Assembly: GCA_019454145.1 (NCBI GenBank)
Contig: CP075366.1
Location: forward strand, 661,564-725,563
Direction: 5' to 3'
Length of the DNA stretch: 64,000 bases
From: Fimbriimonadaceae bacterium
GTDB lineage: Bacteria > Armatimonadota > Fimbriimonadia > Fimbriimonadales > Fimbriimonadaceae
The notes beneath the pieces were generated by a model. That model was not told the origin of the DNA, did no database searches, and saw nothing but the letters and a program-made list of their open reading frames with translations. Position numbers and translations under genes: made by a program. Each line of letters begins with the position of its first letter. Position 1 is the stretch's first letter. Shown one piece after another: positions 1 to 64,000 of this stretch.

Positions 1-2
1 CG

Positions 3-1064
3 AATCCTAAGGGACTTGGATTGGCCGCTTTCGGCGAATTAATGCAAAGCTCAGGGATTCCATATGAATCTACTCGGTCACAACAGCCAGTAGTGACCCC
101 AAAGGATTTGCTAATAACAGCAGACCAGGCTTCGTATTGGAACAATGTCGCAGAAGATTATCTGAATCAACCCGATAGTGAACCAACAGACAAGTCTTCT
201 AAAGAAGAGCCAACCCCGTTAGAAAGAACAGTAGAGAAACATCTCAAATCTGGAGGGAGGATTTTACAATTCGTTTTTTGGGAATACGAATCTGAATCTG
301 TTCCTTCACCAGAGCCAGTCCTCGCCAAAACTGCTAACGAAAGAACAAAATTTAATTTGAGATTTTCGTCAGACACGGTATTTGAAAAACCCGTAGGAGA
401 TGAGGCCGCGATCCCATTTCTCAATGCAGGTGATGGGGTTCTCGCAAGTTTAGTGGCTGATCGGGGCGGCACCGTTCTACGGATAGAAGATGCAGAATTT
501 CTCCGAAACCGATACCTTGCTTTAGACCAGAACGCAACTCTCGCTCTCTGGCTAGTTCGGAAGTTCTTGCCTGAGGGTGGCAAGGTGATCTTCCTTGAAG
601 CAAGTGCGGGCAATGCAGAATCACGAAACGCACTTGACGAAGCGGGAAAATGGGCACCCGCCGCATTTTGGCAGGGTCTACTCCTGATTTTTGTTGTGGT
701 GGCTACCCTAGCTCCCCGATTTGGATTAGCAAGTCGAGAATTTGTGACTTCTAGAGGCGCGAAAGAACTAATGTCCGCCATGAGCTTGGTTCTACTCAGA
801 GCACAGCGACATGATCACGCTCTTGCCATCCTGCGGCAATCTTGTATTGAACGCATCCGTCATGCGCTGAGACTTCCTATTGGTTTGCCAGAAAATGAAG
901 TCATTTCGCGCGTTCATCCCGATTTTCAGGCGTTGCTCAGCCAAGTAGCCGCGATGCAGGGCCGAGAAGTCGGACGGGGAGATGCGGTTCAGATCGCCAA
1001 TGGTTTAACAAAGTACATCTCCGAATTGGAAAATGAGGAAAAAGCAAAACGCTCTATAGGATAA
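3..1064 (+). CDS. DUF4350-like membrane protein (5' truncated)
   Basis: The reading frame is open to the left edge of the window, so the N-terminus is missing; the TTG at 21 is only the first internal start codon. The visible part has a soluble region ending in a conserved-looking GGKVIFLEA segment, one transmembrane helix (about residues 216-233 counting from position 21), then RFG and a basic helical tail. This order, a degenerate amidotransferase-like domain, one helix, then a cytoplasmic tail, matches DUF4350 proteins, which often lie beside MoxR ATPase and DUF58 genes. Those partners would be upstream and are not visible. Biochemical role unknown. The next gene begins 3 nt later, so they are probably co-transcribed. 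Confidence 0.6.
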   Translation, partial: NPKGLGLAAFGELMQSSGIPYESTRSQQPVVTPKDLLITADQASYWNNVAEDYLNQPDSEPTDKSSKEEPTPLERTVEKHLKSGGRILQFVFWEYESESVPSPEPVLAKTANERTKFNLRFSSDTVFEKPVGDEAAIPFLNAGDGVLASLVADRGGTVLRIEDAEFLRNRYLALDQNATLALWLVRKFLPEGGKVIFLEASAGNAESRNALDEAGKWAPAAFWQGLLLIFVVVATLAPRFGLASREFVTSRGAKELMSAMSLVLLRAQRHDHALAILRQSCIERIRHALRLPIGLPENEVISRVHPDFQALLSQVAAMQGREVGRGDAVQIANGLTKYISELENEEKAKRSIG

Positions 1065-1067
1065 ATC

Positions 1068-1418
1068 ATGGTTCTTTCCACTGTCGCCCTCATTCTTATC
1101 TGCAACCAAGAGCTTTCACCGGAAGCAAAAACCGCGGCGGCAAAACAAGAATTAGCGGTAGCCAAAGCCGCTTATTTAAGCGCAAAGAAATCAAATAAAA
1201 ATCTGGCAAATGCTAGTTACGAGTACGGAGCCATCGTCGTTGAATCCCCCGTCCTTAGCCCATCCGAAAAATATCCCCTTGCTCTCGCCTTATTCCGCCA
1301 AACCCTGAAACTTGACCCCAAGAATACGAAAGCAACTGAATGGGAACAAACTATTGTCGGCATTTACGCTGGACTCGGCAAAGAACCAACAGAAATTAAT
1401 CTGGATGAGATTAAATAA
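1068..1418 (+). CDS. small secreted TPR-like protein
   Basis: A 116-residue protein with a very short hydrophobic N-terminus (residues 1-12, no basic residues), then an alanine- and lysine-rich helical part. A segment around residues 70-90 (YPLALALFRQTLKLDPKNTKA) looks like one TPR repeat. It starts 3 nt after the preceding DUF4350-like gene, so the two are likely one operon. No catalytic motif is visible; function unknown. The odd N-terminus resembles those of several other proteins in this window (see findings) and is probably an export signal. Confidence 0.6.
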   Translation: MVLSTVALILICNQELSPEAKTAAAKQELAVAKAAYLSAKKSNKNLANASYEYGAIVVESPVLSPSEKYPLALALFRQTLKLDPKNTKATEWEQTIVGIYAGLGKEPTEINLDEIK

Positions 1419-1465
1419 TTATCGCGATATTGAATTGAATTCGTGTAGTCTCTCATTTGTAGTCA

Positions 1466-3367
1466 ATGCCATCAATATCATCTGAACCAACGCCGGAAGA
1501 AAGGGCCAACGAAATCAAGAGAGCAACCTTGCGGCTTGCGATCATTGCAACGATTCTCGCGGCTATCCCAACTCTGATCGCAATGCTGGTGATGCCCTCT
1601 GGCTTCCTATACATAGGCAGTCAATACAGTTCAGATGACCAAATGGTGTACGCCGCTTGGATGCGTCAAGCGATGGATATGCACTTCTTGTTTGACAACA
1701 GATTTGCCATTGATCCACAACCAGGGATAACAATCCACCTCTATTTTTTTGTACTTGGGTTAATCTGTATACCGTTTAAAGGGCTCGGCGCAAGTGTTGC
1801 GATTCCGCTGGTATCCAGCATTGCCCGATTGGTATTCACCTTTTTGTTTATTCACCTGCTCGGCAAGCTCTGCACTCGGCTTGATATCCCGGTTTTCGTC
1901 TGCAAGGCAGGTATGACCCTTGCCTGTTTTGGTGCCGGACTTGGGTTCACGGTTTGGGAAGCTTTCGGTCGCCTGACGAAATCAACAAACCCAGTCGCCG
2001 GAATGTTGGAGCAACGTCTTCCGATTGACGTTTGGCAACCAGAAGCATTTGGCTTCCCCTCCATGCTCGTCAACGGGTTGTTTATGGTCAGCCTATGCCT
2101 GATCGTTTCGGTATTCCTTAAAGTTCTCGAAGCAAAAGATTCTTGGCGCGCAGTGCCTTACGGGGCCGGAGCCATGTTCCTGCTAATGAACATCCACTCA
2201 TACGATGTTCTCATCGTGCTCTTTACATTGATCGCTTTTGTGGTCGCTCTCATTGCGAGTAAGCAGTTCGACAAGCAATGGGCGATCCGGTGCGGAGTGA
2301 TTGGATTAGGAGCAATTCCGCCTGCCCTTTGGTACATTCACGTTATTCAAAGTGACCCCGTTTTTCAAGCGCGGGCGGCAACCCTTACCTATACCGAAAC
2401 CTTCCGGCAACTTATTGCTGGAATCCTTCCGCTGTTTCTTCTCGCCTTACCTGCATTCAAGCAGGAAAAAACCGGGCCAATCCGTTGGGCGGGAATCGGT
2501 GGGTTAAGTGCCGCCGTCGTTGTCCTGTTCTTTGTTTCCACCGGCTACGATCCCACCAAGCAGTATTTTATGACTATGTCGGCTTGGGGGCTGGTTTTCT
2601 GCGGATTCCTAGCCATTGTTTGGTTCGCCGCTAAAGAATCACTTGCTTGGAATTTCTTCGCCGCATGGGGGACTGCGATGCTCATCATTCCCTACTTCCC
2701 GCAACTGTTCCAGCGGAAGCTCTCAATGGGGTTCGCTGTGCCTTGGGGATTCCTTGCCGCTTACGGCCTCTACGAAGCTCTCAAGCTACTCAAACAAGCA
2801 GAAAACCAGTCGGTCGAAAACTTCCGTCGCAACCGAAACCTCGTTGCCTTTATAGCAGTACTGATCTGCTCTGCCTCCAGTATTTACTGGTTCCAAAGAG
2901 AGATATTGTTTGTTCGTTCCAACGTTAGCAGTACGACCATGCAATCCATCTTCATGTCCAGTGATGTGAAACAGATTCTTGCAAAAGTGGATGAAATTCC
3001 CGGTCGCAAAGTTCTGATCGCCCGCCCAGGAATTCCAGGCGGCACCCCTGAAGACTTATTTGCCCCACCCTATTTGCCCGATCTGAATCCACTCCTTTCC
3101 GGATTCGCTGGTGCTTACACTTACGCAGGTCACTGGAGCGAAACACCCGACTATAACCGTCGTCGTGGACTTGCCGAACGAGTTTTTCAGCCTAGATCTC
3201 CCGAAGAAATCGTAGCAATACTCAAAGAAACCGGAGCGACCCACTTAGTACAACCCATTCCGGAAGCATTCCCCGATCTACCTTCAGGTGACCTAAGCCA
3301 ATTCGGAGAAACAATCTACGAAGGTCGCCAGTATCGCTTAATCGCAATTGATCAGGGCAGACTCTAG
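1466..3367 (+). CDS. polytopic membrane protein, GT-C glycosyltransferase-like
   Basis: This is a 633-residue protein with about ten to twelve hydrophobic helices between residues 20 and 470 and a soluble C-terminal domain of about 150 residues. The first loop after helix 1 carries an acidic pair, D57-D58 (YSSDDQ), the layout of GT-C fold transferases that use lipid-phosphate sugar donors. It could therefore glycosylate a lipid or protein at the outer face of the inner membrane; no specific family is recognised, so the activity is inference. The stop codon shares the palindrome CTAG with the stop of the convergent VanW gene. Confidence 0.55.
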   Translation: MPSISSEPTPEERANEIKRATLRLAIIATILAAIPTLIAMLVMPSGFLYIGSQYSSDDQMVYAAWMRQAMDMHFLFDNRFAIDPQPGITIHLYFFVLGLICIPFKGLGASVAIPLVSSIARLVFTFLFIHLLGKLCTRLDIPVFVCKAGMTLACFGAGLGFTVWEAFGRLTKSTNPVAGMLEQRLPIDVWQPEAFGFPSMLVNGLFMVSLCLIVSVFLKVLEAKDSWRAVPYGAGAMFLLMNIHSYDVLIVLFTLIAFVVALIASKQFDKQWAIRCGVIGLGAIPPALWYIHVIQSDPVFQARAATLTYTETFRQLIAGILPLFLLALPAFKQEKTGPIRWAGIGGLSAAVVVLFFVSTGYDPTKQYFMTMSAWGLVFCGFLAIVWFAAKESLAWNFFAAWGTAMLIIPYFPQLFQRKLSMGFAVPWGFLAAYGLYEALKLLKQAENQSVENFRRNRNLVAFIAVLICSASSIYWFQREILFVRSNVSSTTMQSIFMSSDVKQILAKVDEIPGRKVLIARPGIPGGTPEDLFAPPYLPDLNPLLSGFAGAYTYAGHWSETPDYNRRRGLAERVFQPRSPEEIVAILKETGATHLVQPIPEAFPDLPSGDLSQFGETIYEGRQYRLIAIDQGRL

Positions 3368-4749
3368 CCGCCAGCTTCTTCTGGCAGTGCAACGGGCGTT
3401 TGATCTGGTGAATCATCCGGCTTCTTAGCATTTTTGTTAACTGCCACGATAACTGGCCCGCCGCTGTAAGTGCTATAGCCGAGGTCTACCTTCTCGACAA
3501 GTTCGCCATCTTCGTAGATCAGCTTCCAGGTTCTCACTTTACGGCCAACACCACCTTTGTCAACGATTTTGCGCTTGCCGTAAGGAAGTGATGGATCATG
3601 GACGATCTTTTCTCCCCGGCTCCAAGTGCTCACGAGTTGAGACTCAAATTTATAAGTGCGATTCGATTTTTTCGCACCAAGAACCGCAAACTTCACCGAA
3701 CTCTTGCCCGGGATTGCCGCCAAGGCAATCGGAAAATCGTACGGGTTGGTCAACTTCAAATCTGGGTTGGGGTAGCTCACAGCTGCATCTCGCCCGAGAG
3801 GCACGTAAGGCACGGGGAGCGAATGGGGTGACCGTGAAGCAATCTTCAATCCTGATTGCAACGAGGCATTGTACAGCGTTGTACTGACTTGGCAGATTCC
3901 GCCGCCGACATCAATATCATGCCGACCCGCCACATAAACTCCTGCAACCTTGAAACCCTTTGCTGTCGTTCGTTGCCCTAGATATCCGTTAAAACTAAAA
4001 GTCTCACCCGGCATTAAAACGGTTCCATTGATCCGGGAAGCCGCTAAACGGATATTGGCAGACCGGGAAACATTCCCCGCACTGAACGTTGTACTGAAAG
4101 TGCTCATCACCTCTTGAATGCGGTCAAGTTCTTTATCCGGAACTGCCTTCTCTCCTTGTGTGAGAGGAACATCTCCCTTTCCGCCATTATCGAGAGCCGC
4201 TAATACGGCGTCGGGAAGTTTTTCGAAGTCTGGGGCAACACCAGCACTTTCGTAACTGAGAACAATGTTTTCGCCATCCAAGGTTGCTTTGGCGCGATCA
4301 ATATCGCGCTCATGCTTTTTGACAAAATCGCCAAATTCTTTGAGTTCTTGCGCTGCAACCGATACATGAGGCTTAATTTCAACCTCAGCGGCTTTTTGTT
4401 TTTCGTATTCACCCAGCAAAGTTGGGAAAAACTCTGTAAATCTCACCCCTTGTAATTCTTTGCTGATATCAATCGAAGAATTAAGGTCAGCCAAACTGAC
4501 TTCAAATTCGCCGTCTTTCAGGTTCTTAGAACTGAGTTTAACTGGTGTTGAGGAATGTTCCTGCCACCAGCTATTGAACTGAGAGCGGACATTTTCCTTA
4601 CTTCCAAATAGCTCAATATCACCCAGTTTTTGACCAGGCAACGCCTTGGGTGTGAACTGAGAATACATAAAACCAAGGACACCTCCTCCTAGTACAAGAA
4701 TGCCCCCCAGGGTGCCAAACACCACTCCAGCTATTTTGCGACTTGCCAT
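3364..4749 (-). CDS. VanW family protein
   Basis: Residues 5-27 form an N-terminal membrane anchor. A peptidoglycan-binding-4-like region follows, then a clear VanW domain (about residues 220-370) with the typical segments GTVLMPGETFSFN, GGICQVSTTLYNA and YPNPDLKLTNPYDFPI. The C-terminal 70 residues look like a G5-type domain. VanW proteins sit at the cell surface; their biochemical role is unsettled, although the family was first noted in a vancomycin-resistance cluster. That does not imply resistance here. The gene stands alone, divergent from ilvE, and its last four bases overlap the stop of the preceding convergent gene. Confidence 0.88.
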   Translation of the reverse strand: MASRKIAGVVFGTLGGILVLGGGVLGFMYSQFTPKALPGQKLGDIELFGSKENVRSQFNSWWQEHSSTPVKLSSKNLKDGEFEVSLADLNSSIDISKELQGVRFTEFFPTLLGEYEKQKAAEVEIKPHVSVAAQELKEFGDFVKKHERDIDRAKATLDGENIVLSYESAGVAPDFEKLPDAVLAALDNGGKGDVPLTQGEKAVPDKELDRIQEVMSTFSTTFSAGNVSRSANIRLAASRINGTVLMPGETFSFNGYLGQRTTAKGFKVAGVYVAGRHDIDVGGGICQVSTTLYNASLQSGLKIASRSPHSLPVPYVPLGRDAAVSYPNPDLKLTNPYDFPIALAAIPGKSSVKFAVLGAKKSNRTYKFESQLVSTWSRGEKIVHDPSLPYGKRKIVDKGGVGRKVRTWKLIYEDGELVEKVDLGYSTYSGGPVIVAVNKNAKKPDDSPDQTPVALPEEAGG

Positions 4750-4853
4750 AAAAACTTGAACTTTTCCACCGTCAATATCGGTTTCTTAATTAGTATGACG
4801 TGAGAGAGGCCTATTCGTCGCCGCAAGCTCCATTTGTCAGTCCAAACGACCGG

Positions 4854-4868
4854 TAATATCTTTATATG
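4854..4868 (+). promoter_or_regulatory. -10 box abutting ilvE start (leaderless-type)
   Basis: TAATAT at 4854-4859 is followed by 6 nt and then the ATG. Transcription would start at or next to the A of the start codon. No Shine-Dalgarno sequence is seen. Confidence 0.5.
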
Positions 4869-5756
4869 CAAAAGCTCGTTTGGTTTAACGGCGAAGTCAC
4901 TGCTCTCGAAAATGCAAAGGTACCTGCGGCCGACCATGCACACCTGTATGGCGATGGCTTGTTTGAAGGCATTCGCATTTATGGAAGCAAAGTTTTCAAG
5001 CTAGATGAGCACCTCAGTCGGTTGTATTTCGGCTGCAAGTTCTTGGGTTATAAGATGGAGATTGACCAACCCATGCTCAAGAAAACAATCTTAGAAGTTT
5101 GCTCACAAGCTGGCATCGCGGATGGATACATTCGGTTGAATGTGACACGAGGAACTGGCTTAGGCTTAGACCCGCGGGCTGTCCAAACCACGCCGAACGT
5201 GATGATCATGATTTCGTCACTGGCACTTTACAGTCAAGAAATGTACGATACTGGCCTCAACGTCATTACTACTTCTTACAGAGTTGCCCCACCAAGTACC
5301 TTGGATCAGCGACTGAAATGTATTGGTCGTTACGCTTACCATATTCTCGCTAAAGAAGAAGCCAACCAAGCTGGTGCGGGCGAAGGCTTGATGCTCAACC
5401 ACGAAGGTTACGTAGCGGAATGCACGGGCGATAATATTTTCATTATCAAAGATGGCGTCCTACGAACCCCTCATCCTTCGCAAGGATTACTGCAAGGCAT
5501 CACACGCGACACAGTTATCAAACTAGCAAAAGCAGCTGGAATCACCGTAGTTGAAGATGTGATGACTCGCTACGACATTCTGAGTGCAGACGAGGCGTTT
5601 CTAACCGGAACCGCAGCCGAAGTCATTCCGATGATTTCACTCGACCAGCGCGCTATCGGAACTGGCAAACCAGGCGAAATGACGAAAAAGATTATAGGCC
5701 TGTTCCGCGAAGAAACAAAGAACGGAACTCCATTTGCCGCAATGGCAAACGCCTAA
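4866..5756 (+). CDS. ilvE: branched-chain-amino-acid aminotransferase
   Basis: A class IV PLP aminotransferase of 296 residues, the usual family size. Visible signatures are the N-terminal LYGDGLFEGIRIYG, the probable PLP lysine K151 in RLKCIGRY, E185 in AECTGDNIF, and the C-terminal TGTAAEVIP. It would transfer the amino group between glutamate and the keto acids of leucine, isoleucine and valine in the cytosol. D-amino-acid transaminase and aminodeoxychorismate lyase share the fold, but the motif set fits BCAT best. No other ilv or leu gene adjoins it; leuD is 55 kb away. The small zinc-ribbon gene starts 5 nt after its stop. Confidence 0.9.
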   Translation: MQKLVWFNGEVTALENAKVPAADHAHLYGDGLFEGIRIYGSKVFKLDEHLSRLYFGCKFLGYKMEIDQPMLKKTILEVCSQAGIADGYIRLNVTRGTGLGLDPRAVQTTPNVMIMISSLALYSQEMYDTGLNVITTSYRVAPPSTLDQRLKCIGRYAYHILAKEEANQAGAGEGLMLNHEGYVAECTGDNIFIIKDGVLRTPHPSQGLLQGITRDTVIKLAKAAGITVVEDVMTRYDILSADEAFLTGTAAEVIPMISLDQRAIGTGKPGEMTKKIIGLFREETKNGTPFAAMANA

Positions 5757-5761
5757 CCCCA

Positions 5762-6040
5762 ATGCCTAAACAACCGTCTGACCCCGTCGAAGTCATTGAC
5801 TCCCACGGTTATCGGACGGTTGTTCCATTATCCGATCTTGATCGGACGGTCGAAATCACTGGCGCAGGCAAACTTATCGCAAATTTGTTTGGCACCGAAC
5901 AGTCCTCAAAGTGTCATGCCTGTGGGCAAACCTTAGAAGAAGCCAAAGAATCTGGATTGATGGGATGCGCCGCCTGCTACGAATTTATATATCCCTTATA
6001 TGCGTCCTGGATAAGTGCGAAGTCAAATTCAGGCGACTAG
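5762..6040 (+). CDS. small McsA-type zinc-ribbon protein
   Basis: This is a 92-residue protein whose second half holds a treble-clef or zinc-ribbon pattern, CHACGQTLEEAKESG then GCAACYEF (two CxxC pairs). That is the N-terminal zinc-ribbon signature of McsA (CtsR/McsB partner) proteins, but the UvrB/UvrC-like tail of McsA is absent. The first 50 residues contain a repeated D-R-T-V theme (YRTVVPLSDLDRTVEI). It starts 5 nt after ilvE and is probably translated from the same mRNA. No mcsB or ctsR is visible, so a role in arginine phosphorylation cannot be claimed. Confidence 0.65.
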   Translation: MPKQPSDPVEVIDSHGYRTVVPLSDLDRTVEITGAGKLIANLFGTEQSSKCHACGQTLEEAKESGLMGCAACYEFIYPLYASWISAKSNSGD

Positions 6041-6074
6041 AACCTACCAAAATGATCGCATTTCAGGTATCTTC

Positions 6075-6827
6075 ATGCCTGCGATGATGCGGCGATTTTT
6101 CCTTTATGTTGGCGTGTGTTTGACGCTACTGGCTCTTTCTGCATGTGGAGGAGGAGGCGGGAGCTCTCAAGATAAGCCAGTCATCATGTTTGTGAGTTCT
6201 AGTGCAGACGCGGGTGGGCTGGACTTCAAAATGAACGATGATATTTCTGCATCTAACCTTGCTTACCTTGGCACAACTCCTAATTTTGCAGAGTTTGACT
6301 TCAGGGGGGCCGATGTAGATGGGTGGGATGTTTCGCTTCACTTAACTGGGGGAGGAACTGAAATTGACCGTCAGGCAATCGTATTTGGCATTGGAACAGA
6401 TTCGCTTGTTATCGCTCATGGAATAAAAAATTATTCTGTTGGCGAAGAGGTCAAGCGACTGCGCTTCACTCCTATTTCCGCCAACCGACTTCAGCCGATC
6501 GGTAATAAAGCTCGGCTGATTATCTTCCACGGCTTTGAGCGAAGCGCTGGCAAATCAACTCCTGCAGTGGAGTTCCGCAACCCTTCAGAAACACCCCTCT
6601 ATAACACTGGCTCTATTAATCCCGGTGCCTCGGCAACTCTGCTGGTTGATAGCGGAAGCCAAGATTGGGAAATTCGTCGCGCTGGTGCCTCTGGCGTGTT
6701 TGCATCCAAAACCCAAAACCTTCAACCAGGAAAGGTCTACTTGGTTCTGCTGAGCGGAATTGAAGATGATCCGACCCCGGCAAACCAGGTCACTATCAAC
6801 TTCATCGAGATTCCTTCGACCCTTTAA
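6075..6827 (+). CDS. DUF4397-like lipoprotein
   Basis: I chose the ATG at 6075 because it gives a proper lipoprotein signal: basic MMRR, a hydrophobic stretch, then the lipobox LSAC at about residues 21-24 followed by a glycine run. A GTG 60 nt upstream overlaps the previous gene and would place extra residues before the signal. The mature part looks like two beta-rich DUF4397-type repeats, the second (KARLIIFHGF, then a LLVDSGSQDWEIR segment and GKVYLVLLSG) being clearest. It is likely a lipid-anchored envelope protein. No enzymatic motif is seen. Confidence 0.72.
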   Translation: MPAMMRRFFLYVGVCLTLLALSACGGGGGSSQDKPVIMFVSSSADAGGLDFKMNDDISASNLAYLGTTPNFAEFDFRGADVDGWDVSLHLTGGGTEIDRQAIVFGIGTDSLVIAHGIKNYSVGEEVKRLRFTPISANRLQPIGNKARLIIFHGFERSAGKSTPAVEFRNPSETPLYNTGSINPGASATLLVDSGSQDWEIRRAGASGVFASKTQNLQPGKVYLVLLSGIEDDPTPANQVTINFIEIPSTL

Positions 6828-6858
6828 TTGAGTTATCCGCATAAGGGTGTTAATAAGC

Positions 6859-6889
6859 CAGGGATTCTACAAAGTCCCTGCGCTATAAT
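6859..6889 (+). promoter_or_regulatory. putative promoter with inverted repeat upstream of ECF sigma gene
   Basis: A TATAAT box lies at 6884-6889, 35 nt before the sigma-factor ATG. Just upstream is the inverted repeat CAGGGA (6859-6864) / TCCCTG (6875-6880) with a 10-nt spacer, covering the -35 position; it may be an operator. Inferred from sequence only. Confidence 0.45.
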
Positions 6890-6924
6890 TTGTTGCGGCG
6901 AAACTGGAGATTCCCACGTCCTAT

Positions 6925-7470
6925 ATGTCGAGCAATCCTCGTGAAGATTCACTAGCTGAAAAAAGGTGGTTGAACGCCCTTGCAAAGGGTGATGCTTCTG
7001 CGATGGGCGAGTTGTATAAGTTGTACGGAGAAAAGATTTTCCGCTACACATTCAGGATGTTGGGCAATCGTGCGGATGCGGAAGACGCAACTGCGGAAAC
7101 ATTTTTGAGGGTTTTGAGGCGCGCAAACGATTTGCGAGCGGACGGAGCCTTCAAAACATGGTTGTTCAGGATCGCACGCAACTTGTGCATTGATAAGATG
7201 CGCCAGCCGAAACTGCTAGAGATTTCGGGAGAACGGTCGTACAGTGGAACTGAAGAGCGCGCGGCTCTGCGGGTAACCGTCCAAGCAGCTTTGGACGAAC
7301 TGCCCCTCGATTACCGCGAGCCCCTCATTCTCTGCGATCTAGAGGATATATCAGCCAAGGAAGCGGCAGATACGCTGGGAATTAGCGTCCCGGCTCTGAA
7401 ATCGCGATTGTATCGCGGGAGAAGAGCCTTGCGCGAAAAACTCGGCGGCTCATTGGAGAAGCTGAAATGA
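6925..7470 (+). CDS. ECF RNA polymerase sigma factor (first of three)
   Basis: A sigma-70 family protein of 181 residues with only regions 2 and 4, as in ECF factors. Region 2 spans about residues 26-93 (NRADAEDATAETFLRVLRR, then FKTWLFRIARNLCID), and region 4 about 115-173 (LDELPLDYREPLIL, then AKEAADTLGISVPALKSRLYRGR). It would direct RNA polymerase to a stress or envelope regulon. Its stop overlaps the start of the next gene (ATGA 7467-7470), and that gene is the likely anti-sigma factor. A TATAAT box and an inverted repeat precede it. Confidence 0.9.
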   Translation: MSSNPREDSLAEKRWLNALAKGDASAMGELYKLYGEKIFRYTFRMLGNRADAEDATAETFLRVLRRANDLRADGAFKTWLFRIARNLCIDKMRQPKLLEISGERSYSGTEERAALRVTVQAALDELPLDYREPLILCDLEDISAKEAADTLGISVPALKSRLYRGRRALREKLGGSLEKLK

Positions 7471-7745
7471 ATGATCTGTATCGAAAATTAGTGGATCTCT
7501 ACGCGGGGCAAGAACTTCCAGAAGAACTTGCACTCGACCTAGAATCCGCCGCAGCAACCGATGAAAACTTGGCTACGGATATGGCCACCCTAACTCAAAC
7601 TGTCAATCTGCTCAAGGCGCATCCCGCTCCTGAGTTCGATGAACGTGACTTCTTACGCATCCTGTTCAGAATGCAAACAATGGGCGCAGATATTTCCTTT
7701 GAGGAAGCCCAGTCTCATCCTGGCCAGTACCAGTTGCCGATGTAA
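7467..7745 (+). CDS. small partner of ECF sigma, possible anti-sigma factor
   Basis: This is a 92-residue acidic, helical protein translationally coupled to the ECF sigma gene by an ATGA overlap. Position suggests an anti-sigma factor, but the HxxxCxxC zinc anti-sigma motif is absent and there is no membrane helix, so it would be a soluble regulator. The N-terminal half (DLYAGQELPEELALDLESA) resembles the first helices of anti-sigma domains. Function is inferred from position and would need binding data. Confidence 0.6.
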   Translation: MNDLYRKLVDLYAGQELPEELALDLESAAATDENLATDMATLTQTVNLLKAHPAPEFDERDFLRILFRMQTMGADISFEEAQSHPGQYQLPM

Positions 7746-7793
7746 CAGAAGCTTAGTTAAAATGGAAGTTATAGATTTAAGCGAAAGACCACA

Positions 7794-8891
7794 ATGAAAG
7801 TAACCGTCACACGCAAAGACCTGAGCGACGCGCTCGACATTGCCGCGGGGGCATCGTCCGTCCGCACCGCTCTGCCCGTTTTGGCTTCTATTCGCTTAGA
7901 AGCCAAAAACGGGGCTCTGACTCTCCTCGGGTGTGATGGAGAAATGTGGGCCGATGCTAAATGCGCCGCCCGCGTTGATGACGAAGGATCGGTTTGCGTT
8001 CAGCAAAAACTCCTTTCTGATATTGCCCACCAACTGCCAGAAGGCGAAGTTGAACTGAGCCTGGAAGGCACTCAGGTTTTCCTCCGCCTTGGAATGTCCG
8101 AATGGAAGCTCATGGCATTTCCTGCCGACGACTTCCCTCCCATTCCAGACATCACCGCAACCGGGTCGCTCAACCTCAAATTTGGTCAGCTGATCAAAGC
8201 AATGGCAAGCGTTTCCTATGCAGTCAGTGATGATTCTAGCCGCCCGGTTCTAACTGGCGTTCTGTTTAGCTACGATAGCGAAACTCTCACTATGGTCGCT
8301 ACAGATACGCACCGGATGGCGGTTCACAAGATCCACCAAGAAGGAATCGGTTCAGATGTCACCGCTATCGTTCCGGAAAAAGCTCTCCGCATTATCCGCA
8401 ACCTTCGCTTAGGAATGGACGACGATATCACCATCGGTTTCGCTGATTCCCGCCTCGTGGTGGATATCGGCACGGCGCGAATCGTCTCCCAACTCCTCAA
8501 CGGTCAATATCCTAACTGGGAACGGGTTGTTCCGAGCGAATACACCCGGGTCTGGACAATGGATCGAGGCGAGCTATTTGACAACGTCAAACGTGCAATG
8601 ATCTTGGCTCGTGACAGTGCAAACCGCATCCGATTCTCCGGTCAAGGCGAAAAGGTTGTGATTTCGGTTCGCAGCGAAGATAAGGGCGAAGCAAAAGAAG
8701 AAGTCGCAATGGTCAGCAAAAACGGCGAAGTTGACATCGCGTTCAACGGTCGCTACGTGATGGATGCTCTGAACGCTCTGGAAAGCGACGGCATCCGCGC
8801 TGAAATGACCGAATCCAGCCGCCCCGCGGTGCTCCGACCAACGGAAAGTGAAGATACTTTTTGCGTGGTCATGCCCATGGCAATGGGCTAA
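7794..8891 (+). CDS. dnaN: DNA polymerase III sliding clamp (beta subunit)
   Basis: A 365-residue protein, the normal length for the beta clamp, with three repeated clamp domains. Recognisable segments are RTALPVLASIRLEA near the N-terminus, SYAVSDDSSRPVLTGVLF in domain 2, ATDTHRMAVHK, and NGRYVMDALNAL plus the C-terminal VVMPM that lines the protein-binding cleft. The ring tethers DNA polymerase III to DNA. The gene is not next to dnaA or gyrB here, so it gives no evidence for oriC in the window. A strong intrinsic terminator follows. Confidence 0.96.
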   Translation: MKVTVTRKDLSDALDIAAGASSVRTALPVLASIRLEAKNGALTLLGCDGEMWADAKCAARVDDEGSVCVQQKLLSDIAHQLPEGEVELSLEGTQVFLRLGMSEWKLMAFPADDFPPIPDITATGSLNLKFGQLIKAMASVSYAVSDDSSRPVLTGVLFSYDSETLTMVATDTHRMAVHKIHQEGIGSDVTAIVPEKALRIIRNLRLGMDDDITIGFADSRLVVDIGTARIVSQLLNGQYPNWERVVPSEYTRVWTMDRGELFDNVKRAMILARDSANRIRFSGQGEKVVISVRSEDKGEAKEEVAMVSKNGEVDIAFNGRYVMDALNALESDGIRAEMTESSRPAVLRPTESEDTFCVVMPMAMG

Positions 8892-8908
8892 GGTTTCTAA
8901 ATACCGAA

Positions 8909-8938
8909 CGGCTCACTTTAGAAGTGAGCCGTTTTTTT
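8909..8938 (+). terminator. intrinsic terminator after dnaN
   Basis: A perfect 10-bp stem, CGGCTCACTT (8909-8918) and AAGTGAGCCG (8922-8931), with a 3-nt loop, is followed by seven T. On the other strand the convergent debranching-enzyme gene ends at 8937, just before the same hairpin. Confidence 0.93.
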
Positions 8939-10862
8939 ATTGATGGCACTCTCGCCAAGCGCGTAGTACCTCTCCGATACTCCATGCCTGCCAAGGGCAT
9001 CCGCCCGGAAATTGCGGAGCATCACCATCATAAACCTCGGCGATCCCATCTAGGCCATAACTTCCAACCGCTTCGACAATGTGAGTCAAGGCCGATTGCG
9101 CTCGCTTCTTGTCGCTTGTCACCCTCAAAACAGCACTAACGTACGGCCCGAGGAGCCAGGGCCATACAGTCCCTTGGTGATATGCGGCATCCCGTTTGTC
9201 CAGCGGCCCTTCAAAACGACCTATGTAACTTGCTTCACGCGGGCCGAGAGTGCGTAATCCCATCGGAGTAAGAAGCTCTTTCTCAATCTTATCCAACGCC
9301 TTCTCAGCTTCTTCCCCACCAAGCGGAGCGAATGGAAGCGACATTGCAATCAGCTGATTTGGCCTTAGCGAAGCATCATCGGGCTCAACCGTATCCAAAA
9401 AGTGCCCGACCATCGGGTGCCAGAACTTTTTGCGCATACTCGCTTCCGCTTGGTCGGCAAGAAGCGAAATTTCAAGTTGCTTTTTGCCTAGCTTTTCGCC
9501 AAGCCAGAGGGTTACTCTGAGTAGATTCACCCAAAGGCCGTTGATTTCCACTGGCTTACCATGCCGCGGTGTGACGACCCAATCCCCGACTTTGGCATCC
9601 ATCCAAGTGAGTTGAACCCCTGGTTCCCCTTGGGCCACCAAACCATCCTCGGCGTCCACGTGAATTCCGTAGAGTGTGCCTTTTCTATGCCATTCGATAA
9701 TCTCGCAAAGCCACCCGTGCGCTTCGTTTGCAAATGCTTCTTCCCACTCGACTTGAAGTGTGTGATAAACAGCGTTCCCAAACCAAAGCGAAGCATCCAC
9801 TGTGTTGTAATCTGGAGTTTCACTTTGGTCAACAAATCGGTTGGGTATCAAACCCTGCTTCATTTGGCTGGCGTAAGCCCGAAGAATTGCTTTCCCCTCT
9901 TCTATCTGACCCGTCTCTAAGCAGATCCCCGGCAACGAAATCATAGTATCGCGACCCCAGTCCGTGAACCAAGGGTATCCCGCTATGAGGCTCGTCCGAC
10001 TTTTGGTTTGAACCAAAAAGTGGCGGGCCGCAGATGCAAGAGAATCTTCTACACTTGCTGATTCCACTCCACCCGCGTCTGACCGAATCTGCGGCTCCGC
10101 AGTATCCAAAGTGGAAGCAACTAAAACCGCCTGGTCGCCAGGAGTCAAGATGTACTTCAGTTCGCACGGGCAGAACAAATCGTCAACTCCATCTAGCCCG
10201 CGTTCTAATTCTCTAGGTGACTCAAATCGGTAATACCAGCCAGTGGAGGGAGTCCGGGATGCACCCGCATGGTCAATGTGAAGTTTTATTCCGCCATGCT
10301 CGATCGTTGTCCGATTTTCTGGGAAATACAAGAACTCCGGATAAAAATCGGTGACTCGAAAATTCTCGTGATAGAACTTATGAGAAACGAGGGGACGCAA
10401 TGAAAGGGTAATTGCTTTTGTGCCTTCGTTTTGGTAGGAAATCGTTACTGTGTTTTCGCCTTCGGATAAAGTCAAAGTTTTTGTGATTTTTTGCCCAGAT
10501 ACGATCCATGTCCATTTAGCGGATTCGCCTATTTCAAAGCAGTCCAAGTAGCGATAACCTTCTGGGTGTACCGTTCCGACATATTGGTTGCAGCTCAAAC
10601 CAATTTGCTCGCCACCTACGGTTGCATAAGCTTCCACCCCCGCAAGCAGAACTGTGCGAATGGCAGGAGGTTGAGTCGCTGCGACTAAGTGACCATGATA
10701 GCGGCGTGTATTATTCCCCACCACTGTTCCCATGGCATAACCCCCGATCCCATTAGTCAGAATCCATTCCAAACGAGATGCCCTGGCATAAGTACGACAA
10801 ATATCACTGGGGACAATTCTTTTGACCGCTTGCACGTTGCGGAAGTGTACTGCCAGAGCCAA
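8937..10862 (-). CDS. glycogen debranching enzyme (amylo-alpha-1,6-glucosidase type)
   Basis: The 641 residues match the two-domain bacterial debranching enzyme. An N-terminal GDE_N beta-sandwich (about 20-250, with WILTNGIGGYAMGTV and NNTRRYHGHL) precedes a GH133 alpha/alpha barrel (about 285-640, with DWGRDTMISLPGICLE, the YHQGTVWPWLLGPY segment and CPWQAWSIGEVLR). It would hydrolyse alpha-1,6 branches of glycogen in the cytosol. The first codon is TTG (10862); a GTG nine codons in is an alternative. No other glycogen genes adjoin it. Its 3' end meets the dnaN terminator. Confidence 0.88.
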   Translation of the reverse strand: MALAVHFRNVQAVKRIVPSDICRTYARASRLEWILTNGIGGYAMGTVVGNNTRRYHGHLVAATQPPAIRTVLLAGVEAYATVGGEQIGLSCNQYVGTVHPEGYRYLDCFEIGESAKWTWIVSGQKITKTLTLSEGENTVTISYQNEGTKAITLSLRPLVSHKFYHENFRVTDFYPEFLYFPENRTTIEHGGIKLHIDHAGASRTPSTGWYYRFESPRELERGLDGVDDLFCPCELKYILTPGDQAVLVASTLDTAEPQIRSDAGGVESASVEDSLASAARHFLVQTKSRTSLIAGYPWFTDWGRDTMISLPGICLETGQIEEGKAILRAYASQMKQGLIPNRFVDQSETPDYNTVDASLWFGNAVYHTLQVEWEEAFANEAHGWLCEIIEWHRKGTLYGIHVDAEDGLVAQGEPGVQLTWMDAKVGDWVVTPRHGKPVEINGLWVNLLRVTLWLGEKLGKKQLEISLLADQAEASMRKKFWHPMVGHFLDTVEPDDASLRPNQLIAMSLPFAPLGGEEAEKALDKIEKELLTPMGLRTLGPREASYIGRFEGPLDKRDAAYHQGTVWPWLLGPYVSAVLRVTSDKKRAQSALTHIVEAVGSYGLDGIAEVYDGDAPQFPGGCPWQAWSIGEVLRAWRECHQ

Positions 10863-11030
10863 TTCAAATTCTTATCCTGAGGTTCAAATATCCTAGCAAA
10901 GTCGCCAGATCGTAGTTGCAAATGCACGAACCGGAACAGTTAACAGGGTGTTCAAGCCAATCACACGGAAGAATAGACGTGTTGGGGAAAGGATTCCCTG
11001 ACAAATTCTTGAAATTGCGGACAAACAAAA

Positions 11031-11246
11031 ATGTTGATCTCCGAAGCTAAAACCCTCATAAATGAATTCGTTAATGTCACGTACAGTGACCGAAACGGAT
11101 CGGAAGTAACCGAAGTTGTCGAAATCTGGGACGTTGCATTCGTTCCCCTCTACGGCCCGTGCATCATCTGTGATGCCGGCGAACTGCGACTCGACCGAGT
11201 CATTGCGTGTGAAATCACTGCCTCCCCGTATTTGAAAGCCGCTTAA
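11031..11246 (+). CDS. hypothetical protein, 71 residues
   Basis: A small ATG-started frame with good codon composition and a regular beta-rich pattern (VNVTYSDRNGSEVTEVVEIWDV, then GELRLDRVIACEI). It has two cysteines in PCIIC. No family is recognised. It is alone between divergent and convergent neighbours, and no obvious Shine-Dalgarno sequence precedes it. The region 10863-11030 upstream holds nothing else I can name. Confidence 0.5.
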   Translation: MLISEAKTLINEFVNVTYSDRNGSEVTEVVEIWDVAFVPLYGPCIICDAGELRLDRVIACEITASPYLKAA

Positions 11247-11271
11247 CTACATCTTTAGCGTATGAGATCAA

Positions 11272-11299
11272 GTTGCCCGAAGTTGGGTCTCCGGGCGAC
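11272..11299. other. hairpin between convergent genes
   Basis: GTTGCCCG (11272-11279) pairs with CGGGCGAC (11292-11299; one G-U) around a 12-nt loop. No T-tract follows on either strand. It may end transcription from both sides or protect 3' ends. Confidence 0.4.
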
Positions 11300-11302
11300 A
11301 AA

Positions 11303-12847
11303 TTATCGTTTTACTTTCCGATCAAACAAGTGGTTTGTAAATTGATCGATGCGGAAACGGATGCCAATTCGATAGTCACTGGGAAATTCTCTTCTCAGAA
11401 CAAATGGTTCTAGCGAACCTGCCGCCAACGCCAACTCCCATTCGCGGTCGTACCACGTTTGACCCCGAAAATCGTATTTAGCTAAATATCGTAATGTGTA
11501 AGGGCCAACCGAATAATCGGCTCTGAGTAGCATCGCTGAAGTGTAATCGAGCTTATCGAACGTAAAGTCAGCACGCCCCGATTGGCCTCCAACTGCATAA
11601 GCAGCACCGATATTGATTCCCGGCTTGGGATGCCAAATCAAACCCAATTCGCTTCGGGCGTACCCAAAAGTTCCGTTTTCGCTGAATGCTCCAAACAGGT
11701 CAGTCCGCAAGTGGCTGCTGAGTTGATCACCGCCGAGAAAGTCTGGTGCTAAGTAAGTGCCCATCATAATCGCGCGATCTATCCATTCGCCACCAGCTCC
11801 CTCCCGAATTCTTTGCGCGCGGGTTGTCGCAATCCACCCAGCGTCGCCAGCCGCCCCACCATACTCAAAGGCGAAATCGGCGAGTTTGCTCACTCCCGTT
11901 GCATCATCCACACGACCCACAGTCGAGGTATTCCAAACAAAACCGGCTGAAAAACTATTCTTTGGGCTACGCAAGGTATTGCGTTCACCAACCGGAGATG
12001 CAACAGCTACGTTATCAAACCATCCGTCTCCCTGAGGCTCAGCGAGCTTATCTTTTGGCGCGATTTTCGTTTTAACCAGCTCTCCGGGAAGGGGCGAAGT
12101 CGTGTATTGAAGCCTGTACTCCTGTAATTGACCAGGAAAACTGGACCACGAAGCACTCACGCTGGACTGTTCGTTAAGTAGAAAGCTACTGTCCCACGAA
12201 ATCCCAACCCCAACTCCCCGCCGATTAGTGATGCTCGGCATTTTCAACCCGCTGACCCGACGATCAAAGTTAAAGCTTTGTCTGGGAATCGGCCCCAATT
12301 TTTGACCAAGAATCTGATAAAAAATGTGCTCGGCTACACCGTATTTTCCGGGATAAAGCCTAAGTGTTTTCGCGAGGAGTCGGTTTCCACCAGTCGCCAA
12401 ATCCGAGAGTTCAAATCGAACATCACTGAGAGTCCAAACTTGCTCAGGCTCTGTGACGATGGTCAGCTTTGAACCTTGAATTTTGACGTAGCCAACTTCT
12501 ACCAGAACATTGTAGGCAGTGCCTCCTTTAGAGCCATCCGCCCAACTTGCTTTCAAAGATTCCGCATTAATGACACCAATAGGATCCAGAATTTTGGTCG
12601 TGCCGGATGTCTCAAATGTCTTAGTTTGTCGGTCAACAACGATTTTCTCGCAAGTGATAACCGTGGGGCCGTATGTAGCGCGGACACCGCCTGAAAAAGT
12701 TAAAATGCCCGTCTCAAAATCTTCGTACCACTCGGGAGCTTCTATGGTTAATGTGTCGTCTACTTTAAACTCTTGCCTCGCTGCAACCTCCAACGGCGGC
12801 GTAATAACTACTGGGTTTGCCGTTACGGGAGGAATGATAGGAATCAT
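11303..12847 (-). CDS. LptD/OstA-like outer-membrane assembly protein
   Basis: This is a 514-residue protein with an N-terminal OstA-like (beta-jellyroll) region of about 30-150 showing the repeating pattern ILTFSGGVRATYGPTVITCE and TKTFETSGTTKILD. The last 300 residues of alternating amphipathic strands look like an outer-membrane barrel. LptD inserts lipopolysaccharide, so this supports a diderm envelope. It is shorter than proteobacterial LptD (about 780). The N-terminus lacks a standard signal peptide: the first 20 residues are proline- and isoleucine-rich with no basic residues, and no earlier start exists before an in-frame stop. No other lpt genes are in the window. Confidence 0.7.
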   Translation of the reverse strand: MIPIIPPVTANPVVITPPLEVAARQEFKVDDTLTIEAPEWYEDFETGILTFSGGVRATYGPTVITCEKIVVDRQTKTFETSGTTKILDPIGVINAESLKASWADGSKGGTAYNVLVEVGYVKIQGSKLTIVTEPEQVWTLSDVRFELSDLATGGNRLLAKTLRLYPGKYGVAEHIFYQILGQKLGPIPRQSFNFDRRVSGLKMPSITNRRGVGVGISWDSSFLLNEQSSVSASWSSFPGQLQEYRLQYTTSPLPGELVKTKIAPKDKLAEPQGDGWFDNVAVASPVGERNTLRSPKNSFSAGFVWNTSTVGRVDDATGVSKLADFAFEYGGAAGDAGWIATTRAQRIREGAGGEWIDRAIMMGTYLAPDFLGGDQLSSHLRTDLFGAFSENGTFGYARSELGLIWHPKPGINIGAAYAVGGQSGRADFTFDKLDYTSAMLLRADYSVGPYTLRYLAKYDFRGQTWYDREWELALAAGSLEPFVLRREFPSDYRIGIRFRIDQFTNHLFDRKVKR

Positions 12848-12953
12848 GTTGAACCTTGCGAGTCTACCGTTCCGGAAATTTTCGCAACAATTATTGAACG
12901 ATTAGGATTAAAATAGGTGTCTAAAGAATTAAGTTTCCGTCAAGGAGTCGTGT

Positions 12954-13517
12954 ATGTCAGAGGAATGGGTAGTAAACGTTAAAGCCGATCAGAAAGCGGA
13001 TGAACTGAATTGGGTTGGCAGATTACGCCATGGCGATGAAGTCGCTATGAACTGCCTCGTCGCAAAACACCGCGACCGACTTATCAGAGTTGCCGCAAAT
13101 TTATTGCGCGACCGACATGAAGCTGAAGACGTAGCTCAAGAAGCCTTCCTTAAATCTTTCCGTGAAATTAAAAAGCTTCGCGACGACCGAGCCTATTCTG
13201 GATACATTTATCGAATTTGCGTTCGACTTTGTATGGATCGCCTTCGATCCAGAAAACCAACGTCAGAAATTGTTGAGCAAGGCGACGGCACTACAGGTCG
13301 CGAAGTTGAAACTAAGATCCTGGTTGAAGAACTCCTACAATATCTCACAGAGGAGCAGCGAGAAACTCTGGTACTGCGCGAGATGGATCAGTTGAGTTAC
13401 GACGAAGTTGCCGAACAATTGAATATCCCAGTCGGAACAGTCCGTTCTCGCCTGCATGCCGCTCGAGAGCGATTCCGAGCCGTTTGGATTGCCGCCAACG
13501 AAGGAGAACTCCGATGA
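12954..13517 (+). CDS. ECF RNA polymerase sigma factor (second of three)
   Basis: A 187-residue ECF sigma factor. Region 2 (about 28-95) contains DRHEAEDVAQEAFLKSFREI and YSGYIYRICVRLCMDRLRSR, and region 4 (about 125-180) contains YLTEEQRETLVLREMDQLSY and EVAEQLNIPVGTVRSRLHAAR. An AAGGAG sequence precedes the ATG. It overlaps the next gene by ATGA (13514-13517), forming a sigma/anti-sigma/membrane-protein operon that continues into glnD through two further ATGA junctions. Target regulon unknown. Confidence 0.92.
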   Translation: MSEEWVVNVKADQKADELNWVGRLRHGDEVAMNCLVAKHRDRLIRVAANLLRDRHEAEDVAQEAFLKSFREIKKLRDDRAYSGYIYRICVRLCMDRLRSRKPTSEIVEQGDGTTGREVETKILVEELLQYLTEEQRETLVLREMDQLSYDEVAEQLNIPVGTVRSRLHAARERFRAVWIAANEGELR

Positions 13518-13945
13518 GCGAGAAGTTGAATTCTCACGAAAGGTTTACAGAGTTGGCTGACCTCGTAATGGATGTTCAGGCAAACGATATTGAACGCGCA
13601 GAATTTGAAGTCTTGCTTGAGGCTAACCCAGAGTGGATGGATGAATGGTTGGACAATCATGAATCCATTGAGCACTTGATTTTCGGCGAGGTTCCATCCG
13701 CAAGTCCAACTTTCAACCAATCCCTGCAAGCTCGTGTGCGGGCTGACAAAATACGAAGGTCACTCGGCTACTGGTCACCGGCAGCCATTGCAGCTGTGGC
13801 TGCCTGCGTTGGATTACTTGCAATTCTTCAAATGATGAGTGAAAAACCAGTCTTGCCACAATTTCAAAATAAGGCGGCTGAAGCCTCTTTGGAACGACAT
13901 TCCGTCATCAGCATTCCTGACCTGGAAGAACCAGCACAGAGATGA
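13514..13945 (+). CDS. membrane anti-sigma factor-like protein
   Basis: I start it at the ATG inside the ATGA overlap with the sigma gene; AAGGAG at 13501-13506 is its ribosome-binding site. The 143-residue product has an N-terminal helical domain of about 75 residues (the usual sigma-binding part), one transmembrane helix at about 84-106 (YWSPAAIAAVAACVGLLAIL), and a short extracytoplasmic tail. This is the standard single-pass anti-sigma layout, but the zinc-binding HxxxCxxC motif is missing. Assignment rests on architecture and context. Confidence 0.75.
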   Translation: MSEKLNSHERFTELADLVMDVQANDIERAEFEVLLEANPEWMDEWLDNHESIEHLIFGEVPSASPTFNQSLQARVRADKIRRSLGYWSPAAIAAVAACVGLLAILQMMSEKPVLPQFQNKAAEASLERHSVISIPDLEEPAQR

Positions 13946-15471
13946 CATTTGCCCAGCGGGCATTTATTGGTGCGATCGTTGGTGCAACGATCGCACTTCT
14001 ATTTCACCCCCTCTCCAGGCCGTGGTTACAATATGGTCTTTGGCGCTTTAGCCCTTCGCAAACTGTAAAATCTTCTCCTTGGCTTGCCGGAACACTTGAT
14101 TCACTTCCTCAACCAAAAAGCGAAGAAGAGGTTTCACTATGGGCACAAATTGCATGTCGAAAAATCGCTAATGCCGAGCCTATGAGCCGGGACAATTTGC
14201 TGCTACTAACCGAGCTTGTCCGCATGGCGGCAGAGAAAGAACCTCAGAATGCATATTGGCGGCAATGCGAAGCTGTTTTCCAATACACACTGCAAAACCA
14301 AGATGCAGTTGAAAAAGCATGGCACCGCGCTTCTTCGCGCACGAATTGGAACGATTATCAATCAATCAGAATCCAAAAATTTCTAGATAGAATGGCTCAT
14401 GAAAGTGGAGCCGAAATGGCATGGCATCCAGCCGTAGCGTATCAACTGACTTCAACAGATACGCCACGTATGATCTATTCACTTGGCAGTAGCCTGATAG
14501 ATGAAAGCTCAACTCTTGATACTCGTTGGGCGACATTCGAAAACGGTCTACTGCTCCGAGATGGCTCCAAAAACCGTCAGGCCGCTAAATATGGTCATAA
14601 CCTTATGGAGATTGCGGCTACTGGCTCTAAGAACTCCATTTTGAAGCGTCGAGAAGTGACTGCGACAAAAATGCAGTTCCCACTCGATTTGTTGAAACAA
14701 AGGTCAGATACTGATTCGCAAATTGCCGTAAGAGGGTTAAAAGTGAACGAAGCATACTCGGCTCTGGTCTTTTCGCCAACTTCGGCGGCAAATCTCGCAA
14801 AGCTAACCGGGCAAGCTGCCCTCTCTGCATCATTACCTGGCTCGCTAGCTCTGACCGGCACCATCGCTGGTCTTTTACTAGGCACTCTTATTTTGTTTCG
14901 TACAGAACAACCTTCAAAGCCTTGGCCAATTGCAGTACCCCTAACACTTGCATTTGGAATCGGCCTCGCTACGTACTTTTTAACAAAACTGTTACTGCCA
15001 GCCTTCTGGGTGTTTCTCGTATTGGCATTATTTGCGCTCCGCCCGCCAATTGCGCTGCAATCTACACCGCCGAAGGCCACTCTCTCAATTAAATTACTTT
15101 GCTTTTCATTTGGAGTTTTAACTGCGGCCATCGTTTGTGCCGGAGCGACCGCTAGCTCGACTCCATTTCAGAGTTTGATCAGCGCATTGCCAAGCGGATG
15201 GTGGAGCGATATTCAATCAACAATCTTTTACTCGCTACTGGTTCTGATTGGAATGTACTTATTTTTAGCCCAAGTAATCGCATATCGCTTACGACGATCC
15301 GCAGGAAAATTTATTCTCCATATTTCTAAAACCACCTTGGCAGTTGCGGCGTTGGGATGCTTTTTCTGCAGCGTCATCCTCACTCCTGTCTGCATAATGT
15401 GGGATCATAAAATCCACACGGAACTCCGCATGATCTCTTTGAATGAAACAGCCTATTATCTAAATAGATGA
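13942..15471 (+). CDS. multipass membrane protein of unknown function
   Basis: This is a 509-residue protein. A membrane helix at about 5-22 is followed by a soluble helical region to about residue 290, with TPR-like spacing around EKEPQNAYWRQCEAVFQYTL. Six or so hydrophobic helices fill residues 300-500. It overlaps both neighbours by ATGA, sitting between the anti-sigma factor and glnD. The soluble part would lie outside the cytoplasm, so it could sense or relay an envelope signal to the sigma/anti-sigma pair. No family is recognised. Confidence 0.6.
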   Translation: MTFAQRAFIGAIVGATIALLFHPLSRPWLQYGLWRFSPSQTVKSSPWLAGTLDSLPQPKSEEEVSLWAQIACRKIANAEPMSRDNLLLLTELVRMAAEKEPQNAYWRQCEAVFQYTLQNQDAVEKAWHRASSRTNWNDYQSIRIQKFLDRMAHESGAEMAWHPAVAYQLTSTDTPRMIYSLGSSLIDESSTLDTRWATFENGLLLRDGSKNRQAAKYGHNLMEIAATGSKNSILKRREVTATKMQFPLDLLKQRSDTDSQIAVRGLKVNEAYSALVFSPTSAANLAKLTGQAALSASLPGSLALTGTIAGLLLGTLILFRTEQPSKPWPIAVPLTLAFGIGLATYFLTKLLLPAFWVFLVLALFALRPPIALQSTPPKATLSIKLLCFSFGVLTAAIVCAGATASSTPFQSLISALPSGWWSDIQSTIFYSLLVLIGMYLFLAQVIAYRLRRSAGKFILHISKTTLAVAALGCFFCSVILTPVCIMWDHKIHTELRMISLNETAYYLNR

Positions 15472-17831
15472 GCAGCGATCTCACAAAAATTGTTGCGAAA
15501 GCGAAAGCAGATCGTGAGCAACTGCTGAAAAGGCTTCGCAAGAAGCCGACCGGCTACAAATGGTGTCTGGCGCATACAGAACTCCTTGATAATTTATGGC
15601 GTGCACTTCTCGCTGAGGCGCAGTCCAAATTCGAAAATCTGCCACCTCTTTCCATAGTGGCAACTGGCGGTTACGGGCGACGGGAGATGGCCCCATGGAG
15701 CGACATAGATGTTGCTTTTGTCCCGATGCGAGAAGATCCTCGGCTCAACAATGCAGTCAGATGGCTCTTTAATGCCGCTCATGATTCCTTTGGCAAGGGG
15801 CTTGGAATTCGCGTTGCTTACGTCAATCGCCTTATCACCGACATCCCAGGTTTAGATAGTGTCAATCTCAGTAACCTTTTAGATGCCCGACTTGTGGCGG
15901 GATCATCATCACCTTTTCAGAAAATGCAGGAAAGCATTTGGGTTGATTTCCCTACCGCAGATTTTTTGCTCGCGAAACTACAAGAACGGCAGTTGGAAAC
16001 TACGCAATCCAACATCACTCCACTTGTGACCGAGCCTCATCTCAAGAACGGAGCGGGGGGCTTGCGTGATTTCCATGCAATGAACTGGATCGGTCAAGCT
16101 TTGGGCGAGCGACCAGAGCCAATCACACCAGCGGTTGAAGAATTGCTCATGATCCGTAACCTGCTTCACTTGGTCGTCGGAAACCATCACGACGAACTCA
16201 ATTACGCCCGTCGAGAAGAGATTGCAGGAATCCTGAAAGTCACCTCGTTTACTTTAGGATCACGAGTCGCAAGGGCACTCGATTCCGTTCACGAAAGCTA
16301 TTTGCACGGGCTGAACCGATTGCAAGAAAACCGATACGACCTCGGCAAATACGCTCAAGCCATCCGGGGAGAGATTAGGATTCAACCAGGATCGCCGGGA
16401 GGTCAGGCGGCACTGGCGATTGGGCAGGCCACCAAGATTGGGCTAACGATTCCAACCGATCCGGCTCCAGTTAACAAAAAAGCTGGGCCAGAAATCATTA
16501 TTCCCCTGACCGCTGGCATTGAAACCGTCCGCAATCTGGAACGTTCTGGAGTTCTCAAAGCGGTTCTGCCGGAACTCAGCGAATGCCGAACCCTGATGCC
16601 AGGAGATGCTTCGCATAAATACACGGTGTATGAACATACGCTTCAAGCCCTGAAGTTTCTTGAAGAAATTCCGCCCACAAGTCCGTTTGCGCGGATATAC
16701 GAAAGCCTTCCCGATTCTTCTATCCTCAAATTAGCGATTCTTTTTCATGATCTTGGCAAAGCAATTCCAGGTGCTCCGCATAGTGAAGTGGGTGAAAAAC
16801 TCGTGCACCAAATCGGCAGCCGCTGGTCGCTTGATCAAACTCTGGTTACTGAAATCGCCTGGCTAGTGCGAGAGCACCTCACTATGGCTCAGTTCATACG
16901 GGTGCGAGATATTGATCACCCGGACACTGTGCTTGAATTCTCCAAAATAGTTGGCACAGTTGACCGACTCTCTGCACTGACACTTTTGACTTACGCGGAC
17001 ATCAATGCTGTCAACAACCAGATTTGGAGCCCAGTGCAAGAAACCTATCTTTTGAGTCTATTTGAACGCACTGCTTACCTTTTGAACCCAGATACAAGCG
17101 AACCAACCGAGCAGGAAACGGTTCAAAGAATCCTCCGCTCCGTTGAGCCAACTGACGAAAGTAGCGACACAATCGCAGAATTCCTTGAAGTGATGCCAAC
17201 GCATTACTTACTCAGCACACCAGAGGAAATCGTATTACGGCACCATGCCCTTTACCAAGTTGCTCGGAAAGGTGAAATCGTTCTGCAATTTCAAAATCAC
17301 CGGGATATGCAGTTAACTGAACTAACTATTTCAATGCCCGATCGAAGTGGGATATTGCCAGATATTCTCGGTACGCTCTACGCTCATAACCTCAGTCTGC
17401 AAAGCCTGCGGTGTTCAACCAGTGAGCAAGAACCAGGCACAATTCTCGATACATTCCTAATTTCTCGTTCGGATGCGCCCCTTTCGCTTGAACTTCAACG
17501 AAGGGTTGAACGGTCACTAAGAGCCGTTCTGAGCGGGGAGAAAACTCGAGCCGACCTTATGACTTCAATGGGCAAAGACCCGAATCGAAGGCAGCAATTC
17601 TTGACGATAGAAGTTTCTTCTCAAAACCCGACGATTATCGAGGTTCGCGCTCCTAAGGGACGCGGGCTTGCTTATCGCCTTTGCCAAGTCATTCATAAAC
17701 AAGGGTTGAATATTCTCAGCGCCAGGCTAGGACAGTGGGCGGGGACAGCTTCCGCCGGCTTTTACGTTTACGACCCAGAAGGACGGCCTATTGATTCCAA
17801 CCAACTGCGGCGGGCATTCCATCACGAGTAG
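15468..17831 (+). CDS. glnD: GlnD-like [protein-PII] uridylyltransferase/uridylyl-removing enzyme
   Basis: The 787 residues show all GlnD domains in order. The nucleotidyltransferase motif GGYGRREMAPWSDIDV is at about 67-82 (D79 and D81 metal ligands), followed by a GlnE/GlnD helical linker (KNGAGGLRDFH). An HD phosphohydrolase has H427-D428 in LFHDLGKA, and two C-terminal ACT domains lie at about 622-690 and 705-787. The enzyme adds or removes UMP on PII proteins according to glutamine level. E. coli GlnD is about 890 residues, so this one is compact. No glnB, amtB or glnA gene lies in the window. It is the last gene of an ECF operon joined by ATGA overlaps, an unusual setting. Confidence 0.9.
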   Translation: MSSDLTKIVAKAKADREQLLKRLRKKPTGYKWCLAHTELLDNLWRALLAEAQSKFENLPPLSIVATGGYGRREMAPWSDIDVAFVPMREDPRLNNAVRWLFNAAHDSFGKGLGIRVAYVNRLITDIPGLDSVNLSNLLDARLVAGSSSPFQKMQESIWVDFPTADFLLAKLQERQLETTQSNITPLVTEPHLKNGAGGLRDFHAMNWIGQALGERPEPITPAVEELLMIRNLLHLVVGNHHDELNYARREEIAGILKVTSFTLGSRVARALDSVHESYLHGLNRLQENRYDLGKYAQAIRGEIRIQPGSPGGQAALAIGQATKIGLTIPTDPAPVNKKAGPEIIIPLTAGIETVRNLERSGVLKAVLPELSECRTLMPGDASHKYTVYEHTLQALKFLEEIPPTSPFARIYESLPDSSILKLAILFHDLGKAIPGAPHSEVGEKLVHQIGSRWSLDQTLVTEIAWLVREHLTMAQFIRVRDIDHPDTVLEFSKIVGTVDRLSALTLLTYADINAVNNQIWSPVQETYLLSLFERTAYLLNPDTSEPTEQETVQRILRSVEPTDESSDTIAEFLEVMPTHYLLSTPEEIVLRHHALYQVARKGEIVLQFQNHRDMQLTELTISMPDRSGILPDILGTLYAHNLSLQSLRCSTSEQEPGTILDTFLISRSDAPLSLELQRRVERSLRAVLSGEKTRADLMTSMGKDPNRRQQFLTIEVSSQNPTIIEVRAPKGRGLAYRLCQVIHKQGLNILSARLGQWAGTASAGFYVYDPEGRPIDSNQLRRAFHHE

Positions 17832-17850
17832 GTAACATTTTTTCATCCCT

Positions 17851-18303
17851 ATGAAGGTTGTCATTTTGGGTTGCGGACGCTCGGGAGCTTCCCTAGCCGT
17901 CCAACTCTCCTCTCTGGGTCACACAGTGACCGTAATTGAGCGGAGTCCGGAGTCTTTACGCCGCCTTGGCAAATCGTATCCGTGCCGAATTGTTCTCGGC
18001 AACGGACTTGATCTCGATACACTAGAGCGCGCCGATGTCGCCAATTGCGACGCCTTTTTTGCGATGACTCGCGGAGATAACACAAACTTAATGGCCGCCC
18101 AGATCGTTAAGCGGAACTTTAAGGTTGAGCGTGTTGCAGTGAAAGTGGCTGACCCGCTCCGCTCAGAGGCTTATCGTCGCCTTGGGCTGTTTACCATCAA
18201 CGCCGCCGCCCTCATTTCCGGAATGTGCCGCGACTGGCTACTAAACGCTGAATTCCAACCAGTGGATACCTATAACGTCAACGCTATGGAGATCGAAGTA
18301 TGA
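17851..18303 (+). CDS. TrkA N-domain protein (RCK_N only)
   Basis: A 150-residue Rossmann protein starting with the NAD-binding motif GCGRSGASLA and an acidic end of strand 2 (VIERSPESL). It ends after the RCK_N domain with no RCK_C. Such regulators gate potassium uptake (Trk/Ktr) by sensing NAD(H) or nucleotides. It overlaps the next TrkA-like gene by ATGA (18300-18303), so the two proteins probably form one regulatory ring. No TrkH/KtrB channel gene is adjacent. A TAACAT box lies 12 nt before the ATG. Confidence 0.82.
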   Translation: MKVVILGCGRSGASLAVQLSSLGHTVTVIERSPESLRRLGKSYPCRIVLGNGLDLDTLERADVANCDAFFAMTRGDNTNLMAAQIVKRNFKVERVAVKVADPLRSEAYRRLGLFTINAAALISGMCRDWLLNAEFQPVDTYNVNAMEIEV

Positions 18304-18971
18304 GCATGTACATCATTATCGTCGGCGGCGGAAACGTTGGCATCCAACTCGCTAAGCGGTTGATCGCACGAAACAATGAAGTGCTTGTGCTTGAAAAAGA
18401 TGTCCGTCAAGCTCAGAAGCTTGGCAACTTAATCGGCGATCAACACATTCTTTATGGCGACGGTTGCGACATCCTCATTCAAAAAGAAGCAGGATTCAAG
18501 CGCGCCGACATCGTTGTTTCGGTAACGGGTGAAGACGAAGACAACCTGATTTGTTGCCAGTTGGCTAAAGAAGTTTGGGATGTCAAACGAGTCGTTGCCC
18601 GTGTTAATGACCCCTCGCATGAGGAAATCTTCCGAGAAATTGGCATTGACGACACGGTTTCTTCAACAGGAATTATCTTTAGCCTGATCGACCAACAAAT
18701 CGCCAGCGATGAACTTATTCCGATTGGTCACCTCCACCGGGGTCATGTAGAAGTTGTCGAAAGCCTTCTCAGTGAAAAATCACCGTTGATTGGTCAGGCG
18801 GTGCGTGATATCACTCTTCCGCAAGGCTCGTTCATTGTTTACATCTTCCGAGGCGGAACTGGTCAACAAGTGAACGGAGACACCGAGTTTCAACCTGGCG
18901 ATATGGTGGTGGCAATGGTTCCAACCGCGCGTGCCGAAGAACTCCGCACGGTTTTTGCAGAAGTCAACTAA
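18300..18971 (+). CDS. TrkA family potassium-uptake regulator (RCK_N + RCK_C)
   Basis: The 223 residues hold an RCK_N Rossmann domain (VGGGNVGIQLAKRL at about 8-21, then LEKD) and, from about 140, an RCK_C ligand-binding domain (SPLIGQAVRDITLPQGSFIV, then FQPGDMVVAM). This is a complete KtrA-like subunit. Together with the RCK_N-only protein encoded immediately upstream it resembles an E. coli TrkA (N-C-N-C) split into parts and lacking one C domain. It acts at the inner face of the membrane on a channel encoded elsewhere. Confidence 0.85.
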   Translation: MSMYIIIVGGGNVGIQLAKRLIARNNEVLVLEKDVRQAQKLGNLIGDQHILYGDGCDILIQKEAGFKRADIVVSVTGEDEDNLICCQLAKEVWDVKRVVARVNDPSHEEIFREIGIDDTVSSTGIIFSLIDQQIASDELIPIGHLHRGHVEVVESLLSEKSPLIGQAVRDITLPQGSFIVYIFRGGTGQQVNGDTEFQPGDMVVAMVPTARAEELRTVFAEVN

Positions 18972-18981
18972 TCTTGGGGAA

Positions 18982-19013
18982 AGTTGGGGGAGTTTCGAGA
19001 GACTCCCTCAACT
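18982..19013 (+). other. 12-8-12 hairpin after trkA-like operon
   Basis: AGTTGGGGGAGT (18982-18993) pairs with ACTCCCTCAACT (19002-19013; one G-U) around an 8-nt loop, beginning 10 nt after the stop codon. No T-tract follows. The same geometry recurs at 26100 and 51184. Confidence 0.55.
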
Positions 19014-19024
19014 AGCACCACGTC

Positions 19025-19039
19025 CATACTTAGCCTATG
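19025..19039 (+). promoter_or_regulatory. -10 box abutting recJ start (leaderless-type)
   Basis: CATACT at 19025-19030, then 6 nt, then ATG. There is no Shine-Dalgarno sequence and no clear -35. Confidence 0.4.
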
Positions 19040-20761
19040 GCTCTTGCAACCGACTACCCCACAATTTGGAACCTGCGCCCGACCGATGAACTTGCGGCGC
19101 AGAAGCTAGTTGCAGAACTCAATCTCCACCCGTTCGTTGCCCGATTGCTTGTTCAACGTGGCTATTCCGATCCGAGCAACGCCAATACGTTTCTGAATCC
19201 ATCGCTAGCGCACTTCAGCCGCCCGGAAGAGTTACCTGACTTTGAAAAGGCAAAGGCCGCGATTCTAGGAGCAAAAGAACGGGGTGAAAAAATCTACATC
19301 CACGGAGACTACGATGTGGATGGCGTTACCAGCGCGGCGATTCTTTACCGATTCCTAGCTAAGACTGGTTTTGAAGTGGAAGGTCACGTTCCGCACCGGG
19401 AAAACGAAGGTTACGGAATCCATATTGATACGATTCGGCGTGCCCATGCATCGGGGGCAAAGCTCATTCTCACCTGTGACTGCGGCACCAGCAGTCATAA
19501 GCAACTTGAAGCGGCATACGAGCTAGGCATGAAAGTGGTTGTAACGGATCACCACGAGTCTCCGGAGACCCTTCCTATGGCGGAAGCAGTGGTCAACCCT
19601 AAGAGGAGGGATTACGATGGTCCGGCAAGCGAAATGAGTGGCGCAGGGATCGCTTTTCTCTTCTGTGCTGGATTGGCGTCTGAACTTGGCATTAAGCCGG
19701 AAGTCTTTTATCGGCATTTTCTTGACCTTGCTGTTATGGGAACCGTTGCCGACGTCATGCCATTGCGGGACAACAACCGCATCATTGCTCGGCATGGCTT
19801 GACTGCCCTTAAAGCAAGCCAAAAACACGGAGTACAAGCTCTACTCACAGTCAGCAACTTAGCCGACCCCACAGCCAAGCTCACAACTCGCCATATTGGA
19901 TTCCAACTTGGCCCGCGAATCAACGCCGTTGGACGGATTGATGATGCCGATGTAGCTTTCCGACTTTTGACGACCGATGACGCAAGAGAATCTTACGAAC
20001 TCGCCAATTTTTTGAATCAAAAAAATACTGAGCGGCGCGAACTGCAAGATGCACTCATGGAAGAGACATTCGAAAAGATTCTCAGGGATGGACTCGACCA
20101 AAAATCGGCAATTGTCGTCGCCGGAGAAAACTGGCAGAAAGGCCTCGTTGGAATCGTGGCGGGCAAAGTGGTCGAGAAATTCCGGCGTCCTGCTTTCGTG
20201 CTTGGGATTCACGGCGATGTCGCTTCTGGTTCTGCCCGATCACTCCCCGCCTTTAATCTGTTTGAAGCAATCGAAGCAAACCGTTCTCTGCTCATCAAAG
20301 GAGGCGGTCATGCGGCGGCTGCGGGTGTTTCCTTAGATGTCGTGAATCTTGAAAAGTTTGCCCAGGCAATAGACACCTTTGCTTCCGAACGACTAAAACC
20401 CGAAGACTTTCTACCAACTCTCAACATTGACCAAGAACTTGACCTCGCCGATTCATCACTAGAACTTGCTCAGCATCTAGCCACCCTGGAACCATTCGGC
20501 GAAGCAAATCCAGAGCCGATTTTTGTTTCAACGGGTGTTCGGCTTGCCGCTTGCACGCCTACTCGAAATCCAATCCATGCTCGTTTAACATTAGAAACGG
20601 ATGCTGGTCAACGGCAAGCTATGGCTTTTGGTATTGGAGAGCAAGTTGCGGAATTGCCTCTCCAATCAGAAATAGATTTGGTCTATACAATAGAAGAAGA
20701 CCGGTTCAATAACCGGCCTCAACTTAAACTGATAGTGAAAGATTTGCGACTGAGTTCTTAA
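19037..20761 (+). CDS. recJ: single-stranded-DNA-specific 5'-3' exonuclease RecJ
   Basis: A 574-residue RecJ, typical in size. It has the DHH-family motifs IHGDYDVDGVTSAAIL (about 92-107), CDCGTS, the DHH motif in VVTDHHESPE, and the DHHA1 segment IKGGGHAAAAGVSL. The C-terminal 110 residues form the OB-type RecJ domain (LATLEPFGEANPEP). It degrades single-stranded DNA during recombination and mismatch repair using Mn2+ or Mg2+. Its stop shares TTAA with the stop of the convergent PDZ-protein gene. Confidence 0.95.
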   Translation: MALATDYPTIWNLRPTDELAAQKLVAELNLHPFVARLLVQRGYSDPSNANTFLNPSLAHFSRPEELPDFEKAKAAILGAKERGEKIYIHGDYDVDGVTSAAILYRFLAKTGFEVEGHVPHRENEGYGIHIDTIRRAHASGAKLILTCDCGTSSHKQLEAAYELGMKVVVTDHHESPETLPMAEAVVNPKRRDYDGPASEMSGAGIAFLFCAGLASELGIKPEVFYRHFLDLAVMGTVADVMPLRDNNRIIARHGLTALKASQKHGVQALLTVSNLADPTAKLTTRHIGFQLGPRINAVGRIDDADVAFRLLTTDDARESYELANFLNQKNTERRELQDALMEETFEKILRDGLDQKSAIVVAGENWQKGLVGIVAGKVVEKFRRPAFVLGIHGDVASGSARSLPAFNLFEAIEANRSLLIKGGGHAAAAGVSLDVVNLEKFAQAIDTFASERLKPEDFLPTLNIDQELDLADSSLELAQHLATLEPFGEANPEPIFVSTGVRLAACTPTRNPIHARLTLETDAGQRQAMAFGIGEQVAELPLQSEIDLVYTIEEDRFNNRPQLKLIVKDLRLSS

Positions 20762-21765
20762 CTCAGGTTCTTTTGCACACCGACTTTCATCTTGGCTTCA
20801 AACTGCTCGCCATTGCGGTACAGCTTGAGAGTTAGCTCTGATCCAGGTTCTAGTTCAAACAGCATTGCGGCAAGATCAATCACGTTGCCCATCGGAACGC
20901 CATTCGCCGACATGATTTGATCACCTGCTTTTACACCAGCTAGATCACACGGACTTCCTTTTGTAATCTCGTCCACGATGATCTGACCAGGGCCTTCGCC
21001 TTCGCGGAAAAAGATTCCAACACTTGGGTGTTCGACTTTATGGCTTTCTGTTCTAAAACCTTTTACAATTCGGTTAAGAATCTTGGGGCCAAGCGCGTAT
21101 GCAACGGTTAATCCAGCCGGGCCAAACTGCTTCGGGTCATTCCGTACGCTTTGGGTAGCCATTGCGGTTTCTGGATACATCGGGTTCAAGATCGCACCAA
21201 GGATGCCAACCAAGCTTCCTGAGTTATCAAAAACAACGCCTCCTCCGACGGGGAAATCTTTTGATTCAAGCTGGATTTCAGCGAGTGGAACAAATCGCAA
21301 GCTGGGCAAGAAGATTCCAGGGCGCGAATCGCTTGTGAGTTGACCACGAACCGGGCCATTGACAGTCGCAACCATTAGCTCGCCTTTTTTAACTTCTGGA
21401 GCGACACGAACTGCCTGGCGCTTACCCGTTACCCAATTCTGGGCACCTAGCAAAACAAGTTGGGTTTCTTTATCAAATCCAATCCGACCGAGGCGAACGT
21501 CAAGGCCGCCGCTCATTTTTGCCGTGATTGGTTCTTCAACAAGGCTTGAGACATGGGCGACAAAGTGGCCTTTGTCATCAATCATGACTGCAAGGCCGAA
21601 AGGTTTTCCGTGAGAATCAGGCAGCACCGCAACTGCATCGACGATGGAGTTCCAAGCCGCAGACTGATACGAGTTGACGGCGCGAATGGGGGTATCGATG
21701 AACCGCTCTTGCGGCTCATCGAACTGTGCTATGGCAACTGCAAGGCTAGCCGCCAAAAACGACAT
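20758..21765 (-). CDS. degenerate HtrA-like protein with PDZ domain
   Basis: From the ATG at 21765 the product has a short hydrophobic export segment (MSFLAASLAVAIAQ), a trypsin-like region, and a C-terminal PDZ domain (about 240-330, SPCDLAGVKAGDQIMSANG). In the position of the catalytic GNSGG of HtrA it has FPVGGGVVF, so the serine is replaced by valine. The aspartate of the LAVL strand is replaced too (ETQLVLLG); only a histidine (VAHVSSL) remains. It is probably a non-proteolytic peptide sensor. It is the third gene of an ECF sigma operon. An ATG at 21804 would give a longer, more basic signal peptide but a larger overlap with the upstream gene. Confidence 0.75.
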   Translation of the reverse strand: MSFLAASLAVAIAQFDEPQERFIDTPIRAVNSYQSAAWNSIVDAVAVLPDSHGKPFGLAVMIDDKGHFVAHVSSLVEEPITAKMSGGLDVRLGRIGFDKETQLVLLGAQNWVTGKRQAVRVAPEVKKGELMVATVNGPVRGQLTSDSRPGIFLPSLRFVPLAEIQLESKDFPVGGGVVFDNSGSLVGILGAILNPMYPETAMATQSVRNDPKQFGPAGLTVAYALGPKILNRIVKGFRTESHKVEHPSVGIFFREGEGPGQIIVDEITKGSPCDLAGVKAGDQIMSANGVPMGNVIDLAAMLFELEPGSELTLKLYRNGEQFEAKMKVGVQKNLS

Positions 21766-22603
21766 CGCGCTTGTCAACCTCCATCGCTGAATTTGCCCGG
21801 GCATCAAACTGTGAACCACCACCGACCAATACGACTTTATTGCTATCCGTGTTAGTAGATTCCCGTTCAGCACCACCAAATGATTCTATGGCTCGGTTAG
21901 CAGAATCGCTCACGTTGTCGCTACTCGGAGCCGCTTTCATCGTTGCGTTGCCTGCACTACCGAATCCCATCGTAATCGCCCCTACTGCACTCGATGCGAG
22001 GTCTTGCAGACTGACTGCCGGAGTACTCGTATTACTGGCTAACCGACCGCTATTTCCACGAGGCCGCCGATTACTCTTGACTGGTTGCTTAGTTTGTGGT
22101 TCTGGCTCATCCTGTACCACAGGAGGCGTGACTTCCTGATTTGAAGCGACAGGCTCTTGCGTATCTTTGGAAATCTCAGCCGCACTTGGAGCCGTCTCCA
22201 AACTCGGTTGAGCCACGTGATCAGAATTCTTGGCGATACTGCCGCTTGATGGTTGACCAGTTTGGGTCATCGTCTTCGGCCCAAACATCATCCAACTTGC
22301 GATGGCCGCACATGCGGCAACTGGCACGGCGAACTTCCAGAACGAAGTCCAAGGCGCGGTTCGCTTACTGCCGGAACCTTGATTCAAGATCGCATTGCGC
22401 AGATGCTCGGTTGAAAGCTGGCATTCAGGTACTTCCTTTAGCCCTCGAAGTTCCGATCGTAAATTGTTCAGAACAATTCGCTCCTGCTCTAACACCGATG
22501 CCGAAACCCCTTCCAGCATCGCAAGATCGCCAGCTTCCGATTCACCAAAGATTTGGCGCATCAGGCTGTCCATCTGTTCATCATTCAAATGATCTTGGTT
22601 CAT
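21746..22603 (-). CDS. membrane anti-sigma factor-like protein
   Basis: This is a 285-residue protein. The N-terminal helical domain of about 80 residues begins HLNDEQMDSLM. One transmembrane helix lies at about 89-106 (FWKFAVPVAACAAIASWMMF), followed by a long extracytoplasmic tail rich in serine, threonine, proline and asparagine. It starts 3 nt after the stop of an ECF sigma gene and overlaps the following HtrA-like gene. Layout and context indicate an anti-sigma factor; no zinc motif is present. The low-complexity tail could be the part that senses envelope stress or binds the PDZ protein. Confidence 0.75.
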   Translation of the reverse strand: MNQDHLNDEQMDSLMRQIFGESEAGDLAMLEGVSASVLEQERIVLNNLRSELRGLKEVPECQLSTEHLRNAILNQGSGSKRTAPWTSFWKFAVPVAACAAIASWMMFGPKTMTQTGQPSSGSIAKNSDHVAQPSLETAPSAAEISKDTQEPVASNQEVTPPVVQDEPEPQTKQPVKSNRRPRGNSGRLASNTSTPAVSLQDLASSAVGAITMGFGSAGNATMKAAPSSDNVSDSANRAIESFGGAERESTNTDSNKVVLVGGGSQFDARANSAMEVDKRDVVFGG

Positions 22604-22606
22604 TTC

Positions 22607-23251
22607 TTATTCGCCCTCCATGAGAGGTGCAAGTCGGTCGCGCAACGCCCTACGAGCCCTTAATACTCGGAGTTTTGCGCCACCTACCGAACATTTGAAA
22701 TATTCGGCAATATCGTCGTAATCCATCTCCTCAATGTCGCGAAAAACTATGGCATTGCGGTGATGTTCTGGCAAAGCGGCAATCGCTTTGCGGAGTAATT
22801 CTCTTCTGCGCTCTTGTTCAAGGTTCTCTACTGGATCTTCGGTTGATGTACCAACCGTCATCCAACTCAAAGCGCCCATTGCTTCTTTCTGCTCAAGGTT
22901 TGTCCGGCGCGTGGACATTCTGGCTTTGTCAGTTCCAAGGTTAGCCGTGATTCTGAGGAGCCAAGTTGTGAACTTCGCCTCGTCTCGGTACCGGCCCAGG
23001 TTCTGGTAAGCCTTTACAAATACTTCTTGAACAATATCTTCGGCGTCGTCTCGACGAGGCGCCATTTGGTAAGCAAAACGGTAAACGAGGTTGCGATGCC
23101 GTTCAAAGAGCCGTTCAAATGCGGAGAAATCACCCTGGCGCGCTTGATGCACCAAAGCTTCATCCGAATCTGCCACTAAACCCGCTGGTATGGCGTTCGA
23201 TTTTTCGCTCAACGGCGATTGATCGAATTTCAAGGCTATCCTCGTGACCAT
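22607..23251 (-). CDS. ECF RNA polymerase sigma factor (third of three)
   Basis: An ECF sigma factor of about 214 residues. Region 2 has PRRDDAEDIVQEVFVKAYQNL and FTTWLLRITANLGTD, and region 4 has LPEHHRNAIVFRDIEEMDYD and IAEYFKCSVGGAKLRVLRARR. I start it at the ATG at 23251 (preceded by GTAAG) rather than the TTG three codons upstream. The usual TVKSRL-type recognition helix reads GGAKLRVL, a noticeable departure. It heads a three-gene unit with a membrane anti-sigma factor and an HtrA-like PDZ protein, the classical envelope-stress arrangement. Confidence 0.9.
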   Translation of the reverse strand: MVTRIALKFDQSPLSEKSNAIPAGLVADSDEALVHQARQGDFSAFERLFERHRNLVYRFAYQMAPRRDDAEDIVQEVFVKAYQNLGRYRDEAKFTTWLLRITANLGTDKARMSTRRTNLEQKEAMGALSWMTVGTSTEDPVENLEQERRRELLRKAIAALPEHHRNAIVFRDIEEMDYDDIAEYFKCSVGGAKLRVLRARRALRDRLAPLMEGE

Positions 23252-23311
23252 CTTACACAACTGACGGTTGATGACGGTCTGCGTTACGGTTACAGGGAGT
23301 CTAAATCGGGA

Positions 23312-24661
23312 CTATGCAAGTACCTCGTCGGGAATCTCCACACTTTGGCCTTCCCACTCGGCAACGCAAGCCGCAATTGCGATGTCGCCCGTTACGTTGA
23401 GGACGGTACGGCTCATGTCCAAGATTCGGTCAACCCCGAAGGCGATTCCGATAGCCCCAGCTGGAACTTTCATCGTTGTTAGGATCGATCCGATAACTGG
23501 CCAGGAACCACCTGGAACCCCAGCTGTTCCAATTCCTGCAAGGATGGAAAGCATGAGCAGCATGAACTGCTGACTCGCATCAAGCGGTATACCAAATAGC
23601 TGACAGAAGAAGATTAAAGTAATTCCTTCAAAGAGCGCAGTTCCGTTTTGGTTAGCAGTTGCTCCAACCGTTAGAACAAAACTGCTGATTTCCTTGGGAA
23701 GCCCAAGGTCTTCTTCGGCAGATTTAAGCGCAATCGGCAAGGTTGCGTTGCTGGAACTTGTAGCAAAGGCGGTCAGCATGACCGAACGGATATTTCGGAA
23801 GAAAGTCAGCGGATTTCGCTTTGCTATTACCTTGATCAATATGCTGTAAACCACAAACATGTGGATAGCAAGGCCGACCAGAACAACGACCGCATAGGCA
23901 CCGAGTGTTTTGAATATCTCAATTCCCAAGCCCGCCGCAGTCTGGAAAATTAACGCAAACACTGCGTATGGGGCTAAAAGCATTGCAATATCTATGACCT
24001 TCTGGCTGATCTCAAAAATGCCATCGAAAAACTGCTTCACGGGTGCGACTTTTTCCGTGTCGCTTTTGCACATCGCTAACCCAAAGAGCAGGGCAAAGAA
24101 CATGAATGGCATGATTCCCCCGCTGAGGGCGCGAGTCGCCTCTAATAAGGGGTTTTTAGGAATGATCCCGCCTGCTGGAGGATCAGGGATTTTCACTTCG
24201 CCTGCCGCTTGTTTTTCGGTGCCTTTTGTGGCGTATTGCTCGTAAAGCACCTCGCGGCTTTCTTGCGAAATGAATGTTCCAGGTTTAACCGCGTTCACCA
24301 AGGCAAACGCGATCACTACGGCAATTCCGCTGAATAGTAGGGTGAGTAGCAACGACCGAACACCGATGCGCCCAACCTTGGCAACATCTCCGAGTTCAGA
24401 AACACCGAGAATTAACGCAGAAAACAGCAGGGGCACAACGATCATGTAGATCATTGCCAAAAACGCATCGCCCACAAACGGAATCAGGTTCACATACATC
24501 CAGGTGAGCGGGGTTTGAATCCAACCCGGTGTGCCGTTGACCAAACTTTGCCAACCTGCGGATGGGCCGATGATGTTAGCCGCTAACCCTGCGATTGCTC
24601 CCAAAAACAATCCAACCAGGATTTTGTTGTGTAAGGCCATGCCCTTGCCTTTTTCTGACAT
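23312..24661 (-). CDS. dicarboxylate/amino acid:cation symporter (DAACS family)
   Basis: A protein of about 449 residues with eight or more membrane helices and DAACS signatures. These are the serine-rich loop TAFATSSSNATLPIAL (reentrant loop HP1), the motif GATANQNGTALFEG (NMDGT-like), and the helix-8 region GVPGGSWPVIGSIL followed by DRILDMSRTVLNVTGD. It imports glutamate, aspartate or C4-dicarboxylates with Na+ or H+. The N-M-D of the usual NMDGT reads NQNGT here, so substrate choice is uncertain. I start at the ATG at 24661; an ATG seven codons upstream is possible. It is divergent from the ribokinase gene. Confidence 0.9.
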   Translation of the reverse strand: MSEKGKGMALHNKILVGLFLGAIAGLAANIIGPSAGWQSLVNGTPGWIQTPLTWMYVNLIPFVGDAFLAMIYMIVVPLLFSALILGVSELGDVAKVGRIGVRSLLLTLLFSGIAVVIAFALVNAVKPGTFISQESREVLYEQYATKGTEKQAAGEVKIPDPPAGGIIPKNPLLEATRALSGGIMPFMFFALLFGLAMCKSDTEKVAPVKQFFDGIFEISQKVIDIAMLLAPYAVFALIFQTAAGLGIEIFKTLGAYAVVVLVGLAIHMFVVYSILIKVIAKRNPLTFFRNIRSVMLTAFATSSSNATLPIALKSAEEDLGLPKEISSFVLTVGATANQNGTALFEGITLIFFCQLFGIPLDASQQFMLLMLSILAGIGTAGVPGGSWPVIGSILTTMKVPAGAIGIAFGVDRILDMSRTVLNVTGDIAIAACVAEWEGQSVEIPDEVLA

Positions 24662-24704
24662 AGCGACCAGTATGCCCCGCATCGCCGCCGCATAGCAAAT
24701 CAGA

Positions 24705-24720
24705 TAAAGTATCGCTTATG
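24705..24720 (+). promoter_or_regulatory. -10 box abutting ribokinase start (leaderless-type)
   Basis: TAAAGT at 24705-24710, then 7 nt, then ATG. No Shine-Dalgarno sequence. Confidence 0.45.
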
Positions 24721-25623
24721 TCTGCTAGTTGCTGGGTGATCACAAGTTCGGTGCTCGATAACGTTTACAAAGTGCCGCGACTTCCCCAGCCGGGCGAAAG
24801 TGTTTTGGTCAGCTCAATTGAAAAATTCTTTGGGGGCAAAGGCACAAATCAGGCCATTGCCTGCGCTCGGAGTGGTGCCCCAACCTTTGCACTGGGATGC
24901 GTTGGCGAAGACGAAACTGGTGATGAATTTATCGCACTTATGATGCAAGAAGGCATCAACGTCGCGGGAATGCGTCAGTCGAAAACTTCCCCAACGGGGC
25001 AAGCCGCGATCAGCGTTCAGCCGGACGGTCTGAACCAAATATCTGTCTATGTAGGGGCAAACATGGATATGTCAGTCGCTCAAATTGAAGCTGCCGGCAT
25101 CAACCCCGACGACTACGTTCTCTGCCAACTAGAGGTTCCGTTTGCGGTTGTTCAAGCAGCTAGCCACAAAGCGAAGTTCATATTGAACCCTGCTCCCCAC
25201 TCAGATATTTCGGATGAATTGATTTCTATGTGTTTTGCCATTACGCCGAATGAAACAGAAGCAAAGGCATTGACTGAAATTCTTCCGGTAGACGAAATTT
25301 CAATGAGCAAAGCCTGCGATTATCTGCTTGCAAGGGGCGCACAAAATGTTTTGCTCACACTCGGAGATCGAGGAGTTTATTGGAAGTCGAGTTCAGAATC
25401 GGGTTTCTTCCCCGCACCGCTGGTTCGGGCCGTAGATACCACTGGAGCGGGAGATGTGTTCAACGGTTGCCTTGTTGCCCGACTCGCTCACGGAGATGAC
25501 TTCCCCAGCGCACTCGAATACAGTGTTGCCGCCGCTTCGCTGAGTGTCACCCGTCCGGGAGCGGTTCCAAGTATTCCAACTGATGGAGAAACCCGTAGAT
25601 TCTTAGCGGAAGGTCAAGATTAA
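24718..25623 (+). CDS. rbsK: ribokinase (PfkB family)
   Basis: A 301-residue sugar kinase with the PfkB pattern. GGKGTNQAIACARSGA (about 39-54) is the ribokinase N-terminal signature; NPAPH, TPNETEA and the catalytic DTTGAGDVFNGCL (aspartate base) follow. It phosphorylates ribose at O5 with ATP in the cytosol. No ribose transporter or rbs operon is nearby, so another pentose or a nucleoside-salvage product is possible, but the signature is closest to RbsK. Confidence 0.85.
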   Translation: MSASCWVITSSVLDNVYKVPRLPQPGESVLVSSIEKFFGGKGTNQAIACARSGAPTFALGCVGEDETGDEFIALMMQEGINVAGMRQSKTSPTGQAAISVQPDGLNQISVYVGANMDMSVAQIEAAGINPDDYVLCQLEVPFAVVQAASHKAKFILNPAPHSDISDELISMCFAITPNETEAKALTEILPVDEISMSKACDYLLARGAQNVLLTLGDRGVYWKSSSESGFFPAPLVRAVDTTGAGDVFNGCLVARLAHGDDFPSALEYSVAAASLSVTRPGAVPSIPTDGETRRFLAEGQD

Positions 25624-25706
25624 GAAAATCTGGGAACTTGATTCTTAAATTCTCAATACAATAAGCGAGAGTAAGCAATTTTGCTCACTCAAGGAACGAT
25701 TTTCGC

Positions 25707-26090
25707 ATGGACAACAACGTAACAACTTGGTTTGAGCTTTATTCGCCAAATCCAAATTCAGCAAAAGACTTTTACGCCAAAGTATTTGGCTGGTCAACTA
25801 CCGAAATGGATATGGGTGATTTTATGTACCCTATGATGGCAAACGGCGATAAACCCGCTCACTGCGGCGTGATGAATACCTCGTCGCCAGAAATGGAAGG
25901 GGTTCCTCCCCATTGGCTGATCTACTTCCACACCCCTGATATGGCGGCATCACTGGAAAAGGTGAATGCGGCGGGCGGAAACGTAATGCACGGCCCGATG
26001 GACATTCCGGGGGTCGGCAAGATCACGATTCTCGCGGATAACACAGGCGCAGTTTTTGCTCTTCACGAACCAGCCGCAGAACTACAATAA
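25707..26090 (+). CDS. VOC family (glyoxalase-fold) protein
   Basis: A 127-residue vicinal-oxygen-chelate protein with two beta-alpha-beta-beta-beta modules: FELYSPNPNSAKDFYAKVFGW in the first, and AASLEKVNAAGGNVMHGPMDIPGVG then ILADNTGAVFALHEP in the second. It resembles the small hydroxylase-like VOC proteins of unknown substrate. A good AAGGA ribosome-binding site precedes the ATG, unlike the leaderless genes nearby. The gap before it (25624-25706) holds a weak 8-bp imperfect hairpin at 25669-25690. A perfect hairpin follows the gene. Confidence 0.8.
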   Translation: MDNNVTTWFELYSPNPNSAKDFYAKVFGWSTTEMDMGDFMYPMMANGDKPAHCGVMNTSSPEMEGVPPHWLIYFHTPDMAASLEKVNAAGGNVMHGPMDIPGVGKITILADNTGAVFALHEPAAELQ

Positions 26091-26099
26091 TTTGACTGT

Positions 26100-26131
26100 G
26101 AAGGGCAAATCGTGATTCAGATTTGCCCTTC
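26100..26131. other. 12-8-12 hairpin at VOC / radC convergence
   Basis: GAAGGGCAAATC (26100-26111) and GATTTGCCCTTC (26120-26131) form a perfect 12-bp stem with an 8-nt loop, starting 9 nt after the VOC stop codon. It overlaps the last codons of radC on the other strand. Neither strand has a T-tract. Confidence 0.6.
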
Positions 26132-26776
26132 TCTCATTAAACTCACGTTTCCCTTTCTGCCAATAATTACGTGGTCTAAAACTTTTACATCTAATAATTC
26201 ACCGACCTCAATAAGCTTTCGGGTAATCGCAATATCTTCGGGAGAAGGAGTCGGGTCACCGCTCGGATGATTGTGGGCAACGATCACGCTCGCCGCGTTT
26301 TCTCTAACCGCTTCACGGAACACTTCCCTTGCCCCGACGACGGACATATTGAGGGTTCCAATATGAATGACCTGAGTCGAGAGAACCTCGCCTTTTGAAT
26401 TCAAGAAGGCGGCGCAGAAGTGCTCTTGATCCTCGTAGCCTATCCAGGCGAACAGCTCAAAGGCGTCATCTACACCATCAATTTTCGTAACAAGGTTTGC
26501 CTTGTTCGCGGCAACTCTTCTTCCCAGTTCAATCGCGGCAAGAATCCTCAAGCCCTCAAACGGCTCTAGCCCAGCTTTGTTCTGCAGTTCATGCTGCCCG
26601 ATATCTAAAATCCGTGAGCCAGGATGCCGCTTCACAAGATCGAGGGCTGCGGATTCATTACTTTCAACATCCGATTCTTCTCGGCTTAGAAGGATAGCCA
26701 AAAGATCGTGGATCGGCACACTTTGCAGTCCGAGCTGTTGCACCCGAAGAAGTGCTTCCGCGTGTTCTACTCCCAA
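26117..26776 (-). CDS. radC: RadC-like JAMM domain protein
   Basis: The 219 residues carry an N-terminal helix-hairpin-helix-like part (HDLLAILLS; ILAAIELGRRV) and a C-terminal JAB1/MPN+ domain. The metal-binding motif VIVAHNHPSGDPTPSPED contains the HxH, S and D residues. RadC proteins are widespread, and the original link to DNA repair has been withdrawn; their role is unsettled. The gene overlaps the upstream pseudouridine synthase by 10 nt, suggesting co-translation. Confidence 0.92.
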   Translation of the reverse strand: MGVEHAEALLRVQQLGLQSVPIHDLLAILLSREESDVESNESAALDLVKRHPGSRILDIGQHELQNKAGLEPFEGLRILAAIELGRRVAANKANLVTKIDGVDDAFELFAWIGYEDQEHFCAAFLNSKGEVLSTQVIHIGTLNMSVVGAREVFREAVRENAASVIVAHNHPSGDPTPSPEDIAITRKLIEVGELLDVKVLDHVIIGRKGNVSLMREGQI

Positions 26777-27675
26777 TCGTTCACCTCGCTTTCCGTCACT
26801 AAATCATTGCCATAGAAGTCATCAGGCGGTGGGCAGAACAACGCGATTTCTTTACCGTTGCTTGGGTGTTGAAATGTAAGCGACGCTGCGTGAAGTTGCA
26901 TAGGCCCGGATTTGAGTTTCTCGGGAGCATACAAGTCGTCACCTAAAACGGGCCATCCAAAGTGCGCTAAATGAACACGAATTTGATGGGTTCGGCCAGT
27001 TTCTAACCGGCAAGCCACCATCAAACCTTCGTTCATCTGCCTAAGCGACTGAATGTGAGTACGAGCACTTTTTCCATCACTCACCACGGCGCGCATCAAT
27101 GGATTGCGGGGATGCCGACCAAGTGGCGCATCAATGGTGAACCGAGGGTCGGGCAAATCACCGTTGATGACTGCAACGTATCTTCGCTGAACGGTGCGAG
27201 CTTGAATTTGCGCGCTCAATCCTGCGTGAGCAGCATCGGTTTTGGCAACAATAATCAAACCAGTCGTTTCTTTATCAAGGCGATGGACAATTCCGGGTCG
27301 GAAATCACCCGCTGAACCACTCAAACCGTGTGATCGCGCGAGCAAACCATGCACAAGCGTCGTTCCTGTAAGAGTGTTTGCAGGATGAACCGCTAGCCCA
27401 CGTGGTTTATTCACAACGAGGAGTTCATCGTCCTCAAACCGGACATCTAAATCCATTTCAACCGGCTCCAACGCATGGGGAGCAGTTTCCAAAATCTCCT
27501 CGGTCGAAACTTCGTTGCCATCTTTCAACTGAAAACCGGACTTGGTGATGACTTCGCCATTAACCGAAACTGCCCCGGATTCGATGTGCTTTGATATCTT
27601 GGCCCGACTGTGCCCTGGAAAATGGCGACTCAAAAAATGGTCAAGCCGTTCTTTGCCATCCGCCACCATATTCAT
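26767..27675 (-). CDS. RluD/RluA-family 23S rRNA pseudouridine synthase
   Basis: A 302-residue protein with an N-terminal S4 RNA-binding domain (RLDHFLSRHFPGHSRAKIS) and a catalytic RluA-type domain carrying HRLDKETTGLIIVAK with the catalytic aspartate, plus LETGRTHQIRVHLAHFGWPV. It isomerises uridines in rRNA, and RluD is the closest match in layout. Its gene overlaps radC downstream. Its 5' end lies 62 nt from the divergent STN-like gene. Confidence 0.92.
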   Translation of the reverse strand: MNMVADGKERLDHFLSRHFPGHSRAKISKHIESGAVSVNGEVITKSGFQLKDGNEVSTEEILETAPHALEPVEMDLDVRFEDDELLVVNKPRGLAVHPANTLTGTTLVHGLLARSHGLSGSAGDFRPGIVHRLDKETTGLIIVAKTDAAHAGLSAQIQARTVQRRYVAVINGDLPDPRFTIDAPLGRHPRNPLMRAVVSDGKSARTHIQSLRQMNEGLMVACRLETGRTHQIRVHLAHFGWPVLGDDLYAPEKLKSGPMQLHAASLTFQHPSNGKEIALFCPPPDDFYGNDLVTESEVNDWE

Positions 27676-27737
27676 ACTGTGATGTTACCGAACCAGAAAA
27701 AACTAAACTTCCACCTACTTCACTCGTCATTGCATTC

Positions 27738-29780
27738 ATGAATTCATACCGGGCATTTTGCGTCTCGGCATTGATCGCCGTAATCAGTCCCGCATTTGCG
27801 GTGGACTACCAGACTAACGGAGCAACCCTAGGCAAAGTCATTCCCGAACTCGCGGCGGCTACAGAACTTAACCTCACCGTCGCCCCGCAGGTAGTTAACG
27901 AGGTTGTTATCATCCGAGCAAAAGGCGTTGAAAAATTCGACTTGCTTCAACGGGTGGCTGATGCAACCGGACTCGCTTGGATAAAGACCGATGAAGGGTA
28001 TCGGCTAGATAAAACTAACGAAATCACTCTTCAGGCTCGGCAAAATTACGCAAATTACACGCAAAGGTTAGTTTCAGGCGATGTACCGAATGGCCTCATC
28101 AAGGTTGACAATGCATTGGATTCCTTGTCTACTTTGATTTCCACTATGCCTGCATCTGCGATTTCTAACATGGATATCGGAGGGAGATTAGTTTTTTCTA
28201 CTCGACCTACACGGTATCAAATTAATTTCCCAGGCTCAAGCTACAACTCAGCTTTAGCCGAAGCTAAAGCAATTCAGCAGCAACAAGTTGATGAATTCAA
28301 CAAACGAATTGCTGCTCGCAAAATTGATGAGCGCACCCAATCGGTTCTTGATTCGCTTAAGCAGCCGATTACAAAGGTGTTCATGGTTGCTCAACGCTTT
28401 TCCTTCGACGTCTACCGTTTTGAGCTTGTTGGCTTAACCGCAACCGGATCTGAGCGTATTTCAACCAGTCGAACGATGTCGTTCACCAGTCACCCTGAAA
28501 AAAAATCAAGTGTCGATTTCAACTCATGGAAAGTCATAGAGAACTCTGACGCTAAAAAACGGCTCGCTGCGTTCTCAGGCTCAGCCGATAAAAACGCATC
28601 TTATGAATCTGAGCTTAAGGCTATGATCTTGAACCCAGCGGAAAATGAACCCGCCGCTTTTGCAATTGGCCCTGCGATGATCGAAGGTGCGCCAACTCAA
28701 ATCAACTTTGTCGCTTGCATCCCAGACGAAGAAATGGAATCCATTGCCGCAGGGTTGAATCTTCACGGATTTTCAAGCCTCAATTCATCTAGCTCCTTGT
28801 TGGAAGTGAAGGGTGACGGCAACTGGGTAACCATTAAGCCTGAACTCACACACCTCACATGGGCAACTCGGCGAAACCGGGTTCAACTGGCTAAGCTCGC
28901 CCAAACATTTGAAAGATACGGCGTTCTAAACCTTTCAGATAAAGCGGCTTACGCTCCGTACGCCAACAACTTTTTTGGAAAAAAAGGATGGGAGATACAA
29001 ATTGGAGCCAGAGTCTTCAGCAAAGAGTTCGCTGGTGAGCTAGGCACGTTCCAATATTCTTCATTGGAAGCTCTCGAACTTTACAACACGCTTAAACCGC
29101 GTCTCACCGGTTCTACAACCCTCACTCTGCCACTATCAGCGGTGAATTCTGGATGGCTGAATTACGTCATTTTTAATTCTACAAGCGGGCCAGAACGCAG
29201 ATCAGGCAACCGTCCAGGCGGTCGTATTGCTTTAGACGACTTACCGCTTATTGCTGACATCTCTGGAAAGATGGAAATTGAAATTCAAGCCGCGACAATG
29301 GAAAAAATTGCAATCGAACAAAATCGGGGGCAATTTGACAATGGTCAAGTCTCTCGTGAACGGACAGAGTTTTTGGCTGGCGGCCTCCCAACAAATGGAA
29401 ACATCACTGTCACGCAAGGATCGTCTCAGGTAGTCGTTGGCCGATCTGTTGACCGATCTATTCAGATGGTGTTATCAGAAAATGAGCTTGCTGGTATGCG
29501 CGCCGCCCAACTGTCAAGCAACGTAAAGACAAAAACCGGATTGCTCGGCAACTCCACTAATGAGTTTGGAGTCACTCGCCGGGTCTATTACCAGTTTGAA
29601 ATCCGATATTCCGATAACACGACATTAACACGAACCGTTACGGGTGTAATCCCGGCAACCTCTTTCGTGCCTTACAACAAATTACCTTCCGATATGCTCG
29701 GGCGTATTGAACAATCCGCCACTCGCATGGCAGAGAGGGCTAACCAGCGAAACGATAAAACCCCTCCGCCTCAGCCGTAA
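27738..29780 (+). CDS. secreted protein with STN-like N-terminal domain
   Basis: I start at the ATG at 27738, which gives a signal peptide (MNSYRAFCVSALIAVISPAFA); longer frames run back into the rluD-like gene on the opposite strand. Residues about 22-95 (LGKVIPELAAATELNLTVAP, then KFDLLQRVADATGLAW) look like an STN domain, the small fold found at the N-terminus of secretins and TonB receptors. The remaining 580 residues match nothing I recognise, and no secretin barrel is evident. Likely envelope-associated; function unknown. It precedes leuS by 39 nt. Confidence 0.6.
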   Translation: MNSYRAFCVSALIAVISPAFAVDYQTNGATLGKVIPELAAATELNLTVAPQVVNEVVIIRAKGVEKFDLLQRVADATGLAWIKTDEGYRLDKTNEITLQARQNYANYTQRLVSGDVPNGLIKVDNALDSLSTLISTMPASAISNMDIGGRLVFSTRPTRYQINFPGSSYNSALAEAKAIQQQQVDEFNKRIAARKIDERTQSVLDSLKQPITKVFMVAQRFSFDVYRFELVGLTATGSERISTSRTMSFTSHPEKKSSVDFNSWKVIENSDAKKRLAAFSGSADKNASYESELKAMILNPAENEPAAFAIGPAMIEGAPTQINFVACIPDEEMESIAAGLNLHGFSSLNSSSSLLEVKGDGNWVTIKPELTHLTWATRRNRVQLAKLAQTFERYGVLNLSDKAAYAPYANNFFGKKGWEIQIGARVFSKEFAGELGTFQYSSLEALELYNTLKPRLTGSTTLTLPLSAVNSGWLNYVIFNSTSGPERRSGNRPGGRIALDDLPLIADISGKMEIEIQAATMEKIAIEQNRGQFDNGQVSRERTEFLAGGLPTNGNITVTQGSSQVVVGRSVDRSIQMVLSENELAGMRAAQLSSNVKTKTGLLGNSTNEFGVTRRVYYQFEIRYSDNTTLTRTVTGVIPATSFVPYNKLPSDMLGRIEQSATRMAERANQRNDKTPPPQP

Positions 29781-29806
29781 ACCCTAAGCAACGCTTTTGT
29801 GGGGGC

Positions 29807-29822
29807 TAAAATAGCCTCCATG
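29807..29822 (+). promoter_or_regulatory. -10 box abutting leuS start (leaderless-type)
   Basis: TAAAAT at 29807-29812, then 7 nt, then ATG. No Shine-Dalgarno sequence. Confidence 0.5.
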
Positions 29823-32522
29823 AGAGATCGTTACGAGCCTGGCGCCTTTGAACAAATTTGGCGAAACCGCTGGCTAGAACACGACCTCTTCGTCACTCGC
29901 GAAGACCCCACGCGCGAAAAGTTTTACGGCCTTGACTTCTTCCCTTATCCCAGCGGAGCAGGGTTAAGCGTTGGACACTGCCGGAATTACATTCCCACCG
30001 ACGTGATCTGCCGCGCCAAATATATGCAGGGCTACAACGTTCTGCACCCAATGGGGTTCGACGCCTTTGGGTTGCCCGCCGAAAACGAGGCGATTAAACG
30101 CAAATCTCACCCCGGCCCAATGATTGACCAATACGCCGCCAACTATCAGCGGCAGATGGAACTCATCGGTATTAGTTACGATTGGTCACGAAGCTTCAAA
30201 TCCAGCGATCCCGAATACTACAAGTGGACTCAATGGATTTTCAAATTGCTGTACGAGCGTGGTTTAGCATACCGCTCGAATGCGGAAGTCAACTGGTGCC
30301 CAAAGGATAAAACTGCACTCGCAAATGAAGAAGTTGTTGGCGGGCTTTGTGAACGATGCGGCACTCCCGTTGAAAAACGTGCAATTCCGCAGTGGTTCTT
30401 CAAGATAACCGACTACGCTCAGCGCCTTATAGACGATTTGGATGACGTGGATTGGCCAGAGGGAATCAAGAATCAGCAACGCAACTGGATTGGTCGCTCG
30501 GAAGGCGTTGAGTTCACCATGCGTGTCGTGTTCGATTCCGAACTAGAGGTAGGACACCCAGATGACCTGGTCGTTGTTGCCGATCAATCTGATCCTCGGT
30601 TCAAGGTGTTCACCACCCGGATTGATACGATTTTTGGCATGACCTTCTGCGTCTTGGCACCTGAACATCCGCTTGTTGCCACGATCAAGAAGCGTGTGGA
30701 TAATGACCGAGTTGCGGAAATCGAAGCTTATCAAGCGAAAGCGAAAACGCTGAGCGAAATGGATCGCCAGGCAGATAACCGCGAGAAGACGGGAGTCAAC
30801 ACTGGCGCCTATGCCGTCAATCCAGCGAACGGCAAACGAGTGCCGATTTTCATCGCTGACTATGTGATGATGGGTTACGGAACAGGCGCAATAATGGCGG
30901 TTCCCGCTCACGATCAGCGCGACTTTGATTTCGCGGTCAAGTTTGGTCTGGATGTAGTTCCGATCTACCGCCCAGATGAGTCGTTCCTCAAGGCAAACGA
31001 TACAGATGAAGGAACTTATCTGAGTGACCCAAAAGCATTCCCCGAAGTATTCACAACCAAAGATGGAACGCTGGTCAATTCTGGCGAATACAGCGGTATG
31101 AGTTTTGAAGAAGGCTCAGCGAAAATGACTGAATGGATCGTTGCGCTTGGAATCGGCGAGCAAAAAGTCAACTACAAACTCCGCGACTGGTTGATCTCAC
31201 GCCAACGATATTGGGGATGCCCGATTCCGGTTGTTTATGACAAAGACGGCAACGCCGAACTCGTCAGCGATAACCTCCTCCCCGTTGAACTGCCAGAAGT
31301 TGACAACTACGAACCTTCCGATGACGGCAGTTCCCCGCTCAGCCGGATTCCGGAATTCCTCAACGTCACCACCCAAGATGGAATGCTTGGTCGGCGCGAA
31401 ACGGACACTCTTGGGGGCTTTGCGTGTTCGAGTTGGTACTTCCTGCGGTTTGCTGATCCACATAACGAAAGCCAGCCATGGAACCAAGAAAAAGCCGACT
31501 ACTGGATGCCAGTGGATTGCTATGTTGGCGGAGCCGAACACGCAGTCATGCACTTGCTCTACGCCCGATTCTGGACTAAAGTGTTATTCGATGCAGGGCT
31601 AGTCAAGGTCAAAGAACCGTTCCAACGCCTGATGAACCAAGGCCAGGTACTTGGTCAAACTCCTTACCGCCAGCCCAAAGACGATGAGGTTCTTGGCGTC
31701 GGCGAAGAAGGCATTCTGCTCAGTTTTGAAGAAGCCGCCCAACTCCCGGAAGATGAGGTCACTTGGCGATGGGTGCGCATGTCCAAGTCCAAAGGCAATG
31801 TCGTCACGCCGGATGAAGCCGTCGCCAACTACGGGGCAGACGCTCTGCGCATTTACGAACTGTTTGTTGCTCCATTTGAACAAAGCGTAAACTGGAATAA
31901 CGAAGGCATGCAAGGAGCCTCGCGGTTCCTCAGCCGTGTATTTCGGCTTGCCAGCGAAATCGCGCCAAAGTGGAACGACGCCTGGAAGCTCAGCATCGAA
32001 CACGAACCTGCAGATGGAAAGTCGAAAGAAATTCGCCGGGCCACGCATCAATTTATTCGCAAGGCAACTGAGGATATTGACCGGTTTGCGTTCAACACTT
32101 ACATATCGTCGGCGATGACGTTTGTAAATACGATCACGGATATTCTCAAGCAGGTTCCTAATCCTACGGAATCCGAACGACTTGCTCTCAGCGAGGCGTT
32201 AGAGAGCTTGATCAAATGCCTTAGCCCCGCCGCTCCCCACAGCGCAGACGAAATTTGGCAATCCTTGGAAGAGCCAGGATTCGTCTATCAGTTAGACTGG
32301 CCAAAATTCAATGCTGATCTCGCGGCAGAAGACACGATCACAATTGCGATTCAAGTCAACGGCAAATTGCGAGATACTCTGCAGATGCCAGCCGGCAGTT
32401 CTAACGAAGATGTAGAAGCGCAGGCTCTTGCAAGCGATAAGGCACAATCATTTATCGATGGAAAAACCATCAGGAAGGTCATTGTTGTTCCGGGCAAACT
32501 CGTCAATATCGTGGCTAATTAA
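29820..32522 (+). CDS. leuS: leucine--tRNA ligase
   Basis: A 900-residue class I synthetase of normal LeuRS length. The HIGH-type motif is PYPSGAGLSVGH (ending at H53). The CP1 editing domain (about 220-420) contains TTRIDTIFGMTFCVLAPEHP and YGTGAIMAVPAHDQRD. The KMSKS loop is RMSKSKGN at 653-660, with R for the first K. The ATG at 29820 matches the usual LeuRS N-terminus (YEPGAFEQIW). The upstream GTG at 29799 is less likely. The gene ends within the TPR-lipoprotein reading frame. Confidence 0.97.
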   Translation: MRDRYEPGAFEQIWRNRWLEHDLFVTREDPTREKFYGLDFFPYPSGAGLSVGHCRNYIPTDVICRAKYMQGYNVLHPMGFDAFGLPAENEAIKRKSHPGPMIDQYAANYQRQMELIGISYDWSRSFKSSDPEYYKWTQWIFKLLYERGLAYRSNAEVNWCPKDKTALANEEVVGGLCERCGTPVEKRAIPQWFFKITDYAQRLIDDLDDVDWPEGIKNQQRNWIGRSEGVEFTMRVVFDSELEVGHPDDLVVVADQSDPRFKVFTTRIDTIFGMTFCVLAPEHPLVATIKKRVDNDRVAEIEAYQAKAKTLSEMDRQADNREKTGVNTGAYAVNPANGKRVPIFIADYVMMGYGTGAIMAVPAHDQRDFDFAVKFGLDVVPIYRPDESFLKANDTDEGTYLSDPKAFPEVFTTKDGTLVNSGEYSGMSFEEGSAKMTEWIVALGIGEQKVNYKLRDWLISRQRYWGCPIPVVYDKDGNAELVSDNLLPVELPEVDNYEPSDDGSSPLSRIPEFLNVTTQDGMLGRRETDTLGGFACSSWYFLRFADPHNESQPWNQEKADYWMPVDCYVGGAEHAVMHLLYARFWTKVLFDAGLVKVKEPFQRLMNQGQVLGQTPYRQPKDDEVLGVGEEGILLSFEEAAQLPEDEVTWRWVRMSKSKGNVVTPDEAVANYGADALRIYELFVAPFEQSVNWNNEGMQGASRFLSRVFRLASEIAPKWNDAWKLSIEHEPADGKSKEIRRATHQFIRKATEDIDRFAFNTYISSAMTFVNTITDILKQVPNPTESERLALSEALESLIKCLSPAAPHSADEIWQSLEEPGFVYQLDWPKFNADLAAEDTITIAIQVNGKLRDTLQMPAGSSNEDVEAQALASDKAQSFIDGKTIRKVIVVPGKLVNIVAN

Positions 32523-33120
32523 AGCGGTTTTTGCAGCAGCGGTTCTTACTGGCTGCAGTGGTATGGAGCCGGATTTCATTTACACCGTTGAGCAGTTTAA
32601 TGAAACTAATGAACGAGTTCAAAAGCTCGTTATGAACCCGATTCAAAAGTATCTGGCGGGGCAGGAAATCAATAGCAAAGAAAAAGCAGACCTTGAAAAG
32701 GCCCTGCCTCTCATTGATCAGATGATTCAGTTTGACCCGATCACCATCAATTCTTACAGTCTGAAAGGCAAAGTTCTGCGAGCTCTTGATCGTGATGGAG
32801 AGGCAAAGATCGCATTTCTAGATGGTTTGACCACCGCACCCCCAAAACAAGAAGTTCAAGACGAGCTTGTGCGTGCCGACCTACTCCTTGAATTGGCCCA
32901 GCTCCACTTTGCAAGTGGAGAAATGAACGAAGCGATCGCAGCCTCAGAAAAGTCTATCAAGCTCAACGATAACTCAGCAATAGCCCACACAATTATCGCT
33001 AAAGTCGCCTATCAAAGAAATGACATCCAACGGGCAAAAAACGAATGCCTCAAGGCTTTGCTCGCAGACGCAAATTATGAGCCAGCCCGAACCCTGTTCC
33101 GCACTATTAATGCTAAGTAG
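32458..33120 (+). CDS. TPR lipoprotein
   Basis: A lipoprotein of about 220 residues. A hydrophobic segment ends in the lipobox LTGC, and the mature part has three TPR-like helix pairs (KALPLIDQMIQFDPITINSY, then LLELAQLHFASGEMNEAI and NDIQRAKNECLKALLADANY). The frame overlaps the 3' end of leuS. The ATG at 32458 gives a 33-residue signal. A TTG at 32485, 6 nt after AGGAAGG, gives a more typical 24-residue signal and is a real alternative. Such TPR lipoproteins usually scaffold envelope complexes. Its 3' end overlaps rsmG by 8 nt. Confidence 0.7.
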   Translation: MEKPSGRSLLFRANSSISWLIKAVFAAAVLTGCSGMEPDFIYTVEQFNETNERVQKLVMNPIQKYLAGQEINSKEKADLEKALPLIDQMIQFDPITINSYSLKGKVLRALDRDGEAKIAFLDGLTTAPPKQEVQDELVRADLLLELAQLHFASGEMNEAIAASEKSIKLNDNSAIAHTIIAKVAYQRNDIQRAKNECLKALLADANYEPARTLFRTINAK

Positions 33121-33793
33121 CCAGCGGCTTGGCTTTCATTCTTGCCCAAGTACGCGGATATTCCGGTGGCGTCGCTTTAATTTTTTCGTAAACAGGAAAC
33201 AATCTTGTACTTAACCCATCGCGGGCCGGCACTTCATTCAAGCTTCTGAGCTTAAGTCCAAGCATTCCGATGTTGGCAGATTGCACGAGTTCATGCTCTA
33301 ACTCGGTTCTAAACGGCACAAATATGCCTCCTACTTTCAGCCAGGCCGCTGAAAGCTCCGCTTGAATGCCAAGGGGTGCAAGAGCACGACCAGTCACAAC
33401 ATCAAACGATTCGCGCCAAATATTTTCTTCTGCCCTTTGAATTCTTTGCAACAGGTTACTGCGTAAGTGATCGCCCAAAAACCGCTGCATTTTCAATGTT
33501 GTATCCATTGCGACAACTTCGCAATCTGGCCTTGCCCAAGCAATCACCCAGCTTGGGAAACCTGGGCCGCACCCAATATCCAGCACCCGTGAACCATGTG
33601 GAATAAACGGCAAAACCAGCAATGAGTCAACGATGTGTCTGATCGGAGCATCTTCTTTGGGAACTCGCGTAAGGTTTGTGTGTTCGTTCACCACATACAA
33701 ATCATCTAAAAAAGTTACGAGTTCTGACTTCATCTCCTCGCTTGATTCAATCCCAAGCATGGCTAGCTGTTCCCACACGGGCCGGAGGTCCAT
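33113..33793 (-). CDS. rsmG: 16S rRNA (guanine-527-N7) methyltransferase
   Basis: A SAM-dependent methyltransferase of about 226 residues with the RsmG hallmarks NLTRV, IRHIVDSLLVLPFIP, the SAM loop VLDIGCGPGFPSWVIAWARP, DTTLKMQRFL and VTGRALAPL. It methylates G527 of 16S rRNA. I start at the ATG at 33793 (MDLRPVWEQ); an upstream in-frame codon adds five residues. It is not linked to gidA/mnmG or parAB as in many genomes. Confidence 0.92.
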   Translation of the reverse strand: MDLRPVWEQLAMLGIESSEEMKSELVTFLDDLYVVNEHTNLTRVPKEDAPIRHIVDSLLVLPFIPHGSRVLDIGCGPGFPSWVIAWARPDCEVVAMDTTLKMQRFLGDHLRSNLLQRIQRAEENIWRESFDVVTGRALAPLGIQAELSAAWLKVGGIFVPFRTELEHELVQSANIGMLGLKLRSLNEVPARDGLSTRLFPVYEKIKATPPEYPRTWARMKAKPLAT

Positions 33794-33821
33794 ATCTCTA
33801 AAGCACAATCTACCTGTGCAT

Positions 33822-33836
33822 TACAATGGAACCGTG
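33822..33836 (+). promoter_or_regulatory. -10 box abutting GTG start (leaderless-type)
   Basis: TACAAT at 33822-33827, then 6 nt, then the GTG start. No Shine-Dalgarno sequence. Confidence 0.5.
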
Positions 33837-34106
33837 CCCACTGGTCTCGCCCCCAAAATCGGATTTGGTCTTTGCGTAGCGGGATTGGCGTTTGCGCTTT
33901 TAAGTCTGGTGCCGGCAATTGTTCCATCGGGTGAACTTCCCTGGCCCGTTTTTGTAGGTTCAATGATTTACTTGCCTGGAGCGTTTCTTGCCTTCTTCAG
34001 CACCCGAGGCAAAGATCGAAAAATTATGTTTAACCAGATCAGAATGGTGAGGCTTGGTTTCTTTTTTGTTTTAGCGATATTATTTATCTCAATCGCGCGA
34101 AGTTAG
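33834..34106 (+). CDS. small membrane protein, three predicted helices
   Basis: I start at the GTG at 33834, directly after a -10 box. The longer frame would run into rsmG on the other strand and begins with residues unlike a membrane protein. The 90-residue product has helices at about 8-29, 37-53 and 70-88, with a basic loop (RGKDRKIMFNQIRMVR) between the last two. No family is recognised. Its stop is one base from the stop of the convergent PilZ gene. Confidence 0.6.
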   Translation: MPTGLAPKIGFGLCVAGLAFALLSLVPAIVPSGELPWPVFVGSMIYLPGAFLAFFSTRGKDRKIMFNQIRMVRLGFFFVLAILFISIARS

Positions 34107-34107
34107 C

Positions 34108-34752
34108 TTAGGCTGCCTGAGTGGCTTTTCTCAATAAAGATTCAACAAAATGGTTGTATCGTGCGCAGTTCAGGTTATCAGCCCCTACGATTTGAATGCC
34201 TAACTCTGATGTATCGGAACGATCACTTTGAACTACACGCGCAACTTTGCATTGAAGTGAGATTGAACTTCGCAAACTGTTGATATGCACATCAACCATT
34301 TCTCCAACATCCAGCACACCCAAAGTTCGGACACGCATTCCAGAAGCAGAGAGATCGCAAACAGACGCGTCTAGTTCTTGCTCCTTAGATACGAGAACAG
34401 CCGTGGTTCCAGGAGCAACGGTTCTTGGTGCTCGGTCAAGGCCAGGAACAACTTCATCAATGGAAATCCAAAGATCCGCTTGATTGCCTTCTAAGCCAAT
34501 CACTGCCCCAAACAAGTTAGCAAATCCGCGGTCTCCACCCGTCGAGAACTTAATCTCATCCCCGACTCTTAAGTCAGTGTTGCCAAAAAAAGCGATTCTG
34601 ACTTTTTGACCATCGATACTGACAGCTTTCCCCACGAATACAACACTATCGCGTATTCGAACAACTCTGAGCAATTGGTCGGTTAGAAAGTCAAGCACTG
34701 CTTTATCTGAGTTTTTCCTAAATTGAATTGTGGGTTCAGATTGAAGTTGCAC
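34108..34752 (-). CDS. PilZ domain protein
   Basis: The 214 residues resemble a YcgR-type layout: an N-terminal beta domain (about 30-110) and a C-terminal PilZ domain (about 110-205) with DLSASGMRV and ISLQCKVARVVQ. PilZ domains bind cyclic di-GMP. The (D/N)xSxxG motif is present, but the RxxxR motif that binds the ligand is not clear (only DRAPR is near), so binding is uncertain. The start codon is GTG (34752). No flagellar or pilus gene is in the window. Confidence 0.75.
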   Translation of the reverse strand: MQLQSEPTIQFRKNSDKAVLDFLTDQLLRVVRIRDSVVFVGKAVSIDGQKVRIAFFGNTDLRVGDEIKFSTGGDRGFANLFGAVIGLEGNQADLWISIDEVVPGLDRAPRTVAPGTTAVLVSKEQELDASVCDLSASGMRVRTLGVLDVGEMVDVHINSLRSSISLQCKVARVVQSDRSDTSELGIQIVGADNLNCARYNHFVESLLRKATQAA

Positions 34753-34767
34753 TCACTCAAATCATTG

Positions 34768-34807
34768 TTGTTTTCATCGCAACTTCCTGTTATGATAACG
34801 GTATCAT
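34768..34807 (+). promoter_or_regulatory. rpsD promoter with palindrome over the -10
   Basis: TTGTTT (34768-34773), a 17-bp spacer and TATGAT (34791-34796) form a good promoter. The -10 is overlapped by the perfect palindrome ATGATA-ACGG-TATCAT (34792-34807), which could be an operator. The gene itself starts 150 nt further on. Confidence 0.6.
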
Positions 34808-34853
34808 CTCTTATATTCCTTAGGTTTATCTTCCCTATTTTTGTCAAGTCCCA

Positions 34854-34927
34854 CCTGTTGTAGGCTCAAATGCGCCAATATAGCTGTTCCGCCCGCCCGG
34901 ATTTCGATCCAGGGTGAAACCTACAGG
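34854..34927 (+). promoter_or_regulatory. structured leader of rpsD (possible S4 autoregulatory site)
   Basis: CCTGTTGTAGG (34854-34864) can pair with CCTACAGG (34920-34927), closing a domain. Inside is CCCGGAT-TTCG-ATCC-A-GGG (34896-34914), a UUCG-capped stem with one bulge. Its position between a strong promoter and rpsD suggests the translational feedback by S4 known in other bacteria; this particular structure is inferred. Confidence 0.5.
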
Positions 34928-34948
34928 AAAAGGCTAAGAAACAACAGC

Positions 34949-35557
34949 ATGGCGACATACCGAGGAAGAAAAACTGATATCTGCCGCAAAGTCGGCTTTA
35001 ACATCTGGGGAAATGCAAAATGCCCCAGCACCAAGCGACCGTACCCACCAGGACAACATGGCCCGAACCGACGAGACGGTCGAATGTCCGAATACGGCGA
35101 GCAACTTTTGGCTAAGCAAGTCATTCGACGCTACTACGGCATGCTAGAAAAGCAATTTCGAAATACCTTCGAAAAAGCTCGAACCATGCACGGTAACAAC
35201 GGTTTGAACTTCTTGCGATTGCTGGAAATGCGATTGCAAACCCAGGTTTACCGACTTGGCTACGCAAAAACCATTTTCCAAGCTCGACAAATGGTCAGCC
35301 ACCAGCACATTTTTGTGAACGGCAAACTTGTTGACATCCCAAGCTACACCTGCCGAGTCGGCGATGTGATCTCGGTTCGGGATCGCGAAGCAAGCAAGAA
35401 AATCGCCCGAGCAAACCACTACGAAGGCAACCCGGTTCCTGTTTACATCGAACCAGATATTGCTGGAATGAGCGGAAAAATCATCGCCTTGCCAGAGCGA
35501 GAAGACTTCCCAGAATTCTTCCAAGAACAGCAAGTCGTCGAATTTTACGCACGTTAA
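34949..35557 (+). CDS. rpsD: 30S ribosomal protein S4
   Basis: A 202-residue uS4 with the family core: YPPGQHGPNRR, LLAKQVIRRYYG, an S4 RNA-binding domain LEMRLQTQVYRLGYAKTIFQ with ARQMVSHQHIFVNGKLVDIPSY, and a C-terminal tail. The upstream frame continues to 34841, but only the ATG at 34949 gives the conserved N-terminus. The N-terminal zinc-type cysteines are only partly kept (C12, C26). It is transcribed alone, not in the rpsM-rpsK-rpoA operon. A long structured leader precedes it and a terminator follows. Confidence 0.96.
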   Translation: MATYRGRKTDICRKVGFNIWGNAKCPSTKRPYPPGQHGPNRRDGRMSEYGEQLLAKQVIRRYYGMLEKQFRNTFEKARTMHGNNGLNFLRLLEMRLQTQVYRLGYAKTIFQARQMVSHQHIFVNGKLVDIPSYTCRVGDVISVRDREASKKIARANHYEGNPVPVYIEPDIAGMSGKIIALPEREDFPEFFQEQQVVEFYAR

Positions 35558-35583
35558 TTCGTACGCGAATATTCACGAAAATT

Positions 35584-35614
35584 AAAGCTGGTAGTGAACT
35601 TACTACCAGCTTTT
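35584..35614 (+). terminator. intrinsic terminator after rpsD
   Basis: AAAGCTGGTAGT (35584-35595) and ACTACCAGCTTT (35602-35613) form a 12-bp stem with a 6-nt loop, ending in TTTT then AGTATTATAT. Confidence 0.85.
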
Positions 35615-35616
35615 AG

Positions 35617-35633
35617 TATTATATAAAGTTATG
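35617..35633 (+). promoter_or_regulatory. -10 box just before tlpA-like start
   Basis: TATTAT at 35617-35622 lies 8 nt before the ATG, directly behind the rpsD terminator. There is no Shine-Dalgarno sequence. Confidence 0.4.
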
Positions 35634-36824
35634 GTTACAAACCTACTGCTGGCAGTGATGCTCGGATTTACCGGCGCCGCGGATCCAGATATCGCACTCA
35701 AAGAGATTAACGACTATCGAGCTGCTGAATATGCAGCTGCCCGAGAAGCAAAAGTAGCCGCAGACACTGCCGCAATCAATGCAGAGATGAAAAAGCGTGC
35801 ATTGGTAGCTATTGAGGGAGTAACTCCAAGTTCCATTGAACCAAAGCAAGGTTATTCATGGATGCAACTGTTCAGCATGGCTGGCAAATACGAAGACATC
35901 AAGCCACTCTGCGATATGTTCATGAAATCAATGCCTTCTGATGCTGAGAAATTCAATGCAGAAGCAATGTGCATGACGACCTTCTACCAAATGGGCAAGA
36001 TGGAAGATGGCGCGGCAACAGTAAGCAACATGAAGCCACAAACAATTGCTAATGCAAGCCTGATGATGAGCTATGCCGCAAATGTTTTTGCTCCCGCAGT
36101 TGCGGAAAGCAAAGGAGTTAACGCTGGGGTTGAATTACTTGATGGAATTATCGCTAAGCTGCCAGATGCCACCAACGATGCAGAAAAGAAAAGCCTCTCT
36201 GGATTGCTCGCTTCGTATTACGAAACAAAGGCAGAAATGTTTGCCGATGCTGGTCAAAAAGAAACAGCCGCAAAAACAATTGAAGCTGGCCTAGCTGATA
36301 GCCGAATCGAAGCTTCGGCGATGCGCGCACTAAACAATACAAAAACCCGCATGACAATGGTCGGCATGGCTCCTGCCCCGATTGAAAGCTCACGCGGATA
36401 TGGCGAATACACAAGCCTTGCTGCGCTCAAAGGCAAAGTGGTCATGGTTGACTTCTTTGCTCACTGGTGCCCACCATGCAAAGCTGCATTCCCCGATATG
36501 CGAAAGATGTACGATGATCTGAAAGGCAAAGGATTTGAAATCGTCGGCGTAACGCGCTATTACGGCTACTATAACAAAGAGCAAAATCTTTCACAAGATG
36601 ATGAATTCGCCCGAATGAAAGGCTTCATAGAGGAGTTCAAAATCAACTGGCCAATCATTTACGATAACAACAATTCGTTCACTAACTACGGCGTTTCGGG
36701 CATCCCAACCGCTGTCTTGATTGACCGAAAAGGCGTTGTTCACGAGTTCCACGTTGGCTACAGCCCAGAAAGCTTCAAAGCATTTCGAGCTGAAGTAGAA
36801 AAACTTATCGCCGAAAAAGCCTAA
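35631..36824 (+). CDS. TlpA-like thioredoxin-fold protein with helical N-domain
   Basis: A 397-residue protein with a short hydrophobic N-terminus (residues 3-15) as a probable export signal and a long helical region (about 20-240, TPR-like). The C-terminal AhpC-TSA/TlpA domain (about 245-397) has the redox motif W279-C-P-P-C283, the cis-proline segment VSGIPTAVLIDRKG and a typical insert. It would act as a thiol:disulfide reductase outside the cytoplasm. The helical half may bind the client or be a separate scaffold. It ends in a CTAA overlap with the convergent aminotransferase gene. Confidence 0.82.
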   Translation: MVTNLLLAVMLGFTGAADPDIALKEINDYRAAEYAAAREAKVAADTAAINAEMKKRALVAIEGVTPSSIEPKQGYSWMQLFSMAGKYEDIKPLCDMFMKSMPSDAEKFNAEAMCMTTFYQMGKMEDGAATVSNMKPQTIANASLMMSYAANVFAPAVAESKGVNAGVELLDGIIAKLPDATNDAEKKSLSGLLASYYETKAEMFADAGQKETAAKTIEAGLADSRIEASAMRALNNTKTRMTMVGMAPAPIESSRGYGEYTSLAALKGKVVMVDFFAHWCPPCKAAFPDMRKMYDDLKGKGFEIVGVTRYYGYYNKEQNLSQDDEFARMKGFIEEFKINWPIIYDNNNSFTNYGVSGIPTAVLIDRKGVVHEFHVGYSPESFKAFRAEVEKLIAEKA

Positions 36825-37921
36825 GCTAAAAATTCCGCAATAGCGGAAACAATCAAACGGTTCGCATCTGCATTCTTCACTGCAATGCGAACCGTATCAT
36901 TTTTGAACCTTGGACTCATAGAATCACAGTTTCTAAGATAGATTTTTCTCTCTGCGGCAAAGTCACACAATTCTTGCGCATGGTTAGCCGGAAGGCGGCA
37001 GAGAAGAAAGTTCGTAACACTTGGAAAAACCTCTAAGCCAAGTTCTTCTAACTGCCTTGCCATGCGGTTCCGCAAACCCGCAGTTTCACGAGATCGCTCC
37101 CAATAATGCTGTTCGTCTTTGAGTGCTTCAATACCAGCGATCTGAGCCATCATTCCAACCGCCCAGGGTGGCGAAAATAGTTCCCATTCACTCACGTATT
37201 CTTCTGATGCAACTAAGCAACCCAGCCGAAGTCCACTCAGCGCATAGTATTTGCTCATTGACTTGCTGACGATTAGGTTCGGTAATTCCGAAACAAGCGA
37301 CTCTAGACTTTGCGATTCACCGCTTGCGTTGCTATAAAAATCTATATAAGTTTCGTCCACCCAGAAAAGTGTTTCAGGATGAGCTTGAATTACCGCTTGC
37401 AATTCTTTTCGCGAGGCAGCTCGACCAGTAGGCGAATTAGGATTAACCAGAATCGCCATCTTCTTGCCCGCCACTGCTTTTATTAGTTCGTCCGTATCGA
37501 GTTCAAAGCTACCTAATGGCAGTTCAAATCGCGTGACTTTGCATCCGATTACGTTTTGGGCGATATGCACATATTCGCCGTAGCTAGGATCAAGAATCAA
37601 AACATCATCTTCGGGATTAAGGAGCTTCGGCAGCGCCCAAAACATGAGGCTAGACGTGCCAGAACCAAGCAAAATGTTTTCCTTGGCAATTCCCCGCTTC
37701 TCCGCTAGAGTTTCTTTTAGGCCTTCACTATGTGTGGGAGGGCTAGTTGTGATCAGCCATTCTAAGTTTTCGCGGATTTTGGTGATTACACCCGGAGCAG
37801 GCGGGTACCACGCATCCAGAACATCCGCCGAAATCACGTCTTGATGGAGTTCGATAGAGGCAAAATCTTCTCCAATCGCCTTAAAAAAATCTCCGCCGTG
37901 GACGGATTTCTTTGGATGCAT
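36821..37921 (-). CDS. HisC-family aminotransferase
   Basis: A 366-residue class I/II PLP aminotransferase of the COG0079 group. It has GSGTSSLMFWAL near the PLP phosphate site, NPNSPTGRAAS, the aspartate in VDETYIDF and the Schiff-base lysine in SKSMSKYYALSGLRLG. The N-terminus (VISADVLDAWYPPAPGV) differs from classical HisC and belongs to a side branch. It may serve histidine or aromatic amino acid synthesis or act on another substrate. It lies 8 nt downstream of trpA on the same strand, a mixed his/trp pairing. Confidence 0.75.
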   Translation of the reverse strand: MHPKKSVHGGDFFKAIGEDFASIELHQDVISADVLDAWYPPAPGVITKIRENLEWLITTSPPTHSEGLKETLAEKRGIAKENILLGSGTSSLMFWALPKLLNPEDDVLILDPSYGEYVHIAQNVIGCKVTRFELPLGSFELDTDELIKAVAGKKMAILVNPNSPTGRAASRKELQAVIQAHPETLFWVDETYIDFYSNASGESQSLESLVSELPNLIVSKSMSKYYALSGLRLGCLVASEEYVSEWELFSPPWAVGMMAQIAGIEALKDEQHYWERSRETAGLRNRMARQLEELGLEVFPSVTNFLLCRLPANHAQELCDFAAERKIYLRNCDSMSPRFKNDTVRIAVKNADANRLIVSAIAEFLA

Positions 37922-37929
37922 ATCGTTTT

Positions 37930-38718
37930 TTACGACTTAGTCGCCCCCTTAAGCTCACGAATCTGGCTCAGCAAAGTTTTGCGAGCGGCGGAATCTTCCC
38001 AATGACTTGCGAGTTCATTCACAAGCCAAGAACCAATAATGGCCCCGTCTGCGTACTGACAGACTTCCCTCACCTGATCAGGCTGTGAGATGCCAAAACC
38101 CACGCAAATTGGAGTGGAAGTGTATTTCCTAAGTTGGGAAACCAACTCCTCACTAGAAGCGGCAGCCGATTCACCCGCACCTGTAACCCCAGTGCGCGAA
38201 ACTGCATAAACAAATCCGCTACTAGATTCACAAACAACCTTTTGCCGCTCAGGAGTAGAGGTTGGCGCGGCCAGGAAAACCGTATCTAGACCTGCCTGTT
38301 TAGATGCTGAAATCCAATCTCCAGCCTCTTCCGGAATCACGTCGCACATGATCGTTCCGCTCGCTCCGGCGGATTTGCACTCAGCAGCAAATTCCGATAA
38401 TCCCCACCGCAATGCCGGATTGTAATAACCCATCAAAACAACAGGAACTTGAAAATTGCACTCCGCAATTTTTGCGAGAACGTGACGTGGTCGGACTCCC
38501 CGATCCAATGCCCGTTGACTGCTTGCTTGAATCACAGGGCCGTCGGCGATAGGATCGGTGAAAGGGAGACCAATTTCTAAAATATCAGCCCCAGCTTCCT
38601 GGAGTGCTTCACTAATTTCGGGCAAAGCTTCTAAGCTCGGATCACCGGCGGTGATAAATAGTACAAGCGCTTTTTCACCCCGATTTTGCAATTCGCTGAA
38701 CTTCGCCGATAGATTCAC
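37930..38718 (-). CDS. trpA: tryptophan synthase alpha subunit
   Basis: The 262-residue TIM barrel has both catalytic acids visible: glutamate in ILEIGLPFTDP and aspartate in the same PFTDPIADGP motif. FITAGDPSLE, SRTGVTGAGE and VGFGISQPDQV also match. It cleaves indole-3-glycerol phosphate to indole, passed to TrpB. The loop usually reading VPDLPPEE is CDVIPEE here. trpB is not adjacent; the partner downstream is the HisC-like aminotransferase. Confidence 0.95.
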   Translation of the reverse strand: MNLSAKFSELQNRGEKALVLFITAGDPSLEALPEISEALQEAGADILEIGLPFTDPIADGPVIQASSQRALDRGVRPRHVLAKIAECNFQVPVVLMGYYNPALRWGLSEFAAECKSAGASGTIMCDVIPEEAGDWISASKQAGLDTVFLAAPTSTPERQKVVCESSSGFVYAVSRTGVTGAGESAAASSEELVSQLRKYTSTPICVGFGISQPDQVREVCQYADGAIIGSWLVNELASHWEDSAARKTLLSQIRELKGATKS

Positions 38719-38766
38719 TTGCCTAAGTTACCTGGGCGTCACGCGCCGCCCAAAGCCGTGCAGATA

Positions 38767-39441
38767 TCACATATCAGCTTGCCAAGCGATTTTAGCCCCT
38801 TCTAAGTAGAAATTCATAATACGTTCTCGCTCGGCTACTTTAGGAAACTTTGCGATCTTTGGCAATGCGTTTGTCCAATAAGTAACCGCCTCAGCGTGGT
38901 ACTTCATCGCCTCCGCATATCCCCGATTACTGTACTGCCTGCCTTCTTCCAGGTCATCCTTTTCACGTTCGATTTTTAATGCGACCTCGTTGAGCTTTGC
39001 CCACACTTTGGCTTGGGTTGCTCGCTCACCTTTCAGGTTGCCGGCTATCAGATCGGCAACTAACGTTTCAGACTCAGATCGCGTTGCAGAGTGAATGATT
39101 GACCACAGAGTGCCCCCACCGCTTCTTGTGAAACCAATTTCAATACAAGAACCTCTGAACTGAACGAGTGACTCTCTGATATCAGCGATCATTTGTCGGC
39201 GCTTAGGTTCAACTACCTTAAGCCGTTTTGTATTGACAATATAGAGCGAATTCCCGTACAGCATGTTGGCGAAGTTGATCGCCATCGTGCTTTCGTTCTG
39301 CTCTTTTTCTATATAGAATTCGTACCATTTGTTGTAACCCATCGCCACTATCTGTTCCGGCGTTTTGCCATGTGTTTCGGCTGGATCAACTTTGATTTCT
39401 GGATTTTGTGAGATAGCAAGCGCAAGCACGAATTGAAGCAT
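38767..39441 (-). CDS. secreted protein of unknown function
   Basis: I start at the ATG at 39441, preceded by AAGAAAG. The product begins with an ultrashort hydrophobic segment (MLQFVLALAIS) then QNPE. An upstream in-frame start at 39468 would add nine residues rich in serine and arginine. The rest, about 210 residues, is charged and mostly helical with one glycine-rich turn (FTRSGGGTLWSI). No family is recognised. It is divergent from the ArsR-type regulator gene. Confidence 0.55.
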   Translation of the reverse strand: MLQFVLALAISQNPEIKVDPAETHGKTPEQIVAMGYNKWYEFYIEKEQNESTMAINFANMLYGNSLYIVNTKRLKVVEPKRRQMIADIRESLVQFRGSCIEIGFTRSGGGTLWSIIHSATRSESETLVADLIAGNLKGERATQAKVWAKLNEVALKIEREKDDLEEGRQYSNRGYAEAMKYHAEAVTYWTNALPKIAKFPKVAERERIMNFYLEGAKIAWQADM

Positions 39442-39499
39442 CAGCTTTCTTGACGAATGACTGCGCAACCTAGATGCTTAGATAACCGTCTAATTATAT

Positions 39500-39784
39500 G
39501 TGACAGAAGCATTCAAGGCTCTTGCCGATCCGAGTCGGCGGCAAATACTCAGACTCCTTCAAAAAGGGGAGATGAATGTTGGCATGATCGCTGAGAAGTT
39601 TGAATTTACTGCGCCTACCCTGAGTCATCATCTGAATTATCTCAAGAAAGCTGACTTGGTTAGGGTTCGTAGAGAGGGCCAGCAGTTAATTTACAGCCTC
39701 AATACGACCGTTGTCCAAGATGTTGTCGCATCGCTTATGTCGCTCACTGACTCAGCTATTCCCAATCCTGAGGTTCAACAATGA
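39500..39784 (+). CDS. ArsR/SdpR-type winged-helix repressor
   Basis: A 94-residue wHTH protein: FKALADPSRRQILRLLQ (first helices), APTLSHHLNYLKKADLV (recognition helix region) and VRVRREGQQLIYSLN (wing). No metal-binding cysteines are seen, as in SdpR. The GTG start follows a TCTAAT box by 5 nt, so the mRNA may be leaderless. It is joined by ATGA (39781-39784) to an SdpI-like gene. In Bacillus subtilis SdpR represses sdpRI and SdpI sequesters it when the SdpC toxin is present; here only the pair is seen. Confidence 0.85.
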   Translation: MTEAFKALADPSRRQILRLLQKGEMNVGMIAEKFEFTAPTLSHHLNYLKKADLVRVRREGQQLIYSLNTTVVQDVVASLMSLTDSAIPNPEVQQ

Positions 39785-40425
39785 ATAAATTGTGGGTTTT
39801 TCTTCTCACTTGCTTCGCGATAGTTGCGGCAACCGCGATTTACACAGCGATGGTCTATCCGAAGCTTCCCGCAGAAATTCCCGTGCATTTTAATGCCGCA
39901 GGCGTTGCCGACCGTTACGAAGCCAAAGAATCGGGAGCATGGCTCATGGTTTGGATGATGGGCGGCATGACTGCGCTCTTTGCCATATTGCCTCACCTCA
40001 GCCCAAAAACAAAATCTATAGAAGCATTCCGCTCAACTTATGATTCTATCGTGTATGCCGTTCTTGCCTTTATGCTGCTCATTCAATTCGCGATGCTTCA
40101 AGCGGCGAAGGGCCAAGTGAATGTCAGCATGTACATTACAGTTGCGGTCTGCGGTTTGTTCGCCTTTTTGGGCAATCTCATGGGCAAAGTCACACCCAAC
40201 TACTTTGTGGGAATCCGCACACCTTGGACACTTGAATCTCCGGTAGTCTGGGAGCGCACCCACCGCCTTGCGGCAAAGCTCATGACTTACAGTGCCATCG
40301 CGGGAATAACGTTGGCTCTGATTGGCGCGTCACCGATTGTCGTGATGGCAATGGTAATCACGGCAGTTTTAATTCCAGTTCCCTACAGCTACTGGGTTTA
40401 CCGGGATCAAAGCCGAGCGAACTAG
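39781..40425 (+). CDS. SdpI-family membrane protein
   Basis: The 214 residues contain a DUF1648 segment (LPAEIPVHFNAAGVADRY) after the first helix, and the SdpI motif NLMGKVTPNYFVGIRTPWTLE followed by WERTHRLAAKLM. Six hydrophobic helices are evident. SdpI proteins give immunity to SdpC-like peptides and can hold the SdpR repressor at the membrane. The start overlaps the regulator stop. The stop shares CTAG with the convergent gene. Confidence 0.88.
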   Translation: MNKLWVFLLTCFAIVAATAIYTAMVYPKLPAEIPVHFNAAGVADRYEAKESGAWLMVWMMGGMTALFAILPHLSPKTKSIEAFRSTYDSIVYAVLAFMLLIQFAMLQAAKGQVNVSMYITVAVCGLFAFLGNLMGKVTPNYFVGIRTPWTLESPVVWERTHRLAAKLMTYSAIAGITLALIGASPIVVMAMVITAVLIPVPYSYWVYRDQSRAN

Positions 40426-41144
40426 TTGCCGCCTGATCGGAATGGCTTACCCTGTAGCGCTTCAAATTTGTTGAATTGAATTGCTTTAACCGTAAGCTTC
40501 AGCGTCTTTAAAAACTTTTCCTGAAGTGCCTTAATTTGAGGCTGAATCTTTTCATTAGCGGCTTGAACTTCCTTTTGAATCTTTTCTTGCAACGCTTTTG
40601 CGGCCGCTTCGTCTTCGGGCTTTTCTTTTCCGTACTTGTCGTAAATCGGTTTCATCGCGCCCTCTTGTAGTCGTTGCGCTTCTTGAGCATTTTCTTTGAA
40701 GGCGTTTCGCAATTTTTCAAGTTGGGTCTTAGAAAGTCCAATTTTGTTGGCAACTGCTTCATCTAACATTGCGGCAAATCCAGCGGCTTGCAGAGTGAGT
40801 TCGCTCAGCCTTTTTAATTGAGCCGAAGAAAGTTCTTTCATCACCTTCTTTTTAAGTTCCGATTCGAGCTTCGCCATTTCGGCGACTGGAGCTGGCGGAG
40901 GCGGATTCTTGCCTTCGGCCTTCTTTCGATATTCTTCTTGAAGCTTGTTCGCCTTTTTGTTGAAATCTTCGGCGTGGACGTTTAGTCTGGCCCTAAGTTC
41001 TTCCGTAAACCCAAGTTCAGTTTGGACTTCTTTGCTTTGCAGCAAACTCATGTCAGAAATTTGTTCTTCAAAACTCTGAGCAAAAACTAAATTGCTGGCA
41101 AGCGCCATTCCTAAAATCAATCCCGTTGCCAGTAACTTCTTCAT
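40422..41144 (-). CDS. secreted coiled-coil protein of unknown function
   Basis: From the ATG at 41144 (after AAGAGAAGAGAA) there is a good signal peptide, MKKLLATGLILGMALASNLVFA with cleavage before Q. The mature part of about 218 residues is almost all charged helix (lysine, glutamate, glutamine), with one proline run (KNPPPPAP). It resembles Spy/CpxP- or Skp-like periplasmic helical proteins in composition, but no defining motif is seen. It lies 28 nt downstream of dnaE on the same strand. Confidence 0.65.
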   Translation of the reverse strand: MKKLLATGLILGMALASNLVFAQSFEEQISDMSLLQSKEVQTELGFTEELRARLNVHAEDFNKKANKLQEEYRKKAEGKNPPPPAPVAEMAKLESELKKKVMKELSSAQLKRLSELTLQAAGFAAMLDEAVANKIGLSKTQLEKLRNAFKENAQEAQRLQEGAMKPIYDKYGKEKPEDEAAAKALQEKIQKEVQAANEKIQPQIKALQEKFLKTLKLTVKAIQFNKFEALQGKPFRSGGN

Positions 41145-41172
41145 TTCTCTTCTCTTGACGAATCCAATCATC

Positions 41173-44100
41173 TTAACGCACCAGAGCTTCTTTCTGTCCC
41201 TCTGCCGGGTCTTCCGACACTTCGGGAGCTGAGTAGCCTTCGGTGCTTACTGTTTCTATATCGGCATCATCCAAGGCTCTCCTAAATTGCCTGATCACTT
41301 CGTCGGTGCCTTGAACCCGGTTAAGCAACACAACTGGAGTGGAATCGCTCGCCTGTACGAACTGCAAGAGCACTTCCCAGTCACCTGGATTGCTTTCAAC
41401 GATGTCCCGCACTCGCAACAACTGTGCTTCTTTCGCACTCTTGATCCGTAGCATAATGCGCCCTGCCACTGAATCATCCATTTCCACTGCAATTGGCGCT
41501 GCTAGTTCGGAAACCTCATAAACTTGAATTTCCGGGATTCTCTCGGTGGCCTGCGGACGGTCATCAAATTTAATCCGCCCCGTAATAGAAACAACCTTAT
41601 CCTTTTCAATCACGTGCTGGAACTTACTGACTGTGTCCCCAAATGCAAAACATCCGACTTGCCCTGTGAAATCTTCAATCGCCAGCCTGGCGACTAAACT
41701 TCCCGTCCGCTGGCTTGGCTTGATGCTCACTTGGCTGAGAACCCCAGCAACCGTCACTTTTTGAGGCTGTTCAAGTTCCAGAATCTGCGCGCATGTATGA
41801 GTACCCGACTGCTTGAGCGTGAACTCATAGCCACGGAGAGGGTGATCGGAGATGTATATCCCCATCGTTTCCTTCTCCATTTTGAGGATATCTCCCCGCT
41901 CAGGAGCCGGAACGTCAGGCAAAGTCGGCAACTGCAATTCAAGTTCTTCAGAATCGCCAAACAAAGAATCCTGACCAACCACTCGCTGGCGATTTGCGTT
42001 ATCCGCGAATATCAATGCCCCTTCAGCGGCATTCAGAAGCTTAAAGCGGTTCTTATCAATGCTGTCCAGCGCACCAGCCCTGATGAGACCCTCTAACGAT
42101 CCTTTATTCAGTCCTGCTTGGCGCAACCGGTCGCAGAAGTTGAATAGATGCTCGAACGGCTCTTGGTCGCGTTCTTCAACAATCTTTCGAACTAGCCCTT
42201 CACCCACGCCTTTGATCGCGCCGAGCCCAAACCGAATCGCTTGGGTTTTCTGTTTTTTCTTACCTTTGCCGATTTCGTGCTCCTCGATTGTGAAATCGAG
42301 CATCGAGCGATTGATATCCGGTGGCAATACAGGAATCTTGCTTCGACGACATTCTTCGATAAAGGTTGTGACTTTGTCTTCCCGTTCACGGAAGACAGCG
42401 AGCAAACCAGCAAGATATTCGACCGGATAATTGGCTTTTAGGTAAGCAGTTTGATAAGCCAGGATCGCATAGCAAACGGCATGAGCCTTATTAAAGGCAT
42501 ATCCCGCAAACGGCAGCAGCAAGTCCCAGACTTTCGCGGCGGCAGATTCTTCGACATCATTTTCTTTGCAGCCAGCCATGAACTCACTGCGCATGGCGTC
42601 CATGATATCTTTGTCTTTCTTACCCATCGCCCGGCGGAGAATGTCTGCTTTTCCAAGGCTGAATCCGGCAAGCGCTTGAACTAATTTAAGAACCTGGTCT
42701 TGGTAGACGATGATGCCGTAAGTTTCTTCGAGCAACGGACGCATCCGTTCTTCAACAAGCTCTATTGGAGTCTTGCCAAACTTGTTTGAGACAAACCGAG
42801 GAATGTGCTCCATCGGCCCAGGCCGATAGAGCGCAACCATAGCCGCGAGTTCTTGCACGCTCTGCGGTTTGAGCTCAATGATGTTGCGGCGCATCCCGCC
42901 AGATTCAAGCTGGAACACGCCAACCGTATCCCCCCGACTGAGCATGTCGTACGTCTTCTGATCGTCAAATGGGATTGCCTGATGGCCGCCCGCCAAAACT
43001 GGGTGGTTGAGGTTCAGTTCGTCAGCGGGTAGATGCTTATGGCTCTCACGGATATTCTCCATCGCGCGGGCCATGACTGTAAGGTTGCTCAGACCCAAAA
43101 AGTCCATTTTGAGCAAGCCTATTTTTTCGAGGATGCCCATTTCGTAGGCGGTAACGGCTTGACCATCGCTACCCCGGTAAAGCGGAACGTAGTCGCTGAG
43201 CGGTTCCTGCGAAATCACGACACCCGCCGCATGAACCCCCGCATGGCGTGCCAACCCTTCAATGCGATGAGCGGTATCCACCAACTGCTTGACTTTAGGA
43301 TCATAGCCATACAGTTCTTTGAACTCCGCGACCTCTTTGTGCGCCCGATCAATGCTCCAACCTGGCCCGGTCGGGATGGTTTTGGCAACGCGATCTGCCT
43401 CAAACGGCATGAATCCCATTACTCGCGCGGCATCGCGAATTGCCGCCTTCGGGCCAAGCGTTCCAAATGTGATGATCTGCGCCACTCGTTCTTGACCGTA
43501 TTTTTCAGTCACCCAACGGATGACCTCATCGCGTCGAGCGTCTTCAAAGTCCATGTCAACGTCAGGCATAGAAACCCGTTCTGGATTCAAGAACCGCTCA
43601 AACGTGAGGTCGTAGTAGACAGGGTCAACGTCAGTAATTCCGACTGTGTAGCTCACCAATGAACCAGCCGCCGAACCACGCACACCGAACATGATGTCTT
43701 GGCTCCTGGTGAATTGTGCGAATTCCTTAACCAGCAAGAAGTAGGTTTCGTAGCCAGTTTGTTCGATAACACCAAGCTCGTAATTCAGTCGTTCAAAATA
43801 GCTATCGTCTGGATTATTGACTCGATCTTTCAGCCCTTTTTCCGCCAGATGACGCAGATAGCTCATTGGCGTGTGACCCGGTTCTAGGTCTGGCTCTGGC
43901 ATCAAAGCGGTTGCCGAACCGAGTTCTAAGTCGCACATTTCCGCGAACATCAGGCTGTTCTCCATCGCCTCAGGATGCTGAGGGAACAGCTTCGCCATTT
44001 CCTGTGGCGTCTTTACATAGAACTCTTCTCCCGTGAATTTAAATCGCTTATTGTCTTCGCGAAGACTGCCTGTTCCGATGCACAACAATACGTCGTGCGG

Positions 44101-44754
44101 GTCAGCATCTTCACGGCAAAGGTAGTGCGCGTCGTTCGTACACACAAGCGGTAACTTCAAATCCTTGGCGATCTTAAGGAGCCCTTCATTGCAGAGCTTT
44201 TGCTCGGGCAAACCGTGATCTTGGAGTTCAACAAAGTAGCTGTCGGCGTCAAACAAGTCGCGATAGAAACCCGCTATTTTGAGTGCCCTGTCGTAATCGT
44301 TATTCAGCAACGCTTGGTTAACTTCGCTCCCTAGGCAGGTCGTCGAAGAAATCAGCCCCTTTGCGTGTTGAGCCAGAACTTCGTGGTCTATCCGGGGGCG
44401 GTAATAAAATCCTTCTAGCGCGGCTGTTGTGTGCAGTTTGCACAAGTTGCGGTAACCCTCAATATTTTTGGCGAGGAGGAGCAAGTGGAAGCTGTCTTTT
44501 TCTTCGCCACGCTGGCGGTTGAGACGTCCGCCGGGCGCGACGTACGCTTCCATACCGATGATCGGCTTCACGCCCTGCTTTTTGCATTCGAAGTAGAACT
44601 CCATGCACCCAAACATGACCCCGTGATCGGTGATCGCCAGAGCGGGCATATCGTTTTCTTTCGCCCGCTTAACCATATCCTTAATCCGAGTTGCGCCGTC
44701 AAGCAGCGAATACTCAGTGTGGTTATGGAGATGGACAAAAGGCTGTTGACACAT
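41173..44754 (-). CDS. dnaE: DNA polymerase III alpha subunit (DnaE)
   Basis: A 1193-residue C-family polymerase. The N-terminal PHP domain begins FVHLHNHTEYSLLDGAT (H8, H10, H12). The palm has the catalytic PDVDMDFEDARR near residue 395, with GVRGSAAGSLV before it. YQDQVLKLVQALAGFSLGKAD and FNKAHAVCYAILAYQTAYLKANYP lie in the fingers. A tandem HhH, the OB fold (VTVAGVLSQVSIKPSQRTGS) and a tau-binding tail follow. It is the replicative synthesis subunit and is the DnaE1 type, not PolC. The region 44755-44885 upstream holds no gene that I can support. Confidence 0.97.
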   Translation of the reverse strand: MCQQPFVHLHNHTEYSLLDGATRIKDMVKRAKENDMPALAITDHGVMFGCMEFYFECKKQGVKPIIGMEAYVAPGGRLNRQRGEEKDSFHLLLLAKNIEGYRNLCKLHTTAALEGFYYRPRIDHEVLAQHAKGLISSTTCLGSEVNQALLNNDYDRALKIAGFYRDLFDADSYFVELQDHGLPEQKLCNEGLLKIAKDLKLPLVCTNDAHYLCREDADPHDVLLCIGTGSLREDNKRFKFTGEEFYVKTPQEMAKLFPQHPEAMENSLMFAEMCDLELGSATALMPEPDLEPGHTPMSYLRHLAEKGLKDRVNNPDDSYFERLNYELGVIEQTGYETYFLLVKEFAQFTRSQDIMFGVRGSAAGSLVSYTVGITDVDPVYYDLTFERFLNPERVSMPDVDMDFEDARRDEVIRWVTEKYGQERVAQIITFGTLGPKAAIRDAARVMGFMPFEADRVAKTIPTGPGWSIDRAHKEVAEFKELYGYDPKVKQLVDTAHRIEGLARHAGVHAAGVVISQEPLSDYVPLYRGSDGQAVTAYEMGILEKIGLLKMDFLGLSNLTVMARAMENIRESHKHLPADELNLNHPVLAGGHQAIPFDDQKTYDMLSRGDTVGVFQLESGGMRRNIIELKPQSVQELAAMVALYRPGPMEHIPRFVSNKFGKTPIELVEERMRPLLEETYGIIVYQDQVLKLVQALAGFSLGKADILRRAMGKKDKDIMDAMRSEFMAGCKENDVEESAAAKVWDLLLPFAGYAFNKAHAVCYAILAYQTAYLKANYPVEYLAGLLAVFREREDKVTTFIEECRRSKIPVLPPDINRSMLDFTIEEHEIGKGKKKQKTQAIRFGLGAIKGVGEGLVRKIVEERDQEPFEHLFNFCDRLRQAGLNKGSLEGLIRAGALDSIDKNRFKLLNAAEGALIFADNANRQRVVGQDSLFGDSEELELQLPTLPDVPAPERGDILKMEKETMGIYISDHPLRGYEFTLKQSGTHTCAQILELEQPQKVTVAGVLSQVSIKPSQRTGSLVARLAIEDFTGQVGCFAFGDTVSKFQHVIEKDKVVSITGRIKFDDRPQATERIPEIQVYEVSELAAPIAVEMDDSVAGRIMLRIKSAKEAQLLRVRDIVESNPGDWEVLLQFVQASDSTPVVLLNRVQGTDEVIRQFRRALDDADIETVSTEGYSAPEVSEDPAEGQKEALVR

Positions 44755-44885
44755 GAAGGGCGTGAATCACCAACTGCAGGACGCAAATCGGCAAAGAAAG
44801 GGACGAGATGAGTATGTCACCCGATGCTCGTAATTACGCGGGCTTTTCCACTTGTATTCCCCTAAAGCGGGCGCACCCCACTTCG

Positions 44886-45383
44886 TCAGTTATCCTCCGG
44901 CGTATCGCCCAAAAGGTGGCGAACCGAATACGCCTGCCCCGCATGATACGAAACGTGAAACATGTGATAGACCAATGTAGACCGCCATGTCCAACCCTCA
45001 AACCCAACCAGTTGATCGTCGTATTCAGGGTTGAGAGCAATAAACGCTTGTTTGCAGGCTTCATGTACTCGGGCAAGTTCGCTTGCCAACTCTTCCGCAC
45101 CCATGTTGAGAACGACTGGTGCGTCTTTTTGCGATAGATAGTAGCGGAACCTGTCGTCAATCAGTGGGCTTTTGATCGGCATCTTGTCCACATCTGGCCG
45201 CTCTTTGTCGCCAAGAAATCGAACCGCTTCCCCATATGCGACATGACCAGTCAGTTCGCCGATGCTCAGGAGAGCCGAATGCGGGCGAACCCAAACTTTG
45301 TCATCGTCAAGGTCTTTGAGCGCTAGCGAATACTCCCAAAAGTATTCATCCCACGCTTTAATCATCAAATCCCAATCAGCCAT
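44886..45383 (-). CDS. DinB-like four-helix protein
   Basis: A protein of about 165 residues with the DinB/YfiT fold pattern. The three metal-ligand histidines appear to be in IGELTGHVAYGE and YHMFHVSYHAGQAYSVRHLLG. Members include thiol-dependent transferases and many proteins of unknown role; the SOS link is historical. I start at the ATG at 45383. It follows a small membrane-protein gene on the same strand by 33 nt but has its own -10 box. Confidence 0.8.
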   Translation of the reverse strand: MADWDLMIKAWDEYFWEYSLALKDLDDDKVWVRPHSALLSIGELTGHVAYGEAVRFLGDKERPDVDKMPIKSPLIDDRFRYYLSQKDAPVVLNMGAEELASELARVHEACKQAFIALNPEYDDQLVGFEGWTWRSTLVYHMFHVSYHAGQAYSVRHLLGDTPEDN

Positions 45384-45395
45384 AACCCTAGAATA
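45381..45395 (-). promoter_or_regulatory. -10 box abutting DinB-like gene start (leaderless-type)
   Basis: On the minus strand TATTCT (45395-45390) is followed by 6 nt and then the ATG. No Shine-Dalgarno sequence. Confidence 0.5.
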
Positions 45396-45416
45396 CACCC
45401 GTCTACTATTAAATTA

Positions 45417-45824
45417 CTAGCGCAAAAATGGATTCCGAGCGTGTTTCAGCGCAAAGCTCCAGAACACGGGCCACCAGGGCAGGTCGTTCATCACAAAAGT
45501 CCAAGCAAAAGCCAGCGGCAACTGCCCTTGCAGAATCGCCAAAACTCCACCAATCGGGCCAAGAGTTTTGCCGAGGAGCCCAATCCAAACAAAGTTTCCG
45601 TACCGCTCTGGATCACGGGCAATGTAGTAATAGCCAAGCCCGTAAACCATCACCATCATTCCTACCCCCGACCAAATCGGCAAAAATGTCGGGCGTTCCA
45701 TTCCGATGAGATCAAAGTACTGCCCCGGGAAAATCGAAACCAGCCCGCCCCAAACAAGGTTATAGATTGCCGCCGCATAGAACCACTTGCGATAAAACAC
45801 ATAAGGGTCGCGATCTTCGGTCAT
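45417..45824 (-). CDS. small four-helix membrane protein
   Basis: This 135-residue protein has four hydrophobic helices and many aromatic residues (FYRKWFYAAAIYNLVWGGLV, then a GMMVMVYGLGYYYIARDP segment). No family name comes to mind; similar small DoxX-like or alkyl-hydroperoxidase-neighbour proteins exist. It is divergent from the next membrane-protein gene, with only 23 nt between the two start codons. Confidence 0.65.
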   Translation of the reverse strand: MTEDRDPYVFYRKWFYAAAIYNLVWGGLVSIFPGQYFDLIGMERPTFLPIWSGVGMMVMVYGLGYYYIARDPERYGNFVWIGLLGKTLGPIGGVLAILQGQLPLAFAWTFVMNDLPWWPVFWSFALKHARNPFLR

Positions 45825-45836
45825 GATGGTCTACGA

Positions 45837-45850
45837 TACACTAAGCCATG
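45837..45850 (+). promoter_or_regulatory. -10 box abutting start of 45848 gene (leaderless-type)
   Basis: TACACT at 45837-45842, then 5 nt, then ATG. No Shine-Dalgarno sequence. Confidence 0.4.
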
Positions 45851-46492
45851 TATCCGGAGCGACCAACCCCAGAACGTCCGCAACTCATTCGTTCTCGAAA
45901 CAAGGGCGGTTTGGAAACTCCCCTCGCTGGGCGAATCTGGCGCGAAACCCGGCTTATCTTTGCGCCACCTGCTTGGTACGATACTCTCACTTACGCCTGC
46001 TTGGTTTTTGGCGTCGTAGCGTTTTTCGGTTCATTTGTGGGGCTCAACATTCTCATTCTTGGCCCAGAAGTTCTTGTATGGACTGGCCCTCTCGTGTTCT
46101 TTTCTGGACTCTGGGGACAACTCAGTAGTGAACGCATGACATGCGACACGCGCGCGAAATCTTACGCTCGACGCGAAGGCCAAGGATTATTCAAACGCAT
46201 TGTCCGCGGGTCGCTGGCGGAACTGGATGCGGTAGTTCTGCTTGCTGAACAAGACCCAACGCCCACTCTTGGCGGTCAAATGGTGGTTTACCGGCTGGTA
46301 CTCCACTGGAAGCACAACAAAGAGCCTCTGCTCATCATCGGCACTGAGCGTCATGTGCTTTCCACCGGGATGAACCTCAACGCAAAGGCTGGACACATTG
46401 CTCACAATGGGGCACGCTGGGCCAGCATTCTCGGGTTGCCGTTTTACGACAATTCTTATTTTCACAGCCCAGAGCCGCTTCGTGTTCTCTAG
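45848..46492 (+). CDS. membrane protein of unknown function
   Basis: The 214 residues begin with a proline- and arginine-rich N-terminus. Two adjacent membrane helices at about 46-68 and 72-92 (LTYACLVFGVVAFFGSFVGL and ILGPEVLVWTGPLVFFSGLW) follow, then a soluble beta-rich cytoplasmic domain of about 120 residues with TPTLGGQMVVYRLVLHW. No family is recognised. It reads away from the small membrane-protein and DinB-like genes. Confidence 0.6.
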   Translation: MYPERPTPERPQLIRSRNKGGLETPLAGRIWRETRLIFAPPAWYDTLTYACLVFGVVAFFGSFVGLNILILGPEVLVWTGPLVFFSGLWGQLSSERMTCDTRAKSYARREGQGLFKRIVRGSLAELDAVVLLAEQDPTPTLGGQMVVYRLVLHWKHNKEPLLIIGTERHVLSTGMNLNAKAGHIAHNGARWASILGLPFYDNSYFHSPEPLRVL

Positions 46493-46538
46493 TCCCAAAT
46501 CACTCCCGAACCTCGTACTTCTCAAGCCTGAGTTCAAG

Positions 46539-46553
46539 TAAACTCAAGCAGTG
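46539..46553 (+). promoter_or_regulatory. -10 box abutting start of a 51-codon gene (leaderless-type)
   Basis: TAAACT at 46539-46544, then 6 nt, then GTG. No Shine-Dalgarno sequence. Confidence 0.45.
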
Positions 46554-46706
46554 GGTAAGAATCTCGCATTTCTCGCCGTCGGCGTCGCGGTTGGTTTCCT
46601 TCTTTCCAAGGTGATCGACAAAGTGATTGAGCAGAGTCAAGACGCTCATGCTCTCGCCGACAATATTGATCAGAAGCTCGAACTTCTCGAAGGTCAACTC
46701 GCATAA
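46551..46706 (+). CDS. short membrane-anchored protein, 51 residues
   Basis: GTG-started frame in an otherwise empty 256-nt gap. The product begins MGKNLAFLAVGVAVGFLLSK (one N-terminal membrane helix), then has a charged amphipathic helix rich in D, E, Q and K with leucines in heptad spacing. This YtxH-like layout (glycine-zipper helix plus cytoplasmic coil) is sensible for a real protein. A TAAACT box sits exactly where the other leaderless genes here have theirs. Function unknown. Confidence 0.6.
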   Translation: MGKNLAFLAVGVAVGFLLSKVIDKVIEQSQDAHALADNIDQKLELLEGQLA

Positions 46707-46736
46707 TCGGCGGGTGATTTTTCGGTAGTTCTCTAG

Positions 46737-46751
46737 TAGACTATTTGTATG
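46737..46751 (+). promoter_or_regulatory. -10 box abutting cyclophilin start (leaderless-type)
   Basis: TAGACT at 46737-46742, then 6 nt, then ATG. No Shine-Dalgarno sequence. Confidence 0.45.
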
Positions 46752-47285
46752 CTTTCAGCTTGCCTTGCCGCCGCTTTACTGATGCCAACTCAAGAATTGA
46801 ACCACGTTGAATTCATTGTTGATGGTCGCGGCTCATTCACTATCGAACTAGATCGGCAGTCTGCCCCGCTGACCTGCAAGCATTTTCAGTGGCTAATTGA
46901 GCAAAAAGTGTACGACGGAATGTTGTTCCACCGCAAAGTCAATGGCTTTGTCCTGCAAACCGGCGACCCGACTTCAAAAGCTGTGTTGCCGAGCGAAGCT
47001 CGTGTCAAACCCGGTGAGCATGGCGGAACCGAAGGATTAGGCGAAGAAGCGTTTGGCCCAACTATCCCGTTCGAAAAATCTCCGCTCAGCCACGTAAAAG
47101 GCACTCTCGGAATAGCTCTCGAATCTCCGGGTGACAACAGCGGCAGCAGCCACTTTTTCATCAATCTGGCCGACAACAAGCGGTTGGATGGCAAGTATGT
47201 GGCGTTCGGAAAAATCTCTAGCGGTTGGGATGTCATCGAAAAATGCCAGCGTGGCGATCTCATTCGCTCGGCGCGGATGAAGTAA
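46749..47285 (+). CDS. cyclophilin-type peptidyl-prolyl isomerase
   Basis: A 178-residue protein. A short uncharged hydrophobic N-terminus (MLSACLAAALLMPTQ) precedes a cyclophilin domain with MLFHRKVNGFVLQTGDPTS (catalytic arginine in FHR), GTLGIALESPGDNSGSSHFFINL and KYVAFGKISSGWDVIEKC. It is probably exported and speeds prolyl isomerisation in the envelope. An LSAC stretch at residues 2-5 is too near the start to be a lipobox. The gap after it holds palindromic repeats. Confidence 0.88.
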   Translation: MLSACLAAALLMPTQELNHVEFIVDGRGSFTIELDRQSAPLTCKHFQWLIEQKVYDGMLFHRKVNGFVLQTGDPTSKAVLPSEARVKPGEHGGTEGLGEEAFGPTIPFEKSPLSHVKGTLGIALESPGDNSGSSHFFINLADNKRLDGKYVAFGKISSGWDVIEKCQRGDLIRSARMK

Positions 47286-47301
47286 ATATTCCGTTAATGC
47301 G

Positions 47302-47361
47302 CTAACTAACTCTCGTCCCCCCATTCTGGGGAGGAACTAAAGGAGGAGTTTAGCCAGTTAG
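47302..47361. repeat. palindromic repeat, copy 1
   Basis: CTAACT (47302-47307) and AGTTAG (47356-47361) bracket a hairpin of CCCC and GGGG around ATTCT (47317-47331), followed by GGAGGAGTTT. It matches the reverse complement of the element at 47441-47477 with several differences. It lies in the gap 47286-47558, which has no gene. Confidence 0.6.
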
Positions 47362-47440
47362 TCGGCAATCGCCGAAAGTATTAGCGGCAAATTTTTACTC
47401 CCTTTGTTGTTAACTACGATAAAAATCAAGGTCTCAGATT

Positions 47441-47477
47441 AACCCCTCCCTTCATCCCTCCCCAGAATTGGGGAGGG
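47441..47477. repeat. palindromic repeat, copy 2 (inverted)
   Basis: AACCCCTCCC is followed by a perfect 9-bp stem, CCCTCCCCA (47456-47464) and TGGGGAGGG (47469-47477), with loop GAAT. It is an inverted, diverged copy of the element at 47302-47361; both share ATTCTGGGGAGG when aligned. Confidence 0.65.
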
Positions 47478-47558
47478 AAATTTCATAAATCCGTGTCTCC
47501 TTAAAGTGGCCCGGGATTCAACGCTGGGTTCGGTATTCTCCGAGGTTAGGAAGATTCA

Positions 47559-48443
47559 ATGTCCGTACTGGTCAATAAAAACACAAAAGTCGTTATCGCC
47601 GGAATGACCGGAAAAGAAGGCAGTTTTCATGCAGAGCAAATGCTCAAGTACGGCACTCAGGTAGTTGGCGGTGTGACCCCAGGCAAAGGCGGGCAGCAAC
47701 ATCTTGGACTTCCTGTTTTTGATACGATGCACGAAGCCGTTGCCAAAACCGGCGCAGATGCTTGTTTGATTTTCGTTCCGGCTCCATTTGCCGCTGACTC
47801 CGTATTAGAAGCCGAAGACGCAGGCATTCCATTCATCACTTTGATTACAGAAGGCGTTCCCGTCGCCGATATGACTCACGTCGTTAATAAGCTCAAAACG
47901 AACGGAACTTCCCGACTTCTCGGCGGTAACTGCGCGGGCATCATCACTCCTGAGGAATGCAAGATGGGCATCATGCCCGGTCACATCTTTAAGAAGGGGC
48001 CAATCGGAATGGTCAGCCGCTCCGGCACATTGACCTACGAAGTCGCTTGGGAACTCACCCGCGCTGACCTTGGACAAACCACCTGCGTCGGCATTGGTGG
48101 CGATCCAGTGATCGGCACCCGGTTTATCGACACGCTGGAAATGTTCGAAAACGATCCCGAAACCAAGGCAGTTGTGATGATCGGCGAAATCGGCGGAACT
48201 GATGAAGAAGCCGGTGCAGCGTTCATCAAAGAACACATGACCAAGCCAGTAGTCGCATTTATTTCGGGACGAACCGCACCTCCAGGCAAACGAATGGGCC
48301 ACGCGGGTGCGATCATCAGTGGCGGATTAGGAACTCCCCAATCTAAAGTTGATTCGCTCATAGATGCTGGCGCAAAGGTGGCCGACACCACCGCGCAAAT
48401 CGCCGAAATGGTGAAAGAATCTCTCGTCGCCGCCGGAGTTTAG
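47559..48443 (+). CDS. sucD: succinate--CoA ligase, alpha subunit
   Basis: A 294-residue protein of normal length. It has the CoA-binding Rossmann part ([19 protein letters not shown]), [26 protein letters not shown] and the phospho-histidine H248 in [14 protein letters not shown]. It forms succinyl-CoA in the TCA cycle with SucC. sucC is not adjacent and not in the window, unlike the usual sucCD operon. AGGAAG precedes the ATG. The gene is bracketed by palindromic repeats on both sides. Confidence 0.95.
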
Positions 48444-48452
48444 TTTTAACTT

Positions 48453-48494
48453 CCCCTCTCTGTTTCAATGGAGAGGGGATTAAGGGGTGAGGTG
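48453..48494. repeat. palindromic repeat, copy 3
   Basis: CCCCTCTC (48453-48460) and GAGAGGGG (48471-48478) form an 8-bp stem with a 10-nt loop, followed by ATTAAGGGGTGAGGTG. It is similar in form to the two elements before sucD. Its GAGGTG end is directly before the next start codon and could serve as ribosome-binding site. Confidence 0.65.
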
Positions 48495-48728
48495 ATGCCG
48501 GATTCCAAGACTTCCCAAACGCAAAGGCTGAACCGCTTAATCCGCACCACCGTCAGCGTCGCAATCGGGATACTCCTCGCGGTTCTTCTTCAAAAAATGG
48601 TGTGGTACTACCATATCTTTCCCCGGTATCCGATTCTGCCGAGCCTGTTCTTTTTCGTAGCGTTTATGGTTCTTTACTTCTACATAGATCGTAGAATCAT
48701 GCAAGGGACACATTCGGATGAAGCTTGA
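48495..48728 (+). CDS. small two-helix membrane protein
   Basis: I start at the ATG at 48495 (MPDSKTSQTQRLNRLI), since the longer frame runs into a repeat. The 77-residue product has helices at about 19-35 (VSVAIGILLAVLLQKMVWYY) and 46-65 (LPSLFFFVAFMVLYFYI). No family is recognised. Its end overlaps the start of the cysteine desulfurase gene by 11 nt, so it is probably co-translated. Confidence 0.55.
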   Translation: MPDSKTSQTQRLNRLIRTTVSVAIGILLAVLLQKMVWYYHIFPRYPILPSLFFFVAFMVLYFYIDRRIMQGTHSDEA

Positions 48729-49767
48729 AAACTACTTTGATAATGCGGCGACTACCGCCCTTCATCCTACAGTCAAAGAAGCCATGCTCCCCTGGATGGG
48801 CGAGTGGTTCGGGAATCCTCATTCATTGCATAGCTGGGGTTCTCGGGCAAAGAATGCGGTTGAGCAAGCAAGAGCAAAGATTGCCGAGCTACTGCAAGCC
48901 GAAGACCCGAGCCAGATTATCTTCACCAGCGGCGCAACTGAAAGTTGCAACACAATGCTCAGCCTTCTATCGCCGAAGGATACAGCGGTTTCGCCTTTTG
49001 AGCATTCTGCGATTCGCGTTCCTGCCGCACAGAAAGGTTTTACTCTGATACCAAATATGGGCTTTTCGCTGAGTTCATCAGCCCACAACCAAGTAATTAC
49101 TTCCTGTTGCAACGAAACAGGAGCGATCCTCACAAGCGAGGCAACTTGGTACTCGGATATCACTCAAACTGCCGGAAAGCTTCCATTCAATCTTGAGGAT
49201 ACGGAAGCGGCTGCGTTTTCTGCGCACAAATTCCATGGCCCTATGGGTGTAGGCGGGCTTTTTATTAAAGACCCGAACGACTTGAATGAATCGAATGCAC
49301 ACCAAGTCGGGGGCGGGCAGGAGCAAGGTCGCCGATCAGGCACACTCAACGTACCAGGAATCGTTGGGATGGCAAAAGCTTTAGAAATCGCGCTTGAGAA
49401 CCAGCAGGCCAATCTCAATCATGCAACTGAACTTCGTCACATCATCACAGATGAGCTTCGCTCGGTGAGCCACATCACCTTCAACGATGCGCCAGTGCAA
49501 TCCCCGTTCATCCTCAGCATCACCATCCCTGGACTGGTTGCACAAGCCTTAGTCATTGATATGGATCGTCTCGGATTTGCGATTTCTTCTGGTGCCGCTT
49601 GCAGCAGCCAATCCACTCAGCCAAGCCCCGTTCTAAAGGCCCTGGGCAAAACGGATGCAGAGGCACTTGCCACCATTCGCGCAAGTTTTGCGTACTATAA
49701 CACCAGAGACTCCGCATTTGAACTCGCTACTCAACTCAAAAGTGCTATTAGTTCGCTCCGAAATTGA
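48718..49767 (+). CDS. cysteine desulfurase (NifS/IscS-like)
   Basis: A 349-residue class V aminotransferase-fold protein. NYFDNAATTALHP is at the start, the PLP lysine is K171 in FSAHKFHGPMGVGG, QEQGRRSGTLNVPGIVG follows, and the catalytic Cys295 is in ISSGAACSSQS. It moves sulfur from cysteine for Fe-S cluster or tRNA thiolation. It is about 40 residues shorter than IscS, with losses in the middle of the chain. No iscU or mnmA gene adjoins. Confidence 0.85.
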   Translation: MKLENYFDNAATTALHPTVKEAMLPWMGEWFGNPHSLHSWGSRAKNAVEQARAKIAELLQAEDPSQIIFTSGATESCNTMLSLLSPKDTAVSPFEHSAIRVPAAQKGFTLIPNMGFSLSSSAHNQVITSCCNETGAILTSEATWYSDITQTAGKLPFNLEDTEAAAFSAHKFHGPMGVGGLFIKDPNDLNESNAHQVGGGQEQGRRSGTLNVPGIVGMAKALEIALENQQANLNHATELRHIITDELRSVSHITFNDAPVQSPFILSITIPGLVAQALVIDMDRLGFAISSGAACSSQSTQPSPVLKALGKTDAEALATIRASFAYYNTRDSAFELATQLKSAISSLRN

Positions 49768-49888
49768 ACTTAAGCAACCTCAGGACCCATGCAACTTAAA
49801 TGAAGTCGCTTACGTCAGAGAACTTGGCACGACTTGTGTGGGACATTCATTGCGAACCGACCCACTGAGATTTTTCGCCCGAACCCCC

Positions 49889-49917
49889 TTGACACGGCAC
49901 CCGTCCTCTGTTAAGTT
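49889..49917 (+). promoter_or_regulatory. promoter upstream of rpoD
   Basis: TTGACA (49889-49894), a 17-bp spacer and TAAGTT (49912-49917). This is the best consensus -35 in the window. It implies a leader of roughly 110 nt. The rest of the gap 49768-50031 shows only the short frame noted at 49980. Confidence 0.65.
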
Positions 49918-49979
49918 AATGAGGACAATAAGGTTCTCATCGAGCGATTGATTGAGCGTGGATCAACGAAAGAAGCAAT

Positions 49980-50057
49980 ATGCAAAAGAATCGTTTGATC
50001 TCGGTTTGTGCGTCTCTAAAAGGAAAAGCAGTTGAGTGTGAATTTAGTGGAAGATAA
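49980..50057 (+). CDS. possible 25-codon upstream ORF overlapping rpoD start
   Basis: ATG at 49980 opens a 25-residue frame (begins [10 protein letters not shown]) ending at a TAA (50055-50057) one base before an in-frame rpoD ATG at 50059. It could regulate rpoD by coupled re-initiation, or be chance. No homology is recognised. Confidence 0.25.
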
Positions 50058-51174
50058 GATGCCCACCCAAGTAAAACGAGGCAAAGCGATTACCGTGCGT
50101 ACGCACAGCCGCCATGCCTACATTGATACCAGCAAGCACATGATTGATGATGCTGAGCCGGTAGAAGATGATTTGCTGGAGGTGGAAGAAGAAGAGGAAG
50201 AAGATGATTCTGGCTCTACTACGCAGCGAGACGAAGGTGAAGAACTTGAAATGTGGATGCGGCAAACTCGCCGCGCACACCTCTTAACCCCTGGTCAAGA
50301 AGAAGACCTGGCTAAGAAAGTCCAAGCTAAAGATCTCGCTGAGCAAGATAAGTGGAGCCGCGTCGCCGAACTTCTCAACCTTCCCAAGGATCACGAATTT
50401 ACCGACTTCGAACGCAAAGACGTTATGAAGACCGGTACCAAGGCAAAGCAACAACTGATCGAAAGCAACTTGCGATTGGTTGTTTCGATTGCCAAAAAGT
50501 ACAACGCTCGCGGTATTCCCCTCGCTGACCTCATTCAAGAAGGCAACCTCGGTTTGATCCGCGCCGTTGAAAAGTTTGACTGGCGAAAAGGTTTCCGGTT
50601 CAGCACCTACGCAACCTGGTGGATTCGACGGGCTATCGCTCGGGCGATCATCAACCAAGGCCGCACTGTGCGAATCCCAGTTTACGTTGCAGAACTCATC
50701 AACAAAGTGATGAAAACGGCAAACAGCCTGCAACAAGAACTGCACCGCGAACCTACTCCGGAAGAAGTTGCCGAGCGAGTCGGAATGGCCGCAGACCGCG
50801 TTCAAGAAATGATGCGCGTCGCGGTTGAACCGCTCTCGCTGGAAACTCCGGTCGGTGAAAAGGACAACAGTTCAATTGGAGACTTCATCCCGAGCACGGG
50901 TATGCCGACTCCACAAGATGTGACCACCAACCTCATACGACGTGAAGAAATTGACGGCATTCTTGGTCGGCTCACCAGCCGCGAACGAGACGTTGTTCGA
51001 CTTCGGTTTGGACTTGACGATGGTCGAAGCCGTACTTTGGAAGAAGTCGGCAGCGCACTTAACGTCACCCGCGAACGAGTTCGACAGATCGAACTCCGCG
51101 CGATGAAGAAACTTCGCCATATCGGTCAAGAACTCGCATCGCAGGGGTTTACGATTACTCCAAGCCCGAACTAA
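50032..51174 (+). CDS. rpoD: primary RNA polymerase sigma factor (RpoD/SigA)
   Basis: A group 1 sigma-70 of about 380 residues. A short acidic N-terminal region stands in place of full region 1.1. Region 2 has [34 protein letters not shown] and [17 protein letters not shown], region 3 has [15 protein letters not shown], and region 4 has [17 protein letters not shown] and [18 protein letters not shown]. It directs housekeeping transcription. The TTG at 50032 has AAGGA 7 nt upstream; GTG at 50038 and ATG at 50059 are alternatives. A hairpin without T-tract follows 9 nt after the stop. Confidence 0.95.
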
Positions 51175-51183
51175 AAATATGTG

Positions 51184-51215
51184 TGAGCACGTGTCTGCAA
51201 TCGGACGCGTGCTCA
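51184..51215 (+). other. 12-8-12 hairpin after rpoD
   Basis: TGAGCACGTGTC (51184-51195) pairs with GACGCGTGCTCA (51204-51215; one G-U) around an 8-nt loop, starting 9 nt after the rpoD stop. No T-tract follows. Same geometry as at 18982 and 26100. Confidence 0.6.
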
Positions 51216-51227
51216 AAATATCTACTA

Positions 51228-52286
51228 ATGGCTGGCAAATCGCTCGCAAAAAATAAGCACATCAACGAAGGTAAATCCGTTGGGAATGATCTGGTTGAAG
51301 GAAACGTAGCACTTGTTGACATTTTGGGCTTCAAGGGCATTTGGCAAAGACATAGTCCTGCTTCTGTATTAGAGACTATTGATAGCCTACGTCGATCATT
51401 GGATACACTTGTTCAACAAAATGATAAACCATTTGTGTATCATTTGCCACTTATTAATGAGGATGAGAAACAAAATATCACTCACAAAAGAGATGAAAAA
51501 GGAAGAGTTCGATTAACACGAATCGAAGATCGCACCGCGCACTTTCAATACGCTATTATTTCCGATACTATTATGCTTTCATATGTAGGAAGTAGTGAAA
51601 ATGATATTAATGGTCGCCTAAAACTTGGCGTATTGATCAATGAAATACAAAATGCTCTGTTGAGGTCAAGCCCGCGATTATTACTCAGAGGTTGCATTAC
51701 AGCTGGCAAATATGCTCTAAGGGACTCAACAATACTCGGTCCAGCCATAGATGATTCCGCACAACTGTATGAGCAATCAGAAGCGGCCGTTGTTTGGGTA
51801 AACCCTAACACACGTTTTTATTGTCATTCTGGCCCCTACGATAAAGAACAGTGGCGATATCAAAATTACTCACCAATAGCAAAAGAAAATGCAGATTTAG
51901 CTAATCTCATTGACGGGCGATTACTGCCTGACATACCGATTAAGCTTAAAGGCGGCCTTGTTATCTCAGCCCACGTAGTTTGCCCTTTCTGGGGATCATT
52001 TGACAGCCATTACAAGCAACTATACAAGGCATTCCAGTCTAAAACAATTACGACAAGTATCGCCGCTAAAGTACATGCTACTCTTGAACATACTAGAATA
52101 TGTGAACAAAGGCTTAAAGACATAACTGGAAACCCTAATATCTCATCTTTAACTAAATATCGTAAGGGTCGCAACTATGATATTCTGTCTTTTTGGGACA
52201 AAGAAATCAAAGAAGATAGAGCCGTCGTGAGTCGTGTATTGAGCAGAGGTGCCTTTTGTAATGAGGAAGTTTGGTTGGATAAGTAA
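51228..52286 (+). CDS. orphan nucleotidyl-cyclase-like protein, AT-rich
   Basis: I start at the ATG at 51228; an earlier GTG (51183) lies at the foot of the rpoD hairpin. The 352-residue protein has VALVDILGFK with D31 at the end of a first strand, YAIISDTIMLSY with D113, and LLLRGCITAGKY followed by LGPAIDDSAQLYEQSEAAVVWV. This order resembles the class III cyclase fold (two metal aspartates, then an RG-x-GxA/G strand). A product cannot be assigned. Base and codon use are visibly more AT-rich than neighbours, with AGA, ATA and TTA codons, suggesting recent gain. It stands alone between rpoD and hisD, and no effector gene adjoins. Confidence 0.5.
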   Translation: MAGKSLAKNKHINEGKSVGNDLVEGNVALVDILGFKGIWQRHSPASVLETIDSLRRSLDTLVQQNDKPFVYHLPLINEDEKQNITHKRDEKGRVRLTRIEDRTAHFQYAIISDTIMLSYVGSSENDINGRLKLGVLINEIQNALLRSSPRLLLRGCITAGKYALRDSTILGPAIDDSAQLYEQSEAAVVWVNPNTRFYCHSGPYDKEQWRYQNYSPIAKENADLANLIDGRLLPDIPIKLKGGLVISAHVVCPFWGSFDSHYKQLYKAFQSKTITTSIAAKVHATLEHTRICEQRLKDITGNPNISSLTKYRKGRNYDILSFWDKEIKEDRAVVSRVLSRGAFCNEEVWLDK

Positions 52287-52292
52287 GAAAAA

Positions 52293-53621
52293 CTAAAATA
52301 CCTTCAGCCTAACTGATCCGCCCCGACCGTGCATCGGGAATCCTTCCATTTCACCAAACCGCTCAATGACCGGGCTGAGTTCTGTCAAATCGGATTCAGT
52401 CAGCATCGAAATTGACTGCACTTTCAGGAAGTCCATCACGTTTACGGGAGAACCAAACCGACCGGAGCCCGCCGTCGGCAAAGTGTGTGAAGGACCGCTG
52501 ACAAAATCACCCGCGCTTTGTGGAGTGTTCGGCCCGATGAGAATACATCCGCAATTCACCACGCCTTGCGCCACCTTGCCCGCATCCGCGCAATGAATCG
52601 AAAGGTGTTCTGGCGCAAAAGCATTGATCACCTCAATCGCTTGTTCATCGGATTCCACAAGTACACACACTCCATGATCGTGCAAAGCCGAGCGCATAAT
52701 CTGCTCGCGTTCTGCCCCAATCAAAAGTTGCTCAACCGCGGTCAAAACTGAATCAGCGACTTCTTGACCGCGACAGATGAGAACTCCAACATTATCTTCT
52801 GCATGTTCAACTTGCGTCAGTAGGTCAATAGCCGACGCCTTTGGAGAGCAAACACCATCGGTGTAAACCGCAACTTCGCTTGGGCCAGCGTAAGAATCCA
52901 ATCCAACACTTCCCCACAGTTGACGTTTGGCTTCATTGACATAGCTGTTTCCTGGACCAACAACCTTATCTACCCGCGCAAGCTCTGCACAACCTAGAGC
53001 CATCACTGCGACGGCCGAGGCCCCACCCGCTTTGATCACTAGATCAACTTCCAATTCTCGGCAAGCCACCAAAACCGCAGGATCAATCGTGCCATCAGCG
53101 CGCGGTGGGGTTGCGACGATCACACGTTCAACACCTGCTACTTTGGCTGGCAGAACGTTCATGATCACGCTGCTCGGGTAAGTGCCTTTTCCACCAGGAA
53201 CGTAGACACCAACCGAACTAAGCGGCAACATCCGCTGGCCCTCGTAGCCTGTGTCCTCTGCGTCCTCAATGGCATCCATCCGCCAGCCCCAGCCGAGGTC
53301 AAGTTCATCCCAACCTTCAGTGAGGGTTGAAAGCTGGACTTTGTGAAAATCCCGGACTCGCTCAATCGAAGTTTGGATTGCCTCGAAATATTGGGGGGCG
53401 ATACTCGCTGAACTTAGTTCTTCCTCAGTGACAATTACTGAATTCAGTTCTGGCGCATCAAACCGCCGAGTTTGTCGAGCGACTGCCTCAAGCCCTTCTC
53501 GTTCGACCTCTGCAATGATTGAAGCAACTGTGCTCACAAGTTGCGAATCGTATTTGGGCCGACGGTTCATCCAACGGCTAAGCCGCTCATCGCCAAAACC
53601 GTAGACCGGAAGTAGGCTCAA
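52293..53621 (-). CDS. hisD: histidinol dehydrogenase
   Basis: A 442-residue HisD. It has VYVPGGKGTYPSSVIMNVLPA, DKVVGPGNSYVNEAKRQLWG, DSYAGPSEVAVYTD, FAPEHLSIHC, and the active-site GPSHTLPTAGSGRFGSPVNV. It oxidises histidinol to histidine in two NAD-dependent steps. The start is TTG within a TTGA overlap with the gltX stop (53618-53621), with GGAG 8 nt upstream. No other his biosynthesis gene adjoins; a HisC-like gene is about 14 kb away. Confidence 0.95.
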   Translation of the reverse strand: MSLLPVYGFGDERLSRWMNRRPKYDSQLVSTVASIIAEVEREGLEAVARQTRRFDAPELNSVIVTEEELSSASIAPQYFEAIQTSIERVRDFHKVQLSTLTEGWDELDLGWGWRMDAIEDAEDTGYEGQRMLPLSSVGVYVPGGKGTYPSSVIMNVLPAKVAGVERVIVATPPRADGTIDPAVLVACRELEVDLVIKAGGASAVAVMALGCAELARVDKVVGPGNSYVNEAKRQLWGSVGLDSYAGPSEVAVYTDGVCSPKASAIDLLTQVEHAEDNVGVLICRGQEVADSVLTAVEQLLIGAEREQIMRSALHDHGVCVLVESDEQAIEVINAFAPEHLSIHCADAGKVAQGVVNCGCILIGPNTPQSAGDFVSGPSHTLPTAGSGRFGSPVNVMDFLKVQSISMLTESDLTELSPVIERFGEMEGFPMHGRGGSVRLKVF

Positions 53622-55159
53622 CCGATTTGCTCCAATGCTCGCTCAAAACGCGCTTTGACGCGCTGCGGGCCGAGCACTGACATAAGATCAAACAATCCTG
53701 GCCCGGAAAGTTGCCCGGTCATTGCGACTCTGATCGGCATGATCACTGGCCCGATTTTCTCAAACCCATTTGCCGATGCCCAATCTTTGACCATAGCTTC
53801 ACATTCAGCAGGAGTCATCGCGTTTTGACCAGACACTTGGTACGCCATATCGCCAAGAAGCTTTTTGACATGATCGCCAGCGAACGCCTTTGCAACTGCT
53901 GCAGAATCGAATTCAACTTCATCCAGCAAAAAGAATTCGCAAGCGGTACCGAAATCAGCTAATGTGTTGACTCGCTGTTGTTCTAACGGAAGCACCTGCC
54001 TGACAAACTCCGGTTGCGTTTCAAAAGCTGATTCGAGCAATTTGAGCCCTTTCAGAATTGCTTTTGGATTCTTGCCCGCGGGGGGTTCTTCTACTGTTGT
54101 CCAGTATTCGGTTGTCCAAGGATCAGCAATAAATTGTTTCAGGGCGGCTTCTAGTTCGTCAATGCTCATCGCACGGATCGCCAGACCGTTCATCCAGTCG
54201 AGCTTTTCCATATCGAACCTACCAGGGCTTGGCTGGATCCCTTTCAAATTAAAGGCAGTTGCCATGTCCACGTCGTTCATGACTTCGCGTTCATCTCCTG
54301 GGCTCCAACCAATGAGCGCAACAAAATTCTTGAGCGGCTGAGGCAGATATCCTTGCGCGGCGTAATCCAGAACTCTGGTGGCACCGTGACGTTTACTCAG
54401 CTTTTTGCCATCGGTTCCAACAATGACCGGGCAGTGAACAAACACGGGCGGAGTCCAACCGAATGCTTCAAAAAGCACGATGTGCTTGGGATAGCTAGCG
54501 ATCCATTCTTCGCCACGAAAGACGTGGGTAATCCCCATCAGGTGGTCATCAACCATCGCCGCAAAGTGATACGTGGGCATACCATCGGCTTTAATCAAAA
54601 CGGGATCATCAACTGTTTCGCCATCCCACTCCAAGTTTCCGCGAACAGAATCAACACCTTTAATCTTTACTCCGTGAGGAATCTTGAGCCGTACAACAAA
54701 CGGCTTTCCTTCTGCGAGGGCGGCTTCAGTCTTCTCCGCCGAAGCATCGCGCCAATCGCCCCCAAAGTAGCCGGTCGCCATTTTATTGATGCGCTGAAAC
54801 TCGCGCATTTGGTCAAGTTCTTCAGCGGTTTCAAATGCTCGGTACGCTTTGCCTTCCGCCAGCAACTGATCTGCGTACTTTTGGTAGATTCCCGCTTCTT
54901 TGCGTTCGCTTTGGCGGTAAGGTGCATGAGCACCCCCAACGTGCGGGCCTTCATCAAATTCAATACCAACCCACTTCAAACTATCAATAAACTCTTTTTC
55001 GGAATCGGCGTTGTATCGGGTTCGATCCGTGTCTTCAATCCGCAGGAGTAAGTCGCCCTGATGCCCGCGCGCAAACAGATCGTTGAACACCACTGTTCGC
55101 AAAGCACCCACGTGCAGAAGCCCAGTGGGCGAAGGGGCAAATCGAACTCGTACCGACAT
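53618..55159 (-). CDS. gltX: glutamate--tRNA ligase
   Basis: A 513-residue class I synthetase. FAPSPTGLLHVGALRT carries the HIGH-type motif (H16-V-G-A), RIEDTDRTRY is the glutamate-binding part, and KKLSKRHGATRV is the KMSKS loop. The C-terminal anticodon domain follows (about 350-513). Whether it is discriminating (Glu only) or also charges tRNA-Gln cannot be read from the sequence. It is followed by hisD through a four-base overlap, a mixed-function pair. Confidence 0.95.
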   Translation of the reverse strand: MSVRVRFAPSPTGLLHVGALRTVVFNDLFARGHQGDLLLRIEDTDRTRYNADSEKEFIDSLKWVGIEFDEGPHVGGAHAPYRQSERKEAGIYQKYADQLLAEGKAYRAFETAEELDQMREFQRINKMATGYFGGDWRDASAEKTEAALAEGKPFVVRLKIPHGVKIKGVDSVRGNLEWDGETVDDPVLIKADGMPTYHFAAMVDDHLMGITHVFRGEEWIASYPKHIVLFEAFGWTPPVFVHCPVIVGTDGKKLSKRHGATRVLDYAAQGYLPQPLKNFVALIGWSPGDEREVMNDVDMATAFNLKGIQPSPGRFDMEKLDWMNGLAIRAMSIDELEAALKQFIADPWTTEYWTTVEEPPAGKNPKAILKGLKLLESAFETQPEFVRQVLPLEQQRVNTLADFGTACEFFLLDEVEFDSAAVAKAFAGDHVKKLLGDMAYQVSGQNAMTPAECEAMVKDWASANGFEKIGPVIMPIRVAMTGQLSGPGLFDLMSVLGPQRVKARFERALEQIG

Positions 55160-55300
55160 ATTCCCACGAGGCTACCAGCCAGTAAGAACTTTCTAGCGTG
55201 ACCAAACTACCCTTTTGGCCCGGGAATCAAAAATCAGGGCAAAAAACGCAACCAATACCGTCAAACTCATGTCTATTCACGCAACGGGCATTTGCAACGC

Positions 55301-55873
55301 ATGAGCAACCCAGACTCAGCAGAATGGTATTACGTCGGGCACTACGGTCAACTTGGACCGCTGACCCTACAAAATATGAACGAGCTAACCGCCGACGGCG
55401 TGATTAGCAAGGAAACCTACGTCTGGAAGCCCGGAATGCCAGATTGGCAAACGGCTGATCTTATTGTCGAACTCTCTTCACATTTCATTCAATCTCAAAA
55501 TCAGCCTCCGCCACCGCCTTCAGCTTCAAACCCGCCAAAAGCGACTCCCGCAGTTCCAACTTACATGGATGCTTATGGGCAGATGCAGCCGCTCGTACCA
55601 GCCAACCCTTTGGCGCACTCTCCGTACGGAACTCATCAATGGATGATGTCGCCGTTGGCTTTACCCAAAAGCGATAAAAATCGGCTCGCAGCAGGGTTCT
55701 TAAACATCATTCCCGGGTTTGGAAGATTCTATTTAGGCTACGTGGCGCATGGAATTCTTCAATTTTTGTCCGCTATGTGTGTCGTTGGCGCAATATGGTC
55801 TTGGGTTGACGGTATTTATATCCTCGCCGGCGGGGTTAAGACCGACGGCTACGGACGAGAGCTGCCTGACTAG
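55301..55873 (+). CDS. GYF_2 and TM2 domain protein
   Basis: A protein of about 190 residues. The N-terminal GYF_2 (DUF4339) domain (about 6-55) has EWYYVGHYGQLGPLTLQNM and VWKPGMPDWQTA. A proline-rich linker follows, then a TM2-type double membrane helix (about 126-178, KNRLAAGFLNIIPGFGRFYL then the IWSWVDGIYILAGG end). This combination is common in membrane proteins of unknown role. I start at the ATG at 55301. No Shine-Dalgarno sequence is seen. The gap 55160-55300 holds nothing else. Confidence 0.8.
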   Translation: MSNPDSAEWYYVGHYGQLGPLTLQNMNELTADGVISKETYVWKPGMPDWQTADLIVELSSHFIQSQNQPPPPPSASNPPKATPAVPTYMDAYGQMQPLVPANPLAHSPYGTHQWMMSPLALPKSDKNRLAAGFLNIIPGFGRFYLGYVAHGILQFLSAMCVVGAIWSWVDGIYILAGGVKTDGYGRELPD

Positions 55874-55876
55874 GGT

Positions 55877-57313
55877 TTAAAAGCCAATCCCAGCTTGAGC
55901 CTTCTCAATCGCCAAAAGCGCGGCCCGCGCCTTGTTGTGACACTCTTCATTTTCAGTGGCTGGCACAGAATCGTAAACTAACCCTGCTCCTGCCTGGACA
56001 TGCGCCATACCGTCTTTCATCAAAATCGTACGGATCGCAATTGCCAGGTTCACATCACCATTCGCCGAAATTGTCCCAACTGCTCCACCGTAGAGTCCAC
56101 GTTTTGTGTTTTCTAACTCTTCAATGATCTCCATCGCCCGAACCTTTTGCGCCCCGCTCAAGGTGCCCGCTGGAAAGGTCGCTCTGATCAAATCAATACC
56201 ATCCAGTTCTGGCCTGAGCTCTCCCACAACGTCGCTCACAATGTGCATCACGTGGGAATACATTTCGATCTGCATGAGTTTTTCAACTTTTACAGTTCCA
56301 GGAGATGCCACCCGGCCAATATCGTTACGCCCCAAATCCACCAGCATGATGTGTTCAGCGCGTTCCTTTTGGTCAGCAAGAAGCTCTTTGGCAAGAATCT
56401 CGTCTTCTAAATGATTTGCTCCGCGTGGTCGAGTGCCGGCGATCGGTTTTACCATCGCTTCTCTGCCTTCTAACCCTACGAGTAACTCTGGCGACGCCCC
56501 CACGATGTCGAATTCTTCAAATCTCAAAAGGAACATATAAGGCGAGGGGTTCAACCCTCTTAACGCTCGATAAACTGTAACTGGGTGAGCATCAACTTTT
56601 TGCGTGAACCTCTGTGAAGCCACGACCTGGATGCAGTCGCCAGCTGCAATGTAATCCCGAACGCGCTCAACAATTCCTTCAAACTGCCCAGACTCCATAT
56701 TTGATTTCACCGGATGCGACTCATAGTTTCCAGTTGGCATTGGAGGAAGAGGCATTCTCAAACGGGATTCAATCCGGTTGATCTCAGCTTCTGCCATTTT
56801 TTGTCCTTCATCAGTTGGCTCTGCTAATGCGATGATCAGAATTTCTGCTCGAGCATGATCAAACACGACTACCGAATCGCAGATCATCATAGCGACATCG
56901 GGTAGGCCAAGCTGGTCTGGGTTTGTGGCCGGGATGTCCTCAATCTGCCGCACGTAGTCGTAGCAGATCATCCCCACCGCGCCACCAAGATACTTTGGAA
57001 GACCGGTTACATCGAACTCGGGATCAATCTGTGGAAGAAGCTTTCTCAGCTCGGCTAAAGGGTCGGTGCCGATTGAAAGTGGTTTTCCGTTGAGCAAAGA
57101 TTTATCGCCAAACGCCGTTAGCACTCCGCATGGGCGAACCCCGATCATGCTATACCGCGCTACTTGCTCGCCCCCACTCACGCTTTCTAGCAGAAAGCTG
57201 TTCGGCTCATCGTGGGCAAGCTTCCAATATGCGCTCAGGGGCGTTTCTAGGTCGGCGAGCAAGCGATGGACAACTGGCTTTTTATTGATCCTAGAAGCGT
57301 CTTCAAATGGCAT
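55877..57313 (-). CDS. trpE: anthranilate synthase component I
   Basis: A chorismate-binding enzyme of about 478 residues. RLLADLETPLSAYWKLA and the tryptophan-site LLESV at the N-terminus suggest feedback control. IAGDCIQVVASQRF, KPIAGTRPRGA, LVDLGRNDIGRVA, TFPAGTLSGAQKVRAMEIIEEL and QAGAGLVYDSVPATENEE are typical of TrpE. It makes anthranilate from chorismate with TrpG, which is not adjacent. I start at the ATG at 57313; a TTG six codons upstream is less likely because a TAAACT box lies between them. Confidence 0.93.
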   Translation of the reverse strand: MPFEDASRINKKPVVHRLLADLETPLSAYWKLAHDEPNSFLLESVSGGEQVARYSMIGVRPCGVLTAFGDKSLLNGKPLSIGTDPLAELRKLLPQIDPEFDVTGLPKYLGGAVGMICYDYVRQIEDIPATNPDQLGLPDVAMMICDSVVVFDHARAEILIIALAEPTDEGQKMAEAEINRIESRLRMPLPPMPTGNYESHPVKSNMESGQFEGIVERVRDYIAAGDCIQVVASQRFTQKVDAHPVTVYRALRGLNPSPYMFLLRFEEFDIVGASPELLVGLEGREAMVKPIAGTRPRGANHLEDEILAKELLADQKERAEHIMLVDLGRNDIGRVASPGTVKVEKLMQIEMYSHVMHIVSDVVGELRPELDGIDLIRATFPAGTLSGAQKVRAMEIIEELENTKRGLYGGAVGTISANGDVNLAIAIRTILMKDGMAHVQAGAGLVYDSVPATENEECHNKARAALLAIEKAQAGIGF

Positions 57314-57326
57314 GTTTGCCAGTTTA
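57311..57326 (-). promoter_or_regulatory. -10 box abutting trpE start (leaderless-type)
   Basis: On the minus strand TAAACT (57326-57321), then 7 nt, then ATG. There is no room for a trp attenuator leader. Confidence 0.5.
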
Positions 57327-57357
57327 ATCAAGTTGGCAATTATCGGGCGGCAGATGC

Positions 57358-59937
57358 TTAGTTTCCACCGTAATACGTCCCACGTTTTTGACTGCTTCCA
57401 AGTACTTCAGAAAACGGCCTCAGGTTAACCCTCACGTATTTCCCGTTTGATAAGAGGAACTTCCGTATTGGAATATTTTCCTCGCTCACACTTTTATTAC
57501 TCTTAGCTTTGCTTTCAATAGATTCAAGGACAGATTCGGGCAGCCACCAAAAGTCTTCGATTTTCACCATTGACATTCGATTAAAATCGCGGACTGCGGC
57601 AAGTTGAGATGTTGGAGGAGCGTTAGTTGGATTTGGCCCTAACATTTCCATTTGCGAAAGTGTGAATTTGCACTCCACACAAGGGTTCGTGGGACTAAAT
57701 GGGGCGGTTCCGCCCTTGAATGCCGACCTCTGGTCTGACTCGTGATAATAAGCAAATCCAAGATTTCCGTCAATTAAGTTTCTTCTAGCAGGGGACAAAT
57801 ACCAGCCCAAGGGACTTGAGATAACGTTTCCACACCATGGGAAATAGATTAAATGAAAACCGTACTCCTCCGAATAATCTCTGAGGCGAAGAGCATTCGC
57901 TGAATTACGGGCAAAAATTCCATTTAAAACTGTGCTCGTTAGAGAGGATAAGTCGGATCGATATTCATCTTGATCGAGCATCATAGGTCCGACAACAGAA
58001 AGATCTTTCTGTTCTGTATTGATCCGACCCATAACACTATTGCCAACAACCGTTACCATCATGCCTGAAGGTGGCCTTTTTTGATTTCCTGTTGCTTCCA
58101 AGGCTCTAATTCCTCTGATGAGTTCTATGGCAGTTTCTAAACCGCTATTTTCATATATTCCGCCATCAGACAAATACACATACTGGGGCACGCCATTAAT
58201 AAATCCTGTTCGTACGCGAGCAACATGGGTAACGATTGGAAATCTTGCCGAGGCACATGCAGCAGATAAAATTGAAACATCCTGGGGATATTTAAGGTTC
58301 GCCAAGGACTTCATTGTTGGGGTCAACATATTTGTGAGCAAAAATCTCTCGCCAGTTGACTGCATTGTCGTATTAAAAATGAGTGTGGTATTGATCCTTT
58401 TTATTGGCTCACCGGTTAAGATTCCGGAATTCAGAAACTCCTCCGCTTTCTCGCGAAGGTCTTTGTCGATTCTCCCCAAACCTTTGATAACACTGATCTC
58501 AAGTGCTTTGCCTCGGTCTAATCTGTCTGCAGCGGGAACAACCATAGAAGCCCATTCTGTAAAGAACATCCTTCCGATGACCGGAACAAGCAAATTGTGG
58601 TCAAAGTAAGCATCAACTTCCTTTACTACGCTGTAAATTTTCTCCTCGCTTTTTTGCGATTCGATTGCATAAACGATTGCATAAACGAGAGCGGTTCCAA
58701 TGCTTCCGCCGCTTACTGTACTTGTCGCAAACACTTGATTGAGCGATTCAGGGTTATCATCATACATTTCGGCGAGCACACGAGCTGCTCGATATGCGGC
58801 ATGGATTCCTCCGCCATCCGCAACAAAAATCATTCTTCTCTGCCGTTCTGCCTCAGATGTTGTCGAAATTTCTTCTGGAAAATAATAACGTTTATCAAAT
58901 CGGTCAACAGCTTTCGCTAGAGTCAACACGGAGGAATGTTTTTCCTTGATACGGACATCGGCGACTCCACGATTGTCTGGATGCCATGCACTCAAACAGC
59001 AAAGGCCGGAAACAAAGCGAATAATTAGTAGCGAAGCAATCACAAGGGTAAACGAACCGATCCGAAAATTCTTGCTCAGTGACTTCAGCCAAGGCAATTC
59101 ATTCATAGCCATCAGAGTGAAGAAGACACCGGAAATTATACATAGGGCAAAATTTACAATGATAATTGTCAGCCCAACATACAAAAAACTCCACCCACTA
59201 GGCGGAACCAAACTAAATCGGTCGATATTGTAAAAAAATAGCATGAGCACTACAAAGCCTACCGTCAAGACAGTCGCTCCGCCAAATTTGACGAGAAACA
59301 TTGACATTTGCGCACGCCTCGCGTTTCTTTTCGATTTTTCGCGAATTTTCTCCCGTCTTCTGCGACCAACAGCCAAAAAAATGAGCGCAAGAATGTCTCC
59401 GAAAACGATCATTGCCAGCGTTCTTGTCACGTGCCCCCCCTTTATGGGGTCTTGAATGCATTGAATCAGCATAAGCGTTGGGCCAAACATGAGCGCGGCA
59501 AAAAGAACAAAACGACCGATGCTTGCTCCAAATGAACTCCTTTCGACATTCCTCTGCTTTATTGCAACATCTCCGGCTCTCAAAACAAAGGACACGTATA
59601 CAGCAAAAGATATCCATATAAGAACAGTGAGATAAGCTTGATTTGCAGCCAGCATAAGCTCTCGAAACTGAAGGCCGAAAGTGTAAATAAAATACGCGAT
59701 GATGGTTACGGTTAATTGGGGAATAATCGCGATCAGTGCCTGCCTGAGTCCTGCCAAATAGCCAGGCCAGGGGGAGATATGTCTAAGCACTGGGGTTGTC
59801 CCATCTGAACTATCAGCCGTCTCTACCTGATTGGGCTTTCGCTCAAACCTCCAAAAGAACAAGTAGTAATTTAGTTCAAAGATGAAGGCGCGCCACCAAT
59901 TGCTTTGAGTAGTATCCGTATCTTGAAATGTGCTCAT
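57358..59937 (-). CDS. patatin-like phospholipase with N-terminal membrane domain
   Basis: I start at the ATG at 59937 (MSTFQDTDTTQ); further frame upstream overlaps yggS. Of 859 residues, the first 330 hold about eight membrane helices and the rest is a patatin domain. The oxyanion loop is VADGGGIHAAYRA (D374), the nucleophile S412 is in VSGGSIG (GxSxG), and the catalytic aspartate D591 is in LSDGGIYENSG. All catalytic parts are present, so it is probably a lipid acyl hydrolase at the inner membrane. Some patatins are effectors in anti-phage systems, but no cyclase or sensor gene adjoins. Confidence 0.8.
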   Translation of the reverse strand: MSTFQDTDTTQSNWWRAFIFELNYYLFFWRFERKPNQVETADSSDGTTPVLRHISPWPGYLAGLRQALIAIIPQLTVTIIAYFIYTFGLQFRELMLAANQAYLTVLIWISFAVYVSFVLRAGDVAIKQRNVERSSFGASIGRFVLFAALMFGPTLMLIQCIQDPIKGGHVTRTLAMIVFGDILALIFLAVGRRRREKIREKSKRNARRAQMSMFLVKFGGATVLTVGFVVLMLFFYNIDRFSLVPPSGWSFLYVGLTIIIVNFALCIISGVFFTLMAMNELPWLKSLSKNFRIGSFTLVIASLLIIRFVSGLCCLSAWHPDNRGVADVRIKEKHSSVLTLAKAVDRFDKRYYFPEEISTTSEAERQRRMIFVADGGGIHAAYRAARVLAEMYDDNPESLNQVFATSTVSGGSIGTALVYAIVYAIESQKSEEKIYSVVKEVDAYFDHNLLVPVIGRMFFTEWASMVVPAADRLDRGKALEISVIKGLGRIDKDLREKAEEFLNSGILTGEPIKRINTTLIFNTTMQSTGERFLLTNMLTPTMKSLANLKYPQDVSILSAACASARFPIVTHVARVRTGFINGVPQYVYLSDGGIYENSGLETAIELIRGIRALEATGNQKRPPSGMMVTVVGNSVMGRINTEQKDLSVVGPMMLDQDEYRSDLSSLTSTVLNGIFARNSANALRLRDYSEEYGFHLIYFPWCGNVISSPLGWYLSPARRNLIDGNLGFAYYHESDQRSAFKGGTAPFSPTNPCVECKFTLSQMEMLGPNPTNAPPTSQLAAVRDFNRMSMVKIEDFWWLPESVLESIESKAKSNKSVSEENIPIRKFLLSNGKYVRVNLRPFSEVLGSSQKRGTYYGGN

Positions 59938-59994
59938 GATTACAAAAATATAATGCCAAGAGTGAAAAGTAATTACAAGGGACATTAAAAAAAT

Positions 59995-60642
59995 ATGAAA
60001 ACGCAGGATCGCCTCCAGCAGGTACATCAACACATTCAACTGCAATGTGAGCGATACGGTCGTAATCCTAGCGAAGTCACACTGATAGCGGTATCTAAGA
60101 AACAATCGGTTAACGCGATTCTCGAAGCCTACGAAGCCGGGCAACGCCACTTCGGAGAAAGCTACCTTCAGGAATTACAGACAAAGGTCCACAAGTTACC
60201 TAGCGATATTGTGTGGCACTTTATTGGAAAGGTCCAATCAAACAAGGCTAAAAACATAGCCCTTCTGGCTGATGTCATCCACACCATCGAAAACGAACGG
60301 CAAATTGCAGAATTCAATAAAGTGGACCGGACCTTTGAAGGATTCATCCAAGTCAATATCGCCCGAGAACAACAAAAATCAGGAATTTTTCCAGAAAACC
60401 TTGACACGGTCCTTTCACATGTTCTAAAGTCATCAAAAGTTCAGTTTAGTGGATTGATGACCATTGGGCCAGCAGTTGACGATCCTGAAGAAAGCCGACC
60501 CATTTTCCGGCAACTGGCAAATCTCAACCGAGAAATCGGTGGAAAGTCGCTCAGTATGGGAATGAGTCACGACTTTGAAGTTGCGCTCCAGGAAGGAGCC
60601 ACTCACATCAGAGTTGGAACGGCAATCTTTGGTGAACGCTGA
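59995..60642 (+). CDS. YggS/PLPBP family pyridoxal phosphate homeostasis protein
   Basis: A 215-residue TIM-barrel PLP protein with VTLIAVSKKQSVNAI (PLP lysine), RHFGESYLQEL, WHFIGKVQSNKAK, GLMTIGP and SMGMSHDFEVALQEGATHIRVGTAIFG. It buffers vitamin B6 and has no known catalysis. AAGGGA precedes the ATG. It is 27 nt upstream of sepF, the same order as ylmE-sepF in Firmicutes, Actinobacteria and Cyanobacteria. The 57-nt gap to the divergent patatin gene must hold both promoters. Confidence 0.93.
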   Translation: MKTQDRLQQVHQHIQLQCERYGRNPSEVTLIAVSKKQSVNAILEAYEAGQRHFGESYLQELQTKVHKLPSDIVWHFIGKVQSNKAKNIALLADVIHTIENERQIAEFNKVDRTFEGFIQVNIAREQQKSGIFPENLDTVLSHVLKSSKVQFSGLMTIGPAVDDPEESRPIFRQLANLNREIGGKSLSMGMSHDFEVALQEGATHIRVGTAIFGER

Positions 60643-60669
60643 ACTCCTACGGAAGGGATATCAGGAATC

Positions 60670-61071
60670 ATGGAAGAAACTCTGGAACAAACCGGCCTCT
60701 TTGGTCGCATTCGCGAATTTTTCGTACGCGAAGACGTGGAAGAAATGGACACAGACCACGTCCCTACTCGAACCAACCTCAAAGTGCACGCTGTGCATCG
60801 TTACCACGTCACGGTTCGACGCCAAGTTGTTTCATTCCAAGATGCGGTGGCTGCTGCTGATGGCCTCAAGCGAGGCGAGCAACAAGTTCTCAATATCTCC
60901 GCTTGCCCACAAGACCTGCGAGAGAAAATCAAAGATTTCATGTGCGGTGTGAACTACAACGCTGAAGGTAGCTGGGAAGAACTCGGCGACGGTGTTTACC
61001 TACTTGCACCTGCATCGGCACACGTAGAAGTCGCTCCGGCAAGTCAGCGAATGGTCGCTGGTCGAAACTAA
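60670..61071 (+). CDS. sepF: cell division protein SepF
   Basis: This 133-residue protein has a short N-terminal amphipathic helix (TGLFGRIREFF, likely membrane-binding), a linker, and the SepF (DUF552) domain at about 48-115 with VVSFQDAVAAADGLKRGEQQ, VLNISACPQDLREKIKDF and GDGVYLLAP. SepF polymerises and tethers FtsZ to the membrane. It occurs with an LptD-like protein in the same window, so the host combines SepF with an outer membrane. A terminator follows. Confidence 0.92.
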   Translation: MEETLEQTGLFGRIREFFVREDVEEMDTDHVPTRTNLKVHAVHRYHVTVRRQVVSFQDAVAAADGLKRGEQQVLNISACPQDLREKIKDFMCGVNYNAEGSWEELGDGVYLLAPASAHVEVAPASQRMVAGRN

Positions 61072-61139
61072 ATCAACCATCTCCCCAATCAATTTCTAAT
61101 ACAAGCGTAAACAGCGAAAGCAAATGGGAACCAAAATTA

Positions 61140-61171
61140 CCCCTGAGGGCGGCACTCTCAGGGGGTTTTTT
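61140..61171 (+). terminator. intrinsic terminator after sepF
   Basis: CCCCTGAG (61140-61147) and CTCAGGGG (61157-61164), 9-nt loop, then G and six T. It ends the yggS-sepF transcript. Confidence 0.88.
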
Positions 61172-61185
61172 ATGCCAAAACTGTT

Positions 61186-61201
61186 CATAATCTAATTTAT
61201 G
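61186..61201 (+). promoter_or_regulatory. -10 box abutting leuD start (leaderless-type)
   Basis: CATAAT at 61186-61191, then 7 nt, then ATG. No Shine-Dalgarno sequence. Confidence 0.45.
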
Positions 61202-61795
61202 CCCGGATTCACCGTTGCTAGCGGCAAAATTGCAATCTATTCCCAAGACCATGTTGATACCGACCGGATCATCCCCGCACGGTTCCTTACTATGGTCACC
61301 AAATCGGGCTATGGCGAATTATTATTCGCCGATGTCCGTAAGCAAGAATCGTGCTTCCCACTCGATCAACCGGAAGCTGAAGGTGCCTCTATCCTCGTTA
61401 CCGGAACTAATTTTGGGTGCGGTTCATCGCGAGAGCATGCGGTTTGGGCAATTCAACAGGCTGGATTCATAGCCGTAATTGCACGAGTTGATCCCGATTC
61501 TCCCGGATACAGCGATATTTTCCGGCAAAACTCGGCGAACTGCGGACTGCTGTTGGTTGAGCTTCCAGCAGAATCTCACAATAAAATCACGGCCCTTGGT
61601 CAAGGGGCAACCATCACTATTGACCTCCCTAATCAAAAAGTGATCGCAAACAGCGAGGAATTGCCGTTTGAAATTAACGCCGCAACAAAAAACCAACTCA
61701 TACAAGGATTAGATTTGGTTGGTACAACCCTTGTTTACGACACTGAGATTGCTGAGTTTGAGAAGTCTTGGAACAGCTTTGCCCCATCACAGTAA
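61199..61795 (+). CDS. leuD: 3-isopropylmalate dehydratase small subunit
   Basis: A 198-residue aconitase-swivel protein with DHVDTDRIIPARFL near the N-terminus and the substrate-loop GTNFGCGSSREHAVWAI. With LeuC it isomerises 2-isopropylmalate in leucine synthesis. leuC is not adjacent. Size fits LeuD. The homoaconitase small subunit has the same fold, so a second substrate cannot be excluded. Confidence 0.9.
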   Translation: MPGFTVASGKIAIYSQDHVDTDRIIPARFLTMVTKSGYGELLFADVRKQESCFPLDQPEAEGASILVTGTNFGCGSSREHAVWAIQQAGFIAVIARVDPDSPGYSDIFRQNSANCGLLLVELPAESHNKITALGQGATITIDLPNQKVIANSEELPFEINAATKNQLIQGLDLVGTTLVYDTEIAEFEKSWNSFAPSQ

Positions 61796-61844
61796 AACTT
61801 CCATCAGCCAAAAGCGTCTAAACTAATTAGGTCGCAGGATCATC

Positions 61845-62345
61845 ATGATGCTCACATCCATTTTGCTCGCCATTTCCATCTTGCCAACTCAAAACCAGCA
61901 AGACCCTGATATCGCTCCGTTGCGCCACAACGAAAAGCGGCTTTATCAACTGAAAGATTTGGAAACCACAACCATAGTGCTAAAAGATAAGCATGAACTG
62001 AAAGCATGGGTGATGGATACTGATGCGAAAAGATCAGAGGGCATGATGTTCTTGGAAGACAAAGATTTCACTGAAAAGCAGGCAATGGTTTTTGTATTCA
62101 CAGCCGCTCGTGAACTCCGGTTTTGGATGCGGAATACGCTTGTCCCGCTCGATATCGCTTATGTAGATTCTTCTGGTCGGATCGTCCGCACTTACACGAT
62201 GAAAGCTTTGGATGAAACGACTGACTACAGTTCTTATGGAAATGCAAAATATGCCATCGAATTTAAGGCCGGTTTGTTCAAAAAACTAGGAGTAAGAGCC
62301 GGTGATTACGTGGCAATTTCTAGCCGAGTAAAAGCAAAGGATTAA
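61845..62345 (+). CDS. DUF192 family secreted protein
   Basis: This is a 166-residue protein. A short uncharged hydrophobic N-terminus (MMLTSILLAISILPTQ) leads to a DUF192 domain (about 45-162) with AKRSEGMMFLEDKDF, RFWMRNTLVPLDIAYVDSSG and YAIEFKAGLFKKLGVRAGD. DUF192 proteins are small beta-barrels of unknown role, often envelope-located. It occupies the place before nusA where rimP is often found. Confidence 0.85.
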   Translation: MMLTSILLAISILPTQNQQDPDIAPLRHNEKRLYQLKDLETTTIVLKDKHELKAWVMDTDAKRSEGMMFLEDKDFTEKQAMVFVFTAARELRFWMRNTLVPLDIAYVDSSGRIVRTYTMKALDETTDYSSYGNAKYAIEFKAGLFKKLGVRAGDYVAISSRVKAKD

Positions 62346-62356
62346 GGTCTATCGCT

Positions 62357-62399
62357 CTGCCTGGCAACGTGATATAATTAACGTATCACAACCAGGCAG
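62357..62399 (+). promoter_or_regulatory. nusA promoter inside a nested inverted repeat
   Basis: TATAAT lies at 62373-62378. It is enclosed by GTGATA (62369-62374) / TATCAC (62384-62389) and, outside that, CTGCCTGG (62357-62364) / CCAGGCAG (62392-62399). The nested palindrome could be an operator, or a 3' hairpin of the preceding gene. Confidence 0.6.
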
Positions 62400-62416
62400 G
62401 GCTCCATACACAGAGG

Positions 62417-62441
62417 GGTGGCCGCACGGGCCGCCTTTTTT
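62417..62441 (+). terminator. intrinsic terminator in the nusA leader
   Basis: GGTGGCC (62417-62423) and GGCCGCC (62429-62435; one G-U) with a 5-nt loop, followed by six T. It lies about 40 nt after the -10 box and 42 nt before nusA, so it would stop transcripts before the gene unless overridden. Confidence 0.8.
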
Positions 62442-62482
62442 GTTACGCGAAGCACCTACCCGGAGTAAGGAGAAAGCGAGAA

Positions 62483-63529
62483 ATGGACATTCTGGACCAG
62501 CTAAAAGTTATTGCTCAGGAAAGAGAACTTTCCTTAGACGAACTCAAAATTGAGCTCGAAGAAGCGCTGGCCGTCGCTTATAAAAAGTATAAGGCGGTTC
62601 AAGGCGAGGTAACTCTACGCCTGGATAAATCTGTTGCAAGTGGTGCAGTCATCGAAAAAGAAGTCGTTGGCGAAGTTCTAGAGCCAAGTATGCAGATCAG
62701 CGTTCAAGCCGCTCAAAAGCGTCAGCCAGAAGCACAAATCGGCGACTTTATTGCCGTCGAGGTAGACCCGAATACTTTTGGTCGCATCGCAGCCCAGACG
62801 TTTAAGCAAGTTCTCCAACAAAAATTCCGCGAGGCAGAACTCCGCAAACTGCATGATCAGTTCAGCGATATGGTAGGCGACGTGGTCAGCGGAATTGTCG
62901 CGCGACGTGAAGAAGGCAATGTGCTTCTCAATGTCAACCGACACGAAATCGTGTTGCCTAAACGCGAGCAAGTCGGTACTGACGACTACCGCCCACAAGA
63001 ACGCATGCGCGTTTTGGTTCTTAAGATTGATGAAGACCGCCGTGGATTCCAAGTCGTAGCAAGCCGAAGCCACCCAAACCTTCTCCGCAAGTTGCTTGAG
63101 CAGGAAGTTCCTGAAATCGCAGAAGGACTTGTTGAAATCAAATCCATCGCCCGCGAGCCTGGCCAGCGAAGCAAAATTGCCGTGCAAAGCCACGACGAGC
63201 GGATTGATGCGGTGGGTGCATGCGTCGGTCAACGTGGTTCACGAATCCAAGTGTTAATGGACGAGCTTCGACCAGAAAAGATTGACGTAGTGCCTTACAG
63301 CGAAGATGTCAAGACATTTATCATCAACGCCCTCAGCCCAGCAAAGGTAAACACTATCACAATGAACGAAGAAGAAAAGTCAGCGTACGTTGTGGTACCG
63401 GATTCCCAACTCAGTTTGGCAATCGGTCGCGGCGGACAAAACGTTCGACTAGCAGCTCGGCTCACCGAATGGAAGATTGACATTCGTAGCGAAGAACAAG
63501 CTGAACAAGAAAAAGGCGGTTCAAACTGA
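62483..63529 (+). CDS. nusA: transcription termination/antitermination protein NusA
   Basis: A 348-residue NusA. The N-terminal RNA-polymerase-binding domain (about 1-125) has LEEALAVAYKKYK and TFKQVLQQKFREAE. An S1 domain (about 130-200) and two KH domains follow (VGACVGQRGSRIQVLMDEL; SLAIGRGGQNVRLAARLTEW). There is no C-terminal acidic repeat. It modulates pausing, termination and antitermination. A strong ribosome-binding site (GTAAGGAG) precedes the ATG. It heads nusA-ylxR-infB; its own leader carries a terminator, suggesting autoregulation. Confidence 0.97.
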   Translation: MDILDQLKVIAQERELSLDELKIELEEALAVAYKKYKAVQGEVTLRLDKSVASGAVIEKEVVGEVLEPSMQISVQAAQKRQPEAQIGDFIAVEVDPNTFGRIAAQTFKQVLQQKFREAELRKLHDQFSDMVGDVVSGIVARREEGNVLLNVNRHEIVLPKREQVGTDDYRPQERMRVLVLKIDEDRRGFQVVASRSHPNLLRKLLEQEVPEIAEGLVEIKSIAREPGQRSKIAVQSHDERIDAVGACVGQRGSRIQVLMDELRPEKIDVVPYSEDVKTFIINALSPAKVNTITMNEEEKSAYVVVPDSQLSLAIGRGGQNVRLAARLTEWKIDIRSEEQAEQEKGGSN

Positions 63530-63786
63530 TCGCAAGCCCGGTAAGAACTTGCATCGCTTGCCGGGCTAAACTCCCCCAAGCCTCACTCCTCCGCTTTCAG
63601 TTGGATGAGCAAGGCGAACTCAAAATTGCTACAAAAACCAAAACGGGTCGCAGCTTCTACATCTGCCCCACCGAAGACTGTCTTAATCGTGCCGACTCGC
63701 GCTCTGCCAGCCGAGTCATGAAAAAACAAATCACAACTGACGCCCTTACACGGGTCGTCCAAACCGCTTTATGCCAACACAGGTAA
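63526..63786 (+). CDS. ylxR: YlxR (DUF448) RNA-binding protein, probable CTG start
   Basis: The conserved YlxR N-terminus, RTCIACRAKLPQASLLRF, is encoded here, so translation must start before it. The frame is closed by a TGA at 63502, and between there and the motif no ATG, GTG or TTG exists. The best start is CTG at 63526, overlapping the nusA stop as CTGA, with AGGCGG 6 nt upstream. This gives 86 residues. The TTG at 63601 would remove the conserved cysteines. YlxR is a small nucleic-acid-binding protein usually found between nusA and infB. Confidence 0.8.
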   Translation: MIASPVRTCIACRAKLPQASLLRFQLDEQGELKIATKTKTGRSFYICPTEDCLNRADSRSASRVMKKQITTDALTRVVQTALCQHR

Positions 63787-63797
63787 ATTCACAACTA

Positions 63798-64000
63798 ATG
63801 CAGATCAATGTCAACGAATTCGCGAAACAATGTGGAGTCACCCCCGCCGAGGTGCTCTCTGTACTCGCGGAATATGGCCTCGAAGTAGTCAATGGCTCCT
63901 TCGAGGCCGACGATGACACTCGTGATCTTCTCAAAGAACATCTTGCAACCTCTGAATCGGGTGGAGACACGATCACTATGGCCCCAGGACGAACCCCGCG
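63798..64000 (+). CDS. infB: translation initiation factor IF-2 (3' truncated by window)
   Basis: Only the first 67 codons are visible. The product begins MQINVNEFAKQCGVTPAEVL, matching the small N-terminal IF-2 helical domain, and sits directly after ylxR as in most bacteria. The GTPase core lies beyond the window. The gap to ylxR is 11 nt. Confidence 0.88.
   Translation, partial: MQINVNEFAKQCGVTPAEVLSVLAEYGLEVVNGSFEADDDTRDLLKEHLATSESGGDTITMAPGRTP

Follow-up and report, generated by a model that had tools for sequence, protein, structure and literature searches.

An ECF sigma factor operon of a Fimbriimonadaceae bacterium carries an HtrA relative without the cutting residues

We describe an operon on the minus strand of a bacterium from a little-studied group (Fimbriimonadaceae, phylum Armatimonadota). 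In it the gene of an ECF sigma factor is followed directly by that of a membrane anti-sigma factor and then by that of an HtrA/PDZ protein, and this HtrA relative lacks the residues needed for cutting. The window (the whole stretch of DNA analyzed) is 64,000 nucleotides long. An earlier note on this DNA had already called the three genes consecutive, and the open reading frames, the Pfam and NCBIfam matches of the sigma factor and the HtrA homology of the third protein bear this out. The sigma and anti-sigma genes are separated by 3 nt, and the HtrA-like gene overlaps the anti-sigma gene by 20 nt. In sigma-E type stress switches, a PDZ protease that cuts the anti-sigma factor is the textbook case, and from this kinship we infer a role in envelope stress. 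The arrangement recurs in several Armatimonadota families, which suggests, at the level of sequence, that the dead protease is a binding sensor and not a cutter.

The sigma factor gene (22607..23251, minus strand) lies in an open reading frame that spans 23260..22607. ATG 23251 is its most likely start because the TTG at 23260 is too near the -10 element, and this start aligns by eye with that of a related locus (L037). The protein contains only Sigma70 regions 2 and 4 (Pfam Sigma70_r2, 1.1e-18; r4_2, 4.2e-12), as expected of an ECF factor, and matches NCBIfam TIGR02937 (sigma70-ECF) with 104.6 bits (cut-off 42.9). Upstream of it is a conserved promoter-like motif, G[ATG]AAC-N16-CGTC, which the earlier note did not report and which we take to be of the RpoE type. 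Its -35 element is CGTAAC (23283..23288, minus strand), and its -10 element is the CGTC located 16 bases 3' of GTAAC (23263..23266, minus strand). Of 29 loci, 21 have the motif close to the start of the sigma gene, always with a spacer of 16 (21/21), against 0.365 occurrences per set in shuffled sequences. A strict scan of the genome gave six matches and the reversed control 10, so we dropped any reading of a regulon. Three of the five matches besides the operon precede an open frame of at least 90 codons starting within 200 nt downstream, none of which was identified.

The HtrA-like gene (20758..21765, minus strand; likely start ATG 21765, alternative ATG 21804) encodes a protein with a signal-like N-terminus, judged by eye, and one PDZ domain. 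Pfam detects only the PDZ (4.9e-12; 20782..21030, minus strand), whose carboxylate-loop pattern (PSVGIFF) is intact and includes an invariant glycine (G263). The chymotrypsin-like (HtrA) domain ahead of it (21055..21627, minus strand), predicted to be catalytically dead, was recognized by more sensitive comparisons. The family profile matched the DegP protease domain alone with an i-Evalue of 9.2e-08, and hhalign of the family against six HtrAs with both His and Ser in place gave E 9.5e-26 over 275 columns, with residues 49-347 aligning with HtrA. The order of domains and the homology are thus those of the HtrA/DegS serine proteases (S1C). AF2 from the single sequence was unusable (pLDDT 35). 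When HtrAs from viral contigs were supplied as the alignment, the model reached pLDDT 69 and matched HtrAs with a VIA Z of up to 23.2 (rmsd 3.1, 261 aligned), a match that is not independent because the input alignment consisted of HtrAs. Residues 124-160 of the model, just before the Ser position (161), had pLDDT below 50, and residue-level statements therefore rest on sequence alignments.

These alignments, made against DegP and other HtrAs, reveal that all three members of the His-Asp-Ser triad of S1C are absent. Profile and multiple alignments place S86 (21547..21549, minus strand) at the catalytic His and Q115 (21460..21462, minus strand) at the Asp. At the Ser, three alignments place V187 (21244..21246, minus strand), and one other alignment places G188. 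The earlier note was right that the serine, for which it gave a valine, and the aspartate are gone; the loss of the histidine goes beyond it. It had made its claim depend on no other serine occupying the active site, and such a serine is absent from every alignment of the window protein. Some Ser occurs in a stretch of ten columns about the site in 20 of 41 rows from three families (f1, f42 and f2), and only one f2 protein (L067) has it at the position itself, so a substitute serine was rejected. We also rejected a retained histidine. An H two residues earlier (AHRS) is present in 22 of the 33 rows of alignment A1, and single-sequence phmmer drew a two-residue gap there; profile and multiple alignments set S86 at the His position ungapped, and the Asp and Ser are lost regardless. 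Among 71 related proteins tallied, none has the catalytic His (0/52 in the window's order, 0/19 outside the class) and most have lost the Asp. Loss of the Ser is confined to the window's order: it is gone in the window's family and retained in two outside families.

The dead protein is a regular component of the family. One copy was found in each of 76 of the 85 Fimbriimonadaceae genomes (E<=1e-30); the nine without a match at this threshold are two 1.5-Mb genomes (G177 and G181), G214, and the less complete G201, G202, G218, G220, G224 and G234. One in-frame stop was present in six of the 76 match rows (G111, G196, G247, G239, G105 and G244). Three of these six were examined (G111, G196 and G105), and their loci (L045, L055 and L051) have an open frame of 331-341 aa despite the stop in the match row. 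A broken or mis-sequenced gene was rejected given this distribution, the open frame in the window and the losses common to relatives. The sigma/anti-sigma/HtrA-like trio was complete in 33/33 f1/f2 loci, 7/8 f42 loci and 10/11 f43 loci (11 of the 18 f43 genomes), and both exceptions are cut by contigs. The single f44 genome (G278) gave a best match of E 7.0e-35, and two families from outside the class also have related HtrA-like proteins linked to sigma genes. In a tree built without the triad columns, 36 dead rows and seven HtrAs keeping His and Ser were split on one branch (SH-aLRT 99). A scan of genome contigs returned a 99% identical locus as its sole match, and in open-access papers we found no report of a sigma switch with a dead HtrA.

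The membrane anti-sigma candidate (285 aa; 21746..22603, minus strand) was assigned from its open reading frame, gene place and hydrophobicity scan, and has a low-complexity periplasmic arm. Its position next to the sigma gene and its single transmembrane segment (residues 91-109; 22277..22333, minus strand) are judged to be those of a class I anti-sigma factor. The only hydrophobic peak in the Kyte-Doolittle scan reaches 1.59, slightly below the 1.6 line; a segment above 1.6 was found in 40 of the 49 anti-sigma proteins scanned and not in the other nine, and two loci (L052/L053) lack a clear segment. The zinc finger of class I is lacking: nothing in the protein exceeded the Pfam cut-offs, there was no zf-HC2 match, and the N-terminal domain is without a detectable zinc finger. 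In the operon relatives scanned, zf-HC2 exceeded the Pfam cut-off only in one f9 locus (L124, 2.1e-08), stayed below it in L100, L104, L105, L106, L108 and L067, and had no match in L116, L122 and L049.

The last 30 residues of the anti-sigma factor, ending VVFGG (21749..21838, minus strand), form a tail that is conserved in the alignment of relatives and follows an unconserved linker, a feature the earlier note had not described. Among 28 family sequences, pairwise identity in the low-complexity linker is about 0.1, and conservation at the last two positions is 0.80 and 0.86. The protein ends in -GG in 27 of 32 f1 loci and six of seven readable f42 loci, and in -SF in all 11 f43 loci. As the tail overlaps the HtrA-like gene, we considered whether its conservation is a mere shadow of that gene, and rejected this in part. 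At its last two codons the anti-sigma frame is itself under constraint, since its wobble base is the most variable there. The [ND]V ahead of the end follows from the start codon of the HtrA-like gene, which overlaps it, and the third- and fourth-last positions allow no assignment to a single frame. The earlier note had proposed the low-complexity tail as a binding site; its final residues are conserved, and the low-complexity stretch itself is not. If the pseudoprotease binds the anti-sigma factor, the C-terminus would be the likelier site.

With somewhat less than even confidence, we favor an autoregulated sigma/anti-sigma switch in which the third gene product, a secreted HtrA-derived pseudoprotease, binds the anti-sigma tail and gates release of the sigma factor as RseB does. 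The pseudoprotease would bind the C-terminus of the periplasmic arm, most likely through the PDZ carboxylate loop, and would shield the anti-sigma factor from a separate site-1 protease, as RseB shields RseA. Misfolded envelope proteins would compete for the pseudoprotease, the freed tail would expose the anti-sigma factor to cutting, an M50 protease would cut after, and the freed sigma factor would amplify its own operon. The invariant glycine of the carboxylate loop counts in favor of tail binding. PDZ ligands as a rule have a hydrophobic last residue; against tail binding, a -GG end is thus unusual, and only the -SF of f43 fits well. The tail could instead be a ligand of some other PDZ protein, for example the M50 protease or an intact HtrA. 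Extending the idea to several Armatimonadota families is more speculative, and we offer it as a tentative possibility: each anti-sigma factor may carry its own C-terminal PDZ ligand (-GG, -SF or others, by lineage), which a dead HtrA dedicated to it would read, and His would have been lost first and Ser last as a protease became a peptide-reading receptor.

HtrAs with intact triads and M50 site-2-protease-like genes are encoded elsewhere in the same genome. Among them is an HtrA at C1:1.864 Mb, a candidate for the site-1 protease, which has a single PDZ and, judged by eye, a hydrophobic anchor at its N-terminus. The genome has a second operon (L097, C1:1.609-1.613 Mb) that likewise has an ECF sigma factor, an anti-sigma factor (with zf-HC2) and an HtrA in one row. 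Unlike the window protein, its HtrA retains the triad motifs TNDHVV, QIDLA and GNSGGP. The fourth gene of that operon looks RseB/MucB-like by eye only and has no Pfam match; the window's HtrA-like protein likewise has no Pfam match to the MucB/RseB fold at E<=10 and is judged not to have that fold, as its residues 49-347 align with HtrA. The intact HtrAs also allow for an activator or adaptor, which we regard as unlikely: the pseudoprotease would capture misfolded proteins together with the tail of the anti-sigma factor and present the latter to an intact HtrA, or would activate that HtrA allosterically in a mixed trimer, as the HtrA-family pseudoprotease MamO suggests (PMC4794232). Its anatomy would be identical to that of the shielding model and the direction of regulation is unreadable from sequence, but the intact HtrAs are encoded elsewhere in the genome and contact with them is putative.

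A switch without any proteolysis, in which the pseudoprotease acts as a ligand sensor on the anti-sigma arm and alters its grip on the sigma factor across the membrane, seems quite improbable. It would suit a family in which the fold and PDZ persist although none of the three catalytic positions has escaped erosion, and in which the f1 anti-sigma factors share a conserved juxtamembrane segment, PECQLSxERLRxAIL. However, the genome retains M50 proteases and HtrAs, and RseA of Escherichia coli undergoes sequential proteolysis, as a review outlines (PMC8103513).

Linkage to a sigma gene bears on whether the HtrA-like protein serves chiefly as an output of the operon. Across 30 of the 38 listed places, the His was lacking in all 25 sigma-linked loci and kept in four of the five without a sigma gene in view. 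A sigma gene was in view for 69 of the 71 tallied proteins, the other two being cut by contigs. The 1.5-kb flank of one dead member (L144) is free of sigma genes, which counts against the favored switch. HtrA without catalysis can act as a chaperone (e.g., DegP S210A), and effector genes are frequent in sigma operons; a periplasmic chaperone-like holdase that merely shares the operon, with the anti-sigma tail serving another partner, nevertheless has little likelihood, as sigma linkage tracks His loss in several families, which suggests a function particular to the switch and not general quality control.

The operon is also of wider interest. A switch found in nearly all complete genomes of the family retains the HtrA scaffold but no longer the cutting, and is a clean natural test of the HtrA fold and PDZ as sensors without catalysis, and of how binding can take over signal transfer from cutting. 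Because the loss is graded, with Ser kept in two outside families and lost in the window's family, it offers a series for studying this transition, and the conserved anti-sigma C-termini are short peptides that could be synthesized for a direct binding test.

Among known systems, the RpoE-RseA-RseB switch of E. coli shares with the window operon the PDZ-HtrA kinship and an autoregulated promoter that is presumably of the RpoE type. As described in the review (PMC8103513), it also combines, with DegS/RseP, an ECF sigma factor, a single-pass anti-sigma factor and a third partner that is secreted and encoded in the same operon. The third partner there is RseB and here a dead HtrA; DegS cuts RseA, whereas the window protein lacks the residues to cut; and the window anti-sigma factor has a free C-terminus conserved by lineage. 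MamO of magnetotactic bacteria, which promotes MamE-dependent proteolysis, is by its published description (PMC4794232) also an HtrA descendant whose triad has degenerated and whose role is non-catalytic, next to the pathway of an active paralogue. Compared by description, MamO differs in serving magnetosome formation and binding metal through a di-histidine motif, whereas the partner genes here encode a sigma factor and its anti-sigma factor. In the AlgW/MucA/MucB system of Pseudomonas aeruginosa, as presented in PMC8545111, an HtrA PDZ likewise reads C-termini and controls an anti-sigma factor. AlgW, however, is an active protease that reads mislocalised OMPs or MucE, whereas the candidate C-terminus here is that of the anti-sigma factor itself.

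The third protein of the operon is an HtrA homologue. Its PDZ domain is recognisable, with the carboxylate-loop pattern retained and its glycine invariant. A Pfam search found no protease domain in it, and a Trypsin_2 search of the genome returned four matches, with the HtrA-like protein not among them. A profile of 33 relatives (alignment A1) matched the DegP protease domain separately from the PDZ domain (i-Evalue 9.2e-08). Comparison with six Armatimonadota HtrAs in hhalign covered 275 columns (E 9.5e-26); all six retain His and Ser, and five retain Asp, with Glu in L158. The best matches of an AF2 model (pLDDT 69, pTM 0.70) were HtrAs in both Foldseek (E 9.7e-17) and VIA (Rv0983, Z 23.2, rmsd 3.1, 261 aligned), but the model was built from an alignment of HtrAs (22 rows from viral contigs) and so does not count as independent evidence.

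Judged by its sequence, the HtrA-like protein is catalytically dead, with S86, Q115, and V187 (or G188) at the positions of the catalytic His, Asp, and Ser. Tallies based on two MAFFT alignments revealed His in none of 52 members from the window's taxonomic order (32 from Fimbriimonadaceae, one from family f2, eight from f42, and 11 from f43; L036, L038, L053, and L063 nearly duplicate other rows). Asp is retained in 2/32 Fimbriimonadaceae members, 7/8 from f42, and 0/12 others. Ser is absent from all Fimbriimonadaceae and f42 members and retained in the single f2 member and two of the 11 from f43. In families f5 (10 loci) and f9 (9 loci), outside the class, all 19 members have Asp or Glu instead of His and Asn instead of Asp, and retain Ser. 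The acidic residue at the His position, common to f5, f9, f43, f2, and 7/8 f42 members, suggests that the triad losses probably began with His and ended with Ser. Just ahead of the former Ser loop, the Fimbriimonadaceae proteins carry a strongly conserved R-x2-P-x2-E-x3-E motif (R170, P173, E176, E180 in the window's protein), which is outside the HtrA triad and is possibly a new functional site.

The HtrA-like protein has a match (E<=1e-30) in 76 of 85 Fimbriimonadaceae genomes, including 67 of the 70 of good quality, with one per genome. All 33 Fimbriimonadaceae and f2 loci (the window plus 32) have the sigma, anti-sigma, and HtrA-like genes side by side. All three occur in 7/8 f42 loci (L102 is cut by the contig); in f43, the anti-sigma gene is found in 11/11 loci and the sigma gene in 10/11 (L111 is cut by the contig). 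A phylum search with out-of-class members covered 291 genomes, and loci were taken from 30 of the 38 listed places. A same-strand sigma gene lies within the flank in 25 of these 30, six of which are f43 loci already counted, and His is absent from all 25. Five loci have no sigma gene in view; four of them encode His and the fifth, L144, Asp instead. In a tree of 44 proteins, made by a quick search with the triad columns removed and containing several long branches, one branch (SH-aLRT 99) divides 36 sigma-linked members from seven HtrAs that keep His and Ser, and L144 is placed among dead f9 members. As the root was not inferred, a single origin of the sigma-linked dead HtrAs is compatible with the tree but not proven by it.

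Two 1.5-Mb Fimbriimonadaceae genomes of genus g15 (G177 and G181, 97% complete) had no pseudo-HtrA at E<=1e-30; at E<=1e-12 there was one weak match in G181 (8.2e-14) and none in G177. The switch may have been lost from these reduced genomes. The f43 genome G273 contains two different dead HtrA genes of the sigma-linked type (L111 on contig C80 and L112 on C42), reflecting either duplication or a mixed bin.

The window is located in a 2.76-Mb single-contig genome, and its HtrA-like protein is 99% identical to the counterpart in a Fimbriimonadaceae MAG, the nearest named relative, which makes Fimbriimonadaceae (phylum Armatimonadota) very probably the family of the source organism. All three genes are on the minus strand, with a transporter-like gene (named by eye) upstream on the same strand. 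The plus-strand recJ (named by eye) and the minus-strand HtrA-like gene are convergent, and their ends overlap by four bases (20758-20761). Sigma70 regions 2 and 4 are recognisable in the sigma factor, which also fits the ECF superfamily model. Two more sigma-like ORFs are on the plus strand (6925-7470 and 12954-13517), and the genome has 24 Sigma70_r2 matches, 23 of them over the cut-off.

We scanned 240 nt around the longest-ORF sigma start in 29 loci (28 from Fimbriimonadaceae plus the one from f2, four near-copies excluded). G[ATG]AAC-N15-18-CGTC was found near the sigma start in 21/29 loci, always with a spacer of exactly 16 (21/21); mononucleotide shuffles gave an expectation of 0.365 per set. 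Some misses have over-extended sigma ORF starts, and three of the eight (L037, L043, L056) have GTAAC-N16-CGTT by eye. This conserved promoter-like motif supports autoregulation, with the sigma factor controlling the operon that encodes it. Genome-wide, the strict pattern was not enriched (6 matches versus 10 for the reversed control).

The anti-sigma candidate had nothing over the Pfam cut-off. Beyond its one hydrophobic segment lie 176 residues, of which 40% are Pro, Ala, Ser, or Thr. Counted from the C-terminus in 28 Fimbriimonadaceae sequences (4 near-copies excluded), the final two positions have pairwise identities of 0.80 and 0.86, compared with about 0.1 in the linker. The protein ends in -GG in 27/32 Fimbriimonadaceae and 6/7 readable f42 proteins (exceptions: L041, L044, L048, L049, L051, L103) and in -SF in 11/11 f43 proteins. 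Upstream of the next gene's ATG there is a second conserved block (a hydrophobic strand, TG, A, EV).

At the junction with the pseudo-HtrA gene (21746-21765), the two genes overlap by 20 nt, the ATG preceding the stop by 17 nt; an ATG is at that place in 23/37 distinct Fimbriimonadaceae and f42 tails, and the recurring overlap codes conserved residues in both frames. Because the last anti-sigma codons overlap the next gene's start, we compared codon positions in these 37 tails. For the last codon, entropies at positions 1, 2, and 3 were 0.58, 0.30, and 0.88; for the second-last they were 0.30, 0.00, and 0.70. Since the third position of the anti-sigma frame corresponds to the second position of the other frame, the anti-sigma frame is itself under constraint. 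However, the overlapping ATG partly accounts for the [ND]V just ahead of the end, and position 1 is the most variable at the third-last codon.

The genome also encodes a canonical-looking envelope-stress set in a separate gene row (L097 2445-6053; C1:1609444-1613052), with an ECF sigma, a zf-HC2 anti-sigma, a protein that by eye resembles RseB/MucB, and an HtrA whose triad is intact. A second HtrA (L098) also retains its triad and has a single PDZ and, by eye, a hydrophobic stretch at its N-terminus. M50 proteases are encoded as well. The dead HtrA has therefore not replaced HtrA activity in the cell.

The HtrA-like protein has lost catalysis while keeping its PDZ loop, and the membrane protein of the operon has a conserved free C-terminus, which by predicted topology is on the same membrane side. 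The simplest reading, we infer, is that the dead HtrA would bind and read the anti-sigma C-terminus and then, with a presumed sign and stimulus, gate sigma release as RseB gates RseA. An identical anatomy would be produced by an adaptor or activator for an intact HtrA, which we consider unlikely, and equally by a non-proteolytic ligand sensor or by a holdase output merely sharing the operon, both of which seem quite improbable.

Gene neighbourhoods of sigma, anti-sigma, and HtrA are already known, and L097 is one such neighbourhood in the same genome. A pseudoprotease of HtrA descent, MamO, is also known (PMC4794232). In the open-access literature searched, no paper described a dead HtrA as a fixed partner of a sigma switch.
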